Assembly (NCBI GenBank): GCA_003645255.1
Contig: QNES01000002.1
Span: forward strand, 1 to 64,000
From: Gammaproteobacteria bacterium
Lineage (GTDB): Bacteria > Pseudomonadota > Gammaproteobacteria > Beggiatoales > Beggiatoaceae
Direction of reading: 5' to 3'
Length of the DNA stretch: 64,000 nucleotides
Part shown: one piece after another, positions 1-64,000 of the stretch
Layout of the letters: every line of letters begins with the position of its first letter
Numbering within the stretch: position 1 is the stretch's first letter
Program-made: the position numbers and the translations under genes
The notes under the pieces: generated by a model
The model's input: the letters and a program-made list of their open reading frames with translations, nothing else
Told to the model about the DNA's origin: nothing
The model's database searches: none

Positions 1-101
1 GCTTTTAAATCAATTTCATTTTTTAAGCGTTTAATGAGTTTTTTTCCAGCAGTAATCATTTCTTTTGATAGATAATTCGTTACCAATATTTCTCTAGCCA
101 T
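1..101 (-). CDS. HEPN-adjacent protein, N-terminal fragment (possible nucleotidyltransferase partner)
   Basis: This is the start of a gene that runs off the left edge of the window. It reads from an ATG at 101 as MAREILVTNYLSKEMITAGK and continues with a Lys-rich helix, about 33 residues in all. It overlaps the end of the upstream HEPN gene by 22 bp, so the two are translationally coupled. HEPN genes are commonly paired with a minimal nucleotidyltransferase (MNT), and that pairing is my guess. No catalytic motif lies in the visible part, so function cannot be assigned from the sequence. Confidence 0.55.
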   Translation of the reverse strand, partial: MAREILVTNYLSKEMITAGKKLIKRLKNEIDLK

Positions 102-514
102 TTTAATATTCCTTTATCTTTGTCAGTAACAGCATCAAAAAATTCTGTAGCTTGTGTAAAATCAATATAATCAGTGTAATATCTTATCGCTTCAGACCAA
201 ACAACTCCATATGTATTAGTATAAGTTATTATTAACCAACTTACTTTAAAATCTTTATATTCATCCTTATTGAGTTCTTTATCTAAATTAGCCGTTTTAA
301 GAAGTTTTATTAAATTATGAGTATAACTATCATTAGCCAATTGTTTATCTGGAAAATCATATTGTTGTACTTGTTTTGCAATACAAGCTTTTAATGCACA
401 TTCTACCGCATATCCTAGTAAATAATAGGCGCCATTAAAACAGTTATTTTCATAAAGAATTTTAGCTTCTTCGACACGAAGTTTTGTTAATTCCTGTAAT
501 TGCGCTCTATTCAT
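80..514 (-). CDS. HEPN domain protein
   Basis: A 144-residue all-helical protein with the pattern of the HEPN (higher eukaryote and prokaryote nucleotide-binding) fold. It has an N-terminal helix LRVEEAKILYENN, then YYLLGYAVECALKACIAK, the conserved helix of the family, and YTHNLIKLL. HEPN proteins are often RNases or the partners of MNT nucleotidyltransferases in toxin-antitoxin pairs. The RX4-6H catalytic motif of active HEPN RNases is not visible, so this may be a non-catalytic or divergent member. Its stop lies inside the next gene (ATG at 101), which suggests a two-gene operon. Confidence 0.8.
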   Translation of the reverse strand: MNRAQLQELTKLRVEEAKILYENNCFNGAYYLLGYAVECALKACIAKQVQQYDFPDKQLANDSYTHNLIKLLKTANLDKELNKDEYKDFKVSWLIITYTNTYGVVWSEAIRYYTDYIDFTQATEFFDAVTDKDKGILKWLEKYW

Positions 515-552
515 ATTTAATTTCTAATTTTAGAAGACAAACCACTCAATAA

Positions 553-1641
553 TCAAATTGAACATTTAGTATTTATCGTATAAATTTTAATTTTTGGGGC
601 ATAAATATTATCAATTTCAACAACACAAACTCCCCAACTTAAACCTATTCCAAAACCGGCAAAAATGACTTTTAGTTTTTCATTTGAAAATTGCTCATTT
701 AAAAAACCATTTATAGTTCCAGGAATTGATGAAGAATTTTGGTTTCCATAAACTGTCATGGTTTTCATTGGCAATTTGTCATCTGATAATTCTAGCCTTT
801 TAGCTATGTTTTGTAAAATATACCGATTTGCTTGATGTAAAACAAAATAATCAATTTCATCCTTTTTTACATTTGAAAACTCAAATAATTCATCAAACAT
901 TTTTGGTACAACTTTAATCGTAAAATTAAATATTTCACCACCATTCATAAACATATCTATACTTCTTCTTAGATTTCCATCATTATCTTTCATTGGAATT
1001 AAAGAAGCGGCATTAACTTTATTTCTACAACCAGCATCAGGAATAATCAAATTTTGATAGCCACTTCCATCACTATGCAATACAAAATAGGAATCTGAAG
1101 AATTAGTTTTTTCAATTAAAATAGCACTACCGGCATCTCCCATTAATGGCGTTAAATTTTTATCATTCTTATACGCAAAATCTGAAGCAACATCTCCGGT
1201 TAAAAGCAACACTTTTTTTAAACCACTATTTATCATGGCATAAGCTGTAAACAAGCCATTTATAAAACCACTACAGCCTAAATTTATATCATAAGCTATA
1301 GTATCTGTACTTAATCCTAATCTATCTTGTAAAATAATAGCGGTTGAAGGAGCTTTGTAATCGGCAGTTTGGGTTACAAAAAGCAAAGCTTCAATATCCG
1401 TTTTATTGATACTAACATTATTGAAAATATCTATTGCCGATTGATAACATAAATCACTTGTGCAAATTTCTTCATTGCTTACGACATAACGACTATTAAA
1501 ACCTATCCTTTTTTTCAATCTTTTGATAGTCTTATTGTCATAGCCAAAATTTTCTGCCTCATCTTCAATAGTCACTTTTTTATCACCAACAGTTGTCACT
1601 ATTGCCGAGACTTTTGCATTATTGAAAGTTAGCTGTGCCAT
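553..1641 (-). CDS. 3-oxoacyl-ACP synthase III family protein (KAS III / FabH-like)
   Basis: This is a 362-residue thiolase-fold condensing enzyme. The catalytic triad is visible: Cys123 in NLGCSGFINGL, His269 in VLHQANRYI, and Asn300 in VYGNQNSSSIPGT. KAS III enzymes condense an acyl-CoA starter with malonyl-ACP. It directly follows an ACP gene and an FkbH-like gene, so it more likely makes or transfers a special acyl group (for a glycan, lipid or secondary metabolite) than serves housekeeping fatty acid synthesis. The N-terminus (AQLTFNNAKVSAIVTTVGDK) differs from standard FabH. The region is visibly more AT-rich than the core genes and resembles Bacteroidetes-type sequence, hinting at transfer. 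The exact substrate is unknown. Confidence 0.87.
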   Translation of the reverse strand: MAQLTFNNAKVSAIVTTVGDKKVTIEDEAENFGYDNKTIKRLKKRIGFNSRYVVSNEEICTSDLCYQSAIDIFNNVSINKTDIEALLFVTQTADYKAPSTAIILQDRLGLSTDTIAYDINLGCSGFINGLFTAYAMINSGLKKVLLLTGDVASDFAYKNDKNLTPLMGDAGSAILIEKTNSSDSYFVLHSDGSGYQNLIIPDAGCRNKVNAASLIPMKDNDGNLRRSIDMFMNGGEIFNFTIKVVPKMFDELFEFSNVKKDEIDYFVLHQANRYILQNIAKRLELSDDKLPMKTMTVYGNQNSSSIPGTINGFLNEQFSNEKLKVIFAGFGIGLSWGVCVVEIDNIYAPKIKIYTINTKCSI

Positions 1642-1920
1642 TTAAGAAACCTTTTCTAAAATCCCATCAATTGTAGAAGCGATAGTTTTAAATATTGTCT
1701 GTTCCACATTCATACTATTTTCATCTGCAATTTGAATATATTTACCAAATTCTTTTTGTAGTAAATCTTCGATTTCGACAATCAAATCTAATAAATTAAT
1801 CGACTCTAGATTTTCATATATAGCCGTATTTTCGCTTAATTCATCAAATATGTTTATTTCAAGCTCTGCATTTAGTTCTTTTAAAGCTTGAAAAACAATA
1901 TCTTTTATTCTATCTCTCAC
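1642..1920 (-). CDS. acyl carrier protein
   Basis: A 92-residue acidic helical protein with the carrier-protein signature ENLESINLLDLIVEIED, in which Ser40 would carry the 4'-phosphopantetheine arm (the usual DSL is ESI here). It starts with GTG at 1920, overlapping the stop of the FkbH-like gene as GTGA. Its stop abuts the ATG of the KAS III gene, so the three are one translationally coupled operon. It is presumably a dedicated carrier for this pathway rather than the housekeeping AcpP. Confidence 0.88.
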   Translation of the reverse strand: MRDRIKDIVFQALKELNAELEINIFDELSENTAIYENLESINLLDLIVEIEDLLQKEFGKYIQIADENSMNVEQTIFKTIASTIDGILEKVS

Positions 1921-3464
1921 TGCATCTCCAAAATGTATACGTTTTTTGATTTATCTTTACTTACCAACCTAAATCCAAATTTGTCATATAAGTTTTCAAC
2001 TTGAGAATTCTTAGAAGTTCTTATATATTCTGCACTTAGCGGTTTTGTCGTCTGATTCAAAATTATTTTCATAATTTTTTCTTCAATTTTTCGCCCTAAG
2101 ATTCTACAACTCATTAAAAAGGTATCAATTTTATTATCTATAACGATCACTACGGCAGTTATTCCCATATCTCCAAATTTATCTTTAATTTGAAATGAAA
2201 ATACTTGATTAAAGTTCATGAAATGACTTATTTCACTTTCCGAATATCTTTTAGTCGTTAAATTAAATTGATTGGTTTTATTGACGAGTTGCGTTATTCT
2301 AGCCAATTGACTCTTATTATTAATCCAATAAGAAATGTTTATCTCAAGGCTTTCAATAAAATCATCTACTGTAGCCGTTGTTTTGCGAATGGTTATCCTT
2401 TTTTGTTCTGATAAATATTGACTGCTTTTGTTTTCGTCTTCAATTGTTATTTTGATAGAATTTAAAAAGGGTAATCTTTCAATAATACCAAGATTATTGA
2501 TCGGATTGTTTGAATCCAATTTTATGACATCTATATTTTCAAGTGTATCTTTTACCAAATTGATTTCAAAATGACTATCATCAAAAAAAATCATACTATC
2601 AATGCCAACATTTAATTCATTGGCGATTTCTATAATATTTTGACTTTTATTTTGCCAATTGATTTTTTTAATGACAAAGTCATTCCATTTTAAGGGCATA
2701 TCTTGATTATTAAATAAATCTTCTATCTCAGCAAAATTATTTTTACTAACGATACATAAGACTATACCACTTTTTTTCAAATATTTCATTTGATTTTGAA
2801 AATATTTATATGCAATCCCTGGATAATTTTCATCAATTTTAATACCCTCAAAACCATCCTCACCTACTATACCGCCCCAAAGCGTATTATCTAAATCTAA
2901 TAATACGACTTTCTTTCTAAGCGAATTAAAAACGTCTATTTTCTTTTTAATTTCAGACGTAATTAATTTTATGGCTTCTTTTGTAAATGGTGCTTGAAAC
3001 AATAAGGAATTTGATAAACTAAAAAAATGATTAAAGCCAATTCTATTAGCAAGATTAAAAATATTTAGAATAGCTAAATCAGCCACCTGATTAGATAATT
3101 CTTCAATTTTTTCATTTAATAAAATTAAATTTTTATATTCTTCAATATTTAAAGCTGAATTAATATCAATAAAATCATAAGCAATATTTGAAATTAAGAT
3201 TTTCGCATTATTTTGCTTTCTAAAAACCTTCAATAATTCACTTAAAAATTCAACTATTTCAAAAGCGATACTTTTTATAACAAAATTCTCGAAAAAAAAT
3301 TTATTATCCAAAATAACGATTAAATAATCGGTATCTGTTTTAGAATTCAAAGTTTCGATAATTGAATCTAAATTATGATGAATGACATAGAAATCTTTAT
3401 TAAAATATTTAGTAAAGCTATGTGTAATAGTATTTGATAAAAATGAAATTGTTTTTTTAGACAT
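1917..3464 (-). CDS. FkbH-like HAD-superfamily protein (subfamily IIIC)
   Basis: A 515-residue protein of the FkbH/HAD-IIIC type. The HAD motif I is KVVLLDLDNTLWGG, with the nucleophile Asp190 and Asp192, followed by GIVLCIVSKNN (motif II) and MIFFDDSHFEI (motif IV region). An N-terminal region (1-180) and a C-terminal acyltransferase-like region (KFGDMGITAVVIV, CRILGRKIEEKIM) flank it, as in family members. FkbH proteins load a glyceryl unit from 1,3-bisphosphoglycerate onto an ACP, or act in acyl decoration of sugars. It is the first gene of the FkbH-ACP-KAS III operon. The final product is not evident and no acyltransferase or polyketide synthase is nearby. Confidence 0.87.
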   Translation of the reverse strand: MSKKTISFLSNTITHSFTKYFNKDFYVIHHNLDSIIETLNSKTDTDYLIVILDNKFFFENFVIKSIAFEIVEFLSELLKVFRKQNNAKILISNIAYDFIDINSALNIEEYKNLILLNEKIEELSNQVADLAILNIFNLANRIGFNHFFSLSNSLLFQAPFTKEAIKLITSEIKKKIDVFNSLRKKVVLLDLDNTLWGGIVGEDGFEGIKIDENYPGIAYKYFQNQMKYLKKSGIVLCIVSKNNFAEIEDLFNNQDMPLKWNDFVIKKINWQNKSQNIIEIANELNVGIDSMIFFDDSHFEINLVKDTLENIDVIKLDSNNPINNLGIIERLPFLNSIKITIEDENKSSQYLSEQKRITIRKTTATVDDFIESLEINISYWINNKSQLARITQLVNKTNQFNLTTKRYSESEISHFMNFNQVFSFQIKDKFGDMGITAVVIVIDNKIDTFLMSCRILGRKIEEKIMKIILNQTTKPLSAEYIRTSKNSQVENLYDKFGFRLVSKDKSKNVYILEMQ

Positions 3465-3491
3465 AACTTCAGCGAGCGTGGGTAAAAATGT

Positions 3492-3514
3492 AGGGGCGAA
3501 CCTGCGTGTTCGCC
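3492..3514. repeat. GGGCGAAC...GTTCGCCC hairpin repeat
   Basis: A short inverted repeat (GGGCGAAC, CTGCGT, GTTCGCCC) preceded by TGTAGG. It belongs to an interspersed family with other copies near 27601, 36064, 40763, 47962, 53490 and inside nrdB at 42057. It lies between two genes on the minus strand. Confidence 0.75.
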
Positions 3515-3531
3515 CTGAGGAAGCCGGTGAG

Positions 3532-4734
3532 CTAAAAATACCAGGCTAATTCAAGCTGTATAAAATCATCATTGCGGAATCCATAAGCGAGATCATCGGT
3601 GGACATATTGGCATAAATATAGGCTTCTAAAGTCAATTTCCAACTGTCACCCAAGCGGCGACTGGCTTCGAGGAGATAAAAACTGGCATGACTGTCCATA
3701 TCCAAAACAGCCCCGCCTAGAAACTCGGTACTTTGAATATCGTTGAGGGTTAAACGCATACCGAACATCATATCATTTTCAAAAGGTGTCGCTGCATGAT
3801 CATGGCGATCATCAAAAGAATATTCTGTCAGCATCCCAATATCAGCATCCGTTTCAAACACGCCAACAAAGGTATATTCAAAACCGCCCGTTAGGGCTGT
3901 AAAATGATCCGTTGGCTCATGACGCGAAATCATTTCCAATTTCCACAAGATATCCTCTTGTGTTATTTGGAGATCAAGCCCTGTTTGCTCTATTTGTTCA
4001 TAGTAGGGTATTAAAACCAATTGCCCGGTCCCATTTTTGCCCTGCAAAAAACGAGGATCACGGCTTGTACCGGAAAAATGAGATAAGCCAATTTCCCAAT
4101 CTCCCAACGTATGTTCCCAGCGCACTGCCCAATCGACATGTTTTTCTTCAGCACCCGATTCATAGCGTGTTTGATCAGTATCAATGGGAATACCTCCGTT
4201 TAGTAAACGCCCTTCTTTACCAGGAAAAGTTCTTTCACGAAAACCAGGTAGTAAAAATAAATCCACTGTTCCCCAATCACGAATCAGGGCAAGATTAATC
4301 ATTGGTTGCCCTAACTTTTCCTCCATATCAGAATGCTCTACTAAGTCGGTTTGATTAATGATGTCTACTAAATGCTGAGATTCAGTGACACCCCAAAATA
4401 GTTTTCGCAAACCCACTCGTAATTCCCAATCCGATGCCGCCTTGAGCCAGGTCAGTTCACGAATATCAAAGTGGCTCCGTTCTGAATCATACTGATCAAC
4501 ACGGATAAAAGGGACAAAAGTAAAGGTTTGATAGCCTTCATCCCATTCGTGGCGATATTCTGGTTGCGCTGAAAAGGATGAGTTGAAATCATTATATTGA
4601 TCTGCGGAGAGAGGGGATTCAGGGAAATAGCGTAATTCACCAGCGATATAGCCAGACCATTCGCCAGCTTGAACATTAAGAATTAAGCATAGTATGATAA
4701 AAATATCAATGACAATTTTGAATTTAAGGAACAT
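3532..4734 (-). CDS. outer membrane beta-barrel protein (porin-like, unknown function)
   Basis: A 400-residue exported protein. Residues 1-23 form a signal peptide ending in VQAGEW. The body is rich in alternating polar and aromatic residues with many WE/WK/YxF strands. It ends in LELAWYF, and a C-terminal aromatic residue is the hallmark of outer-membrane barrels inserted by the BAM complex. Features such as LRVGLRKLFWGVTESQHLVDIINQTD recall conserved hypothetical barrel proteins of gammaproteobacteria. The substrate is unknown. It stands alone, with a palindromic repeat just upstream. Confidence 0.72.
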   Translation of the reverse strand: MFLKFKIVIDIFIILCLILNVQAGEWSGYIAGELRYFPESPLSADQYNDFNSSFSAQPEYRHEWDEGYQTFTFVPFIRVDQYDSERSHFDIRELTWLKAASDWELRVGLRKLFWGVTESQHLVDIINQTDLVEHSDMEEKLGQPMINLALIRDWGTVDLFLLPGFRERTFPGKEGRLLNGGIPIDTDQTRYESGAEEKHVDWAVRWEHTLGDWEIGLSHFSGTSRDPRFLQGKNGTGQLVLIPYYEQIEQTGLDLQITQEDILWKLEMISRHEPTDHFTALTGGFEYTFVGVFETDADIGMLTEYSFDDRHDHAATPFENDMMFGMRLTLNDIQSTEFLGGAVLDMDSHASFYLLEASRRLGDSWKLTLEAYIYANMSTDDLAYGFRNDDFIQLELAWYF

Positions 4735-4757
4735 AGTCTTGGAAATGGGTTCACTGC

Positions 4758-4789
4758 TTGGAATCCAAAGCTGAAGCTTTGGACTCCAA
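4758..4789. repeat. hairpin repeat between OMP and cytochrome genes
   Basis: An almost perfect inverted repeat with arms TTGGAATCCAAAGCT and AGCTTTGGACTCCAA and a two-base loop. It could act as a terminator for the minus-strand cytochrome gene, or be one more interspersed palindrome. Confidence 0.7.
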
Positions 4790-4806
4790 AATCAGTATTT
4801 ATGAAA

Positions 4807-5421
4807 TTACTTTGGACTGGCTAAGTAATTGACAACAGCAGAAATGTCTTCATCATCCAGCTTTTTAAGCTTTTTCAGCATTTTCCTGGAATGTGACTTC
4901 CGATCTTTGCTGACGAACTGCTTAATCTGAGTTTCAAGATAGGGCATAAATTGTCCGGATAAGATACTTGCATCATCTTCTGGATTAGCACCCTCATCAG
5001 TGTGGCACTTTTTGCACTTTCTGAAAATCCTTTTGCCCTTTTTAACAAGAGCAGCATCAACTTCTTGTATACGAGGAACGAATGTTTGGGCTGCGAAATA
5101 GTCGCCCAATGCTTTCAGATCATCTGCACTGAGAGCCTTGGCGATGGCGTTCATATCAGTCTCATCTTCTCCCTCAGTTTTGAACTTTTCGCCTGTTCGC
5201 TCGCCATCAGTGTAATCTTCCATGGTTTGAATGAAGTAGGGGGCGGAAAAGCCTGCAATACTAGGCACCTTTTTTTCACTATTGCCATTTTCGCCATGGC
5301 AGCTTTCACACTTATCTTTAGCCAATGCAGCCCCATCAGCAGCCATGACCGTTGTTGCTGTTCCGCTCATTAAGAAAGAAGCCCCCATGAGCAAACTCAG
5401 GGCAGTTTTTCTAGTCATCAT
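4807..5421 (-). CDS. dihaem cytochrome c (cytochrome c4-like)
   Basis: A periplasmic c-type cytochrome of about 204 residues with two haem-attachment sites, CESCH and CKKCH, each followed by a Met-containing segment. This is the duplicated layout of cytochrome c4-type electron carriers to terminal oxidases. I place the start at 5421 (MMTRKTALSLLMGAS) because a signal peptide begins there (cleavage near VMAADG) and an AGGAAA Shine-Dalgarno lies upstream. The open frame extends 231 bp further, but that part is read through repeat DNA and gives a repetitive peptide (LKFGFLCR twice), so I reject it. It is probably part of sulfide or nitrogen respiration; no oxidase gene is adjacent. Confidence 0.85.
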   Translation of the reverse strand: MMTRKTALSLLMGASFLMSGTATTVMAADGAALAKDKCESCHGENGNSEKKVPSIAGFSAPYFIQTMEDYTDGERTGEKFKTEGEDETDMNAIAKALSADDLKALGDYFAAQTFVPRIQEVDAALVKKGKRIFRKCKKCHTDEGANPEDDASILSGQFMPYLETQIKQFVSKDRKSHSRKMLKKLKKLDDEDISAVVNYLASPK

Positions 5422-5474
5422 AATGAATGTTTTCCTTTTACACTTAAAAATAATTTTAGAAACCTCAAATAAAG

Positions 5475-5618
5475 GTATACTACTAACGGGTAATTTTTGG
5501 ACTTTTTTTTTTAACTGTTGGTGGGCAAAAAAAGACTTGCCCACCCTACATAAAAATCTACATAAAAATCCAAATTTCAGCCTACATAAAAATCCAAATT
5601 TCAGCCGTTTAAAGTATA
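5475..5618. repeat. MITE-like palindromic element, copy 1
   Basis: The ends are imperfect inverted repeats (GTATACT...AACGG left; CCGTTTAAAGTATA right). Inside are GGTAATTTTTGGACTTT, a hairpin GTGGGCAA...TTGCCCAC, CCTACATAAAA, and a tandemly repeated unit with CTACATAAAAATCC. A close relative lies at 40793-40949. No transposase is encoded. Confidence 0.7.
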
Positions 5619-5742
5619 TGCTCATATTACCAAATAATAAAAAGCTTGTCAAGTAATTGAAAACCGGTTGGGTGTTTCCTACTATAGATGTCCAGATAAG
5701 ACAAATTTTTTCTGGCTATATCAAATTTAAATTCAAAAAAAA

Positions 5743-7152
5743 ATGATTGCTCAAGATCCAATATTACTAGATTGCCCTTTTGCGGAAAAGGATGAGGCGA
5801 AAGAACGGGGGGCTAAATTTAATTGGGATGAAAAAAAATGGTTTATTCCCCCTGGTGTTGAAATAGAACTTTTTGCCAAATGGTTACCGAAAACGATTGT
5901 TCCAATAACTTCGCCTTCTGATGAAAATAGTATAACACTCAATGAATTATTGTCAAATATCCAAACAACCATTGCCGAACAACATAATACTCGTTATTGG
6001 GTACGCGCCGAAGTGGTTAGTGTGTCAACAAATGTGCATGTCTATTTGGAATTGACAGATCATGATAGTGAAGGTAATGAGGTAGCGAAGGCTCGCGCAA
6101 CGCTGTGGCATCATCGGGCGGATGCATTGCTTGAGCGTTTTGAAAAGCAAACGGATATGCCCTTTAAGGCGGGTATTAAAGTTTTACTACAGGTACGTGT
6201 TGAATTTCATACGCGCTATGGTTTTTCACTGGATATTTTAGATATTGATCCGGCTTTTACTTTGGGAGATATGGAAAGTAAATTAAATCGTATCCGGGCA
6301 AAATTGAAAAAGGAGGGTATTTATCAGCAAAATCATGAACTAGCAAAACCCTTAGAATTTTGTAAAGTGGCAGTGATTGCACCGCCTCAAGCGGCGGGCT
6401 TAGGAGATTTTCAAAGCCAAGCAGATATTTTATCTTCCCTGGGATTATGTGAATTTGACTATTATTCGGCTAGTTTTCAAGGGCAAAATAGGGTGACTGA
6501 AATTTCCAAAGCCTTTGAAATGCTTAATCAAAAGCATCTGAAGCAAGCTTATGATGCGATAGTGATGATTCGGGGTGGGGGTGCGAAAGCGGATCTTTTT
6601 CAATTAAATGAATATGAAATTGCCAAAGCTATTTGTACGGCACCTTTGCCGGTTATTATTGGGATTGGGCATGAAAGGGATAAAACTCTATTGGATGAAG
6701 TCGCTAACCATGCTTGCCATACGCCTAGTTTAGCCATTGCCTATATTACAAGTACAATCATTCAAAATGCGCGAGATGCGCGACAACATTGGCAAAGTTT
6801 CGTTCAGCGCCCTAGAAAACTCTTAAATTCTGCTCAAGCAGATAATGCTCGCCTTTTAGCTTTCATTCGAGAACAAAGCATTAAACGGTTGGGGGTGCAA
6901 CGCGAAGAACTAAACTTTCAAATGCAAACGGTTAAAAATGCGAGTCAAAATCAGTTAGCTAAAGCGACTCATCAAATTAAATCATTGATGGAACAAGTGT
7001 TATTAGGCGATCCCAAAAGGGTTCTTAATCGCGGTTATGCCATTATCAGAAATAGCGAAAATAAAGTGATTAGCACTCAAATAGCCGCTCAACAAGAAGC
7101 TTCGTTAATTATTGAATTTAAAGATGGGCGTATCAACTGTGGAAAAAAATAA
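5743..7152 (+). CDS. xseA: exodeoxyribonuclease VII large subunit with N-terminal DUF5710-like module
   Basis: A 469-residue XseA-type protein. The OB-fold DNA-binding domain (about 60-160, RYWVRAEVVSVSTNVHVYLEL) is followed by the catalytic domain: KVAVIAPPQAAGLGDFQ, IVMIRGGGAKADLFQLNE, and VIIGIGHERDKTLLDEVA. C-terminal coiled-coil helices end in a strand with RGYAIIRN. With XseB it degrades single-stranded DNA. The first 47 residues (LLDCPFAEKDEAKERGAKFN, then WDEKKWFIPPG) match the DUF5710 pattern, which is not part of standard XseA and may add a nucleic-acid contact. The gene overlaps xseB by one base (TAATG). Confidence 0.9.
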   Translation: MIAQDPILLDCPFAEKDEAKERGAKFNWDEKKWFIPPGVEIELFAKWLPKTIVPITSPSDENSITLNELLSNIQTTIAEQHNTRYWVRAEVVSVSTNVHVYLELTDHDSEGNEVAKARATLWHHRADALLERFEKQTDMPFKAGIKVLLQVRVEFHTRYGFSLDILDIDPAFTLGDMESKLNRIRAKLKKEGIYQQNHELAKPLEFCKVAVIAPPQAAGLGDFQSQADILSSLGLCEFDYYSASFQGQNRVTEISKAFEMLNQKHLKQAYDAIVMIRGGGAKADLFQLNEYEIAKAICTAPLPVIIGIGHERDKTLLDEVANHACHTPSLAIAYITSTIIQNARDARQHWQSFVQRPRKLLNSAQADNARLLAFIREQSIKRLGVQREELNFQMQTVKNASQNQLAKATHQIKSLMEQVLLGDPKRVLNRGYAIIRNSENKVISTQIAAQQEASLIIEFKDGRINCGKK

Positions 7153-7352
7153 TGCCAAAAAAATCCGATTTATACCTTAAAAATTACCGAAAACTCAAAG
7201 AAATTGCCGAAACCATGCGTGATACTGATGAACCTGATATTGATCAACTGGTTGTCATGGTTGCCGAAGCGACTAAAGCCTATAAAAATTGTCAAGTTCG
7301 TATTGATGCGGTTGAAAAGACATTAGGTTTAGCAGAAGAAGGGGGGCGATGA
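7152..7352 (+). CDS. xseB: exodeoxyribonuclease VII small subunit-like protein
   Basis: A 66-residue two-helix protein starting in the TAATG that ends xseA. Its size, position and helical hairpin (YLKNYRKLKEIAETMRD... ATKAYKNCQVRIDAVEKTLG) fit XseB, which binds the XseA coiled coil in several copies. The sequence is divergent from textbook XseB, so the assignment leans on the gene order. Confidence 0.8.
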   Translation: MPKKSDLYLKNYRKLKEIAETMRDTDEPDIDQLVVMVAEATKAYKNCQVRIDAVEKTLGLAEEGGR

Positions 7353-7362
7353 CATAGTTTTG

Positions 7363-7395
7363 ACAAATACGGTTTCTTGAAGAAATCGTATTTGT
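7363..7395. terminator. hairpin between convergent xseB and cyclase genes
   Basis: An inverted repeat with arms ACAAATACG and CGTATTTGT and an inner GTTTCTTGAAGAAAT. It sits between genes that converge, where it could terminate both. It is a variant of the window-wide hairpin family (ACG core), so a terminator role is an inference. Confidence 0.55.
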
Positions 7396-7417
7396 GGCTT
7401 TTGGAAACAAAACGAAA

Positions 7418-9352
7418 TCATAAGGATAATAATTGTGAGTCAATATGAATATCATCTACAAAATACATTTTCATATCCCCTTTACCTTTCACCGGAATTG
7501 AACCTCTTTCAATCACATTAAATTTATTTTTCACAATCTGATAAGTTGTTTCTGAAACATTAATTTTCATAGGTTCAGAATGGCTTTCCATTCTGGCAGT
7601 TGTATTAATGGTATCCCCAAACACATCATAAATATACTTTTTCACCCCCACAACACCCCCAACCACTTTGCCAGTATGAATGCCTATTCTAATTTTCCAT
7701 GAAAAAGGGGAAACTTGATTACGTCTTTTTAAAAAAGCAATAATTTCAATAGCAGATTGAACAATATTTTCGGCGTGATGTGGATTTTCATCTGGCATAC
7801 CGCAAACACAAAAGTAAGCATCACCAATCGTTTTAATACGTTCACACTGATTTTTTTCGATGATATTATCAAAAACCGTAAAAATATTGTTTAATTCAGC
7901 AATCAAAACTTTAGGTTCCAATTGAGAGGCTAAGTTAGTAAAGCCCACAATATCTGAAAAGTAGACTGTCACATTCTCAAAAGATTCCGGCTCGCTTTTA
8001 CCTTTTTCTTTTAAATCATTAGCTACCCTCACCGGTAAAATATTTAACAATAATTTGTCAGACTTAGCTTTTTCTAATTCAAGTCTCGCATTGGCTTTCT
8101 TTTTCAAGCCATAAAGCAAATACATAATAAATGCAAATACAAAAACAAAGAAAAAACCACCAAACAATGAAAGAGTGAACAATTTCTGTCTCTCTAATTC
8201 TAATTGTTGGATTTCATTCTCTTTTTTTAATTTTTCCGTTTCATATTTGGTTTGCATATCAGCAATCGCTTCCTGACTTTCTTTTTTATAAATGTGATCC
8301 TTTACCTTAGAAGATTGCTTATAGTATTTAAGTGCTTTTTGATAATCACCTTTTGCGGCATATAAATCAGAAGAAAATTCATAATTTTCCAAAATTAATC
8401 CTTGAGAATCAATTAGTTGAGCGATTTCTAACCCTTTTCTAAGATATAAAAAGGCTTGCTCATAAAATTGCATCGCCTGGTAAACTTTACCAATATTATT
8501 GGAAACATTAGCTATTTCATATTGATCTCCCGTTTCATTCCAAGTTTTCAAAGCTTTAAAGTAATATTCTAAAGCTTTATTATTATCACCTAGTTCTTGA
8601 TAAACAGCCCCCACATTATTGAAATTTTTAGCCATTCCTTTTTTATCGCCCAGTGCTTCGCGGATATTCGATGATTTTAGATAATATTCTAATGCTTTTT
8701 TATAATCGTTGGTGAAATAATAAATAATACCAATATTATTAAAAGAATCTGCAATACCTTCTTGATCGCCAATTTTTTGCCGTATTTTCAGGGCATTAAA
8801 ATGATTTTTGAGAGCCAAATCATAATGGGTTAAAAAATCATAAACAATGCCAATATTATGTAAAGCATTAGCAACACCTTTTTGATCGTTAATACTTTCA
8901 GAAACCCTGAGTGATTTCAAACAAGCGTTTAAGGCTTTATCATAATTGCTCAATCGCCAATGAACAATACCAATATAGAGTAAAGAAGAAGCGATGGCTT
9001 TTTGATTAACTTGGATTTTTTCAAATATTTCTAATGATGTTTGAAAATATTCTAAAGCCTTATCATATTTAGCAGAATGTTGATAAGCAATACCAATATT
9101 ATTTAAAGCCCTCGCTTTTTCAAACTCATTATTGCTTTGTTCGGCTAATTCTAAAGCTTGTTCGCCATATTCGATACTTTTTGTTGGCGATGAATCCCAA
9201 TAGTGTTGAGTTAATGCCATTAATACTTCCATTTTTTTTTCACCAGAAGCCGTTTGTAATCGTATTTCCAAAGAGGCAATTGGCTCATCTGCTCCTAATA
9301 AAAAACCAGGTAAAAACCAAATTAAAATAAATAAATATTTTAGGATTTTCAT
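7418..9352 (-). CDS. TPR-containing class III adenylate cyclase
   Basis: A 644-residue membrane signalling protein. Signal peptide 1-20, about eight TPR repeats (40-350, recurring YDKALEYFxxSLxI), a coiled coil, one membrane helix at 391-415, then a class III cyclase domain. The metal-binding aspartates are Asp467 (YFSDIVGF) and Asp511 (TIGDAY). Lys507 (RIKTIGD) and Asp576 (YDVFGD) are the residues that select adenine, so cAMP is the expected product. The TPRs face the periplasm and the cyclase the cytoplasm, so an external protein cue may control cAMP. TPR-cyclase proteins of this type are abundant in Beggiatoa-like bacteria. It stands alone. Confidence 0.9.
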   Translation of the reverse strand: MKILKYLFILIWFLPGFLLGADEPIASLEIRLQTASGEKKMEVLMALTQHYWDSSPTKSIEYGEQALELAEQSNNEFEKARALNNIGIAYQHSAKYDKALEYFQTSLEIFEKIQVNQKAIASSLLYIGIVHWRLSNYDKALNACLKSLRVSESINDQKGVANALHNIGIVYDFLTHYDLALKNHFNALKIRQKIGDQEGIADSFNNIGIIYYFTNDYKKALEYYLKSSNIREALGDKKGMAKNFNNVGAVYQELGDNNKALEYYFKALKTWNETGDQYEIANVSNNIGKVYQAMQFYEQAFLYLRKGLEIAQLIDSQGLILENYEFSSDLYAAKGDYQKALKYYKQSSKVKDHIYKKESQEAIADMQTKYETEKLKKENEIQQLELERQKLFTLSLFGGFFFVFVFAFIMYLLYGLKKKANARLELEKAKSDKLLLNILPVRVANDLKEKGKSEPESFENVTVYFSDIVGFTNLASQLEPKVLIAELNNIFTVFDNIIEKNQCERIKTIGDAYFCVCGMPDENPHHAENIVQSAIEIIAFLKRRNQVSPFSWKIRIGIHTGKVVGGVVGVKKYIYDVFGDTINTTARMESHSEPMKINVSETTYQIVKNKFNVIERGSIPVKGKGDMKMYFVDDIHIDSQLLSL

Positions 9353-9383
9353 AAATTAGAACTGACATATTTTAAAGCGTATT

Positions 9384-9415
9384 AGAAATACTATTTTTCA
9401 AAAAATCGAATTTCT
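9384..9415. repeat. 32-bp hairpin repeat (ACT core)
   Basis: A member of the AGAAATnnnATTTTT...ATTTCT family, lying between two minus-strand genes. Here the core reads ACT on the left and CGA on the right, a decayed stem. Confidence 0.75.
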
Positions 9416-9424
9416 TTATCCATT

Positions 9425-11263
9425 TCATTCTTTACTCATTTCATTCAATTCCGGCACAAGCTGTTTCAACACTTTTTTAATTCCACTATAATCATCACAA
9501 GCCTGTGCTAATTGCTTTAAAGTCTCGTTCAATTGCCTCCAATCATTACTACGGTGTTCAGCTAATAAAATTTTAGAATGAGTCGTTTTACCTAATTTTT
9601 CATCAGCATGAAATAATTCCTCATATAATTTTTCACCAGGGCGCAATCCGGTATAAACAATTTTAAGCTCTTTATCCGGCATTTTACCGGATAAACGAAT
9701 CATTTGTTCAGCTAAGTACTTGATTTTGATAGGTTTACCCATATCCAGCACAAAAATTTCCCCGCCTTGCCCCATTGCACCCGATTGTAAAATCAACTGG
9801 CAAGCTTCGGGAATCGTCATAAAATATCGGCTGATATCAGGATGAGTCACCGTGACAGGACCCCCAGCTGCAATCTGTGCCTTAAACAGTGGAACCACGC
9901 TACCGGCTGAGCCTAACACATTGCCAAAGCGCACGGTAATAAAGCGCGTTTGAGTACGCCCATTCATAGATTGACAAATCATTTCCGCCGCCCGTTTAGT
10001 TGCGCCCATGATGCTAGATGGATTAACCGCTTTATCCGTGGAAATCATCACAAACGTTTGGCAACCTTGCTTAGCAGCGGCTTCGACTAAAATTTTGGTA
10101 CCTAAAACATTATTGCGAACCGCTTCTCTCACCTGTGATTGCAACAAGGGTACATGTTTATAAGCGGCAGCATGAAATATCACATTTGGATGATAGCACT
10201 CTAAAATATAACGCATCGCTACCGCATCAACAATATCACCTAAAAGGGCATGTAAAACCAAATCGGGAAAAGTTTGGCGTAACTGCATTTCAATTTGATA
10301 AAGATTATATTCACAGCGCTCAACAATCACTAGAGCCGTCGGATTTAACCGCGCGATCTGTCGGCATAATTCGGCACCGATAGAACCACCACCGCCACTC
10401 ACCATTACCACCTTATGGCAAAAACCCGCTTCAATAATTTGCCAATCCAATTGTATTTTTGCACGCCCTAATAAATCCTCAATGGCAACATCATGTAAAG
10501 CACTAAGATTAACTGATTGACTCACGAGATTATCTAACTTAGGCAAAGTTCGTACTGGTACGCTACAACGTTCACATAATTCTACCACACGACGCATTTG
10601 CTCATCCGTTGCTGAAGGCATGGCGATGATAATCAAATCAACCTCAATAGATATTTCTGATAATTTATCTATACCTCCTAACACCGGAATGCCCTGCACC
10701 TTACCACCCTGTAAACGAGCTTGATCATCTAAAAAACCAACCGGCATATAACCACATCCATGATTACGTAGCATATCGCGTACTAACATATCACCAGAAG
10801 TACCAGCCCCTATAACAAGCACTCGTTTATGCTCAGTTTTATCCGTTAATAAGAATTTAAAAGAATGCTCATGCCATAACCGATATAACAAACGAGGCAT
10901 CCCCAATAAAAACGTTAATAAAAAAGGATAAAACAGCAAAGAAGAACGTGGAATCAATTCAAGGCGATTAAATAAAACGAGTCCCAAAACAATGGCAAGT
11001 GTACCAATAAAAACGGCGCGTAAAATGGTAACTAAATCCGGCAAACTGGTAAATCGCCAAATACCACGATACAAACCTCCATACCATAGTACAAGGCTTT
11101 GTACTATGACAATGATAGGCAAAACTTGCCAAAAAACCGTTTCCGCTTCTGGAAAAAGGGACCAATTATAGCGAATAAAAAAAGCCAACGCCCAGGCGAT
11201 GGCAACCATAAAAATATCATGTAGGATGATGGGAATGCGGTGAGAGTATGGGTACATGTTCAA
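9425..11263 (-). CDS. UDP-N-acetylhexosamine 4,6-dehydratase (WbpM/PglF/CapD family)
   Basis: A 612-residue protein with four N-terminal membrane helices (10-130), a first nucleotide-binding fold (VLVIGAGTSGDML, about 148) and a second extended SDR domain (VSGGGGSIGAELC, 288-300). The catalytic residues fit the WbpM type: STDKAVNPSS at 408, with Met419-x3-Lys423 (MGATK) replacing the usual YxxxK. It converts UDP-GlcNAc to the 4-keto-6-deoxy sugar, the first step of bacillosamine or related surface sugars. The aminotransferase and initiating transferase for the next steps lie at 14193-15955 on the same strand, separated by a restriction island. It ends in a C-terminal region typical of the long form (612 aa). 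Confidence 0.9.
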   Translation of the reverse strand: MNMYPYSHRIPIILHDIFMVAIAWALAFFIRYNWSLFPEAETVFWQVLPIIVIVQSLVLWYGGLYRGIWRFTSLPDLVTILRAVFIGTLAIVLGLVLFNRLELIPRSSLLFYPFLLTFLLGMPRLLYRLWHEHSFKFLLTDKTEHKRVLVIGAGTSGDMLVRDMLRNHGCGYMPVGFLDDQARLQGGKVQGIPVLGGIDKLSEISIEVDLIIIAMPSATDEQMRRVVELCERCSVPVRTLPKLDNLVSQSVNLSALHDVAIEDLLGRAKIQLDWQIIEAGFCHKVVMVSGGGGSIGAELCRQIARLNPTALVIVERCEYNLYQIEMQLRQTFPDLVLHALLGDIVDAVAMRYILECYHPNVIFHAAAYKHVPLLQSQVREAVRNNVLGTKILVEAAAKQGCQTFVMISTDKAVNPSSIMGATKRAAEMICQSMNGRTQTRFITVRFGNVLGSAGSVVPLFKAQIAAGGPVTVTHPDISRYFMTIPEACQLILQSGAMGQGGEIFVLDMGKPIKIKYLAEQMIRLSGKMPDKELKIVYTGLRPGEKLYEELFHADEKLGKTTHSKILLAEHRSNDWRQLNETLKQLAQACDDYSGIKKVLKQLVPELNEMSKE

Positions 11264-11277
11264 AATTTTAGTAATGT

Positions 11278-11296
11278 GACTGTCAGTCTATAGACT
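11278..11296 (+). promoter_or_regulatory. C-box operator of the restriction-modification system
   Basis: Two overlapping dyads, GACTGTCAGTC (11278-11288) and the perfect palindrome AGTCTATAGACT (11285-11296), lie 30 bp before the controller gene. Spaced GACT/AGTC dyads are the known C-box pattern bound by C proteins, which first activate and then repress their own operon with the endonuclease. The site can also be read as GACT-gtc-AGTC, a TATAG linker and a weaker right half, as in strong-left/weak-right operators. Confidence 0.75.
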
Positions 11297-11325
11297 ACAA
11301 ATCATTGCTCATGGATAATTAAGAA

Positions 11326-11565
11326 ATGAATAATTCAATTCTTAAACAGTTTGGGCAATCATTAAAGAAGATACGTAAACAACAAGGGCTATCTCAAGAA
11401 GCTTTAGCTAATTTAGCTAATCTTGATCGTACCTATATCAGTTTCTTGGAAGGAGGCAAAAGGAATCCTTCTTTATTATGCATAAATACTATAAGAACTG
11501 TATTGGGTGTGAGTTTTTCCCAACTTTTAGATGGTGAAAATACATTAAATGAAAAAGATGAATAA
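11326..11565 (+). CDS. restriction-modification controller protein (C protein, XRE-type HTH)
   Basis: A 79-residue single-domain helix-turn-helix protein (LKKIRKQQGLSQEALANLA, LDRTYISFLEGGKRNPSL). The LDRTYIS...E.GKRNPS pattern is typical of C proteins. It overlaps the endonuclease gene by 17 bp and has a C-box-like operator upstream. Together these support delayed timing: the methylase is made first, and the controller then switches on the endonuclease. Confidence 0.88.
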   Translation: MNNSILKQFGQSLKKIRKQQGLSQEALANLANLDRTYISFLEGGKRNPSLLCINTIRTVLGVSFSQLLDGENTLNEKDE

Positions 11566-12328
11566 AAATTGGATTTTAAAATTGCAACATTTTTGTGAAA
11601 GATATAATCTCGAATTTCAAAATCTAGCTAAAATATTAAATGATCCTAAGGTAATACCCATGATAAGAGGTAAATCATTTGAATTTAGCGTAAAAAATAG
11701 ATTAGAAAAAGTTTTAGATCAGCATCTATTTGAAATTATAAAACCCTATATGAACGTTCAAATTGGTTCATACGATATTGATGTTCAAATAAAAAATAGA
11801 AGCACTGGTAAAACTTATGTTGTGGAATGCAAACTTGCCGCAAAACGTTCTTTTGTATTTGACGAACATAAACCTTTTTTAAAGGTAAAGTGTATGAAAT
11901 CAAGAACATTGGGAACGAGAGCCGCTGAACAAAAATCTAAAGTCAGCGGCAAAACCATTGAGGAATTAATGATTCATAATGATCAATATTTACCCGGTAA
12001 TTTTGATCTCATTATCACATCAATCGCGAATAGTTTTTATGATACAAATGATGAAGGGCTGTTTTATTGGAATCCGAGCCAAAACGATTTTGATTTCTTG
12101 AGAAAATTGGAAATTATAACTCAACAACAAGCGTTTGATAAAATGTATGTTGCCAAAAGTATTGATCTTGTTGCAAATGAAAAAAATTCAGTGATATGTA
12201 CTAGAAGGCAATGCCACAACAAAAATTGCGGTTTCATTCCAAATTATCCCATTATTAAATTCGATTCAGATGGCTATTCTCAAAAACCTTGGGTTCCAAT
12301 AGAAAAAATAGCAACCTTATTAGATTAA
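11549..12328 (+). CDS. type II restriction endonuclease (PD-(D/E)xK)
   Basis: A 259-residue protein with a recognisable nuclease core: SYDIDVQIKN (Asp76/Asp78) followed by a strand with Glu93-x-Lys95 in YVVECKLA. This is the metal-binding pattern of restriction enzymes. A cysteine cluster near the C-terminus (CTRRQCHNKNC) may form a zinc site. It overlaps the C protein gene and converges on the adenine methylase with a 4-bp overlap of ends. The recognition site cannot be read from sequence; an adenine-containing site is expected from the methylase type. Confidence 0.82.
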   Translation: MKKMNKNWILKLQHFCERYNLEFQNLAKILNDPKVIPMIRGKSFEFSVKNRLEKVLDQHLFEIIKPYMNVQIGSYDIDVQIKNRSTGKTYVVECKLAAKRSFVFDEHKPFLKVKCMKSRTLGTRAAEQKSKVSGKTIEELMIHNDQYLPGNFDLIITSIANSFYDTNDEGLFYWNPSQNDFDFLRKLEIITQQQAFDKMYVAKSIDLVANEKNSVICTRRQCHNKNCGFIPNYPIIKFDSDGYSQKPWVPIEKIATLLD

Positions 12329-13251
12329 CCATAAGTTGATAATGACTCACATAGTGTCAATTGGCAAGGATTATAATTATTTTTTAAAGGTATTATGCCT
12401 TTAATTTCAGTAACGTTATAATTAGATATAAAAACTTCCTTTCCTTTGTAACGATTACTTTTATAACCCTGTTTTAACTTTTTGCCATTTTTTTGATCAT
12501 CAGTTCTACTTATAGTATAGTTCCATTCTTTGTCAAGCATAGAAGTACACCAATGATATAACTTCCTGATTTCTTTGACATTATCGTAAGTGAGCAAAAA
12601 TTTAAAACGGTGTCTATTTCTATATAACACCTGATTCAATCTAAAATGATCAGCCCTTGAAAATGCACAACTATAAAATTTATCTTGATCAGCCTTAAAA
12701 TAAGGTGGATCGATAAAAAGAAAATAATCATCATCTAAAATATCAATAAGTTCCTCAAAGTCTTGGTTTTTTAATTCGACATTTTGTAATTTATCCGATA
12801 CGGTTCTTAGGTGCGCCGGCCAATTTTCGGGTCTCATTGAATATTTTTCACCATAGCCCCAGTAACAATTTGCAGGTTTCATAATACCTGAATACGAAGT
12901 ACGGTTAAGATAAAACCATCTCATTGCCCTTTCTAAATCATTTTTGGGTTTAAATTCATTTTTATAATAATGATGTAGCTCCTTGGTAGCATATATACCA
13001 GAAAGGGAATCAATTAAATTTTCAACCTCATCCCGAATATGGATATAGCAATTAATAAGTTCTTCATCTTTATCATTAAGTATGTTGTATTTAACGGATT
13101 CCTTAGCAAAGAAAATTGAACTGCCACCTGCAAAAGGTTCACAATATTTATGATGTACCGGCATACAAGCCAGAATTAATTTACGCGCATAAAATTTTCC
13201 GCCAGGATATCTAAAAGGTGAATTTGTTTTTCCTGATTTTGCTTTTTTCAT
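12325..13251 (-). CDS. DNA adenine N6-methyltransferase (D12/Dam class)
   Basis: About 308 residues of an alpha-class N6-adenine methyltransferase. The SAM-binding motif is SPFRYPGGK at the N-terminus with CEPFAGGSSIFF, and the catalytic motif IV is LFIDPPYFK. It protects host DNA against the convergent endonuclease. I place the start at 13251 (MKKAKSGKTN), nine bases after a GGA; an ATG at 13275 is possible but lacks a ribosome site. The gene has its own promoter region, separate from the C protein operon, as expected for early methylation. Confidence 0.9.
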   Translation of the reverse strand: MKKAKSGKTNSPFRYPGGKFYARKLILACMPVHHKYCEPFAGGSSIFFAKESVKYNILNDKDEELINCYIHIRDEVENLIDSLSGIYATKELHHYYKNEFKPKNDLERAMRWFYLNRTSYSGIMKPANCYWGYGEKYSMRPENWPAHLRTVSDKLQNVELKNQDFEELIDILDDDYFLFIDPPYFKADQDKFYSCAFSRADHFRLNQVLYRNRHRFKFLLTYDNVKEIRKLYHWCTSMLDKEWNYTISRTDDQKNGKKLKQGYKSNRYKGKEVFISNYNVTEIKGIIPLKNNYNPCQLTLCESLSTYG

Positions 13252-13280
13252 ATTTCTACATCCATAATTAATCATATTTC

Positions 13281-13312
13281 AGAAATGCTATTTTTCAAAA
13301 AATAGTATTTCT
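13281..13312. repeat. 32-bp hairpin repeat (TGC/TAG variant)
   Basis: A hairpin family copy upstream of the methylase. Its right half plus the next nine bases (13301-13321) are repeated exactly at 14159-14179. Confidence 0.8.
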
Positions 13313-13321
13313 TGTACCCAA
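13301..13321. repeat. 21-bp perfect direct repeat, left copy
   Basis: Begins AATAGTATTTCTTG and ends TACCCAA. It is identical to 14159-14179 and brackets the nuclease-like gene and the ATPase remnant. Confidence 0.85.
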
Positions 13322-13338
13322 TGTTTCAAAAATACTAT

Positions 13339-13860
13339 TCATCTTCCTTTTCTTTTACCTTTCGTTTTTTTTGGAATACCTCTTAAAAAATCACCAAATT
13401 CATCTTGATTTTTCAAGTTTTTCTTTTGGATAATAGTCACATTATTTTTGCAAAACTCTTTTAACAAATCTTGTTGATATTTTTGATGTTCTTGTAGTGA
13501 CGAACCGCCGGCAGCAACAATGCAAGCTTTGGGTATATATTTTTTTAATCTGAAATGTTGTTTAAAATGTTTATAAGTATTTATCACTTGTTTAGTGGCT
13601 TTACCTAAATCTTTAATATTATCCTTCAACTCTACAAAACAAAAAACGCGCTCATTTTCCTTGGCGTAAAATACGAGCAAATCACAAATACTTTCGCCCT
13701 CTTGATTTCTATATAATTTTTGACGTAAAAGTATTGTTTCACCAGGTTGCGGTTTTACCCAAACTGATGCTTTGCTTTCATCACAATGAGTTTCACCTGT
13801 CAATAAACAGGGGGTTAAGAGTAATGTTTCAAGAAGCGAACTATTTTCAGAATAGGGCAT
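13339..13860 (-). CDS. small PD-(D/E)xK-like protein, partner of a decayed ATPase
   Basis: A 173-residue protein that I do not recognise as a named family. Asp60 (CDLLVFY) and Glu77-x-Lys79 (FCFVELKDN) on adjacent strands fit a PD-(D/E)xK nuclease core. A following helix (ATKQVINTYKHFKQ) and a basic tail (KKTKGKRKGR) fit DNA or RNA binding. I chose the ATG at 13860 because GAGGAG lies ten bases upstream; the open frame reaches 13875 through a TTG. It follows the ATPase remnant at once, so the two were a two-gene unit, perhaps defence. Similar ATPase plus small-protein pairs are common in defence islands, but no named system fits. Confidence 0.6.
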   Translation of the reverse strand: MPYSENSSLLETLLLTPCLLTGETHCDESKASVWVKPQPGETILLRQKLYRNQEGESICDLLVFYAKENERVFCFVELKDNIKDLGKATKQVINTYKHFKQHFRLKKYIPKACIVAAGGSSLQEHQKYQQDLLKEFCKNNVTIIQKKNLKNQDEFGDFLRGIPKKTKGKRKGR

Positions 13861-13871
13861 TATCCATCTCC

Positions 13872-14158
13872 TCAATCTATCATTGTAAGTACTTGAGAAT
13901 AGATATTAGAAACATCAGAAGAGACATTACCAAAAGTACGCCAATCTATAACACCCTTTTCATCAACAATATTTCTGGCAGTGCTATTTTCAAATAAATA
14001 GACACTTGCGCTTGGGGTGCAAGTTCATTTCTGGCTCATCAATAATAATCCAATCGTTTGGTTCAGCCAAATAGCGTAGATAAAGCACTAATGGAGCGAG
14101 TTCCTTTATCATTGAAGAAACCAGGGGTATTTCTAATTTGATATTTTCAGTGGTTTGA
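13872..14158 (-). pseudogene. remnant of AAA-type (OLD/RecF-like) ATPase
   Basis: Two out-of-frame pieces of one ATPase. The first reads SSMIKELAPLVLYLRYLA and then WIIIDEPEMNLHP, a Walker B motif. The second, in another frame, reads SVYLFEN, then DEKGVIDWRTFGN, and stops at 13872; this is the normal C-terminal end of such ATPases. Roughly a hundred residues between them, and everything before the first piece including Walker A, are missing. The 5' end runs into half a hairpin repeat at 14159. The gene is dead, although its downstream partner still reads through. Confidence 0.75.
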
Positions 14159-14179
14159 AATAGTATTTCTTGTACCCAA
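14159..14179. repeat. 21-bp perfect direct repeat, right copy
   Basis: An exact copy of 13301-13321: half of the hairpin repeat plus TACCCAA. The matching left half of the hairpin is absent, so the element was cut at this junction. Confidence 0.85.
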
Positions 14180-14192
14180 CCCAATCTCCAAT

Positions 14193-14783
14193 TTACCAAA
14201 TTATGCGTCTAAAAGTTCTTAAAATCAACTTAAAATCCAAATAAAGCGACTGTTCCTGAACATATTGTTGATGATAAGCAAGCTTAAGGGGTAGGATTTT
14301 TTCAACATAATCCATTTCAGGTTGTTGCGAATTCGCCAATAACTCACTTTCATGGCGAAATTCAATAGAAGCATAATCCGTTATACCCACCGGCACTGAT
14401 AGCACATATTCTTTAATGCCTTCAGGATAAAGTTCAACATATTCAGGTACTTCCGGTCGTGGACCCACTAAACTCATCTCACCCTTGAGTACATTAATTA
14501 ATTGCGGCAATTCATCCAATTTATATTGACGCAAAAAATGTCCGCAGCGCGTGATACGCGCATCGCGCCCTATCGTTAAATTTGCCCCTCCTTCAGAAGG
14601 GCGCATAGTACGGAATTTGATGATCTTAAATGGCTTACCAAATTGCCCAATACGAATCTGCAAAAAAAATACAGAGCCTCGACTATCTAATTTTATCCAA
14701 AAGGCAATTAATAAAAATAACGGGCTAATTAAAATTAAACTCGGTAACACACAACATAAATCAAAAAATCGTTTACTTGTCAT
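14193..14783 (-). CDS. initiating sugar transferase (PglC/WcaJ-type phosphoglycosyltransferase)
   Basis: A 196-residue monotopic phosphoglycosyltransferase of the small PglC form. An N-terminal re-entrant hydrophobic helix (VLPSLILISPLFLLIAFWIK) is followed by FKIIKFRTM, RQYKLDELPQLINVLKGEM and SLVGPRPE. These are the family motifs with the Asp-Glu catalytic dyad (LDELPQ). It moves a sugar-1-phosphate from UDP-sugar to undecaprenyl phosphate. The ATG overlaps the aminotransferase stop as ATGA, so the two are co-translated and likely share a bacillosamine-type substrate. Confidence 0.92.
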   Translation of the reverse strand: MTSKRFFDLCCVLPSLILISPLFLLIAFWIKLDSRGSVFFLQIRIGQFGKPFKIIKFRTMRPSEGGANLTIGRDARITRCGHFLRQYKLDELPQLINVLKGEMSLVGPRPEVPEYVELYPEGIKEYVLSVPVGITDYASIEFRHESELLANSQQPEMDYVEKILPLKLAYHQQYVQEQSLYLDFKLILRTFRRIIW

Positions 14784-15955
14784 TTTTGGGTATTTTTTAA
14801 AATTTGTCGTGTTATCCTAATCACCCGTGTCACATCAGCATCGCTCATACTAGGATAAATCGGCAAACTCACCGCACGTTGATAAACCTCTAAAGCAACC
14901 GGAAAATCATCGGGTTTAAAACCATAACGCTCCCGCCAATACTTCTGCAAATGTAAAGGAATAAAATGAACACTGGTACCAATACCGGCATCGCTCATAC
15001 GTTCAATAAAAGTATTACGATCTATAATCAAATCTTCAAGCTGCAACTGAATAACATATAAATGCCAAGCATGGCTACTATCAGGATGCAAATAGGGGGT
15101 ACGCAGGGGTAAATCTGCTAAACCTTGTGTATATTGCTCGGCAATCTCGGTGCGACGTTGAAGAAAAGTATTCACTTTTTGTAATTGATGAATGCCCAGG
15201 GCGGCTGTTATATCAGTCATATTATACTTAAACCCAGGCGCAACAACTTCATAATACCATTTAGGCAATTCAGAATAAGCCCTATCAAAAACATCACGGC
15301 TAATGCCATGCAAGCGCAAAATACGAATACGCTCTGCATAATCCGGATTAGCTGTTACTATCATACCGCCTTCACCAGTTGCCAGGGTTTTAGTCACATA
15401 AAAACTATACGCTGTAATATCAGCAAAAAGCCCTATTTTTTGCCCTTTATAATAAGTTGGTAGCGCGTGAGCTGCGTCTTCAACAATTTTAAGCGAATGC
15501 GCTTTTGCCAAAGCTAAAATATTATCCATGTCACAAGCCTGCCCCCCAAAATGTACCAACAAAATTGCCTTAATACCCTCAACCCTTTCTAAAGTAGCCG
15601 CCAATTTATGGGTATTTATATTAAAAGTATCAGGCTCAATATCGACAAATAAAGGTTCCGCCCCTAAGTAGCGTATAACTTCCGCAGTCGCCGTAAAGGT
15701 ATAAGGTGTTGTTACAACCTTATCGCCTGGCTTAATACCAATCGCTTCCAAGGCTAAATGTAATCCGGCAGTACAAGAATTAACGGCTAACGCATAAGGT
15801 ATTCCAATAAACTTAGCAAAATCTTCTTCAAAACGCTTCGTTTTAGGACCCGTCGTCAACCAACCAGAGCGTAATGTATCAACGACTTCATTAATTTCTT
15901 CTTCACCGATACAAGGTAATGCAAAAGGAAGAAAGTTATCATTCATGCTCATCAT
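14780..15955 (-). CDS. DegT/DnrJ/EryC1/StrS sugar aminotransferase (PglE-like)
   Basis: A 391-residue PLP enzyme. The motifs are SGWLTTGPKTKRFEEDFAKF, EDAAHALPTYYKG, and the lysine-bearing segment AYSFYVTKTLATGEGGM. Such enzymes transfer an amino group to the 4-keto sugar made by a WbpM/PglF dehydratase. With the dehydratase at 9425-11263 and the co-translated transferase it gives three of the four steps to an undecaprenyl-linked diacetamido sugar; the acetyltransferase is not in the window. The start could also be at an internal Met four residues in. Confidence 0.9.
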   Translation of the reverse strand: MMSMNDNFLPFALPCIGEEEINEVVDTLRSGWLTTGPKTKRFEEDFAKFIGIPYALAVNSCTAGLHLALEAIGIKPGDKVVTTPYTFTATAEVIRYLGAEPLFVDIEPDTFNINTHKLAATLERVEGIKAILLVHFGGQACDMDNILALAKAHSLKIVEDAAHALPTYYKGQKIGLFADITAYSFYVTKTLATGEGGMIVTANPDYAERIRILRLHGISRDVFDRAYSELPKWYYEVVAPGFKYNMTDITAALGIHQLQKVNTFLQRRTEIAEQYTQGLADLPLRTPYLHPDSSHAWHLYVIQLQLEDLIIDRNTFIERMSDAGIGTSVHFIPLHLQKYWRERYGFKPDDFPVALEVYQRAVSLPIYPSMSDADVTRVIRITRQILKNTQK

Positions 15956-16087
15956 TTTTATTGACTTTTTGTTATAATAAAATATTTAACATGAGGTTCT
16001 TGCAAAACGATTTTGATCGATCCTCACATTTTTGCTTAAAAAAAGAAATACTATTTTTAAACGCTATAAATAGGAGTGACTTTAATA

Positions 16088-17188
16088 ATGATGTTAGCGC
16101 GACATTTTATCAAAAACAAATTGTATAGTAAAAGTATCTTATATCTTACTATAATCACATTAGTTGGCTGTTCCAACCTGGGACCCCAGGCGGTTCGCAA
16201 AAGCAGAACTGATTATAACATTGCGATTGAACAAACTGATAATGAACAACTGTTACTCAATTTAGTACGATTGCGGTACCGTGACACCCCATTTTTTGTA
16301 GAAACCGCCAGTATCTCAACCAGTTTTTCCTTCAGAACCGGTATTAATGCCTCGGCTAGTATTCTGCCCTCTGTTGCCGATAAATACGGCATTTCTTCCG
16401 GTTTTGACTACATCGAAAAGCCAACTATCACATACACACCTTTGCAAGGTGAAAAATTCATCAAGCAGGTATTGACACCTCTTGAACCACAAATACTACT
16501 GCTTTTATATCACTCTGGCTGGTCAATTGACCGATTAATGCGTATCACTGTGCAAAATTTTAACGGGATTCTTAATGCGCCCACGGCTTCTGGACCGACA
16601 CCCAGCACGGCACCTGAATATGAGCGTTTCAATGAAGTTTCAGCACTGATACGTCGTCTCCAACAAAGTCACTCTATTATTTTAGCAGCTTCTGATAAGC
16701 CTGGTGAATTGGTTTTAAAGATTACACCTGAAAGTCATCATAGCCATGATGTACAAGCATTCCTACAAATATTAGAACTTGACAAAGAGACTTTGCAATT
16801 TCCTGTACGGTTTGGCATTGGGAAAGGTAAAAAACAAATTTTCATGGTAATGCGTTCATTGATGGCAAGTCTGTTTTATTTATCTCAAGCCGTTGCTGTT
16901 TCACAACATGATCGTGATGCTGGCAAAGTGACTATAACAGAATATGAATCAGGCGAAGTTTTTGACTGGTTTAAGATGACTCATAATCTATTCCAGATTC
17001 ACACATCTTCCTCTTACCCCAATACGCCCTATGTCGCGGTTAATTATCGTGGGGCATGGTTCTATATTAAGGATAATGATCTTACCTCCAAATCCACCTT
17101 TTCACTACTCAAACAATTGTTAGCATTACAATCTGGTATAATGGTAAGAACTAATGTACCGGTATTGACTCTTCCACTTATACAATGA
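16088..17188 (+). CDS. outer-membrane-type lipoprotein of unknown function
   Basis: About 366 residues with a lipoprotein signal: a basic start, the hydrophobic segment ILYLTIITLV and a lipobox LVGC. The conserved region begins with SRTDYNIAIEQTDNEQLLLN, followed by LVRLRYRDTPFFVE, the core of a gammaproteobacterial hypothetical lipoprotein family. I choose 16088 (ATG) because TAGGAG lies 11 bases upstream; the frame also opens at a GTG overlapping that site. No enzyme motif is seen. It stands alone. Confidence 0.7.
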   Translation: MMLARHFIKNKLYSKSILYLTIITLVGCSNLGPQAVRKSRTDYNIAIEQTDNEQLLLNLVRLRYRDTPFFVETASISTSFSFRTGINASASILPSVADKYGISSGFDYIEKPTITYTPLQGEKFIKQVLTPLEPQILLLLYHSGWSIDRLMRITVQNFNGILNAPTASGPTPSTAPEYERFNEVSALIRRLQQSHSIILAASDKPGELVLKITPESHHSHDVQAFLQILELDKETLQFPVRFGIGKGKKQIFMVMRSLMASLFYLSQAVAVSQHDRDAGKVTITEYESGEVFDWFKMTHNLFQIHTSSSYPNTPYVAVNYRGAWFYIKDNDLTSKSTFSLLKQLLALQSGIMVRTNVPVLTLPLIQ

Positions 17189-17310
17189 TTGTATCCGATC
17201 AAAATTGGATGGCTGTAGTATTAGCACCGACTAATCCCTTCTTATATACAATCCTTGTAGTTAACGGTTTTCAAGCTTAAAAACTTGATCATCGAGTTTT
17301 AGGACTTGCC

Positions 17311-17931
17311 CTATGACATAATAACCGGCATATCGCCCTGGCGTAATTCTTCCAAACGACTAATTAAATTGGAAGGGCGTATATGGAAATAAGCTATTAA
17401 TCGGCGGCAAAATAAACCAACATGATTTGGTGCAATATGTTCAGGGCAGGTTGTCATACATAAATTACACATAACACATTCAATAAACAATTCCCCAGCT
17501 TCTCTAAATTTTCCTTTCGCAGCCAATTCCACACCACGTTGTACTTCAATCCCTTTTGGACAAGATTCTGTGCAGCCACCGCAAGCCCTACAACTACTGG
17601 TTTCAGGAAAAATTTGATGAAATTGCCCTTGAACATCCCAAGAATTTTTAATATCTGTTAATTGATAAGAATGGTGTGTTGGAGTCGGAAAAACCAAAAA
17701 AATAATCTGCATACCTTCTTCAATAAACGTTTGGCAAGCTAGCTGGGTACGAACTTCTTTGCTATTTGCACGACGTACCATAATACGGCAAGAACCGCAA
17801 ACACCTTCCAAACAACCAATCCCTTCTACTCGACTATAACCCGCGTACCAATACGCTTGAATCGCTGAATGCGATGCAGGTGCTTCAATTTTTTTACCAT
17901 TAATAATGACATTAACCAATTTTTTGCTCAT
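17311..17931 (-). CDS. succinate dehydrogenase/fumarate reductase-type iron-sulfur protein
   Basis: A 206-residue two-domain electron carrier. A plant-type ferredoxin domain binds a 2Fe-2S cluster (Cys40, Cys45, Cys48, Cys66), and an alpha-helical domain carries two cysteine sets, CRACGGCTESCP (114-124) and CVMCNLCMTTCP (152-162). The spacing of the second domain predicts two 4Fe-4S clusters rather than the 3Fe-4S plus 4Fe-4S of classic SdhB. No flavoprotein or membrane anchor gene is adjacent, so the partner must be elsewhere. Its role in respiration is unknown. The 5' side carries a TCAGTTATCAG motif next to the start codon. Confidence 0.82.
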   Translation of the reverse strand: MSKKLVNVIINGKKIEAPASHSAIQAYWYAGYSRVEGIGCLEGVCGSCRIMVRRANSKEVRTQLACQTFIEEGMQIIFLVFPTPTHHSYQLTDIKNSWDVQGQFHQIFPETSSCRACGGCTESCPKGIEVQRGVELAAKGKFREAGELFIECVMCNLCMTTCPEHIAPNHVGLFCRRLIAYFHIRPSNLISRLEELRQGDMPVIMS

Positions 17932-17961
17932 AATTCAGTTATCAGCTATTTTTATTTGAAA

Positions 17962-17994
17962 AGAAATCCGATTTTTTGAACAAATCGGATTTCT
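17962..17994. repeat. hairpin repeat (CCG core)
   Basis: A full copy of the hairpin family in the space between two divergent genes, where a terminator would have no purpose. Confidence 0.85.
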
Positions 17995-18092
17995 ACTTAT
18001 TACAATTGATTTATATCAAATAATTATTGATATTTCAAGAAAAGAATGTATCCTATTTAGTACATTACCACCAAATTTTGATAGGAAAACAA

Positions 18093-18518
18093 ATGAACGA
18101 ACGTAAACAAGACTTACTAAAAGAAATTGATTTAATTCAATCAATTATCAATCGCATGTCGAATACATCCTTTTTAATTAAAGGATGGGCTGTTACAATG
18201 ATTAGCTTTATTTTTGCTTTCAGGGCTAACCCAGAAACGTTACCCCTGGTTTTCATTCCCCTAATATTATTTTGGTTTTTGGATGCCTACTTTTTACAAC
18301 AAGAAAGGCTTTACCGGAAACTGTATAAATGGGTGATTGAAAATCGGATGACAGATGACTCCCATTTATTTAGTTTAAGTACTGTACGTTTTAAAAAAAG
18401 TTCCCTTCTACGTGTCATGTTTTCAATCACGTTGGGTGCTTTTTATGGAACGGCATTGCTTTTAAATGTGATTTATCTTATTTTTAGATTATGGGTTGGA
18501 ATAAATACCGGTACATAA
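18093..18518 (+). CDS. small membrane protein, several TM helices
   Basis: About 141 residues. A basic cytoplasmic N-terminus (MNERKQDLLKEIDLIQS) is followed by a pair of membrane helices (WAVTMISFIFAF and LPLVFIPLILFWFLDAYF), a Gln/Arg-rich loop (LQQERLYRKLYKW) and a last helix (GTALLLNVIYLIF). This pattern (helix, IKGWAVT, WFLDAYFLQQER) matches small hypothetical membrane proteins often seen beside nucleotide-handling or defence genes, which is my recollection rather than a demonstrated link. The start at 18093 follows AGGAAA. Its role is unknown. Confidence 0.65.
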   Translation: MNERKQDLLKEIDLIQSIINRMSNTSFLIKGWAVTMISFIFAFRANPETLPLVFIPLILFWFLDAYFLQQERLYRKLYKWVIENRMTDDSHLFSLSTVRFKKSSLLRVMFSITLGAFYGTALLLNVIYLIFRLWVGINTGT

Positions 18519-18534
18519 ATAATTGAATATTATC

Positions 18535-18564
18535 AGAAATCCGATTTTTGAAAAATCGGATTTA
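18535..18564. repeat. hairpin repeat (CCG core)
   Basis: A short copy of the hairpin family between two plus-strand genes. Confidence 0.8.
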
Positions 18565-18590
18565 TAACATGATTATAGGAACAATTCAAT

Positions 18591-19025
18591 ATGCAAAAAA
18601 GTATTTTAAATCAAGGCTTTACACTCATTGAAGTCATGGTAGTCGTCGTTATCTTGAGCATTCTCGCCGCTTTAGTCGTGCCTAGAATTATGGATAATCC
18701 AGATAAAGCTCGTTTACTTAAAGTTGAACAAGATATTCGCGCCATTAGCACCGCATTAAAACTATACAAATTAGATAATTATAGTTATCCCATCACTGAT
18801 CAAGGCTTAGAAGCACTTATAATCAAAACGACGGTACCGCCAGAACCCCGTCAATGGAAATCGGGCGGTTATTTAGATAGTCTAGCAACTGATCCCTGGG
18901 GCTTTCCCTACAATTATCTTAGCCCAGGCATACACGGAGAATATGATCTTTATTCGCAAGGTGCAGATGGACAACCTGATGGTACAGATATCAATGCTGA
19001 TATTGGTAACTGGCAATTGAAATAA
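18591..19025 (+). CDS. gspG: type II secretion major pseudopilin GspG
   Basis: A 144-residue class III signal peptide protein. The prepilin cleavage site QG/FTLIEVMVVVVILSILAA keeps the essential Glu at +5. The globular part (YKLDNYSYPITDQGLEALI, DPWGFPYNYLSPG, EYDLYSQGADG) matches the GspG calcium loop. GspG forms the pseudopilus that drives type II secretion. It usually sits in a gsp operon of ten or more genes but is alone here. Confidence 0.92.
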   Translation: MQKSILNQGFTLIEVMVVVVILSILAALVVPRIMDNPDKARLLKVEQDIRAISTALKLYKLDNYSYPITDQGLEALIIKTTVPPEPRQWKSGGYLDSLATDPWGFPYNYLSPGIHGEYDLYSQGADGQPDGTDINADIGNWQLK

Positions 19026-19060
19026 ATCCCAATTCCCAATTCCCATTCTTAATTAAAAAG

Positions 19061-20254
19061 ATGATAACCGAAATTTATGCTTATGAAGAAGCCCCGCAAT
19101 CTTATAATGCTTCTATTTTCTTAGTCGGTCCAACCCCTCGAAAAAATGAAATCAAATCCTGGCGACCAGACGCGCTTCAAGTTATATCAGAAATTTATAA
19201 AAATCAGGAACTTGAAGTTGTCGTCTTTATCCCAGAGCCTAGAGATAATATTTACCGTTCAAACTATCTTGAGCAAGTTGAATGGGAAAAACAACACCTG
19301 GAAATGGCAGATGCCATTTTCGCCTGGGTCCCCAGAGATATGACAACTTCGCTCAAAGGCTTAACTACTAATATTGAATTTGGCAAATATGTCGAATCGG
19401 GCAAACTGTTCTATGGGCGACCGGATAATGCTAATCATATCAAATACTTAGATTGGATGTACACCGATCTGACCGGGCGGCAACCGGTGAAGAGTTTAGC
19501 CGCATTGACTGATGAAATTGCTACTTATCTTCGTTCCAGTTACCTGAATATCGGTGCAAAATCGGCGAGAGAAGCGGGTGAAAGATATATCCCTTTACAT
19601 ATCTGGTGTCTGTCCACATTTCAAAACTGGTATCAAAGCCAAAAACAAGCTGGCAATCAATTAATCAATGCCAAATTATTATGGACATTTGCTGTTCACC
19701 CCATTAACTTCATTTTTTCCTACGCGCTGCATGTTAAAGTTTGGATTGCCGCAGAAAATCGTATTAAAAGCAATGAATTTATCATCAGTCGCTCAGATAT
19801 TTCAGTCGTGGTACCTTACTGGAAACATCCTACTGATCCATTGCAAAGTGAAATAGTCTTAATAAAAGAATTTCGTTCCCCAGCACGAACAGCAGATGGC
19901 TTTGTACATGAACTACCAGGTGGCTCTAACTTTAAAACAGGGAATGATCAATTACAATTAGCCAGTGATGAACTTCATGAAGAAACCAGTCTTAAAATCG
20001 ACGCTGCTCGATTTCGCTATTTAGATTCAAAACAAATCGCTGCCACCTGGTCAACTCATTTTGCCAATGTTTACGCCATCGCCTTGGAAAAAGACGAAAT
20101 TGAAAAAGCGAAACAGCTCGCAAAAGCCGGGCAAACTTTTGGTGTCAAAGAAGATACGGAAAAAACTTATGTTGAAGTGTGTCAACTTAAAAATATAGGA
20201 AAATATGTCGATTGGTCAATGGAAGGAATGATTTATCGGGCTATTTTTGGATAA
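19061..20254 (+). CDS. nucleoside 2-deoxyribosyltransferase-like / Nudix fusion
   Basis: A 397-residue two-domain protein. Residues 15-165 resemble nucleoside 2-deoxyribosyltransferase-like domains: SIFLVGPTPR, VVFIPEPR, EWEKQHLEMADAIFAWVPR, and TNIEFGKYVESGK with the conserved Glu. A helical linker leads to a Nudix fold at 245-390 (EIVLIKEFRSPAR, FVHELPGGSN). The Nudix box is degenerate: after GG the sequence is SNFKTGNDQLQLASDELHEE, keeping DELHEET where REUxEExG is expected and replacing the final Gly by Ser, so activity is uncertain. Such fusions hint at trimming or salvage of an unusual nucleotide. Its neighbours give no pathway. Confidence 0.75.
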   Translation: MITEIYAYEEAPQSYNASIFLVGPTPRKNEIKSWRPDALQVISEIYKNQELEVVVFIPEPRDNIYRSNYLEQVEWEKQHLEMADAIFAWVPRDMTTSLKGLTTNIEFGKYVESGKLFYGRPDNANHIKYLDWMYTDLTGRQPVKSLAALTDEIATYLRSSYLNIGAKSAREAGERYIPLHIWCLSTFQNWYQSQKQAGNQLINAKLLWTFAVHPINFIFSYALHVKVWIAAENRIKSNEFIISRSDISVVVPYWKHPTDPLQSEIVLIKEFRSPARTADGFVHELPGGSNFKTGNDQLQLASDELHEETSLKIDAARFRYLDSKQIAATWSTHFANVYAIALEKDEIEKAKQLAKAGQTFGVKEDTEKTYVEVCQLKNIGKYVDWSMEGMIYRAIFG

Positions 20255-20573
20255 AACAAAGGATGAACACACAGATTTGCCCTGGCTGAGTAATTACAAA
20301 AAACTTGACTTTTTTTATTCATGCCTTAATATATAAAATTAAGGACTCCAGATTTTATAACGACCAAAGCTTGAGCAAATCAAGGTTTAGTTTCATCAGT
20401 TATTAAATCCTGAGTTCTAAGCCAGGACATTTTTTATTATCTGAAGAACCAGAATTATCAAAATTTGTTCAAATGGGCTTATTGACATTATGGACATTTT
20501 ATTCTGAATAATTCTAAAATTCTGTTAATTCTGATTCAGACAATAAAAGATTATTAAAATCCACAATTAGGAA
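20255..20573. other. gene-free stretch with short direct repeats
   Basis: No credible gene. The region ends with a run of near-repeats of AATTCTG (20503-20540, TTCTGAATAATTC, TTCTGTTAATTCTG, TGATTCAG), and the rest is AT-rich. The promoter of the downstream exported-protein gene must lie here, but I see no convincing -35/-10 pair. Confidence 0.5.
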
Positions 20574-20582
20574 ATGAAAAAT

Positions 20583-21665
20583 ATGAAATTATTTAAGCCG
20601 TTTCTAGCGGCACTTTTGTTAGTTATTGCAGGGTTTGCCCAAGCAGAGATGGTGATTGATTTTAGTGATACCAAAGGCTTTGGTACCGCAATGGACTTTG
20701 TGCAAATCAACAATATCCGTGTTGATACTAGAACTGAAATTGTGAATCCATTTGACGGATCATCACAAACTGAAGTGATCACGATGTATTATGATGTGCC
20801 TTTTCGTTTTGACTTAGCAGGTATGCATTTGGTACCTGATCTGGGTACCGCTGCACCACAAACCGCAGCGCGGAACTGCGCACAATTAACGGTATTTGTG
20901 ACTAACGCTATGAACGGTGCTCCACTAGAAGATGCCATTATCACAGTAGGTGGCAAATCACTGATCGCAGGTAGTAACGGTGCGACATTTGAGAATTTGC
21001 CAACAGGCAGCACTTCAGTACAAGTCAATCATCAGGATTACGTCGCAAGCTCAAAAACAGTCAATCTAGCCTGTGGTGGTAATGGTACCACCTCTCTTTC
21101 TTTAAGCCCAAGTGTCGGTGAAAATGCCTTGCGGGTAACCGATTTGCGTGCTATTTTGACCTGGGGTAATCAACCTAAAGACTTAGACGCTCATTTGACA
21201 GGCCCATGTCCTGGCTTGCCCGCTGATCTTACAAACGAAGAGAATCGCTTTCATGTCTATTGGCTTGATGAAAACCGACTTGGCTGTAACGGCATGGTTA
21301 AGCTGGATGTAGATGACGTAGATTCATTCGGACCAGAAACCATTACCATCGTACCTATTGGGGAACGTCTCAATGAAGGTGTTTATCGCTATAGTGTTTA
21401 CCAATATGAAGGAACGGGTACGCTTGCAGATTCTGCATCCGTCTCATTGATTGTTGGAAATCAGCCGCAACGCACATTTTATCCGCCTGCTGAATGTCAG
21501 GCAAATTTGATATCATCATCAGATGGTTCAGCAGCCGTGGATGATGGCAACGCTTGGGTAGTGTTTGAACTCATTGTCAATGCTGAGGGAGCCGTCAGTG
21601 TCGTTCTAGTGAATCAATGCAAACGAATAGGAGGAAGTGCTATAATACGTCAAAAATCTCACTAA
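20583..21665 (+). CDS. exported protein with carboxypeptidase-regulatory-like and YfaP-like domains
   Basis: About 360 residues. A signal peptide (LFKPFLAALLLVIAGFAQAE) is followed by a beta-rich N-terminal part. Next comes a carboxypeptidase-regulatory-like fold (LTVFVTNAMNGAPLEDAIIT, then GATFENLPTGSTSVQVNHQDY). The C-terminal part resembles the YfaP/DUF2135 fold (LRAILTWGNQPKDLDAHLTG, RFHVYW, RYSVYQYEGTG). I choose 20583 because AGGAA lies 11 bases upstream; the frame opens at 20574. It is probably a periplasmic or surface protein. Binding partners are unknown. Confidence 0.68.
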   Translation: MKLFKPFLAALLLVIAGFAQAEMVIDFSDTKGFGTAMDFVQINNIRVDTRTEIVNPFDGSSQTEVITMYYDVPFRFDLAGMHLVPDLGTAAPQTAARNCAQLTVFVTNAMNGAPLEDAIITVGGKSLIAGSNGATFENLPTGSTSVQVNHQDYVASSKTVNLACGGNGTTSLSLSPSVGENALRVTDLRAILTWGNQPKDLDAHLTGPCPGLPADLTNEENRFHVYWLDENRLGCNGMVKLDVDDVDSFGPETITIVPIGERLNEGVYRYSVYQYEGTGTLADSASVSLIVGNQPQRTFYPPAECQANLISSSDGSAAVDDGNAWVVFELIVNAEGAVSVVLVNQCKRIGGSAIIRQKSH

Positions 21666-21685
21666 TAGTTTGAGATTGCCATTTT

Positions 21686-21718
21686 AAACCTCAGAGGTTT
21701 TCAAAACCTCTGAGGTTT
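21686..21718. repeat. GAGGTTTT hairpin (second family)
   Basis: A perfect inverted repeat: arms AAACCTCAGAGGTTTT and AAAACCTCTGAGGTTT around one C. It lies between two plus-strand genes and may terminate the upstream one. Related copies at 27511, 34444, 49642, 53655 and 60473. Confidence 0.75.
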
Positions 21719-21754
21719 GATTATTGATAGGAAAAACTTATGTAGGAGAAACAG

Positions 21755-22219
21755 ATGTATAAATATTTTTGGCTATTGTTATTGCCACTCTTGGCAAACG
21801 CAGATGATACATTAACACCCCAAAATGCTGAAACCCAATATGAATTAGGAATGCGTTATGCCCGTGGTATAAAAGTCCAACGTGATGATATTCGAGCTAA
21901 ACAATTGCTAGAATCAGCAGCAAAACAAGATCATTCCAAAGCGATATATGCACTCGGTTGGTTATATTACAGCGGTCGTGGCGTAAAAGTGGATAATCAT
22001 TTAGCAGTAGAACTATTTCGCAGGGCAGCCACAAACGATTTGCCTGAAGCCCAATATATGCTAGGCATTATGTATGGGCAAGGTAAAGGAATCACAAAAG
22101 ATAGCAGCCTATCATTATATTGGATCAAGCAAGCAGCAAAAAAAGGACACACTGCCGCTCAAAAAATAGTAAACAAGCTATTTGGTACCACAACTATTCA
22201 TCATCAAGTCAATCCTTAA
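21755..22219 (+). CDS. Sel1-repeat protein, exported
   Basis: A 154-residue protein with a signal peptide (YFWLLLLPLLANADD). Three Sel1-type repeats follow, e.g. AIYALGWLYYSGRGVKVDNH, AQYMLGIMYGQGKGITKDSS and a first, more divergent one (ETQYELGMRYARGIKVQRDD). Sel1 repeats form protein-binding solenoids. Probably a periplasmic adaptor. It sits in a run of exported proteins. Confidence 0.85.
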   Translation: MYKYFWLLLLPLLANADDTLTPQNAETQYELGMRYARGIKVQRDDIRAKQLLESAAKQDHSKAIYALGWLYYSGRGVKVDNHLAVELFRRAATNDLPEAQYMLGIMYGQGKGITKDSSLSLYWIKQAAKKGHTAAQKIVNKLFGTTTIHHQVNP

Positions 22220-22300
22220 ATAAATATTGCCTGAATCATCCATATCCCCATTATTATTTCTTCAAAAACTTCATCATCAAGCTATTTCCTACAAAATAAC

Positions 22301-22324
22301 AGCCTTAGAATAAATTCTAAGGCT
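22301..22324. terminator. AGCCTTAGAAT hairpin
   Basis: A perfect inverted repeat with arms AGCCTTAGAAT and ATTCTAAGGCT, followed by AAAACTAAAGC. It lies between two plus-strand genes and fits a terminator, or a palindromic repeat. Confidence 0.55.
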
Positions 22325-22404
22325 AAAACTAAAGCTTACTAATATCTTACTAAGTACCCTTTAGGATACTTTCACAAGAGATTGCCCATAAAGGAGAATT
22401 TTTT

Positions 22405-23748
22405 ATGTTCAACACACTCAAAAATACTTTTTTATTATCCATTATCACTTGTGTAATTGCTGGATTATTGTTAGGGTTAAGTTTTGCAGCCAATTCTGCT
22501 TCGGTGACATACTATACTTTCGTTATGTACCAACCTCAAGGGGGAAACTGGCAATTACCCAAATCAAGTGAATTAACCGCAGGTTCTTATCGTTTTCAAA
22601 TTGTTCGTATACCAGGAGATGCCCTACTGGAATGGATTGCATTACGGGGAGAATTTGAATTTGAAGCTGATCCTGCTGGTGGAGTCAAAATTAAGAAGCA
22701 ACAGGCATTAGATGAATATGCACCTATTGATAATAATTCAACCCTTAATTATAGCCTTTGGGAAACGGGAGAATATGCAGGCGAAAAGAATTGGAAAAAA
22801 GCAGGAAGAATATGGGTGCAACCATTAATTAGTCAAATGGATAAAACGATTACAGGTGCTTCTGATCCCAATTTCATGCGTTTTCTTATTAAAAAAGGAA
22901 TCAATGAACAATGGAAAAAGAAGCAAAACGAAATTTATCATTTATACCGACTTCACTATTTAGATACTGATACGATTAATCAGAAGTATAAAAGGGTACT
23001 TTCACGTTTTATCAATCCAAGTCTTGAGCCAACAGCAGAAGTTATACAACTTAAAACTTGGTTAGAACAACACGAAGGCTTTACATTAGCAAAGTATCTG
23101 GGAACACCCGACGAAAAACATAAAGCATTCTATGAAGGTTTTAAGACGTGGTTTAACCAGTTATTCCCTAAAACAACTTTGCAAACAAATGGTTTTTCTG
23201 AACAAACAACCTGGAAATCAAGGATTTTGACTATTATTATCATTTCTATAATCGTTATAGCCATATGGTTTTTCAGTTGGAAATATAACCATCATAGCAA
23301 AGTACGCAATATAGTCGCTTGGTTTACTAAGCTGTACAATCGTCATAGCAAAAAATACAAACGTCATAACAATGAAGAAGACGAAAATAATTTCATAAAT
23401 GAGCAAAAGTCACAAAAATTATCTAAACAAACCACTGAACCGAATTTTGAACCTAAAAAGACACAAGCGACTTTAAAAAAACAACCTCCCGTGTCAAAAA
23501 GTGAATTTGAATCATTGCAGCTGCAAGTGCGAACACTCCAACAGCATCTTAAAACAAAAGAAGATTTTGAAAAACAATTTCAAAGCGCGGCTTTCAAAAA
23601 AGCGGTTCAAGCAGAAATCAACTCTTCTTTGACAGATTTAAACACTTATATCAATGATAGACTCAAAGAGCTATTTGATAAAAAGCTTGAGAACGATGTC
23701 AAAAAATATATGGATAAATTTGCAAAAAAACATAATAATCAGGCGTAA
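22405..23748 (+). CDS. exported/membrane protein with C-terminal coiled coil (unknown)
   Basis: A 447-residue protein that I do not recognise. An N-terminal signal or anchor (1-33, LLSIITCVIAGLLLGLSF) leads to a periplasmic part with repeated aromatic and charged residues. A second membrane helix (about 274-291, LTIIIISIIVIAIWFFSW) is followed by a very basic stretch with repeated HHSK/RHSK. The cytoplasmic tail ends in a coiled coil (365-447). A sensor or a scaffold would fit. GGAG lies 8-9 bases before the start. It precedes the potassium channel. Confidence 0.6.
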   Translation: MFNTLKNTFLLSIITCVIAGLLLGLSFAANSASVTYYTFVMYQPQGGNWQLPKSSELTAGSYRFQIVRIPGDALLEWIALRGEFEFEADPAGGVKIKKQQALDEYAPIDNNSTLNYSLWETGEYAGEKNWKKAGRIWVQPLISQMDKTITGASDPNFMRFLIKKGINEQWKKKQNEIYHLYRLHYLDTDTINQKYKRVLSRFINPSLEPTAEVIQLKTWLEQHEGFTLAKYLGTPDEKHKAFYEGFKTWFNQLFPKTTLQTNGFSEQTTWKSRILTIIIISIIVIAIWFFSWKYNHHSKVRNIVAWFTKLYNRHSKKYKRHNNEEDENNFINEQKSQKLSKQTTEPNFEPKKTQATLKKQPPVSKSEFESLQLQVRTLQQHLKTKEDFEKQFQSAAFKKAVQAEINSSLTDLNTYINDRLKELFDKKLENDVKKYMDKFAKKHNNQA

Positions 23749-23781
23749 CGAAATTCTATTAATAATAATGAAAATGCCATA

Positions 23782-25503
23782 ATGAATACCATTATTTTTC
23801 TCATTTTGCGCAGAATGCGTACCCCGTTATTAGTATTACTAACGGTCTATGCACTGGCGATAGTCGGTATGACCATGATGCCTGGACTTGATGATCAAGG
23901 CAATCCTTGGCAGATGAATTTCTTTGAAGCCTTTTATTTTGTCTCCTACATGGGCACCACCATTGGTTTCGGCGAACTCCCCTACCCATTTTCCAATACA
24001 CAACGAATGTGGGTGACATTGTCGTTGTACATGACGGTGATAGCCTGGATTTATGCTATTGGCACCTTGTTAGCTCTGATACAAGATGATGCATTGCGAA
24101 AAGCCATTGTGGAAAGCCGCTTTGCTCGTACTGTCAGCAATATCAATGAACCCTTTTATTTAATTTGTGGCTATGGGGATACGGGCAGTGCGTTGGTCAC
24201 GGCATTGGAAAAACGCTTAATGCGTAGTACAGTAATAGAAATTAAGCAAGAACGTATCAATACGTTAATATTAGAAAATTATCCGGTTTATGTCCCAAAG
24301 CTTTGTGCCGATGCCAGTCAACCTCTTCACCTTGTCAAAGGTGGCTTAAAAAATCCTTATTGTGCCGGTGTCGTCGCTATCACGGATGATAGTTTAGTTA
24401 ATTTACATATTGCTATCACCAGCAAACTCCTTAAATCTGAATTAACGGTGATTGGTCGCGTGGACTCCCAAGATGTCGCCGCTAATATGGATTCTTTTGG
24501 CACCGATTTTATCATCAACCCTTTTAAGATATTTGCCAGCAAACTACATACCGCCTTGTATTCCCCCAATCTCTTATTATTACGCGACTGTCTCAGTGGT
24601 TATAAAACCTCGTGCCAGCCTTTAGAACCGCCAGAATCGGGTTTATGGATCTTGTGTGGTTATGGACGGTTTGGCAAAGCCGTGTACGAACGACTCAAGG
24701 AAAAAAAGGATTTGCATCTAGTCGTGATTGAAGCGGTACCAAAAAAAACAGGTTACCCACCAGTGGAATGTATTGAAGGACGGGGGACGGAAGCAGATAC
24801 TTTACTGCAAGCGCACATTGATAAAGCGGTTGGTCTTATCGCTGGCACTGATGATGATGTGAATAACTTATCGATTGTGATGACAGCTCGTGACTTGAAT
24901 CCAAAACTGTTCATCGTGATAAGACAAAATCGTGCCGATAATCAGATTATTTTTGAGGCGGTAAAGGCGGATATTACCATGCAACCGAGCCAGATTATTG
25001 CTAATCATATTCGAGTGTTATTAACAACACCAAAACTCGTTGATTTTTTGCGCTTAACCAAGCAACGTGGTAAGAAGTGGACAAATCAACTTGTCACTCG
25101 TCTCAAAATGGTATTGAATTCAACACCACCTGAGATTTGGCAAATGACAATAGATAAAGATTCAACACCCGCACTATGGGAGGCCCTAAAAAACAGAGCG
25201 ATAAATTTGAAATGCTTGCAGATGGATCCTAGAGATCGTGACAATAAATTGAACTGTCTTCCCTTATTATTAATACGTGGCGATGAAAAAATTCAACTAC
25301 CGGAAGAAACTGAATGTTTAAGACCGGGGGATCAAGTATTATGGTGTGGAAAGCCGGGCTCGGCTTCATGGATGGAATGGACGTTGCGTGACTCATTAGT
25401 CTTGACGTATTTGGCAACAGGTCAGATTATTCCTCGGAGCTACATTTGGCGCTGGTTGCAGAAAAAAGCACCCAACACCAACACGACTTGCGATATTTCA
25501 TAA
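23782..25503 (+). CDS. two-TM potassium channel with tandem RCK domains
   Basis: A 573-residue protein. Two membrane helices (13-30, 73-97) flank a pore with filter TTIGFGEL at 59-66, where standard potassium channels have TVGYG. Two RCK (TrkA-N) domains follow, each starting with a Rossmann motif: FYLICGYGDTGSALVTAL (about 126) and LWILCGYGRFGKAVYERL (about 290). A final C-terminal part (LNCLPLLLIRG) is TrkA-C-like. RCK domains sense NAD(H), calcium or ADP/ATP and gate the pore. It starts 33 bases after the preceding gene. Confidence 0.85.
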   Translation: MNTIIFLILRRMRTPLLVLLTVYALAIVGMTMMPGLDDQGNPWQMNFFEAFYFVSYMGTTIGFGELPYPFSNTQRMWVTLSLYMTVIAWIYAIGTLLALIQDDALRKAIVESRFARTVSNINEPFYLICGYGDTGSALVTALEKRLMRSTVIEIKQERINTLILENYPVYVPKLCADASQPLHLVKGGLKNPYCAGVVAITDDSLVNLHIAITSKLLKSELTVIGRVDSQDVAANMDSFGTDFIINPFKIFASKLHTALYSPNLLLLRDCLSGYKTSCQPLEPPESGLWILCGYGRFGKAVYERLKEKKDLHLVVIEAVPKKTGYPPVECIEGRGTEADTLLQAHIDKAVGLIAGTDDDVNNLSIVMTARDLNPKLFIVIRQNRADNQIIFEAVKADITMQPSQIIANHIRVLLTTPKLVDFLRLTKQRGKKWTNQLVTRLKMVLNSTPPEIWQMTIDKDSTPALWEALKNRAINLKCLQMDPRDRDNKLNCLPLLLIRGDEKIQLPEETECLRPGDQVLWCGKPGSASWMEWTLRDSLVLTYLATGQIIPRSYIWRWLQKKAPNTNTTCDIS

Positions 25504-25607
25504 TTTCATACCAGAACGATTTCCTTTAAAATAGCCACAACTATACTACACACCAATGCCATTATACTGCCCACGGGCATAACTTAAACTTTTAGGTAGA
25601 TTATTTC

Positions 25608-25638
25608 GCTGGGCAAATAAACACTTGCCCACCCTACC
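25608..25638. repeat. GTGGGCAAGT-type repeat copy
   Basis: A hairpin GCTGGGCAA...TTGCCCACC plus CTACC, a member of the interspersed GGGC-family that also occurs inside the MITE-like elements at 5475 and 40793. It is located after the channel gene. Confidence 0.65.
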
Positions 25639-25654
25639 TGACTCTTAATTCGCA

Positions 25655-26014
25655 TTAGAAAGGCCATAACACCAATCCCCACACTAAAACAGTATAACAC
25701 ATAGCTATAAATACCGCCGCTGAACCAATATCCTTAGCCCGTTTAATTAATGGGTGCGGTTCTTGACTAATGCAATCAGCAAGGGCTTCAATAGCAGAGT
25801 TCAATAATTCAGCGAATAATACTAATAATAAACTGCCAATCAGCAAGGCTTGTTCAATGCCACTGTTACCTAGCCAAAAAGCAAGTGGTATTAAAACGAT
25901 ACTTGATAATACTTCTAGGCGAAAAGCAGCTTCATTGATCCAGGCAGCTTTCAAACCTGCTAACGAATAGCCAAAGGCTTTAATCAGTCGGATTAATCCT
26001 ATTTGTTGGTTCAT
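25655..26014 (-). CDS. dgkA: diacylglycerol kinase (DgkA)
   Basis: A 119-residue inner-membrane protein with three helices and the DgkA signature: [16 protein letters not shown], then [18 protein letters not shown] and [12 protein letters not shown], which keep the catalytic Glu and Asn-Ser residues. It phosphorylates diacylglycerol for phospholipid recycling. Its ATG overlaps the gcvPB stop as ATGA, an odd pairing with no known metabolic link. Confidence 0.93.
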
Positions 26015-27459
26015 TTATTTTTCCAGATAATATCTAATTCTTTAGCAGCTTTGACTTCATTCAAGCGCCGCACAGGTAAATTATAAGGTGCCTTTTTCAG
26101 TTTTTCCGGGGTTGATTCAGCCTCCGTTTGAATTTCAGCTAAGGCAGTAATAAAGTGATCTAAAGTTTGCTTATCTTCGGTTTCAGTGGGTTCAATCAAT
26201 AAACATTCTGGTACGAGCAGAGGAAAATACGTGGTTGGTGCATGAAAGCCCTTATCAAGTAAGCGTTTAGCAAAATCCATTGCTGTGACACCTTGTTGTT
26301 TAGCTTGACGCTTGAGCGTCAAAATAAATTCATGGCTAGCACGACGCTGGGGAAAAGCTATATCAAAACCAGCTTTGCTGAGAGCCGCTTGCAAATAATT
26401 AGCATTTAACGTGGAAAATTCAGCGACCCTTGATAAGCCTTCACGTCCTAAAAGACGCGCATAGATATAAGCTCGCAAGATAATGCCAATATTGCCATGA
26501 TGGGCTAACATGCGTCCGATGGTTTGAGGACATTGGGATTCGGTTAGCCACTGATAAGTTTTGCCATCATATCCTACCAAAGGAACCGGTAAAAAGGGCA
26601 ATAATCGTTCATTAACGCCGACCGGTCCAGCCCCAGGTCCCCCACCGCCATGCGGTGTTGAAAAAGTTTTATGTAAATTGATATGAATCACATCAAAATT
26701 CATATCGCCAGGACGCACCTTACCCAAAATGGCATTGAGATTCGCACCGTCATAATATAACAAGCCCCCAACCTCATGTACACATTTTGCAATTTCAGTG
26801 ATATGTCGTTCAAAGACACCGAGCGTAGAAGGATTAGTCAACATAATACCGGCTGTTTGGGGACCCACCGCAGCCCGCAAAGCGGCAATATCAACATCGC
26901 CTTCAGTATTCGTCGGAATTTCACGTACCTTAAATCCTCCCATTACCGCAGAAGCGGGATTGGTGCCATGAGCAGCATCAGGGACTAGCATTTCAGTGCG
27001 TTGTGTATCGCCCTGCGCGTCATGGTAAGCGCGTATCATGGCAACGCCGGCAAATTCGCCCTGTGCGCCTGCGGCGGGCACTAAAGAGACACCTTTCATT
27101 CCCGTGACTTCTTTAAGCATTTCTTGTAACTCATATAAACAAGCCAATACACCTTGACTGTGGGAATCAGGTGCAGCAGGATGATGGGATAAAAAAGCCG
27201 GCAACATGGCTAAAGTATTGCAAACACGCGGGTTATATTTCATAGTGCAAGAACCCAGGGGATAATAATGCGTGTCAATAGAAAAATTTTTCTGTGATAG
27301 CCGTGTATAGTGGCGAACTACTTGCATTTCCGACACTTCGGGCAAAATAGGACGAGTTTTACGAAGGTATTGGGTTGGGATGTCGGTGATTTGAGGACGA
27401 TGGGCAGGATATTGTGAGCGTGCTTTTCGTCCGTGGCGACTGTGTTCAAAGATGAGCAT
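26011..27459 (-). CDS. gcvPB: glycine dehydrogenase (decarboxylating) subunit 2
   Basis: A 482-residue beta-type subunit of the split glycine-cleavage P protein. Motifs: [44 protein letters not shown], and the pyridoxal-lysine segment [20 protein letters not shown]. In this form PA and PB are separate genes; gcvPA, gcvT and gcvH are not in the window. It decarboxylates glycine with transfer to the H protein. It is translationally coupled to dgkA. Confidence 0.93.
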
Positions 27460-27510
27460 AAAATGGGTTCCAATTCATTAAAAAATGATAAAAATCAATA
27501 ATCATGGCAT

Positions 27511-27543
27511 AAACCAGCCAGGTCTTAAAGACCTGGCTGGTTT
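27511..27543. repeat. ACCAGCCAGG hairpin (second family)
   Basis: A palindrome with arms AAACCAGCCAGGTC and GACCTGGCTGGTTT. It lies between two divergent genes, so it is not a terminator. A TATAGATGTTCA motif follows at 27570. Confidence 0.75.
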
Positions 27544-27600
27544 TTATCGGTTTTAGGTATGTTATATTATAGATGTTCATAAAAATAATTGAACCTATCG

Positions 27601-27628
27601 CAGGGCGATAACGAATGTTCGCCCTACA
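27601..27628. repeat. GGGCGA...TTCGCCC repeat
   Basis: CAGGGCGATAACGAATGTTC followed by GCCCTACAT, a diverged copy of the GGGCGAAC repeat family, just before the AlbA-type gene. Confidence 0.6.
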
Positions 27629-27639
27629 TTTATTAATAA

Positions 27640-28815
27640 ATGATAACTAAAATGGAAATACTCAAAGAATCCCTTGAAAAAGGGGAAGATTCCTTTAGGC
27701 AATTTAAAGAAAAATTTACCAGTATTGACAAATTAGCGGTTGAAATATCGGCTTTTGCCAATAGCAATGGTGGTTATATCTATGTGGGTGTTGATGATAA
27801 TAATAAAGTTAAAGGTTTATCCAGTGATGACATTAAACGTTTGAATCTTTGGATATCCAATGCAACCTCGCAAAAAATTGAACCTCCCCTATTTGTCGAA
27901 ACTTCAATTGTTTTAGAGCATGGTAAAAAAATCTTGATCATCACAGTTCCAAGGGGTACTCATAAACCCTATAGCGTCAATAAAAGTGATTTTTGGGTTA
28001 AAAATGGAGCTGATAAACGTAGAGCCAGTCGGGAAGAATTATTCAGGTTAATGCAATCCTCTAACCGCCTATATGCTGATGAGATGTCAACAGATACTGG
28101 GATAGATGGCTTTGATTTTTTCTATTTTTCTGAATTTTATCGAATGGCTTATGGAGAATCATTGGAAGATATTAATATCAATAAAACGTTACTTTTGGAA
28201 AATCTAAAATTAGCGAAAGATAAACATTTAACCTTGGCAGGTTTACTGTTATTTGGCAAACAGGTGGAATTTGTGAAACCGCAATTCTGCATTAAAGGAA
28301 CTTGTTATCTAAATGAGGATGAATTTTTGGATAAAGAAGATATAGGTGGAAAGTTGTTTGAACAACAAAAAAAAGGAGTCGATTTTATCCTCCGTCAACT
28401 AATACGTAGGCAGCCAGATAAGAATTTCAATTCCCCAGGTGAATTAGAAATTCCAGCACCTGTGCTGAAAGAAGCGATTGCCAATGCTTTAGTACACCGA
28501 GACTATTTTATTAATTCTTCCATATTTGTTAATATTTTCAATGACAGAGTTGAAATTGTGAGTGCCGGGCTTTTACCGAATACACTCAATGTTGAAAATA
28601 TAAAATTAGGGCTTCATATTGAGCGTAACCCAATTATTTTATCATTTATGGCTAAATTTCCTGAAACGGGCTATACAGGTAGAGGAAGCGGTATTCCAAG
28701 AATGTTGCGATTGTGTCAAGAAAAACAAGTGCCATTGAAACTGATAAATGATACCGAACGCAATCAGTTTAAAGTGATATTTTATCGAAACCAATTCAAG
28801 AAATCTGATTTTTGA
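27640..28815 (+). CDS. AlbA/Schlafen-type ATP-binding protein
   Basis: A 391-residue protein of the AlbA_2 (Schlafen core) type: an N-terminal domain with EDSFRQFKEKF, SAFANSNGGYIYVGVDDN and FWVKNGADKRRASREELF, then a C-terminal ATPase/wHTH half with LKEAIANALVHRDYF and FNDRVEIVSAGLLPN. It resembles bacterial transcriptional regulators or nucleotide-dependent effectors; its real target is unknown. The last five codons and stop (KKSDF, TGA) lie in a hairpin repeat at 28799-28830, so the C-terminus may have been moved by repeat insertion. Confidence 0.82.
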   Translation: MITKMEILKESLEKGEDSFRQFKEKFTSIDKLAVEISAFANSNGGYIYVGVDDNNKVKGLSSDDIKRLNLWISNATSQKIEPPLFVETSIVLEHGKKILIITVPRGTHKPYSVNKSDFWVKNGADKRRASREELFRLMQSSNRLYADEMSTDTGIDGFDFFYFSEFYRMAYGESLEDININKTLLLENLKLAKDKHLTLAGLLLFGKQVEFVKPQFCIKGTCYLNEDEFLDKEDIGGKLFEQQKKGVDFILRQLIRRQPDKNFNSPGELEIPAPVLKEAIANALVHRDYFINSSIFVNIFNDRVEIVSAGLLPNTLNVENIKLGLHIERNPIILSFMAKFPETGYTGRGSGIPRMLRLCQEKQVPLKLINDTERNQFKVIFYRNQFKKSDF

Positions 28816-28830
28816 AAAAATCGTATTTCT
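28799..28830. repeat. hairpin repeat overlapping a gene's 3' end
   Basis: A family copy (core CTG / CGT) that supplies the last codons and the TGA of the preceding gene. Confidence 0.8.
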
Positions 28831-28843
28831 ACATACAAAAATA

Positions 28844-29554
28844 ATGATGCTATTTTTACGTTCTCTACTCTTTTATATAGGAATAATTTTAGCGGTATTT
28901 ATATTTACCTTTATAGCATTTTTGATCTTACCTTTTCCATTCCCACTGCGTTACAAAATAATGACGGGATGGGGATATTTTGCCATTTGGTGGCTTAAAA
29001 AGACGTGTCGATTGACTTATCAAGTAGAAGGATTAGAAAATATTCCAAAAACGCCCGCGATTATTTTGAGTCAACATCAATCTGCCTGGGATACAATTGC
29101 TTATCAACAAATATTTCCGATACAAATTTGGTTGTTAAAACGTGAATTATTAAAACTACCTCTATTTGGTTGGGCTTTAGCCACCCTAAAACCAATTGCC
29201 ATTGAACGCAAACATCTCCGTCAGTCAATGCAAAAAATTGTTGAACAGGGCAAGCTACGTTTAGCAGAAGGATTATGGATACTCATTTTTCCTGAAGGTA
29301 CACGAGTTGCAAAAGGTGAAAAAAAACGCTATGGCATCGGTGGAGCAATGTTAGCTGCACAGAGTGGTTATCCAGTCGTGCCGGTTGCCCTTAATTCTGG
29401 AGAATTTTGGGCACCTAAAGTTTTTATAAAATACCCTGGGGTTATTAAGGTGATTATTGGTCCCGTTATTGAATCAAAGGGTAAAAGTTATAAAGAAATC
29501 AATGCGTTAGTAGAAAAATGGATCAACAGTGTTGACATAAATACAACGATCTGA
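28844..29554 (+). CDS. plsC: 1-acyl-sn-glycerol-3-phosphate acyltransferase (PlsC)
   Basis: A 236-residue membrane-bound acyltransferase. The HX4D catalytic motif is HQSAWD (His78, Asp83); the substrate-binding motif is FPEGTRVAKGE, about 70 residues later. N-terminal membrane helices anchor it at the inner membrane, where it makes phosphatidic acid. No other lipid gene is adjacent. Confidence 0.92.
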   Translation: MMLFLRSLLFYIGIILAVFIFTFIAFLILPFPFPLRYKIMTGWGYFAIWWLKKTCRLTYQVEGLENIPKTPAIILSQHQSAWDTIAYQQIFPIQIWLLKRELLKLPLFGWALATLKPIAIERKHLRQSMQKIVEQGKLRLAEGLWILIFPEGTRVAKGEKKRYGIGGAMLAAQSGYPVVPVALNSGEFWAPKVFIKYPGVIKVIIGPVIESKGKSYKEINALVEKWINSVDINTTI

Positions 29555-29572
29555 CAAAAAACAGGCAAAGGC

Positions 29573-29605
29573 AGAAATACCATTTTTTGGAAAAATGGTA
29601 TTTCT
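29573..29605. repeat. hairpin repeat (ACC/GGT core)
   Basis: The stem pairs TACCAT with ATGGTA, compensating the CCG/CGG core of other copies. It lies between convergent genes, where it could terminate transcription. Confidence 0.8.
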
Positions 29606-32600
29606 TTATGTGCCTTCAAATTGTTCAAAAAAGCAAAAAGTATTGCGCCCTCTTTCCTTGGCTTGATACATGGCAATATCAGCTTTTCTAAGCAAAGTTT
29701 CAGCTTCTTGTCCATCTTCAGGATAAACCGCTATTCCAATACTACCGCCAATGGAAACTTCCTGTTTTTCTTCTAACATAAACGGTTGAGACAAAGTTTC
29801 TAAAATTCTCATGGCAATGACTTTAATGTCCAAAACCTCCTCTATTTTGCTCAAAATGATTGTAAATTCATCGCCCCCAAACCGAGCAACGGTGTCAGAT
29901 TCACGAATACAAACCGTTAAGCGTTGGGCAACTTCCTTGAGCAGCAAATCGCCCGCTTTATGCCCCAAGTTATCATTAACCCATTTAAAACGATCAAGAT
30001 CAATAAACATCACAGCTAATTGCCCTGGTTGACGCTTTACAGTAATCATGGCTTGGGCTAAACGATCTGCAAATAAAGTTCTATTGGGGAGTTCGGTTAG
30101 AGAATCATAATTCGCTTGATGCCAAATCAATTTTTCGGCTTGTTTACGTTGAGTAATGTCACTAAATACCGTCACATATTGTACAATTTGATGATTAGAA
30201 TCCCGAATCGCTACAATAGATTTCGATTCCGCATAGATTTTGCCATTTTTGCGTTGGTTCCAAAGTTCACCTTGCCACTTTCCGATTTGATTCAAGCTGG
30301 TCCACATCGTTTCGTAGAATTTGGCATCTTGATTTTCTGACTTCAATAAATGAGGTTTTTTTCCAACCACTTCTTCAAAATGATAACCCGTAATAGTCGT
30401 AAAAGCGGGATTGACCATAATAATTTGATAATTAGCACCTGTCACAATAATGCCTTCAGTGATGGTTTCAAACACTGTCGCGGCAAGACGTAAATTTTCT
30501 TCAGTACGCTTTTGTTCTGTCACATCTTCGCAATTCCAGATAAAGCCCTTAGATAATTCATTTGGATTAATCGCCTTGACTAATAATCGGCACCAAAACG
30601 GAGAACCATCTTTACGACGCATGATCTGTTCTGTTTTATAAGTCGCCCCTTGTTTAAGAAGTGGATAAAGTTTTTGCCCTATTTTTTCATAATCTTCTGA
30701 AGAAAAATATAACATTTCTGTCGTGCTATTCTGAAGTTCTTTTTCTGTATAACCAAATATTTCTTCTAATTTATGATTGAATCGAAGCAATCGTTGTCCT
30801 TCAGCAAGAAATGCAATCCCGACTGGTGAATTATCTAAAATGACTTTTAAATCTACTAATGTGCGTGCTAAAGCCTCTTCTGCTTTTTTTCGCTCGGTAA
30901 TATCAATGCCGGTGCCAATAACATATTCGATCACCTGGTTGTCATCAAGCAAAATGGTATTAGACCAATCAATGAGACGGCGTTGCTTATCTTTGGTTAG
31001 CCAATAATTTTCATGGCGCAATGGAGGATGATTGAGTACTAAATTTTGAAAGTAGTTTTTAACCGGTTCTAATTCCTCTGGTATCAGGAAAAAATCCCAA
31101 ACAAAGTGATTTTTGACCTCTTCAAAAGTATAACCCGTTAATTTTTCACAGGTTTTATTGAAGCGAACAATATGACCCAATCGATCAAGCACAACGACTA
31201 AACTACCGGCAGAGTTGATAATGGCATCAATAAAATCTCGTTCTTTTCGTAAGTTTTCTTCTGCTAATTTGCGTTGACTAATATTGCGGGAAACGATTGC
31301 AATACGATAAACAGAGTCAGCCTCATCAAGCATTGGATAAACGCTATGTTCAAACCAAATTCCTTGACTTTCATCATCCTCAAACAAAGTCGGTTGCTTG
31401 GTACAAATTACCTGATTCACAAAGCCTTTTCTTCTAGTAGCTATTTCTGGCGCGACCAATTCACAAAGACGCAGACCAACGAGTTCATCAACAGGATGTC
31501 CTAATCTTGCGGCAGCGGCAGGGTTGATAATAACACAAGTGGTATCCAACTCCGTCATGACAATGGAATCTGTTGCGGCGTTAAGAATGGCACCAAGCAT
31601 TTCCGTACTATCGCGTAGGGCTTTTTCAACCTGTTTGTACTCTGTAATATCTTGTATCGTTCCCAGAAAACTCTTTGGCTTGCCAGTCGTATCACGAAAC
31701 AGTTTAGAAAGAGCGTGTATGTAACGAACCTTTTCATCGGGACGAATAATGCGAAACTCAATATCATAAGGTGCATTAGAGTCAATGGTTTGTTCAACTG
31801 CTTTTTGTATGATCTGACGATCTTCTGGATGAATAACATTGATGAAGAATTCATTACTCACCTGATGTTGTTCAGATGATAAACCCAAAATTTGACAAGT
31901 TTCTTCAGACAAAAATCGCGTATTGCTCGTCATATCCCATTCACAATGTCCTAGATGAGCAATACGTTGTGTTTCAGCAAGACGCGCTTCACTTTCTCGT
32001 AATGCTTGATCCATCTGATCATGTTGAATAGCCGCTCCTAAAATATTGGATGCTGTCTTAAAAGCATCAATGACAATCGCTGGCCATTCCCGTTCTTCTA
32101 CACAGTCATCATAGCCTATAAATCCCCACCATTCTTTTCCAACAAAAACCGGTACGATTGCAATCGAAAGAATATTTTGAGCTTCAAATATTTCAGTTTC
32201 GCCAGGTGGAAAATCTTTCACCAGTCCATAAAAGGGTTGATTTTCAGCGAGTTTTTCAGCTACACGTTTCAAATGTGGATGATAGGGAAAATTTTGTCGT
32301 TCTGGATTATCAATTTGGGAAGTAATACCATTTGCAACCCATTCATAACGCTGACTGGTAAGTAACGGGTTTTTTTCATGACTATGATTTTCAAAGATAT
32401 AGACGCGACTTACGGCTACGGCTTGTCCTAAACGCGCTAAAACGTCTTGAATCGGTTGCGTCCAATGAGTACCAGTCAGAAATTCTTCTGCCGCAAAATT
32501 GACAGCTTCTAAAATACGATTACGTTCGTGCAAAGCATTTTTAGTTCGCAGCCGGTCTTTGATCAGTCTTTGTTTTTCGAGTTCACATTCAATCACTTCT

Positions 32601-32953
32601 GGCAGCAGTTCAAAGTAATTGTTATTTAGATCTTTGATCAGATAATCACCCGCACCGATTTTCATGGCATTAACTGCCACCCGTTCATTACCTTCCCCTG
32701 TGACCATAATGCCAGGAATTTCATAGGGTCCTTCAACTAGATGCTGCAATACTTGTAAGCCATTCATGCTTGGCAAATTGTAATCAATGACAGCAATATC
32801 GTAAGTATTTTTTTTCAGTTTGGCTAAACCTTCTTTACCATCCATTGCTAAATCAATAACATAGCCATGTTGAGATAATTGTATTTGAACACGAGTTGCA
32901 GTAATGATATCGTCTTCTATATAAAGGACTCGGATGGGTTCAACATTGGACAT
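29606..32953 (-). CDS. receiver-GAF-multi-PAS diguanylate cyclase
   Basis: About 1115 residues. An N-terminal receiver domain (phospho-acceptor Asp57 in AVIDYNLPSM) is followed by a GAF-like domain (about 150-320) and five PAS/PAC segments, the PACs marked by DITEYKQVEK, NISQRKLAE, DITERKKAEEAL, VTEQKRTEENL and DITQRKQAEK. The C-terminal GGDEF domain is intact (RFGGDEFTIIL), so cyclic di-GMP synthesis is expected. No EAL domain follows. I take ATG at 32953; the frame opens at a TTG at 32965. Tandem TAACTGA repeats lie immediately upstream. It probably integrates phosphorelay and redox or small-molecule cues. Confidence 0.92.
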   Translation of the reverse strand: MSNVEPIRVLYIEDDIITATRVQIQLSQHGYVIDLAMDGKEGLAKLKKNTYDIAVIDYNLPSMNGLQVLQHLVEGPYEIPGIMVTGEGNERVAVNAMKIGAGDYLIKDLNNNYFELLPEVIECELEKQRLIKDRLRTKNALHERNRILEAVNFAAEEFLTGTHWTQPIQDVLARLGQAVAVSRVYIFENHSHEKNPLLTSQRYEWVANGITSQIDNPERQNFPYHPHLKRVAEKLAENQPFYGLVKDFPPGETEIFEAQNILSIAIVPVFVGKEWWGFIGYDDCVEEREWPAIVIDAFKTASNILGAAIQHDQMDQALRESEARLAETQRIAHLGHCEWDMTSNTRFLSEETCQILGLSSEQHQVSNEFFINVIHPEDRQIIQKAVEQTIDSNAPYDIEFRIIRPDEKVRYIHALSKLFRDTTGKPKSFLGTIQDITEYKQVEKALRDSTEMLGAILNAATDSIVMTELDTTCVIINPAAAARLGHPVDELVGLRLCELVAPEIATRRKGFVNQVICTKQPTLFEDDESQGIWFEHSVYPMLDEADSVYRIAIVSRNISQRKLAEENLRKERDFIDAIINSAGSLVVVLDRLGHIVRFNKTCEKLTGYTFEEVKNHFVWDFFLIPEELEPVKNYFQNLVLNHPPLRHENYWLTKDKQRRLIDWSNTILLDDNQVIEYVIGTGIDITERKKAEEALARTLVDLKVILDNSPVGIAFLAEGQRLLRFNHKLEEIFGYTEKELQNSTTEMLYFSSEDYEKIGQKLYPLLKQGATYKTEQIMRRKDGSPFWCRLLVKAINPNELSKGFIWNCEDVTEQKRTEENLRLAATVFETITEGIIVTGANYQIIMVNPAFTTITGYHFEEVVGKKPHLLKSENQDAKFYETMWTSLNQIGKWQGELWNQRKNGKIYAESKSIVAIRDSNHQIVQYVTVFSDITQRKQAEKLIWHQANYDSLTELPNRTLFADRLAQAMITVKRQPGQLAVMFIDLDRFKWVNDNLGHKAGDLLLKEVAQRLTVCIRESDTVARFGGDEFTIILSKIEEVLDIKVIAMRILETLSQPFMLEEKQEVSIGGSIGIAVYPEDGQEAETLLRKADIAMYQAKERGRNTFCFFEQFEGT

Positions 32954-32961
32954 AGCTTTTA

Positions 32962-32982
32962 TCAATTATCAGTTATCAGTTA
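32962..32982. repeat. TAACTGA heptamer array
   Basis: On the minus strand, two TAACTGA units and a TAATTGA lie just before the ATG of the GGDEF gene. No Shine-Dalgarno sequence is visible there. Confidence 0.75.
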
Positions 32983-33147
32983 TTAGCTAACAATTAGTCA
33001 CTTTGATAAATGGTTATTGTTTTTTGATAAAATCAGTAAACAGGGAAAGGGATAAAAACGGATTTTTGACGAGATGTGTCATAAAACGGTTATGGGAAAA
33101 TGAAGGATGCCAAAAAAAGAAAGGAAAAAAACGATAAAGATAAATGA

Positions 33148-33221
33148 TGCCGGCGAGACGACTTGAACGTCCGACCTGCCGATTACGAATCGGCTGCTCT
33201 ACCAATCTGAGCTACACCGGC
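33148..33221 (-). tRNA. tRNA-Thr (anticodon CGT)
   Basis: A full cloverleaf on the minus strand: acceptor GCCGGTG paired with CGCCGGC, D arm with TAGCTCAGATTGGTAGAGCA, anticodon stem GCCGA/TCGGC with loop TTCGTAA (anticodon CGT, decoding ACG), and a TTCAAGT T-loop. The discriminator base is A and no CCA is encoded. It stands alone among protein genes. Confidence 0.9.
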
Positions 33222-33302
33222 ATTTTTGATGTAGGATAATGTTCATTATACTGCTTTTTTCAAAAAAAGCAACTTTTTTTCACTTTTTTTTCACTTTTTT
33301 TT

Positions 33303-34322
33303 TCATTTCCCTGGATTAGATGCTGGTAAACCCCGTGTTAGCAAATAAAATAATAGCCGTAAACTGCTATCACTACGGGTAGTCAAATTGCTAATCAGTA
33401 TCGTCGCCTTCACTGTGCGTCTGGAAATTTTAACCTGTTGCCCCTGGCAAAAATCACGCTGTCGGTAAATACGTCGTAAAGTCAACACCGCCATCCCCAA
33501 AGCCCATAAACAAAAGCGACGAATACCCGTCTCAGCTGGCGGAATCAATAAAATATAATGTAAAGCATTATGCAAATGAGTATGTGCAATTCCTATCAAT
33601 TCTGTTAAGCCATCACCAAAATTTGGGTTGTCATGCCCTGGCGATAAATTTTTCAAGTCAAAACCCACCTGTGCAAACACATCTCTTGGTAGCCAACAAG
33701 CTCCACGTTGATAGTCTTCCCAAATATCTTTTAAGATATTAGTCATTTGTAAAGCTTGCCCAAATGAAACAGCTAGTTTTTGTAATTGCGCCTCATTTTG
33801 AGCAATAGAAGGCGAATAATGACAAAATAAATCCGTGAGCATTTCACCCACCACGCCGGCGACATAATAACAATAACGATTCATTTCAGATAAATCGGTT
33901 AAACCTTCCAGACTGCTATTTTGTTGAAAATCAGCCATCCCCTTTGCCATAATACGTATACAACGATATAAGGCAGCACGTTGTGTGACGGTGAAACTAT
34001 GAGTTAAGCGAATCACACAGGGCATATTCATAATTAAATCTTTTTCAGCCGCACTGGTGCTATCAGAAAGCAAAGGAAATAAAGTTTTCGCCAATGCCTT
34101 TGGGCAAGACTCACCGGCGACAACTTGAATAAATTCTTGAGAAAATTGTCTTTTTTGAATAGGCGTTAATTTGGGTTCATCTTCTATGGTATCTGCAATA
34201 CGGCATAATAGATAACCGTTACTAACGACTTGATACAAGCCGGCTGGTAACTGTGGGATAGTCAAAGCAAAGGTACGAGATACCCCAGGTAAAATATAAG
34301 TTTGGTAAGCTTCATCAGTCAT
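33303..34322 (-). CDS. squalene/phytoene synthase family protein
   Basis: A 339-residue trans-isoprenyl-diphosphate synthase. Both Asp-rich motifs are seen: DTIED (44-48) and NILKDIWED (195-203). Other signatures are SRTFALTIP at the N-terminus and RGACWLPRD. It joins two farnesyl or geranylgeranyl diphosphates head to head. The RTFAL...L..GL start favours the squalene synthase branch, perhaps for hopanoids. No other isoprenoid gene is adjacent. TAACTGA-like repeats sit next to the start codon. Confidence 0.88.
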   Translation of the reverse strand: MTDEAYQTYILPGVSRTFALTIPQLPAGLYQVVSNGYLLCRIADTIEDEPKLTPIQKRQFSQEFIQVVAGESCPKALAKTLFPLLSDSTSAAEKDLIMNMPCVIRLTHSFTVTQRAALYRCIRIMAKGMADFQQNSSLEGLTDLSEMNRYCYYVAGVVGEMLTDLFCHYSPSIAQNEAQLQKLAVSFGQALQMTNILKDIWEDYQRGACWLPRDVFAQVGFDLKNLSPGHDNPNFGDGLTELIGIAHTHLHNALHYILLIPPAETGIRRFCLWALGMAVLTLRRIYRQRDFCQGQQVKISRRTVKATILISNLTTRSDSSLRLLFYLLTRGLPASNPGK

Positions 34323-34325
34323 TTA

Positions 34326-34357
34326 GTTATAAGTTATCAGTTATAAATTATCAGGAT
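34326..34357. repeat. TAACTGA-like array
   Basis: On the minus strand ATAATTTATAACTGATAACT and TATAACTAAATG: the array of TAACTGA/TATAACT units ends at the start codon of the synthase gene. Confidence 0.65.
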
Positions 34358-34443
34358 ACGACTTAGGCAATTCGCCATAAATAATATACCATTTTTGTAT
34401 TTTCAGACTATGGATATATTATTGATTGGCTATTCCTGCTACA

Positions 34444-34503
34444 AGACCTGCCAGGTTTTAAAAACCTTTTAGGTCTAGGCTAAAATTTATCTGGACATCT
34501 ATA
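34444..34503. repeat. decayed hairpin plus TATAGATGTCCAG motif
   Basis: A degenerate second-family hairpin (34444-34476) followed by the reverse-strand motif TATAGATGTCCAGATAA (34485-34503). The same motif occurs at 5683 and, changed, at 27570 and 58043. Confidence 0.55.
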
Positions 34504-34510
34504 TTGCTAA

Positions 34511-35947
34511 TTAACCAAATTGAATCTTACCTTGTAAATCATTACGTGAATCTGCGTTGGCTAATGCTTCTTCCAAACTAACTCTACCCGCTTTATATAA
34601 ATTAAATAGGGCATCATCAAAGGTTTGCATACCTTTCGCGCCGCTCCCTTTCATCGCATCTTTAATTTCAGTCAATTTACCTTTCAAAATTAAATTAGCA
34701 ATATTAGGTGTATTGATCATAATTTCAATTCCAGCACAGCGCTTTCCATGTACATCAGGAATTAATCGTTGTGAAACGATAGCTGAAATATTACCAGCCA
34801 TATCCATAAATAATGACTTATGTTTATCAGTCGGAAACATATTGACAATCCGATCCAATGCTTGGTTAGCATTATTCGCGTGCATGGTAGAAATACATAA
34901 ATGCCCTGTATTGGCTAATTCTAAAGCCGCTCCCATGGTTTCTGTGGTGCGAATTTCCCCAATGAGAATCACATCGGGTGCTTCACGCAATGAGGCTTTA
35001 ATTCCCGCCGCATAAGACATAGTATCAACCCCGACTTCACGCTGATTAACAATAGACATTTGATTCGGATGGGAAAATTCAACGGGATCTTCAATGGTTA
35101 AAATATGTCCAGGTGAGTTAGCATTACGGTGATTGATCATCGCGGCTAAAGTGGTGGATTTACCGGAGCCAGTGCCACCTACCATGAGTAATAATCCGCG
35201 TTTAGCCATGATTAATTCTAATAATATTTCAGGCAATCCCATATCTTGGGCGTTTGGAATTTCTGACGGGATAAAACGCATAACTAAGCCAATTGTCTTA
35301 CGCTGAAAAAAACCATTTCCCCGAAAACGCGCACTGCCATCGGGCATAGAGATGGCAAAATCTAAATCTTTGGTTTTTTCAAATTCAGCAATTTGCTCAT
35401 CTGTTAGAATTGAGTAGGCGCATTTTTTCGTAATTTCTGGTGTGGCGATGAACGAACTCAATGGACGGGCTGCACCATAAATTTTGGCTTTGATTTGAGA
35501 ACCCACTGTCAAAAATAAATCAGAACCGCTATGTTGGATAATTAATTTTAAATAGTCCAACAAATTTGTGCTGTCGATCAAGGGTATTTCTGGTGGACCA
35601 TCTTTTTTAGGTTCTGCTTTCTCTTCCTTTTTTTCAGATTCTTCAGAAGCACTCGCAGGCTGAATAACAATGCTAATTCCCTTTTGTTTAACAGAAACTT
35701 TGACTTGAAATTCACCCTGATTGTGGCTGTACACGAAATCTAAGGTTTTATCTTTAATCAGTTGTTTTTTTTGATCGTCAGACATAATGGCGAAAGCGGC
35801 TGCTTTCGCCATTTTTTCTGTAATCGCTTGTTTACCTACCGGTTTATTTTTACCAGACAATTTGAGCGTTATCGGAGAACCTACAGAGACAAATAAATCA
35901 GAACCTTTTTTTTCCGTTAACAATTTTAAATAAGGTGATAAGTCCAT
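34511..35947 (-). CDS. PilT-family ATPase with duplicated N-terminal domain
   Basis: About 478 residues. The C-terminal half is a PilT/PilU-type ATPase: Walker A GGTGSGKSTT (257-266), DVILIGEIR Walker B and STMHANNANQALDRI His box. The N-terminal domain is present twice, opening with GSDLFVSVGSP (15-25) and GSDLFLTVGSQ (141-151), joined by an acidic/Lys linker (98-120). Other PilT proteins have one. I choose ATG 35947 (MDLSPYLKLL): the first residues match the family's normal start, and the 32 residues before it look unlike PilT. It is the last gene of a three-gene pil cluster. Confidence 0.88.
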   Translation of the reverse strand: MDLSPYLKLLTEKKGSDLFVSVGSPITLKLSGKNKPVGKQAITEKMAKAAAFAIMSDDQKKQLIKDKTLDFVYSHNQGEFQVKVSVKQKGISIVIQPASASEESEKKEEKAEPKKDGPPEIPLIDSTNLLDYLKLIIQHSGSDLFLTVGSQIKAKIYGAARPLSSFIATPEITKKCAYSILTDEQIAEFEKTKDLDFAISMPDGSARFRGNGFFQRKTIGLVMRFIPSEIPNAQDMGLPEILLELIMAKRGLLLMVGGTGSGKSTTLAAMINHRNANSPGHILTIEDPVEFSHPNQMSIVNQREVGVDTMSYAAGIKASLREAPDVILIGEIRTTETMGAALELANTGHLCISTMHANNANQALDRIVNMFPTDKHKSLFMDMAGNISAIVSQRLIPDVHGKRCAGIEIMINTPNIANLILKGKLTEIKDAMKGSGAKGMQTFDDALFNLYKAGRVSLEEALANADSRNDLQGKIQFG

Positions 35948-36089
35948 TATTAATTTTTTTAAGTGAATTGTAAAATGAAATAACCGATAAATGTCGTCAA
36001 AATGACAAGGCGCGGAATCTGAGTAACTAGAAGGGATTGCCACTACAATATCAATTATCCTTATAGGGGCAATCCGTCGTGTTGCCCAG

Positions 36090-37232
36090 TTACTTTATCT
36101 CTTTTTTATCCATAAGAGTCAAATTTGAACCACCCAATCCGCCCTTAGAATGTTTGCTTTCCAATTTGATTCTCAAGCGCAATTCATTGGGTGAATCTGC
36201 ATTACCAAATGCTTCTTCCTCGGAAATTCGTTCATCTTCGTAAAGATTGAACAAAGCATTATCAAATGTTTGCATACCCAAATCTTGTGATTTGGCCATA
36301 ATCGGTTTAATACCAGCAACATCACCTTTCGCAATCAATTCGGATACTAATGGAGAATTGATCAAAATTTCAATCGCCGCTGCACGTCCACCACCAATTG
36401 TTTTTACCAAGCGTTGCGAAATGACCGACTTTAAATTTAACGAGAGATCTTGCATTAATTTCTTTTGCTTTTCCATATCAAAAAAGCCTAAAATACGATC
36501 AATCGCTTGGTTAGCATTGTTAGCGTGCAAAGTGCCCATGGCTAAATGCCCCGTTTGGGCAAATTCTAAGCCAAAATTCATAATTTCGGCATCACGAATT
36601 TCACCGAGAAGAATCACATCGGGTGCTTGACGCAAAGTATTATGCAAAGCCGCTTCCCATGAAAAAGTATCGACCCCGACTTCACGTTGCATAATAACAC
36701 AATTTTTATGTGGGTGTACATATTCAATCGGGTCTTCAATGGTAATAATATGCCCATAACTGTTAATATTACGGTGATCAATTAGGGCTGCCATTGTTGT
36801 AGATTTACCCGAACCAGTCCCTCCCACCATCACAATCAAGCCATTTTTTGCCGCGATGAGCTCTTTAAGGACAACAGGCAGATTCAATTTATCGAAATTG
36901 GGCACTTCAGCTTCAATAATACGCATTATCACGCCTTGACAATTTTGTTGTATAAAGGCATTAATGCGAAAACGACTTAAACCTGGTGGATGAATGGCAA
37001 AATTACATTCTTTTGTTTCCTCAAATTCCTTAAGTTGCTTATCATTCATAATGCACTGTGTTAGTGCCATAGAATCTGCTGGCGTTAAAGCCTTTTTTGT
37101 GAACGGTGTCATCTTGCCTTTGCATTTCATTGCTGGCGGAAAGCCTGCGGTGATAAACAAGTCGGAGCCGCCTTCTTTCGTCATCAATTTCAGCAATTTG
37201 ATCATGAAACCCATGGCTTCATCTCTTTCCAT
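36090..37232 (-). CDS. pilU: PilU-type twitching motility ATPase
   Basis: A 380-residue hexameric ATPase. TAGFPPAMKCKGKMTP is typical of PilU. Walker A GGTGSGKSTT is at 137-146, followed by the DVILLGEIRD Asp box and GTLHANNANQAIDRIL. PilU helps PilT retract type IV pili, which drive gliding and twitching. The start is supported by AGAGGTA nine bases upstream. It is the middle gene of pilT-pilU-(third PilT). Confidence 0.92.
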   Translation of the reverse strand: MERDEAMGFMIKLLKLMTKEGGSDLFITAGFPPAMKCKGKMTPFTKKALTPADSMALTQCIMNDKQLKEFEETKECNFAIHPPGLSRFRINAFIQQNCQGVIMRIIEAEVPNFDKLNLPVVLKELIAAKNGLIVMVGGTGSGKSTTMAALIDHRNINSYGHIITIEDPIEYVHPHKNCVIMQREVGVDTFSWEAALHNTLRQAPDVILLGEIRDAEIMNFGLEFAQTGHLAMGTLHANNANQAIDRILGFFDMEKQKKLMQDLSLNLKSVISQRLVKTIGGGRAAAIEILINSPLVSELIAKGDVAGIKPIMAKSQDLGMQTFDNALFNLYEDERISEEEAFGNADSPNELRLRIKLESKHSKGGLGGSNLTLMDKKEIK

Positions 37233-37255
37233 TTTTTTTGTACCTCTTTGTTTGT

Positions 37256-37288
37256 AGAAATACCATTTTTTGGAAAAATGGCATTTCT
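37256..37288. repeat. hairpin repeat (ACC core)
   Basis: A copy of the hairpin family between pilT and pilU, inside an apparent operon. Confidence 0.8.
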
Positions 37289-37316
37289 TTTGTGGTATTA
37301 ACCATTAACCATTAGA

Positions 37317-38354
37317 CTACGCGAATTTATCTTTATTCATAGCATGTTCACGCGCATTTTCTTTAGTGACGAGCTTATTTTTTACCAGTCCTTCAAGAAC
37401 TTGATCCATTGTCTGCATCCCAAATCTTTGCCCCGTTTGCATAGCAGAATACATTTGTGCAACCTTATTTTCACGAATCAAATTACGCAGAGCTGGCGTA
37501 CCAACCAGAATTTCGTGAGCGGCGCATCGCCCTCCCCCAATTTTTTTCAACAAGGATTGCGATACGACGGATTGTATAGATTCAGATAACATAGTACGAA
37601 TTGTGGGCTTTTCAGCAGTCGGAAAGACTTCAACAATACGATCTATCGTTTTAGCAGCAGAATTGGTATGTAAAGTACCAAACACGACGTGCCCCGTTTC
37701 AGAGGCGGATAAAGCAAGACGAATAGTATCTAAATCTCGCAATTCTCCAATGAGGATAACATTTGGATCTTGGCGCAAAGCCGATTTCAAAGCATTACCA
37801 AAACTTAAAGTATCGCGTTTAAGTTCACGTTGGGTGATGAGACAATTTTTACATTGATGAACAAACTCGACTGGGTCTTCAATAGTGAGGATATGTCCAA
37901 ATTCTGTTTTATTGCGATAATCCATCATGGCAGCCAACGTAGTCGATTTGCCTGAACCGGTACCGCCTGTCACACAGCAAATACCCTTGTGTGTCATTGC
38001 AAACCTTTTAAAAATGTCAGGTGCTCTGACTTGTTCCAAAGAGAGAATTTCTGAAGGAATAGTACGAATAACAGCACCAGCACCTCGACTCTGCATATAA
38101 GCATTAACGCGAAACCGTGCCACACCGGGTATGGCAAACGCAAAATCACATTCAAGATATTTTTCATATTCTTTGCGCTGGGCATCGTTCATCACATCAT
38201 AAATCATGTCACGGGCTTGCGTCTGATCAAGGGGAGGTACATCAATTCTACGCATATCCCCGTCTTTTCTTACCATTGGTTCTACACCCGCAGAAATATG
38301 AAAATCAGAAATACCATTATTGGCACCAAAAGTCAGTAAATCAGTAATATTCAT
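37317..38354 (-). CDS. pilT: type IV pilus retraction ATPase PilT
   Basis: A 345-residue PilT. MNITDLLTFGANNGISDFHI is a normal PilT start. Walker A GGTGSGKSTT lies at 130-139, the Asp box is NVILIGELRD, and the His box is GTLHTNSAAKTIDRI. It is the first gene of the cluster. Depolymerising pili in this way moves filamentous sulfur bacteria on surfaces. Confidence 0.94.
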   Translation of the reverse strand: MNITDLLTFGANNGISDFHISAGVEPMVRKDGDMRRIDVPPLDQTQARDMIYDVMNDAQRKEYEKYLECDFAFAIPGVARFRVNAYMQSRGAGAVIRTIPSEILSLEQVRAPDIFKRFAMTHKGICCVTGGTGSGKSTTLAAMMDYRNKTEFGHILTIEDPVEFVHQCKNCLITQRELKRDTLSFGNALKSALRQDPNVILIGELRDLDTIRLALSASETGHVVFGTLHTNSAAKTIDRIVEVFPTAEKPTIRTMLSESIQSVVSQSLLKKIGGGRCAAHEILVGTPALRNLIRENKVAQMYSAMQTGQRFGMQTMDQVLEGLVKNKLVTKENAREHAMNKDKFA

Positions 38355-38488
38355 AAGTGTTCAATTTTTTTAATCTTTATTAACAAACATAGAATTGATA
38401 TTTTAATTTTAATCTGAATTAAAATTGAGTTGATTGAGATTTTTTTTTAACATGTTATCATAATTTTTATGAAATAAGTAAGTCGGAT

Positions 38489-38521
38489 AGAAATCCGATT
38501 TTTTGTAAAAATCGGATTTCT
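38489..38521. repeat. hairpin repeat (CCG core)
   Basis: A full copy between divergent pilT and ccmA. Confidence 0.8.
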
Positions 38522-38562
38522 TTTCGTCTAATTTTAAGCCACAATTTAGCATTTAATTATTT

Positions 38563-39210
38563 ATGGAAAGTTTCAATCGTCTGTCAAATTCTTCAGAGCT
38601 AGGTCTCGCCATTGAGCATTTACAATGTATCCGCGATGATAGGGTACTGTTTGAAGATTTAAATTTTAGTCTTTCAGCCGGTGAATTGCTCCAAATAGAA
38701 GGGCGTAATGGCAGTGGTAAAACGAGCTTACTACGCATTTTATGTGGTTTAACCTTACCAACCGAAGGGACAGTTTATTGGAACAATGAAGATATTCAAG
38801 ATATAAGTTCTAATTATTGGGAAAACTTAGCATACATAGGACATGCTCCTGGTGTTAAAGCGGAATTGAGCCCTTTAGAAAATTTAGCTATGGCGCAAGC
38901 CTTAGCAACGACACCGAATACGATTAATCTGGCTGATGCGCTAGATCAAGTTGGTTTATATGGTTTTGAAGATGTTCCAACCCGCACCCTTTCTGCGGGT
39001 CAACAGCGTCGCGTTGCCCTGGCGCGTTTGTTAGTCAACGATGCGCCATTATGGATATTGGATGAACCTTTTACTGCCCTTGATAAATCGGCTATTGGCA
39101 TGGTTGAAAGTTGGTTAGATAACCATGCTAAACGCGATGGTATAGTGGTGTTAACGTCACACCATACGGTAAACTGTCAACATACAACTATTCTTCGACT
39201 CAGCGCGTAG
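38563..39210 (+). CDS. ccmA: haem exporter ATP-binding protein CcmA
   Basis: A 215-residue ABC ATPase: Walker A GRNGSGKTS (47-55), signature LSAGQQRR, Walker B LWILDEPF, and the CcmA-type loop YIGHAPGVKAELSPLENL. CcmA powers haem export for c-type cytochrome maturation and is normally followed by ccmB-F. Here trkH follows instead. Confidence 0.9.
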   Translation: MESFNRLSNSSELGLAIEHLQCIRDDRVLFEDLNFSLSAGELLQIEGRNGSGKTSLLRILCGLTLPTEGTVYWNNEDIQDISSNYWENLAYIGHAPGVKAELSPLENLAMAQALATTPNTINLADALDQVGLYGFEDVPTRTLSAGQQRRVALARLLVNDAPLWILDEPFTALDKSAIGMVESWLDNHAKRDGIVVLTSHHTVNCQHTTILRLSA

Positions 39211-39237
39211 TTTTTCAGTTGTCAGTTATTCACATTC

Positions 39238-39270
39238 AGAAATCCGATTTTTTCAAAAACTCGAATTTCT
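39238..39270. repeat. hairpin repeat (CCG core, diverged right arm)
   Basis: A family copy between ccmA and trkH, preceded at 39216 by TCAGTTGTCAGTTA (TAACTGA-type units). Confidence 0.7.
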
Positions 39271-39306
39271 TGTACACCATTAAAAGATTAAGCATCCTAT
39301 TGAGAT

Positions 39307-40752
39307 ATGCAATTATCAGTTACTCAACGCATTCTAGGTTTATTATTGATATCGTTTAGTTTCACATTATTGCCCCCTATGGGGGTGTCGCTATGGTATC
39401 AAGATACGGAATTTCATGCGTTTTTTATTGCATTTTTGGTCATGTTTGGAATGGGTATAGCCTTTTGGTTGCCTGCGCGAAAGGCGAAAAAGGAACTTCA
39501 TTTACATGATGGTTTCATGATCACGGCTGTATTTTGGACAGTTCTCAGCGTAGTGGGGGCATTGCCGTTTTTATTTGTACCTAACATGACCTTAGCTAAA
39601 GCCGTATTTGAAGCAGTGTCAGGATTTACGACAACCGGGGCGACGGTGATTAATCACATAGATAACTTGCCTAAGTCCATTTTATACTATCGCCAACAAC
39701 TCCAATGGCTAGGGGGGCTTGGTATTATCGTGTTAGCGGTTGCGGTGTTGCCGATGCTTGGCATTGGTGGTATGCAATTATATCGAGCTGAAACGCCTGG
39801 ACCCATGCGCGATGAAAAGTTGACACCCCGCCTTGAAAATACGGCTAAAGCCTTGTTGTATATTTATATTAGTCTAACCGTTGCCTGTGCGTTAGCTTAC
39901 TGGATAGCGGGCATGACGCTATTTGATGCTATAGGACATAGCTATTCAACGGTTGCCACAGGCGGATTTTCTACCCATGATGCGAGTTTAGGTTATTACA
40001 ATAGTCCACTGATAGAAATCATTGCTATGGTGTTTATCATTTTGGGCAGTCTTAATTTCACGGTGCATTTTGTGGTATGGCATAAAAAGAAGATACGCCA
40101 TTATTGGGAAGATATTCAAGGTCGTGTGTTTATTTATATCGTGTTAGTGCTGATAGCGATTACGGTGTTTGTATTAATGTGGAAAGGGGTTTATACCCAT
40201 TTTTGGACCGCCTTACGCTATGCAAGTTTTGAAGTTATTTCAATCATCAGCAGCACCGGCTATGCGACGACTGATTTTAGTGCATGGCCTTTATTTTTAC
40301 CTGTATTGATTTTAGGCAGTGGGTTTATTGGAGGTTGCGTTGGTTCAACGGCTGGGGGATTTCGGGTTATTCGTTTTATCTTATTGTATAAACAAGCCAT
40401 TCGTGAAATTATGCGCTTGATCCATCCTAGTGCGGTGATTGTCGTCAAAATTGGTCATAAAAAAGTACCTGATACGGTTGCCCAAGCGGTGTGGGGATTT
40501 AGCTTTTTATATATAGCCAGTTATGTTTTTTTGTCAATGCTATTTATGGCAACCGGCGTTGATGTTTTGACTGCTTTTTCAGGTGTTGCTGCGACTTTAA
40601 ATATGACAGGTCCTGGTTTAGGGGGTGTTGCGGTAACTTATGGTGGCATTAGTGATAGCGGATTATGGATACTGAGTTTTACTATGTTATTAGCTCGCTT
40701 AGAGATTTTTACTTTGCTTGTGTTATTAACGCCTGCTTTTTGGCGGCGATAA
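39307..40752 (+). CDS. trkH: Trk potassium uptake channel TrkH
   Basis: A 481-residue membrane protein with about ten helices. The four pore-loop filter segments are SGFTTTGATV, ATGGFSTHDA, SSTGYATTDF and NMTGPGLGGV. TrkH needs the cytoplasmic NAD-binding TrkA, which is not in the window. It imports potassium, as does the channel gene at 23782. Confidence 0.94.
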   Translation: MQLSVTQRILGLLLISFSFTLLPPMGVSLWYQDTEFHAFFIAFLVMFGMGIAFWLPARKAKKELHLHDGFMITAVFWTVLSVVGALPFLFVPNMTLAKAVFEAVSGFTTTGATVINHIDNLPKSILYYRQQLQWLGGLGIIVLAVAVLPMLGIGGMQLYRAETPGPMRDEKLTPRLENTAKALLYIYISLTVACALAYWIAGMTLFDAIGHSYSTVATGGFSTHDASLGYYNSPLIEIIAMVFIILGSLNFTVHFVVWHKKKIRHYWEDIQGRVFIYIVLVLIAITVFVLMWKGVYTHFWTALRYASFEVISIISSTGYATTDFSAWPLFLPVLILGSGFIGGCVGSTAGGFRVIRFILLYKQAIREIMRLIHPSAVIVVKIGHKKVPDTVAQAVWGFSFLYIASYVFLSMLFMATGVDVLTAFSGVAATLNMTGPGLGGVAVTYGGISDSGLWILSFTMLLARLEIFTLLVLLTPAFWRR

Positions 40753-40762
40753 TTAATTGTGA

Positions 40763-40785
40763 AGGGCAACCTTTATGGTTGCCCT
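40763..40785. repeat. GGGCAACC...GGTTGCCC hairpin
   Basis: AGGGCAACC, TTTAT, GGTTGCCCT: an inverted repeat just after trkH, of the GGGC repeat family. It could terminate trkH. Confidence 0.65.
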
Positions 40786-40792
40786 GAATAGT

Positions 40793-40949
40793 TATACTGC
40801 TAATGGGTAATTTTTGGACTTTATTTTTAACTGTTGGTGGGCAAAAAAAACTTGCCCACCCTACATAAAAGCCAAAATTTCAGTTGGTGGGCAAAAAAAA
40901 ACTTGCCCACCCTACATAACATGCCATATTTAAGCCGTTTAAAGTATAC
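40793..40949. repeat. MITE-like palindromic element, copy 2
   Basis: A close relative of 5475-5618: left end TATACTGCTAATGGGTAA, right end CCGTTTAAAGTATA. It contains two tandem hairpins GTGGGCAA...TTGCCCACCCTAC (starting at 40835 and 40883) instead of one. Confidence 0.72.
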
Positions 40950-40963
40950 TTAAAATTTTAAAA

Positions 40964-42190
40964 TTAATCCCAATTTAATTGACTACCCGTTTGATATTCA
41001 CGCACCCGCCCTTCAAAAAAATTCACTTCCTGATTAAGCTCGTATTCGCTAATCCAAGGCATCGGATGTGTCTTAATCCCAAATATTGGCTCGACACCTA
41101 GGTTCTTGCAGATGTTGTCGCCTATAAATTTTGCAAAGTCAATGTAGGTGTTGATTGGCATTCCCAAAATTCCCCCATCTGGCATCACTACTTGGGCATG
41201 AAGGGTTTCTAATCTAACCGCTTCATTTACTATGGCTTGTACACGTTTTTGCATAGTGGTATCCCAACACTTGGGATTTTCTTTGATAATTTGCCGAATT
41301 AGCCAGGCACCATTCGCTGAATGCTGGGCTTCGTCGCGCCAGATATAGCTGTATTGTTGCGCTGTATTCCTTAACTTGCCCTTTCTTGCCAGCGCAAAAA
41401 TTTGCGAAAAGCCCAAGGGAAAGAATAAATATTCAAAAATATAATAACTGATCAGGTCTTCCAATAAGGGGCGGATGGCTTCCGGTGAACCAACAGGCGC
41501 GTCTGATTTAACGAGATGATTGCTAAATGTTAGATTCCAATTAACTTTTTCAACCAGTGCAGGCATTTCTTGATACAGGGTAAAAATTTGCCCTTGTCCT
41601 TTTTCATCCAAACCAAAAGATTCTAAGATAAATAGGTAAGATTCGATATGATTTGCTTCTTCAGACATGACCCAACGTAGGTATTGCCTCATTTCGTTGG
41701 CGGTAATGTGTTGAAATATGGCATTCACCAGGTTGTCAGGCACCAGGTTATCACCGGCGGTGAGATAAGAAATATTGGTTTTGAAGAGCCACATTTCTGC
41801 TTCGGTTAATTTCCCTGTTTGCCATTGCAGTTTATCTTCTCCCATTGGAATATCGTTGGGGGTCCAGAAATTTTTACGGGCTGCCAAAAATCGTTCCCTT
41901 ACCTCGTTATATTTGACCGGTATCGGTTGCCGCAAGTCATAGTTACGTCCTCCAATAATTTTGATGTCAGAAGCTTCGGGGCGTTTACTTCCAATGGTGA
42001 TGGGATCTAAACTGCTTGAAACGGGAAATATCACTTTTTTAGGGTGAACAGATTTAGGGCGAACACACGGGTTCACCCCTACATTTTTTACTTTTTGGTG
42101 AGTGGGTTTCGATTTTCTATGTGGCACTTCAGTGCTGTAGAAATGATCACTGGAAGGACTGGAAATACTGGTTTCGCTAAAATCTAACAT
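40964..42190 (-). CDS. nrdB: class Ia ribonucleotide reductase beta subunit with repeat-derived N-terminus
   Basis: A 408-residue NrdB. Ligands of the di-iron site and the radical tyrosine are in order: Asp147 (AGDNLV), Glu178-x2-His181 with Tyr185 (EEANHIESY), Glu in YYIFEYLFF, and Glu/His in RDEAQHS. The presence of Tyr makes this a tyrosyl-radical enzyme rather than the Phe (class Ic) type. The first 60 residues are an extra, low-complexity tail; residues 37-50 are read from an inserted intergenic repeat. It lies directly downstream of nrdA. Confidence 0.93.
   Translation of the reverse strand: MLDFSETSISSPSSDHFYSTEVPHRKSKPTHQKVKNVGVNPCVRPKSVHPKKVIFPVSSSLDPITIGSKRPEASDIKIIGGRNYDLRQPIPVKYNEVRERFLAARKNFWTPNDIPMGEDKLQWQTGKLTEAEMWLFKTNISYLTAGDNLVPDNLVNAIFQHITANEMRQYLRWVMSEEANHIESYLFILESFGLDEKGQGQIFTLYQEMPALVEKVNWNLTFSNHLVKSDAPVGSPEAIRPLLEDLISYYIFEYLFFPLGFSQIFALARKGKLRNTAQQYSYIWRDEAQHSANGAWLIRQIIKENPKCWDTTMQKRVQAIVNEAVRLETLHAQVVMPDGGILGMPINTYIDFAKFIGDNICKNLGVEPIFGIKTHPMPWISEYELNQEVNFFEGRVREYQTGSQLNWD
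42042..42078. repeat. GGGCGAACAC repeat inside nrdB
   Basis: The motif GGGTGAACA, then GGGCGAACACACGGGTTC and ACCC, is a copy of the GGGCGAAC repeat family, open in the nrdB frame and encoding about residues 37-50 of the protein. Confidence 0.8.
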
Positions 42191-42210
42191 AATTGTCTCC
42201 GTTATTTGTT

Positions 42211-42242
42211 AGAAATCCGATTTTTTAAAAAATCGGATTTCT
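42211..42242. repeat. hairpin repeat (CCG core) between nrdA and nrdB
   Basis: A perfect 32-base palindrome with arms AGAAATCCGATTTTTT and its complement and no loop. It sits inside the nrdAB operon. Confidence 0.85.
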
Positions 42243-42268
42243 TTAAAAAAAATGGGTTCGTTGTGTTT

Positions 42269-45076
42269 CTATTGACAAACCTCACATGTTTCTTCATCAT
42301 CCAATGTACAAACCGGTGCTGGTGTGGCTTTAATCACCGTGCTTTTTTCAACATGGCTGGCTCCCATACTACGCAGATAGTAAGTGGTTTTAAGCCCGCG
42401 CAGCCATGCAAGTTTATACAAGTTATCTAATTGGCGCCCTGAGGGTTCTAGCATATATAAATTAAGCGATTGTGCTTGATCTATCCATTTTTGCCGCCGT
42501 GATGCGGCTTCTATTAACCATGAAGAGTCAATTTCAAAAGCGGTGGCATATAGCTTTTTCAATTCTTCTGGAATGCGTTCAATGAGACGAATACGCCCAT
42601 CACAATATTTCATGTCATTGATCATCACATCATCCCAAAGGTTGAGTGTCTTCAAGTCTTGCACGAGATAGGGGTTGATAATCGTAAATTCACCGGATAA
42701 ATTCGATTTTATGTAGAGGTTTTGATAAGTAGGCTCAATGGATTGCGTGACACCGCAAATATTTGAAATCGTTGCTGTGGGGGCAATTGCCATGGTATTA
42801 GAATTACGCATTCCTACCGCTTGAATACGTTCGCGCAAACTATCCCAATCCAGGGTAGAAGTCGTGGACATTTCTAAATAGTGTTCACGCGCTTCTGCCA
42901 ACTTTTTAATACTATCTATTGGCAAAATGCCCTGGTGCCAGAGTGAGCCTTCAAAACTAGAGTAAGAACCTCGTTCTTCTGCTAAGTCAGTTGAAGCAGA
43001 AATGGCGTAGTAACTGATCAGTTCTTGTGCCTGGTCAGCAAATTCGACGGCTTCTTCACTTGCATAAGGAATGCGTAATTTATATAAGGCATCTTGGAAA
43101 CCCATAATACCTAGCCCAACGGGGCGGTGACGCAAATTAGCCGCCTGGGCTTGAGGCACGGCGTAGTAGTTAATGTCGATGACATTATCTAATGCCCGCA
43201 TAGCGGTGCGAATAGTCGTTTTTAATTTTTCTGTGTCTAGTTTGCCACCTTTAATGTGAGCAGGTAAATTGATTGAACCTAAATTGCATACCCCAATTTC
43301 TTCGCCGGCTTGAGTATTTATTGTGATTTCAGTACAGAGATTTGAACTATATATTACCCCTACATGCTGTTGTGGACTCCGCAGATTGCAACTATCTTTA
43401 AATGTTAACCAGGGGTGCCCTGTTTCAAATAACATGGTTAACATTTTGCGCCAGAGTTCTACCGCAGAAACAGGCTTCCAGATTTTCATTTGCCCTTGTT
43501 CAGCTGCCTGCTCGTATTTTTCATAAGCCAATTTAAACGGTTCACCGTATAAATCATGTAAATCAGGCACCTCATTGGGGGAAAATAGGGTCCATTGCTT
43601 ATTTTCGTGTACCCTTTTCATGAATAGATCGGGTATCCAATTGGCGGTATTCATGTCGTGAGTGCGACGGCGTTCATCACCTGTATTTTTGCGAAGCTCT
43701 AAAAATTCTTCGATGTCGATATGCCATGTTTCTAAATAGGCGCAACCGGAACCGCGCCGGCGCCCTCCCTGGTTAACAGCAACCAGGGTGTCATTAGCCA
43801 CTTTTAAAAATGGCACCACACCTTGGGATTGACCGTTAGTGCTTTTAATATGTGAACCCATGCCCCGTACAGGTGTCCAGTCATTACCCAAACCCCCGGC
43901 AAATTTAGATAACATGGCATTATCTTTAATCGCGTTGTAAATGCCTTCTAAATCGTCGGGAACGGTTGTCAGATAACAGCTAGATAATTGTGGACGCAAG
44001 GTGCCTGAGTTGAACAGCGTTGGGGTGCTGCTCATAAAATCAAATTGGGATAATAAGTGATAAAATTCAATGGCACGGGCATTAGGTTCATCTTCATTGA
44101 GCGCGAGTCCCATTGATATGCGCATAAAAAAGGCTTGTGGCAATTCAAACCTGGTATTTTCCCAATGTAGAAAATAACGGTCATATAGGGTTTGCAATCC
44201 TAAATAAGTGAATTGCAAATCTCTTTCGGAAATAAGGGCTTTGCCTAATCTATCTAAATCAAATTTGGCTAAATGAGGAGCTAATAATTCGTGTTCAATA
44301 CCGGAATGGATATAAGCTTTAAAATAGCTGGGATAATAACGTTCCATATCCGTAGCACTTGCAAAAGTGGGCTGAAATTTGACAAAATTGAGGGCATCTG
44401 AGCGTAATTGATCGAGTAATAGGCGAGCTGCTACATAAGTATAATTTGGCTCTTTTTCAATCAGCGTGCGTGTACTCATTACCAATACGTGATTAACATC
44501 CCGCTTAGAAATGCCATCAAATAGATTTTTTAAGCTTTCTTCAATAATCCGGTTTGGGGTGACATCAAATAAGTTGATACAGGCTTCACTAACTCGTATC
44601 CGTAAGCGATCTTCATTCAAAGGGCAATGCCGCCCGGCATCATCAATGACATTGATAATGGTTTGTTCGGGTTTTTCAGCCCGTTTATGTGCATGTTCTT
44701 CCCGGTAAATGATGTAAGTTCGTGCGACTTTATGGAAGCCGGCTCGCATTAAAGCTAATTCCACTTGATCTTGTATATCTTCAATATGCACCGTACCTTC
44801 TTCACGCAAACGCCTGGATATACCTTTAATAATTTGTTTAGCTAGTTCACTGACGGCATTTTGTATGCGATTTGAGGTAGTTGCTGTATCACCTTCAACC
44901 GCTAAAAAGGCTTGTGTCATGGCATTAATAATTTTGCCTGTATCAAAACAGGTTAATTGACCATTACGCCGGATGACGTGATATTGCTCTAATCCGGTGA
45001 AATCGCCATTTTGAATGGCATTATCTAGTAAATTAACGACTTCGTAGGAATCGGAGTCCGTTATTTGTTCAGACAT
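42269..45076 (-). CDS. nrdA: ribonucleotide reductase alpha subunit with tandem ATP-cones
   Basis: A 935-residue NrdA. An N-terminal ATP-cone (about 30-130, IRRNGQLTCFDTGKIINAM) is followed by a second cone-like segment (about 140-220). The catalytic barrel keeps NLCTEITI, GVCNLGSINLPAH and the TYYLRSMGAS loop. The C-terminal redox pair is CEVC (CTLDDEETCEVCQ). It reduces ribonucleotides with NrdB; the cones sense ATP/dATP. Its start codon abuts a TAACTGA array. Confidence 0.95.
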   Translation of the reverse strand: MSEQITDSDSYEVVNLLDNAIQNGDFTGLEQYHVIRRNGQLTCFDTGKIINAMTQAFLAVEGDTATTSNRIQNAVSELAKQIIKGISRRLREEGTVHIEDIQDQVELALMRAGFHKVARTYIIYREEHAHKRAEKPEQTIINVIDDAGRHCPLNEDRLRIRVSEACINLFDVTPNRIIEESLKNLFDGISKRDVNHVLVMSTRTLIEKEPNYTYVAARLLLDQLRSDALNFVKFQPTFASATDMERYYPSYFKAYIHSGIEHELLAPHLAKFDLDRLGKALISERDLQFTYLGLQTLYDRYFLHWENTRFELPQAFFMRISMGLALNEDEPNARAIEFYHLLSQFDFMSSTPTLFNSGTLRPQLSSCYLTTVPDDLEGIYNAIKDNAMLSKFAGGLGNDWTPVRGMGSHIKSTNGQSQGVVPFLKVANDTLVAVNQGGRRRGSGCAYLETWHIDIEEFLELRKNTGDERRRTHDMNTANWIPDLFMKRVHENKQWTLFSPNEVPDLHDLYGEPFKLAYEKYEQAAEQGQMKIWKPVSAVELWRKMLTMLFETGHPWLTFKDSCNLRSPQQHVGVIYSSNLCTEITINTQAGEEIGVCNLGSINLPAHIKGGKLDTEKLKTTIRTAMRALDNVIDINYYAVPQAQAANLRHRPVGLGIMGFQDALYKLRIPYASEEAVEFADQAQELISYYAISASTDLAEERGSYSSFEGSLWHQGILPIDSIKKLAEAREHYLEMSTTSTLDWDSLRERIQAVGMRNSNTMAIAPTATISNICGVTQSIEPTYQNLYIKSNLSGEFTIINPYLVQDLKTLNLWDDVMINDMKYCDGRIRLIERIPEELKKLYATAFEIDSSWLIEAASRRQKWIDQAQSLNLYMLEPSGRQLDNLYKLAWLRGLKTTYYLRSMGASHVEKSTVIKATPAPVCTLDDEETCEVCQ

Positions 45077-45106
45077 TATCAGTTATCAGTTATCAGTTGT
45101 CAGTTA
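45077..45106. repeat. TAACTGA heptamer array before nrdA
   Basis: On the minus strand a TAACTGA, a CAACTGA, then TAACTGA twice and TAATG, so the last unit runs into the start codon. No Shine-Dalgarno is visible. Confidence 0.8.
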
Positions 45107-45336
45107 GTGGGGGGCAATTCTTTGTGGTTGCTTTATCAGTTATCAGTTTTGATTCCTAAGTTCATCTTATTAGATAATACCGTATAAACGGCTAAAAAGT
45201 TAATTAAATTTATAAGTGATTGATTTTTAAGTATAAAATAGCTAATTGCTTGTTAATGTTAGGATTTTTTTTTGTTAAAGCCTATAAATAATGTGGATTT
45301 TTTTAAATCAAAAATGAAGAGTGGGATAGGTTCATG

Positions 45337-45408
45337 CAAATACGACTTTTTGAAAAAACGTATTTGTTTAATGGTAAGAAATCCGATTTTTTTAAAAATC
45401 GGATTTCT
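45337..45408. repeat. two hairpin repeats
   Basis: One variant with arms CAAATACG/CGTATTTG (45337-45366) and one with the CCG core (45377-45408). They lie just downstream of accD (minus strand). Confidence 0.8.
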
Positions 45409-45416
45409 AATTCAAA

Positions 45417-46337
45417 TTAGCTGTCATTCACATCAGATGGAGGTTGATGGATGACGATTGGCCAAGCTTGTTTTCCCGGGGGCAATTGATGGGTTAACAT
45501 AGTGAGTAAGGAAGAAATTCTATCGCGCATTTCACGGCGATCTACTATCATGTCAATCGCACCATGTTCAAGCAAAAATTCGCTGCGTTGAAAACCTTCG
45601 GGTAAGGTTTCACGTACCGTTTGTTCAATAACACGGGGTCCGGCAAAACCAATCAAGGCATTAGGTTCAGCAATATTAATATCTCCCAACATGGCAAGGC
45701 TGGCGGAAACACCACCCATCGTTGGGTCAGTTAAGATTGATATAAAAGGTAAACCATGCTGATTAAGGCGGTTAAGAACCGCACTGGTTTTGCCCATTTG
45801 CATGAGCGAAAAGAGGGCTTCTTGCATACGCGCTCCCCCGCTGGCGGAAAAACAAATTAGGGGGATGTGATGTTCAATAGCGGTATTAGCGCCGCGTACA
45901 AATCGCTCACCAACGACACTACCCATTGAGCCACCCATAAAACGAAATTCAAAGGCGCAGGCTACTAGAGGTACACTTTTCACTTGTCCTTTAATAACAA
46001 TTAGTGCATCCATTTCATTTGTGGCTTTTTGTGCTTGCACGAGGCGATCTTTATATTTTTTCTTATCACGAAATTTAAGGGGATCAGTGGCAAACAATTC
46101 AGTACCCATTTCTTCGCGATCATCAGGATCGAGGAAAGTTTCCAAACGTTTACGGGCACAGATGCGTAAATGATGGCTACATTTTGGACAAACATTCATA
46201 AGACGTTCTAATTCAGGGCTGTATAATACCACTTGACAGACTGGGCATTTACTCCAAACCCCTTCTGGAACAGAATGTTTATTTTTATTACTATCAATAC
46301 GAATACGGGAGGGCAGTAATTTTTCAAACCAATTCAT
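45417..46337 (-). CDS. accD: acetyl-CoA carboxylase carboxyltransferase subunit beta
   Basis: A 306-residue AccD. The N-terminal zinc ribbon has Cys31, Cys34, Cys50 and Cys53. The crotonase-like carboxyltransferase domain has [32 protein letters not shown] and [15 protein letters not shown]. It transfers the carboxyl group to acetyl-CoA in fatty acid synthesis. Its upstream region is a run of GTTAATG heptamers. Confidence 0.95.
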
Positions 46338-46340
46338 GTT

Positions 46341-46397
46341 GTTAATGGTTAATGGTTAATGGTTAATGGTTAATAGTTAATAGTTAATGGTTAATGA
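46341..46397. repeat. GTTAATG heptamer array before accD
   Basis: Eight 7-bp units (GTTAATG mostly, two as GTTAATA) in tandem, ending four bases from the accD start codon on the minus strand. Confidence 0.85.
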
Positions 46398-46493
46398 TAT
46401 ATTGTTAAAAATCATTTACTCAAGCTCTTAATTGTCATTGTAAATGTTAATTTAATCTGAATTTATTGTTTTATATGTTAATATTAATAATTT

Positions 46494-46579
46494 AGAAATA
46501 CGATTTCTTCAAGAAATCGTATTTTTGTGACTGAATTAAAATAATTTAGAAATACTAATTTTTGAAAAATAGTATTTCT
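46494..46579. repeat. two hairpin repeats in a divergent region
   Basis: One with an ACG core (46494-46525, arms AAATACGATTTCTT) and one with an ACT core (46548-46579). Both lie between divergent accD and the DUF3754 gene. Confidence 0.85.
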
Positions 46580-46608
46580 GTCTAACTGATAATTGATTAA
46601 CTAAAAAT

Positions 46609-47937
46609 ATGTCTGAAGAATTGCAAACACCGGAAGAACCCAGGGAACGCTTTATTCCTATTGCCAAACAAGAAATTGTGGCTGATTTATTAGCGGCTTC
46701 CCATTGGGGTGATGAAGAGCAGCAACAATTTGGTGAATTTTGCCAAATTTTTTCCGCCCTTTACCATTACAAATTTTATTCGCATTTGGAAGAATTAAAA
46801 CGCTGTTATGCCCCCTTTAATCCAGATAGCGATATTGTGACTCAACACGAGTATTCTGATCAAGAAAAATCGGAACTTCATAACACTCTTATCAATGAAT
46901 TACGTGAATTGCTCAATAATGCTAATTATGATGGATTGACAGTTGATAAGCTCAATGAACTGATGAATGCAGATTCATATTATGGCGTTAGTGTGTCAGT
47001 CGATTTAGATGATTTTGCGGAAATGATTACCTATTATCGCGGCGCTTCGACAAAGGTTGAATATAAACGTACTTGGTACAGTCTTTTTTTGCGGAAAAAG
47101 CGGTTTGAAATACCTATTTACAAACGCTTTTTCTTTTTGTTGAAATTCAAAACAGAAGATGAGCGTGTTCAGGATTTGCTCAAACTGGAAAAAGCAAAAG
47201 AAGATTGGGATGATGCTAAACAAAGCAAATTTGAAAAAAAGGCTAGAAAACAAGTCCAAAAATCCCGTCAAAATCTGCCTACTGATGTCACAGATGAACA
47301 TATTTTCATCAAACTGTTTAAGAACATTCCTCGTACTGACTTGGGAATGCTTTTTCCTAACCAGAATGTACGCCTTAAAATGTTTGACAAGATCAAGTTA
47401 AGCATAACCGGGGGCGGGGGAACAATTGGTGGAATCTGGACAACCGTTACCAAGGTGACAGTAGCCGCAGTCAGTCCCGTTACATTAGCCTTTGCCTTTG
47501 CTGGTTTAATAGGGGTTATTTTTCGTCAGATTATGAATATTTTCACACAGCGTGATAAATACATGATGGTATTATCACGCAATCTTTACTTTCATAATCT
47601 GGACAATAATGTAGGCGTGATGAACTTCCTCATTGATATGGCTGAGGAAGAAGAAGATAAGGAGGCGATTTTAGCCTATTATTTTCTCCATAGCCATCGC
47701 GATAAAAACTATACCCAAGAAAAACTGGATAGCGCAATTGAAAGCTACATCCAAGATAAATATGGGCTTGCCATTGATTTTGAAGTTGAAGATGGATTGC
47801 GTAAATTGCGTCAAGAGGGGATTTTAATTGAAGAAGAAGGGGGGATTTTGAAAGTCCTTGATTTACAAAAAGCCTGTACTTGTTTAGATGAACAATGGGA
47901 TGCTTTTTTCAATCCGGCAGAAGAAGCTGTCAAATAA
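46609..47937 (+). CDS. DUF3754 protein
   Basis: A 442-residue protein. RFIPIAKQEIVADLL is the hallmark start of the DUF3754 (TMEM143-like) family. A middle basic region leads to a hydrophobic segment (VSPVTLAFAFAGLIGVIF, about 293-310) and a C-terminal helical part (YYFLHSHRDKNYTQEKLD). The biochemical role is unknown; membrane association is likely. TAACTGATAATTGAT lies upstream of the start. Confidence 0.8.
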   Translation: MSEELQTPEEPRERFIPIAKQEIVADLLAASHWGDEEQQQFGEFCQIFSALYHYKFYSHLEELKRCYAPFNPDSDIVTQHEYSDQEKSELHNTLINELRELLNNANYDGLTVDKLNELMNADSYYGVSVSVDLDDFAEMITYYRGASTKVEYKRTWYSLFLRKKRFEIPIYKRFFFLLKFKTEDERVQDLLKLEKAKEDWDDAKQSKFEKKARKQVQKSRQNLPTDVTDEHIFIKLFKNIPRTDLGMLFPNQNVRLKMFDKIKLSITGGGGTIGGIWTTVTKVTVAAVSPVTLAFAFAGLIGVIFRQIMNIFTQRDKYMMVLSRNLYFHNLDNNVGVMNFLIDMAEEEEDKEAILAYYFLHSHRDKNYTQEKLDSAIESYIQDKYGLAIDFEVEDGLRKLRQEGILIEEEGGILKVLDLQKACTCLDEQWDAFFNPAEEAVK

Positions 47938-47961
47938 TTAGGAATGGTGAATTATTTCACT

Positions 47962-47988
47962 GTAGGGCAGACCTGTGTGTCTGCCCTT
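47962..47988. repeat. GGGCAGAC...GTCTGCCC repeat
   Basis: GTAGGGCAGACC, TGTGT, GTCTGCCCTT. A close copy lies at 53490. Confidence 0.75.
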
Positions 47989-47993
47989 CACAA

Positions 47994-48824
47994 TTATTCA
48001 GGTAGCGGTGGTTCAGTTTCCAACGAATCAGAAATCGTCAACTCAAGTTTTCCACTTCCAGTCAACACATCCTGGCTACCATAATTATCGGGTGGACTAC
48101 CTACATTGCCAATAATCTTATCATTTTCCACCGTAAAACGATATTCATTATGACTACCCCAACGACTACTGGCATGTCGACTATTACCAATTTCCCGTGT
48201 ACGTTTTAAACGTACCAAATGACGGGCATTAATAATATTAGGGATGGGAGCCATTTCATCCCCTTCTTTGCCCTCATTAGCTTCATTGATTTGAGCCACA
48301 ATCTCTTTATACCTTGCTACATCTACCCAAACCCATTCCCCATCGCCTTTTTCATCAATCAGATATTGGGTACTAATATCACCTGCCATCCTCGCTTTTA
48401 AAAAATTAGAAGGCTCAGGTTCATCTTCAGTGCGATGAATAATTTCAGCACCTATAAAACCATTTTGTACACTTATCAACCGTAGCTCAGTTGAATAAAC
48501 ATTTTTAGCAGTTTTATAGTCCCCTTTCCAAATGGTGCCACGCAAACGTTGTTGAAGAAGTTGATCCGCAAAATAATTTTGCAACTGTGCATCTTTCACA
48601 TAAAAAGTAGCATTGTCAGGATTAAAACCCAGTAACAATTTCCAATTAAACACCGCTACCTCGTCATAATGACTTTCAATCGTTTCCACACCACCAATAC
48701 GCAATGTTGGAGATGGCGGGATTTCAACTTCATCAATATAAACTTTAGAAAAGTCGACTTCAGCAGCTAAAACCCACGTGTTTAACAACACGACTAAGCT
48801 TAGGGCTGTGAGATATTTCATCAT
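47994..48824 (-). CDS. secreted protein of unknown function
   Basis: About 276 residues. The signal peptide is MMKYLTALSLVVLLNTWVLA; the body is acidic, with paired charged residues (EPPLPE tail) and no recognised family. I place the start at 48824 (or the adjacent ATG at 48821): GGAGG lies just upstream, so the eleven residues further upstream are rejected. It is followed on the same strand by nothing obvious and preceded by a small gene. Confidence 0.62.
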   Translation of the reverse strand: MMKYLTALSLVVLLNTWVLAAEVDFSKVYIDEVEIPPSPTLRIGGVETIESHYDEVAVFNWKLLLGFNPDNATFYVKDAQLQNYFADQLLQQRLRGTIWKGDYKTAKNVYSTELRLISVQNGFIGAEIIHRTEDEPEPSNFLKARMAGDISTQYLIDEKGDGEWVWVDVARYKEIVAQINEANEGKEGDEMAPIPNIINARHLVRLKRTREIGNSRHASSRWGSHNEYRFTVENDKIIGNVGSPPDNYGSQDVLTGSGKLELTISDSLETEPPLPE

Positions 48825-48866
48825 TTGCCTCCTTATTAATTTCAAAATTTGATTCAAACAAATTTA

Positions 48867-49076
48867 TTAATCTGAATCATTTAACGTTTCTAACAAAACC
48901 GCTATCCATCCTGCCACATAACCACCACTTTCATCATCGCCCGTGCCAATACCGCTGCCAACTGAAATCATTTGTACAACTTTCCAACCATTTTCTAAAT
49001 AATTGGTTAAATGCTCTTGTACAATCATATCTTTTTCGTTATCATCATCTAAAGGTATAGTAATCAATTTTTGCAT
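48867..49076 (-). CDS. small acidic hypothetical protein
   Basis: A 69-residue protein, MQKLITIPLDDDNEKDMIVQ onward, with a C-terminal Gly-rich and hydrophobic stretch (GGYVAGWIAVLLE). GGAGG five bases before ATG 49076 fixes the start; the frame opens 15 bases earlier. The gene ends 43 bases before the start of the secreted-protein gene, so the two may be one transcript. No family recognised. Confidence 0.6.
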   Translation of the reverse strand: MQKLITIPLDDDNEKDMIVQEHLTNYLENGWKVVQMISVGSGIGTGDDESGGYVAGWIAVLLETLNDSD

Positions 49077-49266
49077 ATCAGCCTCCGTCATTTCAATTTT
49101 TACATTTTAGCGTATTTTTAACTTAATGTTCAAGTTAGAATCTATATAATATACTAATATAGTCTATAACATATGCTTTTGATTCGATGATAACTTATGA
49201 AAATCATACTCATTCTGAATCTATTCAATTAACGAAATTTTTGCACCAACTAAGGAGAACCTAATA

Positions 49267-49632
49267 ATGAGTATCAACAAAATTATGGCTGTTGATGATT
49301 CAAAAGTCGATCTGATTAATATTCAGAATATCCTTTCTGATGCTGGTTACAATGTTATTACAGCCAGTTCTGGTCATGAAGCTATTGACAAAGCCTCGGT
49401 TGAAAAGCCTGATTTGATTTTTATGGATGTTGTCATGCAAAAAATGGATGGCTACCAAGCCTGTCGGGAATTAACTCACCAGGATTCCACCAAGGATATA
49501 CCCATTGTTTTTGTCACAGCAAAAGGACAAAAGGCAGATCGTGTATGGGCTGAAATGACGGGAGCAAAGGGACTAGTGCAAAAACCTTATACGCCTGATC
49601 AAATTATTGAGCAAGTTAATCAGTTTAACTAA
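49267..49632 (+). CDS. CheY/PilH-type response regulator
   Basis: A 121-residue single receiver domain with acceptor Asp54 (LIFMDVVMQKMDGY), acidic DD at 10-11, Thr88-like VTAKGQKAD, and Lys in QKPYTP. Such stand-alone receivers in pilus systems (PilG/PilH) switch twitching motility. AAGGAG eight bases before the ATG. No chemoreceptor gene is adjacent. Confidence 0.88.
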   Translation: MSINKIMAVDDSKVDLINIQNILSDAGYNVITASSGHEAIDKASVEKPDLIFMDVVMQKMDGYQACRELTHQDSTKDIPIVFVTAKGQKADRVWAEMTGAKGLVQKPYTPDQIIEQVNQFN

Positions 49633-49936
49633 GTAAACTTTAAACCTGACAAGTTTTTAAAACCTGTCAGGTTTATCGTTTCACCAAAAAACGCTCAAGA
49701 AACGCAAGTGACAAAAAAATCCAATTTGTTTCCGCATTAAATAATAGCTCTCAGCTTATCCTTCCCTGCTTATCCTTCCCTTCTGCCTAAATTTTCATCC
49801 CAAAAAATTCCCACTCACATCAAAAAAATTCCAAAATCATACCAGCTTGGCATGTAATCTGCTTTCCTAAATCATGCACATCATCAAATCAATTTATAAC
49901 GATTAAATCATTCAAATAAGAAAATAACCACTGACA
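49633..49936. other. gene-free stretch with hairpin
   Basis: About 300 bases without a gene. It holds a second-family hairpin (49642-49674, arms AAACCTGACAAGTTTT / AAAACCTGTCAGGTTT), a likely terminator for the regulator, and a direct repeat CTTATCCTTCCCT twice near 49756. The rest shows nothing. Confidence 0.55.
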
Positions 49937-52558
49937 ATGTTCCCAGAAAAAATTTTGGCTAGCGATTGGTTTATTGGTTTAGCAATCAGCCTGATTTTAT
50001 TATTAATGGCACAATTAAACCTCTTACAACCACTAGAACAAATCGCTTACGATTGGAGTATACAACAAATAAGCCGTGATCCTGGTAAAAAAGTCGCCGT
50101 CATTGCGATAGATGATCACAGTTTAGCACAACTAGGTGAATTGCCCTGGTCACGTACCGTTATTGCCAAAATGGTAGATCAGTTAGCCCCGTATAGTCAA
50201 GCCATTGGTATCACCCTCGACTTTTCCAAAGCACAAAAAGTTCCAGGGCAAATTTACATTGAAGATTTAATGACATTTTATGCCCATTCTAAGCCACTAA
50301 ATGAACTATATGAACAACTAGAACAACTAAATACCTTAATTAATCAAGTCAAAAAAGTTAGAACACGATATACAAAAGATAAAAGACGCATTAAACAACT
50401 CTATAAATTTTATAAAAATTCGTTATTTATCAAAGGATTACCTGATACTTTAACAACCCTAGAAGATAAATTGCAAGCCGCTCACATTGATCAGGACAGT
50501 GATCAACAACTCGCGGATTGTTTTAAACAAGCTAATAACGTCATACTCGCTATGCCATTTATGTTAGGAAAACTCAACGATATTCATGCACCCCATTTGC
50601 CGGATTATTTACAACAACATCGGCTTAAAACAATCAGAGTGCCATTTGATCATCCTGGAAATAGTCCACAACCCCTATCAGGAGTGAATGCAAAACCGCC
50701 CTTGGCGATTTTTAGTAACAGCGCATTGGGAATAGGTTACTTTAATCCCAAACAGGCTAATTCGCGCCAAATACCTTTGGTGATTAAATATAAAAAGGCT
50801 TATTACCCTTCGCTTTCTTTACTATTGGCGGCGAAAAGTTTTAATCATGAAAAGAATGACATCGAAGTCTTGCTAGGTAAAGGAATACACATAGAGCAAC
50901 GAAGGATTAATACTGATAACACGTTATCTATACGCCCCTTTTTTTACAACAAGGATTCGTTAATAGTCGATTCATTTACAGATGTTTTACAAGGGCGTAT
51001 CCCTGCAAAAAAATATCAAGACAAAATTGTATTATTAGGCATGACGGCTCAAAATAAGACTGGTTTCCAATCGACACCACTGGGTGAGATGCCCTCAGTA
51101 TTAGTGTTAGCCCATACCTTAACCAGTTTGCTTAATCAAGATTTTTTTCAAGTACCGCATTGGGCAATATGGCTACAAATAAGCCTATTTATTATTATTA
51201 TAGCTTATATTAGCTTCTTATTGCCTCTAATGAAAGCCCGTACAGCCCTGATGATGAGCACTACCGGGATGCTGCTAATAGGTTTAGGATATTTTACCCT
51301 AATGAATCAAGGGCTATTAATCCCATTAATGTTGCTTATTTTGCTCATAGCCACTGGACATTTGAGTTTATTAATCAAACGGGCTATTGTCGCTTATCAA
51401 GATGCATTTCGTTTACATCCTGACGCAGTAGAAAGCAACCGATTATTAGGACTAGCATTTCAAGGGCAAGGGCAATTAGATTTAGCTTATGAAAAATTTC
51501 GCCGCTGTCCACCGGATGAAACCATTTTATGCTTACTTTATAACTTAGCACTTGATTATGAACGCAAGCGTCAATTCCGACGTGCCAGTGCAGTGTACCG
51601 CTATATTATAAGCCATAGTGCCCATTTTCGAGATGTCGAATTGCGCTTAGAAAGGTTGCATTGCTTAAAAAAACCTAAATTATCCAGCAACCGTTTAAAT
51701 GATTGGCAAAATGATGAACTGGATGAGAAACCCATTTTAGGACGTTATCAAATAGAAAAACCATTAGGCAAGGGCGCTATGGGCAGAGTGTATTTAGGCA
51801 AAGATTTCAAACTAGATCGCCTAGTTGCGATCAAAACCCTCCCCTTGTCACAAGAATTTGAAGTAGATGAATTACTAGAAGCCACTATGCGCTTTTTTCG
51901 GGAAGCCACCGCTGCTGGACGTTTAACGCACTCTCATATTGTCTCAATCTATGAAGCGGGAGAAGAACAAGATTTAGCCTATATTGCTATGGAATTTTTT
52001 AAAGGCGGTAACTTAGTTCCTTATACTCAACCTGACAATTTATTGCCTATTCACACCGTTATCGACATTGTCATTATTATGGCGGAAGCTTTAGATTATG
52101 CCCACAGCCAAGGTGTTGTTCATCGTGATATTAAGCCCGCTAATATCATGTATAATCCAGCTACGAGCAAAATTAAAATCACCGACTTTGGCATTGCCCG
52201 TATCACGGATTCCAATAAAACCAAAACCGGTATTATTTTAGGTACACCTTCTTATATGTCACCGGAACAATTAGCAGGCAAACCACTAACGGGATGCACC
52301 GATCTGTTTTCATTGGGTGTGATGTTATATCAACTATTAACAGGTACACTACCCTTTAAAGCTGATTCACTGGCAACCTTAATGTTCAAAATTGCCAATG
52401 AACCACAACCAGATATTATCACCGTGCGATCCGATATATCCCTCTGCCTCAAGCGCGTGGTAGATATTGCTTTGCGAAAAAAAGTGTCGGCTCGTTATCA
52501 AACAGGAACAGAATTTGCCCGTGCGCTGCGGGACTATAACGAGCAAGGAGAAATATAA
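49937..52558 (+). CDS. CHASE2-domain Ser/Thr protein kinase
   Basis: An 873-residue membrane kinase. An N-terminal helix precedes a periplasmic CHASE2 sensor (VAVIAIDDHSLAQLGELPWS), and three membrane helices lie near 410-475. A TPR-like segment follows (about 490-570), then a Hanks-type kinase: GKGAMGRVYLGKD loop, VAIKTL with the ATP lysine, HRDIKPANIMY (about 729) and ITDFGIAR (about 750). It ends in a normal lobe. Its partner phosphatase follows two bases later, so they form a signalling switch. Confidence 0.93.
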   Translation: MFPEKILASDWFIGLAISLILLLMAQLNLLQPLEQIAYDWSIQQISRDPGKKVAVIAIDDHSLAQLGELPWSRTVIAKMVDQLAPYSQAIGITLDFSKAQKVPGQIYIEDLMTFYAHSKPLNELYEQLEQLNTLINQVKKVRTRYTKDKRRIKQLYKFYKNSLFIKGLPDTLTTLEDKLQAAHIDQDSDQQLADCFKQANNVILAMPFMLGKLNDIHAPHLPDYLQQHRLKTIRVPFDHPGNSPQPLSGVNAKPPLAIFSNSALGIGYFNPKQANSRQIPLVIKYKKAYYPSLSLLLAAKSFNHEKNDIEVLLGKGIHIEQRRINTDNTLSIRPFFYNKDSLIVDSFTDVLQGRIPAKKYQDKIVLLGMTAQNKTGFQSTPLGEMPSVLVLAHTLTSLLNQDFFQVPHWAIWLQISLFIIIIAYISFLLPLMKARTALMMSTTGMLLIGLGYFTLMNQGLLIPLMLLILLIATGHLSLLIKRAIVAYQDAFRLHPDAVESNRLLGLAFQGQGQLDLAYEKFRRCPPDETILCLLYNLALDYERKRQFRRASAVYRYIISHSAHFRDVELRLERLHCLKKPKLSSNRLNDWQNDELDEKPILGRYQIEKPLGKGAMGRVYLGKDFKLDRLVAIKTLPLSQEFEVDELLEATMRFFREATAAGRLTHSHIVSIYEAGEEQDLAYIAMEFFKGGNLVPYTQPDNLLPIHTVIDIVIIMAEALDYAHSQGVVHRDIKPANIMYNPATSKIKITDFGIARITDSNKTKTGIILGTPSYMSPEQLAGKPLTGCTDLFSLGVMLYQLLTGTLPFKADSLATLMFKIANEPQPDIITVRSDISLCLKRVVDIALRKKVSARYQTGTEFARALRDYNEQGEI

Positions 52559-52559
52559 C

Positions 52560-53378
52560 ATGTGCATAGAAATGGTATGCCACACCGACACAGGGCAAGT
52601 CCGTGAACATAACGAAGATCATATAGGTACTGACAAATCTTTAGGGTTAGCGATCCTAGCCGATGGCATGGGAGGATATCAAGCGGGAGAAGTCGCAAGC
52701 GAAATGGCAGTCAAAACCATCAGAAAACAACTAGGAACACTTCTCAAAACGCAGTTCCCCAAGCATCGTCTTATGAATCACCGCTATCATTCCGCTACTG
52801 TGCTACTTGAACAAGCTGTGTTAAAAGCTAATCAAATTATTTATAATTTGGCAGAACAGCAAGCCCGGTACCAGGGTATGGGCACAACGGTAGTCGCCGT
52901 GTTATTTCATAATGATTTTATCAGTGTTGCCCATGTAGGCGATTCGCGTTTGTATCGGCTCCGTGGCAAAACCTTTTGCCAACTCACCAAAGACCACTCA
53001 GTACGGCAAGAATTAATAGACTGCGGTTACTATACCCCAGAACAAGCACGCCATTCTCAGAATAAAAATCTCGTCACCCGGGCATTGGGAGTTGGTGAAC
53101 AAGTCAATGTTGAAATTCAAGAACACAAACTATTAGCTCAAGACATTTACTTGCTCTGTTCCGACGGCTTAAATGATATGGTTGACGACAATAATATTTA
53201 TGCTATTATAAAAAAAACCGCAACATTTGAAGAAAGAGCTAAGTTATTAACTCAAGCAGCCAACGAAAAAGGGGGTAAAGACAATATTTCCTTAATTTTA
53301 GTGCGTTCCTCTCAAGTGATACCCCAAAAAACCTGGTGGCAACGCTGGTTTAACTTTTTCAATAACAACAAAGATTAA
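52560..53378 (+). CDS. PP2C-type protein phosphatase
   Basis: A 272-residue Stp1-like PP2C. Metal-binding motifs are TGQVREHNEDHIG, LADGMGGYQAGEVAS, GTTVVAVLF, HVGDSRLYRL, SDGLNDMVDD and KGGKDNISLILV. The start at 52560 (one base after the kinase stop) has AAGGAG; the frame extends upstream inside the kinase but is not used. It should dephosphorylate the kinase and its targets. The short C-terminal tail (WWQRWFNFFNN) is amphipathic. Confidence 0.93.
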   Translation: MCIEMVCHTDTGQVREHNEDHIGTDKSLGLAILADGMGGYQAGEVASEMAVKTIRKQLGTLLKTQFPKHRLMNHRYHSATVLLEQAVLKANQIIYNLAEQQARYQGMGTTVVAVLFHNDFISVAHVGDSRLYRLRGKTFCQLTKDHSVRQELIDCGYYTPEQARHSQNKNLVTRALGVGEQVNVEIQEHKLLAQDIYLLCSDGLNDMVDDNNIYAIIKKTATFEERAKLLTQAANEKGGKDNISLILVRSSQVIPQKTWWQRWFNFFNNNKD

Positions 53379-53740
53379 ATATAAACCAGGATAGAATAAC
53401 TAAAGCGAGCGTAAAGTTAATGCCATTAAATTAAGCCTGGGCGAACACGCAGGTTAGCACCGAAATCCCCTGAATATGTGGAGATTGGTAGGGGCAGACC
53501 TGTGTGTCTGCCCTTAACGCAAATGGCAGTGGACTGATCCGTCCATCGCTAGCGTAGGGCTTTTTGCAGGAGTTTCCTTCTGGACACTAACTAAGGAAAA
53601 TGGATATTCTCTCCAACATTTTTGAAGGGGCTAAGTATCTATAGGTGTTCAGGTAAATACCTGTCAGGTATCCAAGACCTGACAGGTTTATAATGTGAAA
53701 CTTTGTTCCGAAGTCAATTATTTTTCTGAAATAGTATATT
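53379..53740. other. gene-free repeat cluster
   Basis: No gene. It contains GGGCGAACACGCAGG (53439), a full GGGGCAGACC...GTCTGCCC repeat (53492-53516), GGACTGATCCGTCC (53532-53545), and a second-family hairpin at 53655-53690 next to TATAGGTGTTCAGG (53640). Confidence 0.6.
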
Positions 53741-54325
53741 TCATACTATCCTTTCAATTTCTTCAGCAACCACAACATAACGCGAACCATCTTCTATATT
53801 GCTACAAGGATAACAACTGACTAAGGTCAAACGTCGATTCAAACTCGGTTCAACCCAGTAGGTATCTATTTTATTAACCACTTCAATCGCTGACACTTGG
53901 TAATGCCAACGTCCATTACGTAGGGATTCAAGCACTAACATATCGCCTGGTTTGAGTTTTTTCAAAAAACTCATATAGATGTCGCGATGGTGTACATTGA
54001 GTACACTATTACCCAATTCACCTGGTAATACGCTGCTGTCTGAATGCCCCAGGGCAAAAACAGACATTCCCTCACCCGCACGGGTTAGGACCACTTGTTC
54101 AACTTTCAAGTGGGGAATTAATAAACGAGCCAGGGGCCATGTATTAGCACCTGGCCAAGGTTTGACATGCAAACCACTTGCTTGAGTCCGTATCCAAGCC
54201 GTATGTAGCAAGCCATGCGCTAACCAGGCTTGGAGATACACACCATGGTTTTGATTGTATTGCCAGGTGACAATCCCCAAAATCAGGCCAAGAAAGAGAC
54301 TGCTCCCTCTAAGATGTTTTTTCAT
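53741..54325 (-). CDS. proteobacterial class sortase
   Basis: About 194 residues from MKKHLRGSSL. The active site is visible: His113 in HHRDIYMSF (motif HRD), Cys171 in TLVSCYPC, and Arg182 in GSRYVVV. An N-terminal hydrophobic helix (SSLFLGLILGIVTW) anchors it in the inner membrane, facing the periplasm. Sortases cut a C-terminal sorting signal and transfer the protein. In Gram-negatives this type serves a dedicated target with its own two-component system, and that system follows at 55110. The frame opens at 54355. Confidence 0.87.
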   Translation of the reverse strand: MKKHLRGSSLFLGLILGIVTWQYNQNHGVYLQAWLAHGLLHTAWIRTQASGLHVKPWPGANTWPLARLLIPHLKVEQVVLTRAGEGMSVFALGHSDSSVLPGELGNSVLNVHHRDIYMSFLKKLKPGDMLVLESLRNGRWHYQVSAIEVVNKIDTYWVEPSLNRRLTLVSCYPCSNIEDGSRYVVVAEEIERIV

Positions 54326-54368
54326 GGTATCGTTACTGATAACACTTTCAATCAAATGAACTCCAAAA

Positions 54369-54506
54369 TTAGCCTACTAAGGATAGTAGTAATACAATAC
54401 CAATCAATAATACTGATACCCCCGCTGACGTTAGTAGGCTAATGCCCAAAAAATTAAGCAAACTAATAAGTGGTGATGCCTGTGTATTCGGCTTAACCAT
54501 ATCCAT
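54369..54506 (-). CDS. 45-residue membrane peptide upstream of the sortase
   Basis: A small gene just before the sortase gene, same strand, stop 43 bases from the sortase start. It begins MDMVKPNTQASPL and then has one membrane helix (SVLLIGIVLLLSLVG end). A GAGGAA sequence lies seven bases before the ATG, and the ATG is close to the sequence TTGAGGAACAATT. A start-codon duplicate (M3) is possible. It has no recognised family. It could be a sortase partner or a short regulator, but could also be chance; the helix and RBS support a real gene. Confidence 0.55.
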   Translation of the reverse strand: MDMVKPNTQASPLISLLNFLGISLLTSAGVSVLLIGIVLLLSLVG

Positions 54507-55109
54507 AATTGTTCCTCAATGTTAAAAAGTGATACACTTATTATCCAAATTAATTGCCCATTTCACTCCGTTTTCTGAGCAAAAGTGGGCTTAAGTATTC
54601 CTGATAAAATATACATTATTAGAAATAATCATTAAAGTTTTATAATGATTCAGGTATAAAAAAATAATGCCATGTTTGCAACTTAAGTCTAACAAACCTG
54701 AATTAAAACAAGTTTCAAAATCATATTTTTGAAATAGATAAAATAACTTAATTCAATATCTTTAATCTTAATCTTAAATGCTAATTGCTTTCCTCAGTAT
54801 TGTATATATACTCCGAGCTATCAAGTTTTCCGATTTTAGCGTAGCAAGACGGAGTATCGTAGGGGCAGACATAAGTGTTTGTTCTAATACAAAAATCCTA
54901 AAACTTGAGTGCTCGGAGTATAAAGGGAAAATTATGATATTGATTCTGATTATTTTTAACAATGTTTATTGTCATCACCATTTTAGTTGCTTGCTTTTTT
55001 ATTAAATTTATAACACTTTATGATTGTACAGATTATATCTGGCAAGCTGATGACAAAATATGGCAAAAAAATGGAAATTTTCCATTGAATTGATAAAATG
55101 GAGTTAATA
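54507..55109. other. gene-free stretch around a MITE-like element
   Basis: About 600 bases without a gene between the divergently transcribed sortase and regulator. It holds the MITE-like element at 54807-54922 and AT-rich sequence that must contain both promoters. No clear -35/-10 pair is certain. Confidence 0.55.
54807..54922. repeat. 116-bp element with 23-bp inverted terminal repeats
   Basis: Left arm TATACTCCGAGCTATCAAG then TTTT; right arm is the complement except for two bases. Inside is a GTAGGGGCAGACATAAGTG repeat copy. No coding capacity; this is a MITE-like element. Confidence 0.8.
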
Positions 55110-55799
55110 ATGAGTCGTCACATTGCGATTGTTGAAGATGAGCCGGCTATTCGGGAAAATTATGCTGCCGTACTTCGTAGACAGGGCTATGAAGTCAGTA
55201 CTTATTCTAACCGTTTAGATGCGACGCAAGCATTTCATGCTCGTTTACCGGAATTGGTGTTATTAGATATTGGGTTAGAAGGTGAAGTGGAAGGTGGTTT
55301 TGATTTATGCCAAGCCTTACGCGCTTTATCGCATTATTTACCGATTATTTTTTTGACGGCACGCGATAGTGAATTTGATACCGTGTCAGGGTTACGCTTA
55401 GGGGCTGATGATTATTTGACTAAAGATATTAGTATGCATCATTTGTTGGCACGGATTGCGGCATTGTTCCGACGGGTAGATGCACTTAGGACACCCCCTT
55501 GTGCCGAAAATGTGATAGAAAAAGGTCCTTTATTATTAGACACTCTTCGGTTAACCGTGACTTGGCAGGGCGTAGCCGTGAATTTGACACTGACTGAATT
55601 TTGGATTGTACATGCTTTAGTGCGTTTTCCTGGGCATGTTAAAAACCGTGAGCAACTTTCTAAAAAAGCGAATGTGTTTGTTGATGATAGTACGATTACT
55701 TCGCATATTAAGCGTATTCGGAAAAAATTTGTTAGTATTGAGCCAAAATTTGCGGCGATTGAGACGGTTTATGGGATGGGATATCGTTGGATTCAGTAA
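55110..55799 (+). CDS. pdsR: dedicated sortase system response regulator
   Basis: A 229-residue OmpR-family regulator. Receiver domain 1-120 with Asp53 (LVLLDIGLEGEVEGGFDLCQ) and Lys105; wHTH C-terminal (FWIVHALVRFPGHVKNREQL, TITSHIKRIRKKF, GMGYRW). A long loop GLEGEVEGGFD after Asp53 and the neighbouring sortase fit the dedicated sortase regulator family. The ATG at 55110 has GGAG seven to eight bases upstream; the frame opens 12 bases earlier. It probably regulates the sortase and its targets. Confidence 0.88.
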   Translation: MSRHIAIVEDEPAIRENYAAVLRRQGYEVSTYSNRLDATQAFHARLPELVLLDIGLEGEVEGGFDLCQALRALSHYLPIIFLTARDSEFDTVSGLRLGADDYLTKDISMHHLLARIAALFRRVDALRTPPCAENVIEKGPLLLDTLRLTVTWQGVAVNLTLTEFWIVHALVRFPGHVKNREQLSKKANVFVDDSTITSHIKRIRKKFVSIEPKFAAIETVYGMGYRWIQ

Positions 55800-55866
55800 T
55801 CAGTTGTCAGTTATAAGTTATAAGTCAAAAAAAAATGTCGGGGTAGAGCACCGTGACTAGCACTAT

Positions 55867-55898
55867 AAAAAAATCCGATTTTTTGAAAAAATCGTATT
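55867..55898. repeat. hairpin repeat (CCG/CGT core)
   Basis: A family copy between the regulator and kinase genes of one operon. Confidence 0.75.
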
Positions 55899-55954
55899 GA
55901 TTTATGAGTTAAGAATCATCTTAACCACTACAAAAATTCAAATTTCATTAATTT

Positions 55955-58045
55955 ATGACGTTGACTATTCGTAGTAAAGTTTTATTACTGTCATTGACAC
56001 TATTTAGTATTCCCTATGTTGGTTATGAATATGTACGGGAAATGGAAAAATATTTGCGTGATAATCTTGAAACGTCGTTGGAGGATACGGCACGGGCATT
56101 GGCTAGTGTACTGAATGAACGCCCTGCATTATTTTCACGCAAACTGCTTGACACGGTACGTGAAGATGGGGAATTAGTTGCCCATTTTTTTAAAGAACCT
56201 ATTAAATTAGATGGTTACATCAATGATTGGCAAGAATATTTAGATAAAGTGGAGGGTTATGGCGATAAACATATTCTGAAAAATTTAGGAGACTATTCAC
56301 AAGATTCTTTATCTTTTAAACATGTTTTAGGAAAATATCAGAATTATTTATATGCCCTATTTATTGTACGTGATGAAAAAGTGGTGTACCGTGATAAATC
56401 TCTTATGCGTTTGGTTCACAGTGATCACCTACAAATTGTCATGCAGGAACCCAATCAACAATTTTATCGTTATGTTATTACACCTCATATACCAGGGTGG
56501 GTTAATGCGTATAAGGTGCGAGATCATCACGATGCCTATTCTTATCAAGCGCAGACGGAAAAACGTATTCAGTGCTTATGGCGAGAAACTAAAGAAGGTT
56601 ATATACTGGAATTACGGATTTCATTATCATTAATTGGTGAACGATTGGGCTTTGCCATTGCGGATGTTGATAATACTGAGCAACGGGAAATTAAAACTTT
56701 AATTGGCACGTCTCCCATACAAAATTTGGAAACGGTGGGAAAAGTATTTATTCCTTCTCCAGAAATTGAACGTATTATTCATTCTTTGGGAGATACACCA
56801 GGTCGTCGCTTGTGGGTGTTAGATAAACAGCGGCGGGTGCTGGCAAAAAGTGGAGAGTTAAAGCGTGACTTTTTCCGTCATCCACTTAATAGATTATATA
56901 GTTTATTACTTCCTCCCGTTTCAGAAGGTTTTAAAGATGATCAAGTACAAACTTCACGCCTTGAAGGGGAAGAAATTAATAGTGCTCTTCAAGGGCAAGC
57001 TGAAACTCGTTGGCATTCTACGGTGGATAAACAGGCTGTGATTGTTTCCGCAGCTCATCCGGTATGGGTTAATGATCAAGTCATTGGTGCCGTCGTGGTG
57101 GAAGAAACCAGTAGTAGCATTCAAACGGTGCAACGTCAAGCCATTGCCAATTTATTTAATAAAACTTTGATCGTTTTTTCAATTGTCACTGTATTATTGC
57201 TGGTATTTGCGACGCGCTTATCGGTGCGTTTGCGTTCATTACGCAATCAGGCTGAAACGGCTATTGATATCAACGGGCGAGTGACAACCAGTCAAATTGA
57301 TTCTTCTGCTCAAGATGAAATTGGTGACCTATCGCGCAGTTTTTCTAGCATTTTAAAAAAACTTAAACAGTACAATACTTATCTTGAGGGGATGGCGAGT
57401 CGATTATCACATGAATTACGAACACCCATTGCGGTAGTGCGCTCTTCCTTAGAAAATATTGAACAAGAAGATGAACCAGGTAAATCACAGATTTATATAG
57501 AACGCGCTAAACAGGGTATAAACCGTCTAAATACGATTATTACCCGTTTAAGTGAAGCGACTCGCCTTGAGCAAGCTTTACAAAATGTGGAACGAGAGGT
57601 ATTTGATTTAACGGAATTAGTAAGTAGTTGCGTAGAGGGGTATCGTTTAGCTTATCCTAACCAAGATTTTCAGGCACAACTTTCCTCAATTTCAATAACT
57701 TTAAAAGGGGCACCCGATCTCATTGCGCAAATGTTGGATAAACTTATTTCCAACGCGGTTGATTTTTCATTAGAAAATAGCCCTATTAAGGTTGAATTAT
57801 TGCTAAAAGGAAAAACCGCTCATTTAAAAGTCATTAATCGTGGTAAAGCATTACCGACTGATATGCCGGAGCGTTTATTTGAATCAATGGTTTCTTTACG
57901 CACTCAGCCGGGTAAAATGGAGCCACATTTGGGACTTGGCTTATATATGGTGCGCCTCATAGCGGGTTATCATGGTGGGCAAGTTCGAGCTGAAAATAAT
58001 CAAGAAGCACCTGGTGCAGTATTTACCATATCATTGCTGATATAG
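55955..58045 (+). CDS. pdsS: dedicated sortase system histidine kinase
   Basis: A 696-residue sensor kinase. A membrane helix at 8-25, a large periplasmic sensor (30-400) beginning KLDGYINDWQEYLDK, which resembles a CBM9-like fold, and a second helix (402-420). HAMP follows, then the dimerisation helix with phospho-acceptor His486 (RLSHELRTPIA) and an ATPase domain (KLISNAVDFSLE, GLGLYMVRLIAGYHGGQ). Such a sensor is the rule in dedicated sortase systems. It is encoded downstream of its regulator, after a hairpin. Confidence 0.9.
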   Translation: MTLTIRSKVLLLSLTLFSIPYVGYEYVREMEKYLRDNLETSLEDTARALASVLNERPALFSRKLLDTVREDGELVAHFFKEPIKLDGYINDWQEYLDKVEGYGDKHILKNLGDYSQDSLSFKHVLGKYQNYLYALFIVRDEKVVYRDKSLMRLVHSDHLQIVMQEPNQQFYRYVITPHIPGWVNAYKVRDHHDAYSYQAQTEKRIQCLWRETKEGYILELRISLSLIGERLGFAIADVDNTEQREIKTLIGTSPIQNLETVGKVFIPSPEIERIIHSLGDTPGRRLWVLDKQRRVLAKSGELKRDFFRHPLNRLYSLLLPPVSEGFKDDQVQTSRLEGEEINSALQGQAETRWHSTVDKQAVIVSAAHPVWVNDQVIGAVVVEETSSSIQTVQRQAIANLFNKTLIVFSIVTVLLLVFATRLSVRLRSLRNQAETAIDINGRVTTSQIDSSAQDEIGDLSRSFSSILKKLKQYNTYLEGMASRLSHELRTPIAVVRSSLENIEQEDEPGKSQIYIERAKQGINRLNTIITRLSEATRLEQALQNVEREVFDLTELVSSCVEGYRLAYPNQDFQAQLSSISITLKGAPDLIAQMLDKLISNAVDFSLENSPIKVELLLKGKTAHLKVINRGKALPTDMPERLFESMVSLRTQPGKMEPHLGLGLYMVRLIAGYHGGQVRAENNQEAPGAVFTISLLI

Positions 58046-58094
58046 ATGTTCAGAAAAATAAATTCTGTCGTCAAGAAATCCAATTAATAAACTT

Positions 58095-58727
58095 ATGATA
58101 ACGTATTCCCAAATTATTCGTGAGGGTTTATGGCACAATAACCTCGGTTTTGTTCAATTATTGGGGCTTTGTTCCTTGTTAGCGGTAACTGGCACTTTAG
58201 TCAATGGATTAGGTTTAGGTATTGCTACGACATTAATTTTAATGGCTTCTAATGTGACGGTTTCGCTTATTCGCAATATTGTACCTGACGAAATTCGTTT
58301 ACCGGTATTTGTATTACTCATCGCCTCATTTGTCACTGCCATTGAAATGATTATTAAAGCATTTTACTATAATTTATATTTATCACTGGGCATTTTTATT
58401 CCCTTGATTGTGACAAATTGTTCTGTCATAGGGCGAGTAGAAGCTTTTGCTTCTAAACAACCTGTTGATAAAGCCTTGTTAGATGGTTTAATGATGGGAA
58501 TCGGTTTCACCTTTGCTCTAACTATGTTGGGGGGGTTACGTGAACTATTAGGGCAGGGTACTTTATTTGCCCAGGCGGATTTAATGTTTGGACAAGCGGC
58601 GCAATGGATGACTATTACGGTATTTGAGGACTATCGGGGGTTTTTATTAGCTGTTTTGCCCCCAGGGGCATTTTTTGGTTTGGGGCTATTGATTGCCCTA
58701 AAAAATGCCATAGATAAACGTTTATAA
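58095..58727 (+). CDS. rnfE: electron transport complex subunit RnfE/RsxE
   Basis: A 210-residue protein with about six membrane helices and the RnfE signature: [78 protein letters not shown]. It belongs to the Rnf complex (RnfABCDGE), normally in one operon; here it stands alone. The final TAA is shared with the start of a TAACTGA array. Confidence 0.92.
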
Positions 58728-58745
58728 CTGATAACTGATAATTGA
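58725..58745. repeat. TAACTGA array overlapping the rnfE stop codon
   Basis: TAACTGA twice and TAATTGA, in which the first TAA is the rnfE stop codon. It ends three bases before the ATG of the next gene. Confidence 0.8.
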
Positions 58746-58748
58746 ACA

Positions 58749-59324
58749 ATGAGTCATTCTTTACAAGAGCAACTATTAAAAAGTGGCTTGGTATCTCAAG
58801 ATCAAGCTAAAAAAGCTGATAAACAGGCAAAATTAAATACTCATCAGCAACAAAAGCAGAAAAAAAAGCGTAAAAAACGAAGTACGCCTGAACCAATCGA
58901 TACGGAATCAATCGCCTATATCGCAGCAAAAGCACAGGAAGAAGAAATCGAACGTGCTAAAGAATTGAATCGCCAAAAAGAGGTTCAACGTCTGGAAAAA
59001 GAGTTACAAGCGCAAGTACGTGATCTCATTCAACGTCATCAAGTGAATGATCCCAAAGCAAATGTAAGTTATAATTTTGTCGAAGCTGGCAAATTCGTTA
59101 AAAACTTTTTCGTCAACGATAAACAGCAACAGCAACTCGCTAATGGTTTTTTAGCTATCACGCTTTTAGATGACACATACTATCTCGTACCGGCTCCCAT
59201 TGCCGAAAAATTACTTGAGCGTGTGCCTGAAACGGTGGTTTATCTTAATAAGGAGAAAGAAAAAACCAGTAATGAAGATGATCCTTATGCAGATTATCCT
59301 ATTCCGGATGATTTGATGTGGTAA
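58749..59324 (+). CDS. DUF2058 (YaiL-like) protein
   Basis: A 191-residue protein. The N-terminus SHSLQEQLLKSGLVSQDQAK, a highly basic stretch (KQKKKRKKR) and a C-terminal domain (NVSYNFVEAGKFVKNFFVND, YYLVPAPIAEKLLER) are typical of the DUF2058 family, which is thought to bind nucleic acid. No catalytic residue known. Confidence 0.88.
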   Translation: MSHSLQEQLLKSGLVSQDQAKKADKQAKLNTHQQQKQKKKRKKRSTPEPIDTESIAYIAAKAQEEEIERAKELNRQKEVQRLEKELQAQVRDLIQRHQVNDPKANVSYNFVEAGKFVKNFFVNDKQQQQLANGFLAITLLDDTYYLVPAPIAEKLLERVPETVVYLNKEKEKTSNEDDPYADYPIPDDLMW

Positions 59325-59378
59325 AAGCTGAAGAAATGGTGCTTTGTCAAAATGACTGAGGTTCACAGATAGGTGTAA

Positions 59379-60422
59379 ATGATGAAATACAGTATTTTAG
59401 GAAACACGGAACTTAAAGTAAGTCGTATCTGTTTAGGAACGATGACTTATGGTGAGCAAAATACAGAAGCTCAAGCTCATGAACAACTAGATTATGCCCT
59501 AAGCCAAGGTATCAATTTTATTGACACTGCCGAAATGTATTCGGTACCACCTAAAGCGGAAACTTACGGTCTGACTGAGACTTATATTGGTACTTGGTTA
59601 AAGAAACGTCAAGACAGGGATAAAATTATTTTGGCAACGAAAGTTGCTGGTCCCGGTGAAATAGCCAATTATGTCCGAGGTGGACCGCGCCTAAATCGGG
59701 ATAATATCCGTCAAGCTGTAGATGCCAGCTTGCAACGCTTGCAAACAGATTATATTGATCTTTACCAAGTCCATTGGCCAGATCGGCAGACCAATTTTTT
59801 TGGGCAACTAGGTTATATCCATAATGATAGTGAGGAAAGCACCCCTATCGAAGAAACCCTTTCAGCCTTGGGGGAGTTAGTTCAGGCAGGTAAAATTCGT
59901 TATGTGGGTGTGTCTAACGAAACGCCCTGGGGCGTGATGACTTATCTAAAACTTACTATGCAACGCCATTTACCCAGGCTGGTTAGTATCCAAAATCCCT
60001 ATAACCTCTTAAACCGTACTTATGAAGTCGGTTTAGCGGAAATTTCACACCGTGAAAAAGTAAGCTTATTGGCATACTCGCCCTTGGCGTTTGGCGCGTT
60101 ATCAGGTAAATATCTTAATGGTGTACGCCCTGCCGGCGCAAGACTAACTTTATTTGAACGCTTTGATCGTTACACCAAAAATGAATATGCCACACAAGCG
60201 GTCCAAGCGTATGTGGCATTAGCTAAAAAATATGGATTCGAGCCCGCACAAATGGCTTTAGCCTATGTTAATAGTCGCCCTTTTCTGACGAGTAATATTA
60301 TTGGCGCAACAACGATGGAACAACTGAAAACCGATATTGCTAGTATTGATATGGTGTTAAATGACGAGCTGTTAGAAGATATCGAAGCAATTCATCAGAA
60401 ACATTCTAATCCTTGTCCCTGA
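59379..60422 (+). CDS. aldo-keto reductase (Tas-like)
   Basis: A 347-residue aldo-keto reductase barrel. The catalytic tetrad is visible: Asp, Tyr (DTAEMYS), Lys (LATKVAG) and His (YQVHWPD). NADPH-binding segments near the C-terminus include IIGATTMEQLKTDI. The Tas branch is indicated by the insert at 64-110 (PPKAETYGLTETYIG). The physiological substrate is unknown. Confidence 0.92.
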   Translation: MMKYSILGNTELKVSRICLGTMTYGEQNTEAQAHEQLDYALSQGINFIDTAEMYSVPPKAETYGLTETYIGTWLKKRQDRDKIILATKVAGPGEIANYVRGGPRLNRDNIRQAVDASLQRLQTDYIDLYQVHWPDRQTNFFGQLGYIHNDSEESTPIEETLSALGELVQAGKIRYVGVSNETPWGVMTYLKLTMQRHLPRLVSIQNPYNLLNRTYEVGLAEISHREKVSLLAYSPLAFGALSGKYLNGVRPAGARLTLFERFDRYTKNEYATQAVQAYVALAKKYGFEPAQMALAYVNSRPFLTSNIIGATTMEQLKTDIASIDMVLNDELLEDIEAIHQKHSNPCP

Positions 60423-60435
60423 TATACTAAAATAA

Positions 60436-60536
60436 GGAATCAGGATTTAATAAATCCAAAACTTGAACTGTCAAACCTGACAGGTTTTCAAAACCTGTCA
60501 GGTTTAGTTTTTGAGGTTTTATTAAATCCGCATTCC
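60436..60536. repeat. nested palindromic element with hairpin core
   Basis: Outer inverted repeats GGAATCAGGATTTAATAAA / TTTATTAAATCCGCATTCC flank a perfect second-family hairpin at 60473-60505. It abuts the next element at 60537. Confidence 0.75.
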
Positions 60537-60668
60537 TAAGTACAACGGATTTTAGAATTCAATGGATAACAGCGGAATGCTTGAGTTTCGATAATGGCGG
60601 TATTGAAAAACTCGAAATAATGGTTCATAACATTCACATTACCAGGGAGATAAAATCCGTTGTACTTA
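60537..60668. repeat. 132-bp element with 18-bp perfect inverted repeats
   Basis: Ends TAAGTACAACGGATTTTA and TAAAATCCGTTGTACTTA. Inside a weak dyad GAGTTTCGATAATGGCGG ... GAAAAACTC. No gene. A MITE-like element. Confidence 0.82.
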
Positions 60669-60706
60669 ACCAGAAAAATGGCAATGCGTCCCCGAACACA
60701 AGCGTT

Positions 60707-62002
60707 TCATGTTTCGGTTACGCGCCGCCAAAAGCTAGATGAAAAACGCGGATCAATATATTTCGCAAATTCTGTCCATTGGGGGTAATGGGTTTGAAAG
60801 TTGCGGGCGGATAAACGGGCATCTTTACCTGGATAAACAACCCCTTTTGCTTCACGCACCTTGTCATCTAAATGTTCTAATAATTCAAATGTTGCTGAAC
60901 CTTTAATCGGAAAATCTAGTGCCAAAGTCACTCCTTTACGTGGAAATGATAACATCCCAGGAGAAACTAAATCGCCAAAGGTTTTTAACACCGCTAAAAA
61001 AGAACTGAGTCCAGAGGCAGCAATCGTCTGTAAAATGTCTTTGATTATCTGATGATCTTCGTAGGGAACCACAAATTGGTATTGCAAAAAGCCCTGTTTA
61101 CCATAGAGCCGATTCCATTGTAAAATAGCATCTAGGGGATAAAAAAACGGACCATAATCGCTCAATTTTTTGACAATTTTTTGTCGTTGTTTATTATAAT
61201 ATACCCAATTAAAGGCAGATACGCTCCAGCGGTTGAGTACAAAACCAGGCAAGTCAAAAGGCATAGTAATAGTGCGTGACGGGGGGTGCCATTTTGCAGG
61301 TATTTCATCTTTAGTGATATGATTACCACGGAAAAAAATTCCTCTTCCATTACCCTGTGAACCACAGTCAACCCAGGCTACTGTGTACTCATAATCTTGA
61401 TCAGATTCAGCTGAAATAGCAAAAAATTCTTCTAAATCAGCAAATTGTATAGATTCACTAGAAATAGCACGGTGAACAATACGTTTGAGTTGGATTTCTG
61501 CCCAAGTGATTAAACCCGTCAATCCTAAACCACTGATTGTTGCAGCATAATAATCTTGATGACTTGTAGGGCTACAAAGCAAACGCTCGCCGTCGGAACG
61601 CAATAATTCAAATTGCAATACCTGCCGCCCAAAGGTGCCTGCACGATGATGATTTTTGCCATGTACATCATTAGCAATCGCACCGCCTACAGTGACAAAT
61701 TGGGTGCCGGGTGTCGTGGGTAAGAACCAGCCAGCGGGTACACATAATTCTAAGATTTCCGCTAAACTAACCCCGGCTTCACAGCGTAGGATACCGGTTT
61801 GACTATTAAAATCCATAAAACGGTTAAGACTACGTGTGCTTAAGACCGCTCCCCCATCATTTAAGCAAACATCACCATAGCTCCGCCCTAAACCAATCGG
61901 TAAAACCATTTTGGGGGAATCTAATAAGGGCTTATTTCGCCAACGTACCGGGCGAACTTCTTGTGAGACTGAGGGAAAACGCCCCCAAGATTGATTTGGC
62001 AT
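60707..62002 (-). CDS. FAD-linked oxidase (DprE1-like)
   Basis: A 431-residue FAD-binding (vanillyl-alcohol oxidase type) protein. The FAD motif region GLGRSYGDVCLNDGG and VTVGGAIANDVHGKNHHRAG matches decaprenylphosphoryl-ribose oxidase DprE1 proteins. The C-terminal domain continues LQYQFVVPYEDHQ. It may oxidise a sugar-lipid; DprE2 is not adjacent. Minus-strand TAACTGA repeats sit next to its start codon. Confidence 0.85.
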   Translation of the reverse strand: MPNQSWGRFPSVSQEVRPVRWRNKPLLDSPKMVLPIGLGRSYGDVCLNDGGAVLSTRSLNRFMDFNSQTGILRCEAGVSLAEILELCVPAGWFLPTTPGTQFVTVGGAIANDVHGKNHHRAGTFGRQVLQFELLRSDGERLLCSPTSHQDYYAATISGLGLTGLITWAEIQLKRIVHRAISSESIQFADLEEFFAISAESDQDYEYTVAWVDCGSQGNGRGIFFRGNHITKDEIPAKWHPPSRTITMPFDLPGFVLNRWSVSAFNWVYYNKQRQKIVKKLSDYGPFFYPLDAILQWNRLYGKQGFLQYQFVVPYEDHQIIKDILQTIAASGLSSFLAVLKTFGDLVSPGMLSFPRKGVTLALDFPIKGSATFELLEHLDDKVREAKGVVYPGKDARLSARNFQTHYPQWTEFAKYIDPRFSSSFWRRVTET

Positions 62003-62004
62003 TT

Positions 62005-62025
62005 TAGTTATCAGTTATCAGTGAA
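62005..62025. repeat. TAACTGA array before the oxidase
   Basis: On the minus strand CACTGA, TAACTGA and TAACT are read just before AAAATG, the oxidase start. Confidence 0.7.
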
Positions 62026-62041
62026 CAGTTTAACCCTTATG

Positions 62042-62073
62042 AGAAATCCGATTTTTGAAAAAATCGGATTTCT
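62042..62073. repeat. hairpin repeat (CCG core)
   Basis: A full copy between two minus-strand genes. Confidence 0.85.
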
Positions 62074-62094
62074 GCCCTTTCTAACAAATGAGTT

Positions 62095-63576
62095 TTATGC
62101 GACTGTAGCAGGTGCATCTTCCTCAGTTTTCGGTGACGATGCAGGTTTATCGGTTGCTTTACCAGATGGATTGGTAAACTGATCATTGAGCTTCTGCACA
62201 TAGCTATTGACATTTCCTAAAATGTTGCCAATACGTTTGTGCATTCGATTGCCCCAACCAACCGGTTCATTGATAAGCCCGATAAACAAAGCGCGTGGGG
62301 AGGTGGTGTTTTTTCGAAATGCCCGCATTAAACCTTCGCGAGTGTCCTCATTAATTTCCTTCTCACACTGAAGTTTTTTGAGGATACTATTTGCTGCCCA
62401 TTTGCAAATTTTGAGGTGCAAAAAGGCTGAAACGGTAATCAGTACACCGCCAAATATCCAAAGATTAACGGGATTTTGTAAATCAAACACTTTAAGGCTT
62501 ATGCTGGTCATTCCAAACCAGGAAGCAGCCAGTACCACAATGAAAACGCCTAACACCATTTCAGTCCAGAATACCTGGCTTTTCCAACTCTGAACTAAGT
62601 TTCGTAGTCGCGGCACAATGTGATGTTCAATGTCCTTCGCGGTATTTTCAAGTATCCCAATCACGCGATAGGCACGTTCTACACCTACTTGCTTCATGCG
62701 ATTCTGAATCTCTTCCAAATCTGCTTGACACTTTTTATCAATACGTTCTCTCGTCTTAGGATCCTCAATAGGCAAGCAGACTTCAGGACTATAAACGCGA
62801 TAAAAACGCCCTGCTGTTAAACCTGCTTGTGCTAAAGAACGTTGCCAAGAAGCAACCACCTCTTCAGGGTTGTCGTCCCTGGCAGTAATGTCCATTTGAT
62901 TGAGAATATACATGAACTTGTTAGAATCTGGACGTTCAATGGTTTCAGAAACCAGATGCGTTAAGGTATCACGCATCGCCCCTGGTTCAGGATGGCGAGC
63001 ATCAAAAAAGACCATGACTAAATCGGATAAGTCAATAATATGTTGGGCTATATGCAAAGTCGAGTTGCGTTGATTATCCGCATCAAATCCTGGCGAATCA
63101 ATTAAGATTTTGCCACGCAGTTGTTCACTAGAACAGGTTTTGAGTTGTAAATACGCATCTGTGCGTTGTCCCGTTTTGGTCGTGATTTCGGCAATATCAC
63201 GGCTAATCTGATAAAATGGAAAGCGGGGATCGGCATCTAAAGCAATACCGGGCAGTATTTTAACGGCCTCATCACCACTATAGCAAATCACCGTGAATTT
63301 GTCATCAACGGCTTGAGTACCCGTGCGTTGCAATTCCTGCCCCAGGTAATGGTTGATAAAAGTCGATTTACCCGCAGAATAAAGGCCCAGTACAGAAATC
63401 ATGGGCCACCAGGAAAGGCGGGTAGCATAAGACTGCTCTTGACTCAGAAAGCCTAATTTATAGGCAATTTTGTCAAGTTCACGAAAACTTTCAACAACCT
63501 CGTAAAGAATATCATTTTCTTCTTTAAGGTGTTGTTTTAACGTGTTAATTCTAGCTTCAAGCTGAGTTTGTGGCAT
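62095..63576 (-). CDS. dynamin-like GTPase with membrane segments
   Basis: A 493-residue protein. GTPase motifs: P-loop GLYSAGKST (64-72), switch RTGTQAVDDKFTVI, DSPGFDADNQR (G3) and NQMD (G4). Two membrane helices follow (about 342-365 and 370-392, LGVFIVVLAASWFG, WIFGGVLITVSAFL). A C-terminal tail is Lys/Pro-rich. Similar bacterial dynamin-like proteins reshape membranes, often as paralogue pairs; only one is here. Confidence 0.85.
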   Translation of the reverse strand: MPQTQLEARINTLKQHLKEENDILYEVVESFRELDKIAYKLGFLSQEQSYATRLSWWPMISVLGLYSAGKSTFINHYLGQELQRTGTQAVDDKFTVICYSGDEAVKILPGIALDADPRFPFYQISRDIAEITTKTGQRTDAYLQLKTCSSEQLRGKILIDSPGFDADNQRNSTLHIAQHIIDLSDLVMVFFDARHPEPGAMRDTLTHLVSETIERPDSNKFMYILNQMDITARDDNPEEVVASWQRSLAQAGLTAGRFYRVYSPEVCLPIEDPKTRERIDKKCQADLEEIQNRMKQVGVERAYRVIGILENTAKDIEHHIVPRLRNLVQSWKSQVFWTEMVLGVFIVVLAASWFGMTSISLKVFDLQNPVNLWIFGGVLITVSAFLHLKICKWAANSILKKLQCEKEINEDTREGLMRAFRKNTTSPRALFIGLINEPVGWGNRMHKRIGNILGNVNSYVQKLNDQFTNPSGKATDKPASSPKTEEDAPATVA

Positions 63577-63790
63577 ATTTGGTTAGTTCCTTTCGTCAAT
63601 TATTAATTTAAGTACTAAAGCATAACATTATGTATTTTATACTATTTTTTCAAAAAACGGGTTTCTAAATCAATAGCTTACCGTAGCCATTTTGTGAAAA
63701 CCGTCAATTTCTAGCATAAGTAAATTTTACGAAGGAACGTGTATGAAATAACGAGGGCAACTGAAGGAAATATACGATTTCTTCAAAAAA

Positions 63791-64000
63791 TTACGCTAAA
63801 AAATTTGGGAAAGCGCATACCGGGCAAGCCGGATCAGGATGCAATTTTAAGGTACGCCATTTTCCGGTGTAAGCATCAAATAGTAATAATTTACCGCAAA
63901 GGGAATTTCCAATAACCAATAACACTTTTATAACTTCCAACGCTTGAATGCTACCTATCACACCGACTAACGGTGCCAATATACCTGTTTGGCTACAAGT
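63791..64000 (-). CDS. MoeB/ThiF/HesA-type adenylyltransferase, C-terminal part
   Basis: A gene that enters from the right edge; only its last 69 residues are in the window. CSQTGILAPLVGVIGSIQALE is the conserved catalytic Cys segment of the MoeB/ThiF fold, and DPACPVCAFPN is the second zinc-binding CxxC. It activates the C-terminal glycine of a sulfur carrier (MoaD or ThiS). Start and exact substrate lie beyond the window. Confidence 0.85.
   Translation of the reverse strand, partial: TCSQTGILAPLVGVIGSIQALEVIKVLLVIGNSLCGKLLLFDAYTGKWRTLKLHPDPACPVCAFPNFLA

Follow-up and report, generated by a model that had tools for sequence, protein, structure and literature searches.

An in-frame GTAG-tagged REP insert in the NrdB linker of a Beggiatoaceae bacterium

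The nrdB gene of one Beggiatoaceae MAG carries a 45-nt in-frame insert, which is very probably a tolerated REP-type element lodged in a disordered linker and gained after the lineage split from the relatives sampled. It was found in a window of 64,000 nt (contig QNES01000002.1, positions 1 to 64,000, the whole stretch of DNA analyzed here), and this MAG is the only one from which the insert is known. According to the explanation that we favor, a GTAG-tagged REP of a type abundant in this Beggiatoaceae genus would have inserted into an A-rich 5' coding stretch of nrdB, presumably after the split. The REP and a 15-nt repeat of its 3' arm, together 45 nt, would have added 15 residues to NrdB. The insertion would have survived because this site is a disordered linker of variable length, which joins the MLDFD start motif to the R2 catalytic core; selection would have purged the majority of those that landed elsewhere in genes.

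NrdB and its insert

The gene (40964..42190, minus strand) encodes the small (R2) subunit of ribonucleotide reductase, a protein of 408 aa identified from its ORF and from profile and fold matches. Profile searches matched residues 91 to 375 to PF00268 (E = 4.6e-61) and the protein to NCBIfam NF005550 (ribonucleotide reductase beta; E = 1.3e-90; 304.2 bits, slightly below the 309-bit cutoff). The top Foldseek matches were R2 proteins, the nearest PDB fold being 6y2n (TMt of 0.95). Residues D147, E178, H181, E253, E287, and H290, which we take to be the six metal-ligand positions of R2 proteins, are invariant in an alignment of 31 NrdB sequences. The AlphaFold prediction is confident for the R2 core, and residues 1 to 73 have a pLDDT below 50 and lack secondary structure. 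The proteins of most relatives begin with MLDFD or a close variant, and the linker between this motif and the SSSLDPITIG core has a high content of S, T, K, and R and differs greatly in length across the alignment, being nearly absent in some sequences and reaching about 85 aa in others. The first-pass annotation had regarded some 60 additional N-terminal residues as unusual, which did not hold, since most relatives have an MLDFD-initiated extension of 20 to 85 residues and the excess here is only about 15 residues.

The insert corresponds to residues 36 to 50 (NVGVNPCVRPKSVHP; 42041..42085, minus strand), as delimited by alignment and by codon comparison with two relatives, L064 and L068. Its codons are AAT GTA GGG GTG AAC CCG TGT GTT CGC CCT AAA TCT GTT CAC CCT. 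Pattern matching placed in it a GTAG-tagged REP (42057..42082, minus strand), made of GTAG, GGGTGAAC, CCGTGT, and GTTCGCCC and followed by a T, that is, a GTAG tag and two arms of an 8-bp stem separated by a 6-nt loop. Next to it lies a tandem repeat of the 3' arm (AAATCTGTTCACCCT; 42041..42055, minus strand) with a period of 15 nt, whose second copy is slightly altered. Residues 37 to 50 are thus encoded by a repeat copy, as first proposed, through GTAGGGGTGAACCCGTGTGTTCGCCCT plus AAATCTGTTCACCCT. The predicted RNA fold of a 71-nt stretch containing the REP has an energy of -15.6 kcal/mol (z = -3.1). Since 45 nt is a multiple of three and the insert is open in the frame used, NrdB would have gained 15 residues. 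That the repeat keeps the frame open is true but unremarkable, because the consensus REP is open in five of six frames. Compared with the nearest common REP type, 2 of the 26 positions differ, both flanking T's are kept, and both differences change the amino acid (L to P and A to V). These two differences suggest that the insertion is not very recent and that intermediate steps have been lost.

The insert is missing from the approximately 29 related NrdBs in the 31-sequence alignment, including those of both congeners, the rows compared including Candidatus Parabeggiatoa spp., Candidatus Thiomargarita nelsonii, Thioploca, and Halobeggiatoa MAGs. In L064 and L068, KPTHSK or KSTHSK is followed by SRRKMIFPV or STKKVVFPV, with nothing in between. 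At the codon level, L068 (Parabeggiatoa sp. nov. 3) reads ACT CAC AGC AAA TCC ACG AAA AAA GTG at the site, and the window gene reads ACT CAC CAA AAA GTA AAA [45 nt] AAA AAA GTG. In a tree built from the NrdB core, the window sequence falls beside its congeners L069 and L070 (support of 93/80), nested among insert-free sequences. The comparison of N-termini suggested at the outset therefore found the segment absent from all the relatives compared, and a single gain on the window's own branch would be the simplest history. The ancestral state at the site rests on L064 and L068, since the linkers of the congeners are too short to align there. A search of IMG/VR for the insert junction gave no match.

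The insert is almost certainly translated, as had been proposed, to judge from the start codon and the residues around the insert. The ATG (42188..42190, minus strand) is the first codon of the MLDF(D) motif with which most relatives begin, a well-spaced GGAG Shine-Dalgarno sequence lies 7 nt upstream (ACGGAGACAATTATG), and the KPTH.K directly preceding the insert recurs in L064, with similar residues in L068 and L071. Were the real start downstream, for example at the GTG of residue 53 just past the insert (yielding MIFPVSSSLDPITIG), the REP would be an untranslated hairpin in the 5' leader. The short NrdBs of L077, L078, and L079, which start near the core and indicate that the family can do without the extension, would fit this reading, as would the caution that many REPs at N-termini lie in leaders annotated by mistake as coding (PMC3733652). 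However, the GTG has no Shine-Dalgarno sequence (GTTCACCCTAAAAAAGTG), the frame of nrdB is open through the 50 codons, and the conserved start, the ribosome site, and the conserved residues flanking the insert all disfavor a downstream start, which makes the leader explanation very unlikely. Nothing suggests that the nrdB of the window skips its N-terminal extension. It is also extremely improbable that the insert is an artefact of assembly or binning in which REP-containing reads were misjoined inside nrdB. Repeats do cause chimeras, and a contig of a Desulfobacteraceae MAG (L087) breaks inside the hairpin of nrdB, but on either side of the insert the sequence is that of nrdB, all of it on a single contig and in the same frame, and a misjoin would seldom happen to have a length divisible by three and conserved residues at both ends. 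Moreover, L087 independently holds the passage from nrdB codons into the REP, which confirms the left junction of the insert only.

Positions 1 to 84 of L087 (NBLJ01000048, Desulfobacteraceae bacterium 4572_123) are identical to the N-terminus of the window nrdB and are followed by unrelated DNA. We considered this contig as a second insert-bearing nrdB and rejected it, since it switches DNA inside the REP hairpin and is probably a chimeric contig end.

The REP family in the window and the genome

The stem sequence GGGCGAAC occurs six times in the window, against 0.96 copies expected, and none of 100 shuffles reached six. The first-pass count of at least six intergenic sites was partly right: the six matches are there, but they fall in five places, one of which is nrdB itself. 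Full matches to the strict REP pattern (GTAGGGGNNNACNNNNNNGTNNNCCC) were found in the window only at 3490, 42057-42082, and 53488; at 53439 and 61950 there are only half-sites. Two of the full matches are intergenic REPs of the same family as that of nrdB, one with the GGGCGAAC stem (3490..3515, plus strand) and one with the GGGCAGAC stem (53488..53513, plus strand). Two close variants lie outside ORFs of at least 100 aa, namely an intergenic REP variant GTAGGGCAGAC...GTCTGCCCT (47962..47986, plus strand) and a diverged REP-like palindrome GTAGGGCGAACATTCGTTATCGCCCTGC (27600..27627, minus strand).

In the 4.4-Mb genome, the strict pattern gave 118 matches, 59 on each strand, and the same pattern read backwards as a control gave none. 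We inspected 103 of these copies with their flanks, mostly about 1.2 to 1.5 kb on each side. The main stems were GGGCGAAC (46 copies), GGGCAGAC (40), and GGGCAAAC (11); the stem was perfect in 87 of the 103 copies, and 69 matched a common type exactly. A T preceded GTAG in 77 and followed the stem in 89. An inverted partner was present within 120 nt for 29 of the 103 copies in this genome and for 16 of 26 in the congeners. The two congeners have 124 and 95 strict copies, versus 0 to 31 in other members of the family, many of which have none. In congeners G001 and G002, many REPs form REPIN-like inverted pairs about 20 to 25 nt apart, often combining one GGGCGAAC and one GGGCAGAC stem (e.g., G001:C5:1499-1573 and G002:C83:2414-2488). 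A literature search for the literal REP sequence returned unrelated primers only.

Only 1 of the 103 inspected copies, that of nrdB, lies within a family-confirmed ORF whose protein is conserved on both sides, and 61 further REPs from six relatives yielded no other case of this kind, showing that genes are strongly avoided by these elements. Other apparently intragenic REPs were discarded: those of L033, L054, L122, L135, L186, and L200 are leader read-through, those of L089, L096, L111, L112, L123, and L137 lie in short ORFs matching no family, and those of L042, L053, L098, L128, and L156 lie in short ORFs judged by length only. Also discarded was L133, where the REP (G000:C126:2029-2054), which has repeated 3' arms, is followed by what is left of a short frame weakly resembling arsenite methyltransferase (arsM).

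The window holds several other repeats. A different palindrome, AGAAATCCGATTTTTTAAAAAATCGGATTTCT, has at least 12 copies (e.g., 42211-42242, 45377-45408, and 62042-62073), one of which lies immediately before the ribosome site of nrdB, in the gap between this gene and nrdA. A second GTAG-tagged repeat, GTAGGGTGGGCAAG...TTGCCCACC, occurs at 5517-5549, 25605-25637, 40833-40864, and 40883-40915, mostly outside clear genes, with one copy within a 281-aa ORF (4807-5652). Palindromes of the AAACCTGACAGGTTTTCAAAACCTGTCAGGTTT type are found at 21686-21727, 49642-49683, and 60473-60514, and 8478-9129 holds a repeat array whose period is about 120 nt. Short repeats of the TTATCAGTTATCAG type lie upstream of nrdA and elsewhere (45061-45105, 45118-45162, 32944-32988, and 34312-34356); they recall the TAACTGA repeats reported for Beggiatoa.

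Mobilization and fate of the insert

GTAG REPs are thought to be mobilized by RAYTs (PMC3733652, PMC3116915), and a RAYT (Y1/HUH) transposase may have mobilized the element found in nrdB. At L061, a Y1_Tnp gene lies between uvrA-like and mutL-like frames, and a REP is found about 40 to 60 nt past its stop; the similarity of its product to the RAYT family is weak (NF047646, 63.7 bits, below the 80-bit cutoff). At L063, a protein scores above the NF047646 cutoff, with REP-like copies about 280 to 350 nt downstream. RAYT homologs in the two congeners had no REP at close range, and across genomes the presence of RAYTs showed no clear correlation with the number of REPs, so that we regard mobilization by RAYT as no more than plausible. 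The hope that this copy would be a natural test of how the element moves was disappointed: the A-rich target makes a target-site duplication unreadable, and the RAYT link is circumstantial.

The REP could also have arrived without a RAYT, through hairpin-primed repair, template switching, or A-tract slippage, leaving the 15-nt arm repeat as a footprint. This possibility, which concerns the insertion mechanism only and is compatible with the tolerated insertion that we favor, is worth considering but on balance doubtful. The weak RAYT linkage speaks for it, as do the 3'-arm repeats that follow 4 of the 103 REPs, namely those of nrdB, L036, L126, and L133; because of the last three, the arm repeat of nrdB may be a recurrent by-product. 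So does the 5' arm of the nrdB copy, GGGTGAAC, which pairs perfectly with the distal arm GTTCACCC, a T in the former matching an A of the latter, as would be expected of arm-templated correction. Yet the inserted unit has the standard GTAG tag and the T-flanked ends typical of the family, and RAYT-family genes are present in the genome. A separate question is whether the repeat has been exapted as protein sequence, as the first-pass annotation claimed. A dispersed repeat does lie in the reading frame of NrdB, but exaptation found no support, as the insert sits in a linker predicted to be disordered and hypervariable, is private to one genome, and bears no sign of function or selection. A present regulatory role of the hairpin or of the 15 added residues, acting on nrdB or on the interaction with NrdA, is highly improbable. 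In its favor are the lack of any other intragenic copy among the 103 REPs, the predicted stability of the RNA hairpin, and the many REPs noted in genes of DNA synthesis and repair (PMC3733652). Against it stand the nature of the linker and the two positions at which the copy departs from the nearest common REP, both of them changing an amino acid, and conservation cannot be shown for an insert private to one genome. We give equally little credence to the broader idea that the REP was selected in nrdB, its RNA hairpin or added residues tuning the expression or assembly of NrdB, and that REPs in this genus can enter genes with the guidance of a RAYT, a route of which the 3'-arm repeat and the A-tract target would here preserve the trace. 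The tolerated insertion that we favor would instead be neutral.

Comparison with known systems

The element has the features of GTAG REPs, i.e., a palindrome of 20 to 40 bp with an unpaired GTAG end, high copy number, mainly extragenic location, and inverted pairs or clusters (BIME, REPIN). It shares with the GTAG REPs, REPINs, and RAYTs described previously (PMC3733652; Bertels and Rainey 2011, PMC3116915) the GTAG at one end, the 8-bp stem, and the 6-nt loop, as well as about 100 overwhelmingly extragenic copies, some in inverted pairs, and RAYT-family genes in the genome. Occasional intragenic copies, including some in DNA-synthesis genes, are also a common trait. GTAG REPs have been described from several phyla, and several species have copies within genes, many of which are genes of DNA synthesis and repair (Di Nocera et al. 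2013, PMC3733652). In contrast, the RAYT linkage is weak here, Beggiatoa is absent from the main text of the 2013 study, and the nrdB copy is not a dimer but a lone REP whose 3' arm has been duplicated. The present data document a GTAG REP family with many copies in one Beggiatoaceae genus and few in most other members of the bacterial family.

Rickettsia palindromic elements (e.g., RPE-4 and RPE-6 of R. conorii; PMC3733652), the earlier-known example of such insertions, are likewise short palindromes lying in frame in functional protein genes, and the nrdB insertion, in frame in a gene with conserved flanking protein sequence, works like them. The R. conorii repeats are CGTC-tagged and found in many genes, whereas the REP of nrdB, unrelated in sequence, is found in one gene and carries a GTAG tag, so it is not an RPE. 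Repeats in genes are also known from the same bacterial family, in the MITEs of Candidatus Thiomargarita nelsonii (hupL and the dsrA intron; PMC4853749), but these are longer (about 205 nt for the hupL MITE, with 19-bp inverted repeats) and interrupt the gene instead of lengthening its frame.

The in-frame insertion of a REP is therefore an already known kind of event, to which nrdB contributes a gene and a bacterial family that are both new. Linkers have been proposed to tolerate REPs, and N-terminal cases may be mis-annotated (PMC3733652); intragenic REPs at this end of a protein generally meet with doubt, as the start codon could have been annotated wrongly. In nrdB, this doubt is largely removed, and the start fixed by a motif, the conserved residues on both sides, and the insert-free relatives make it a clean example of an essential enzyme lengthened by a mobile palindrome.
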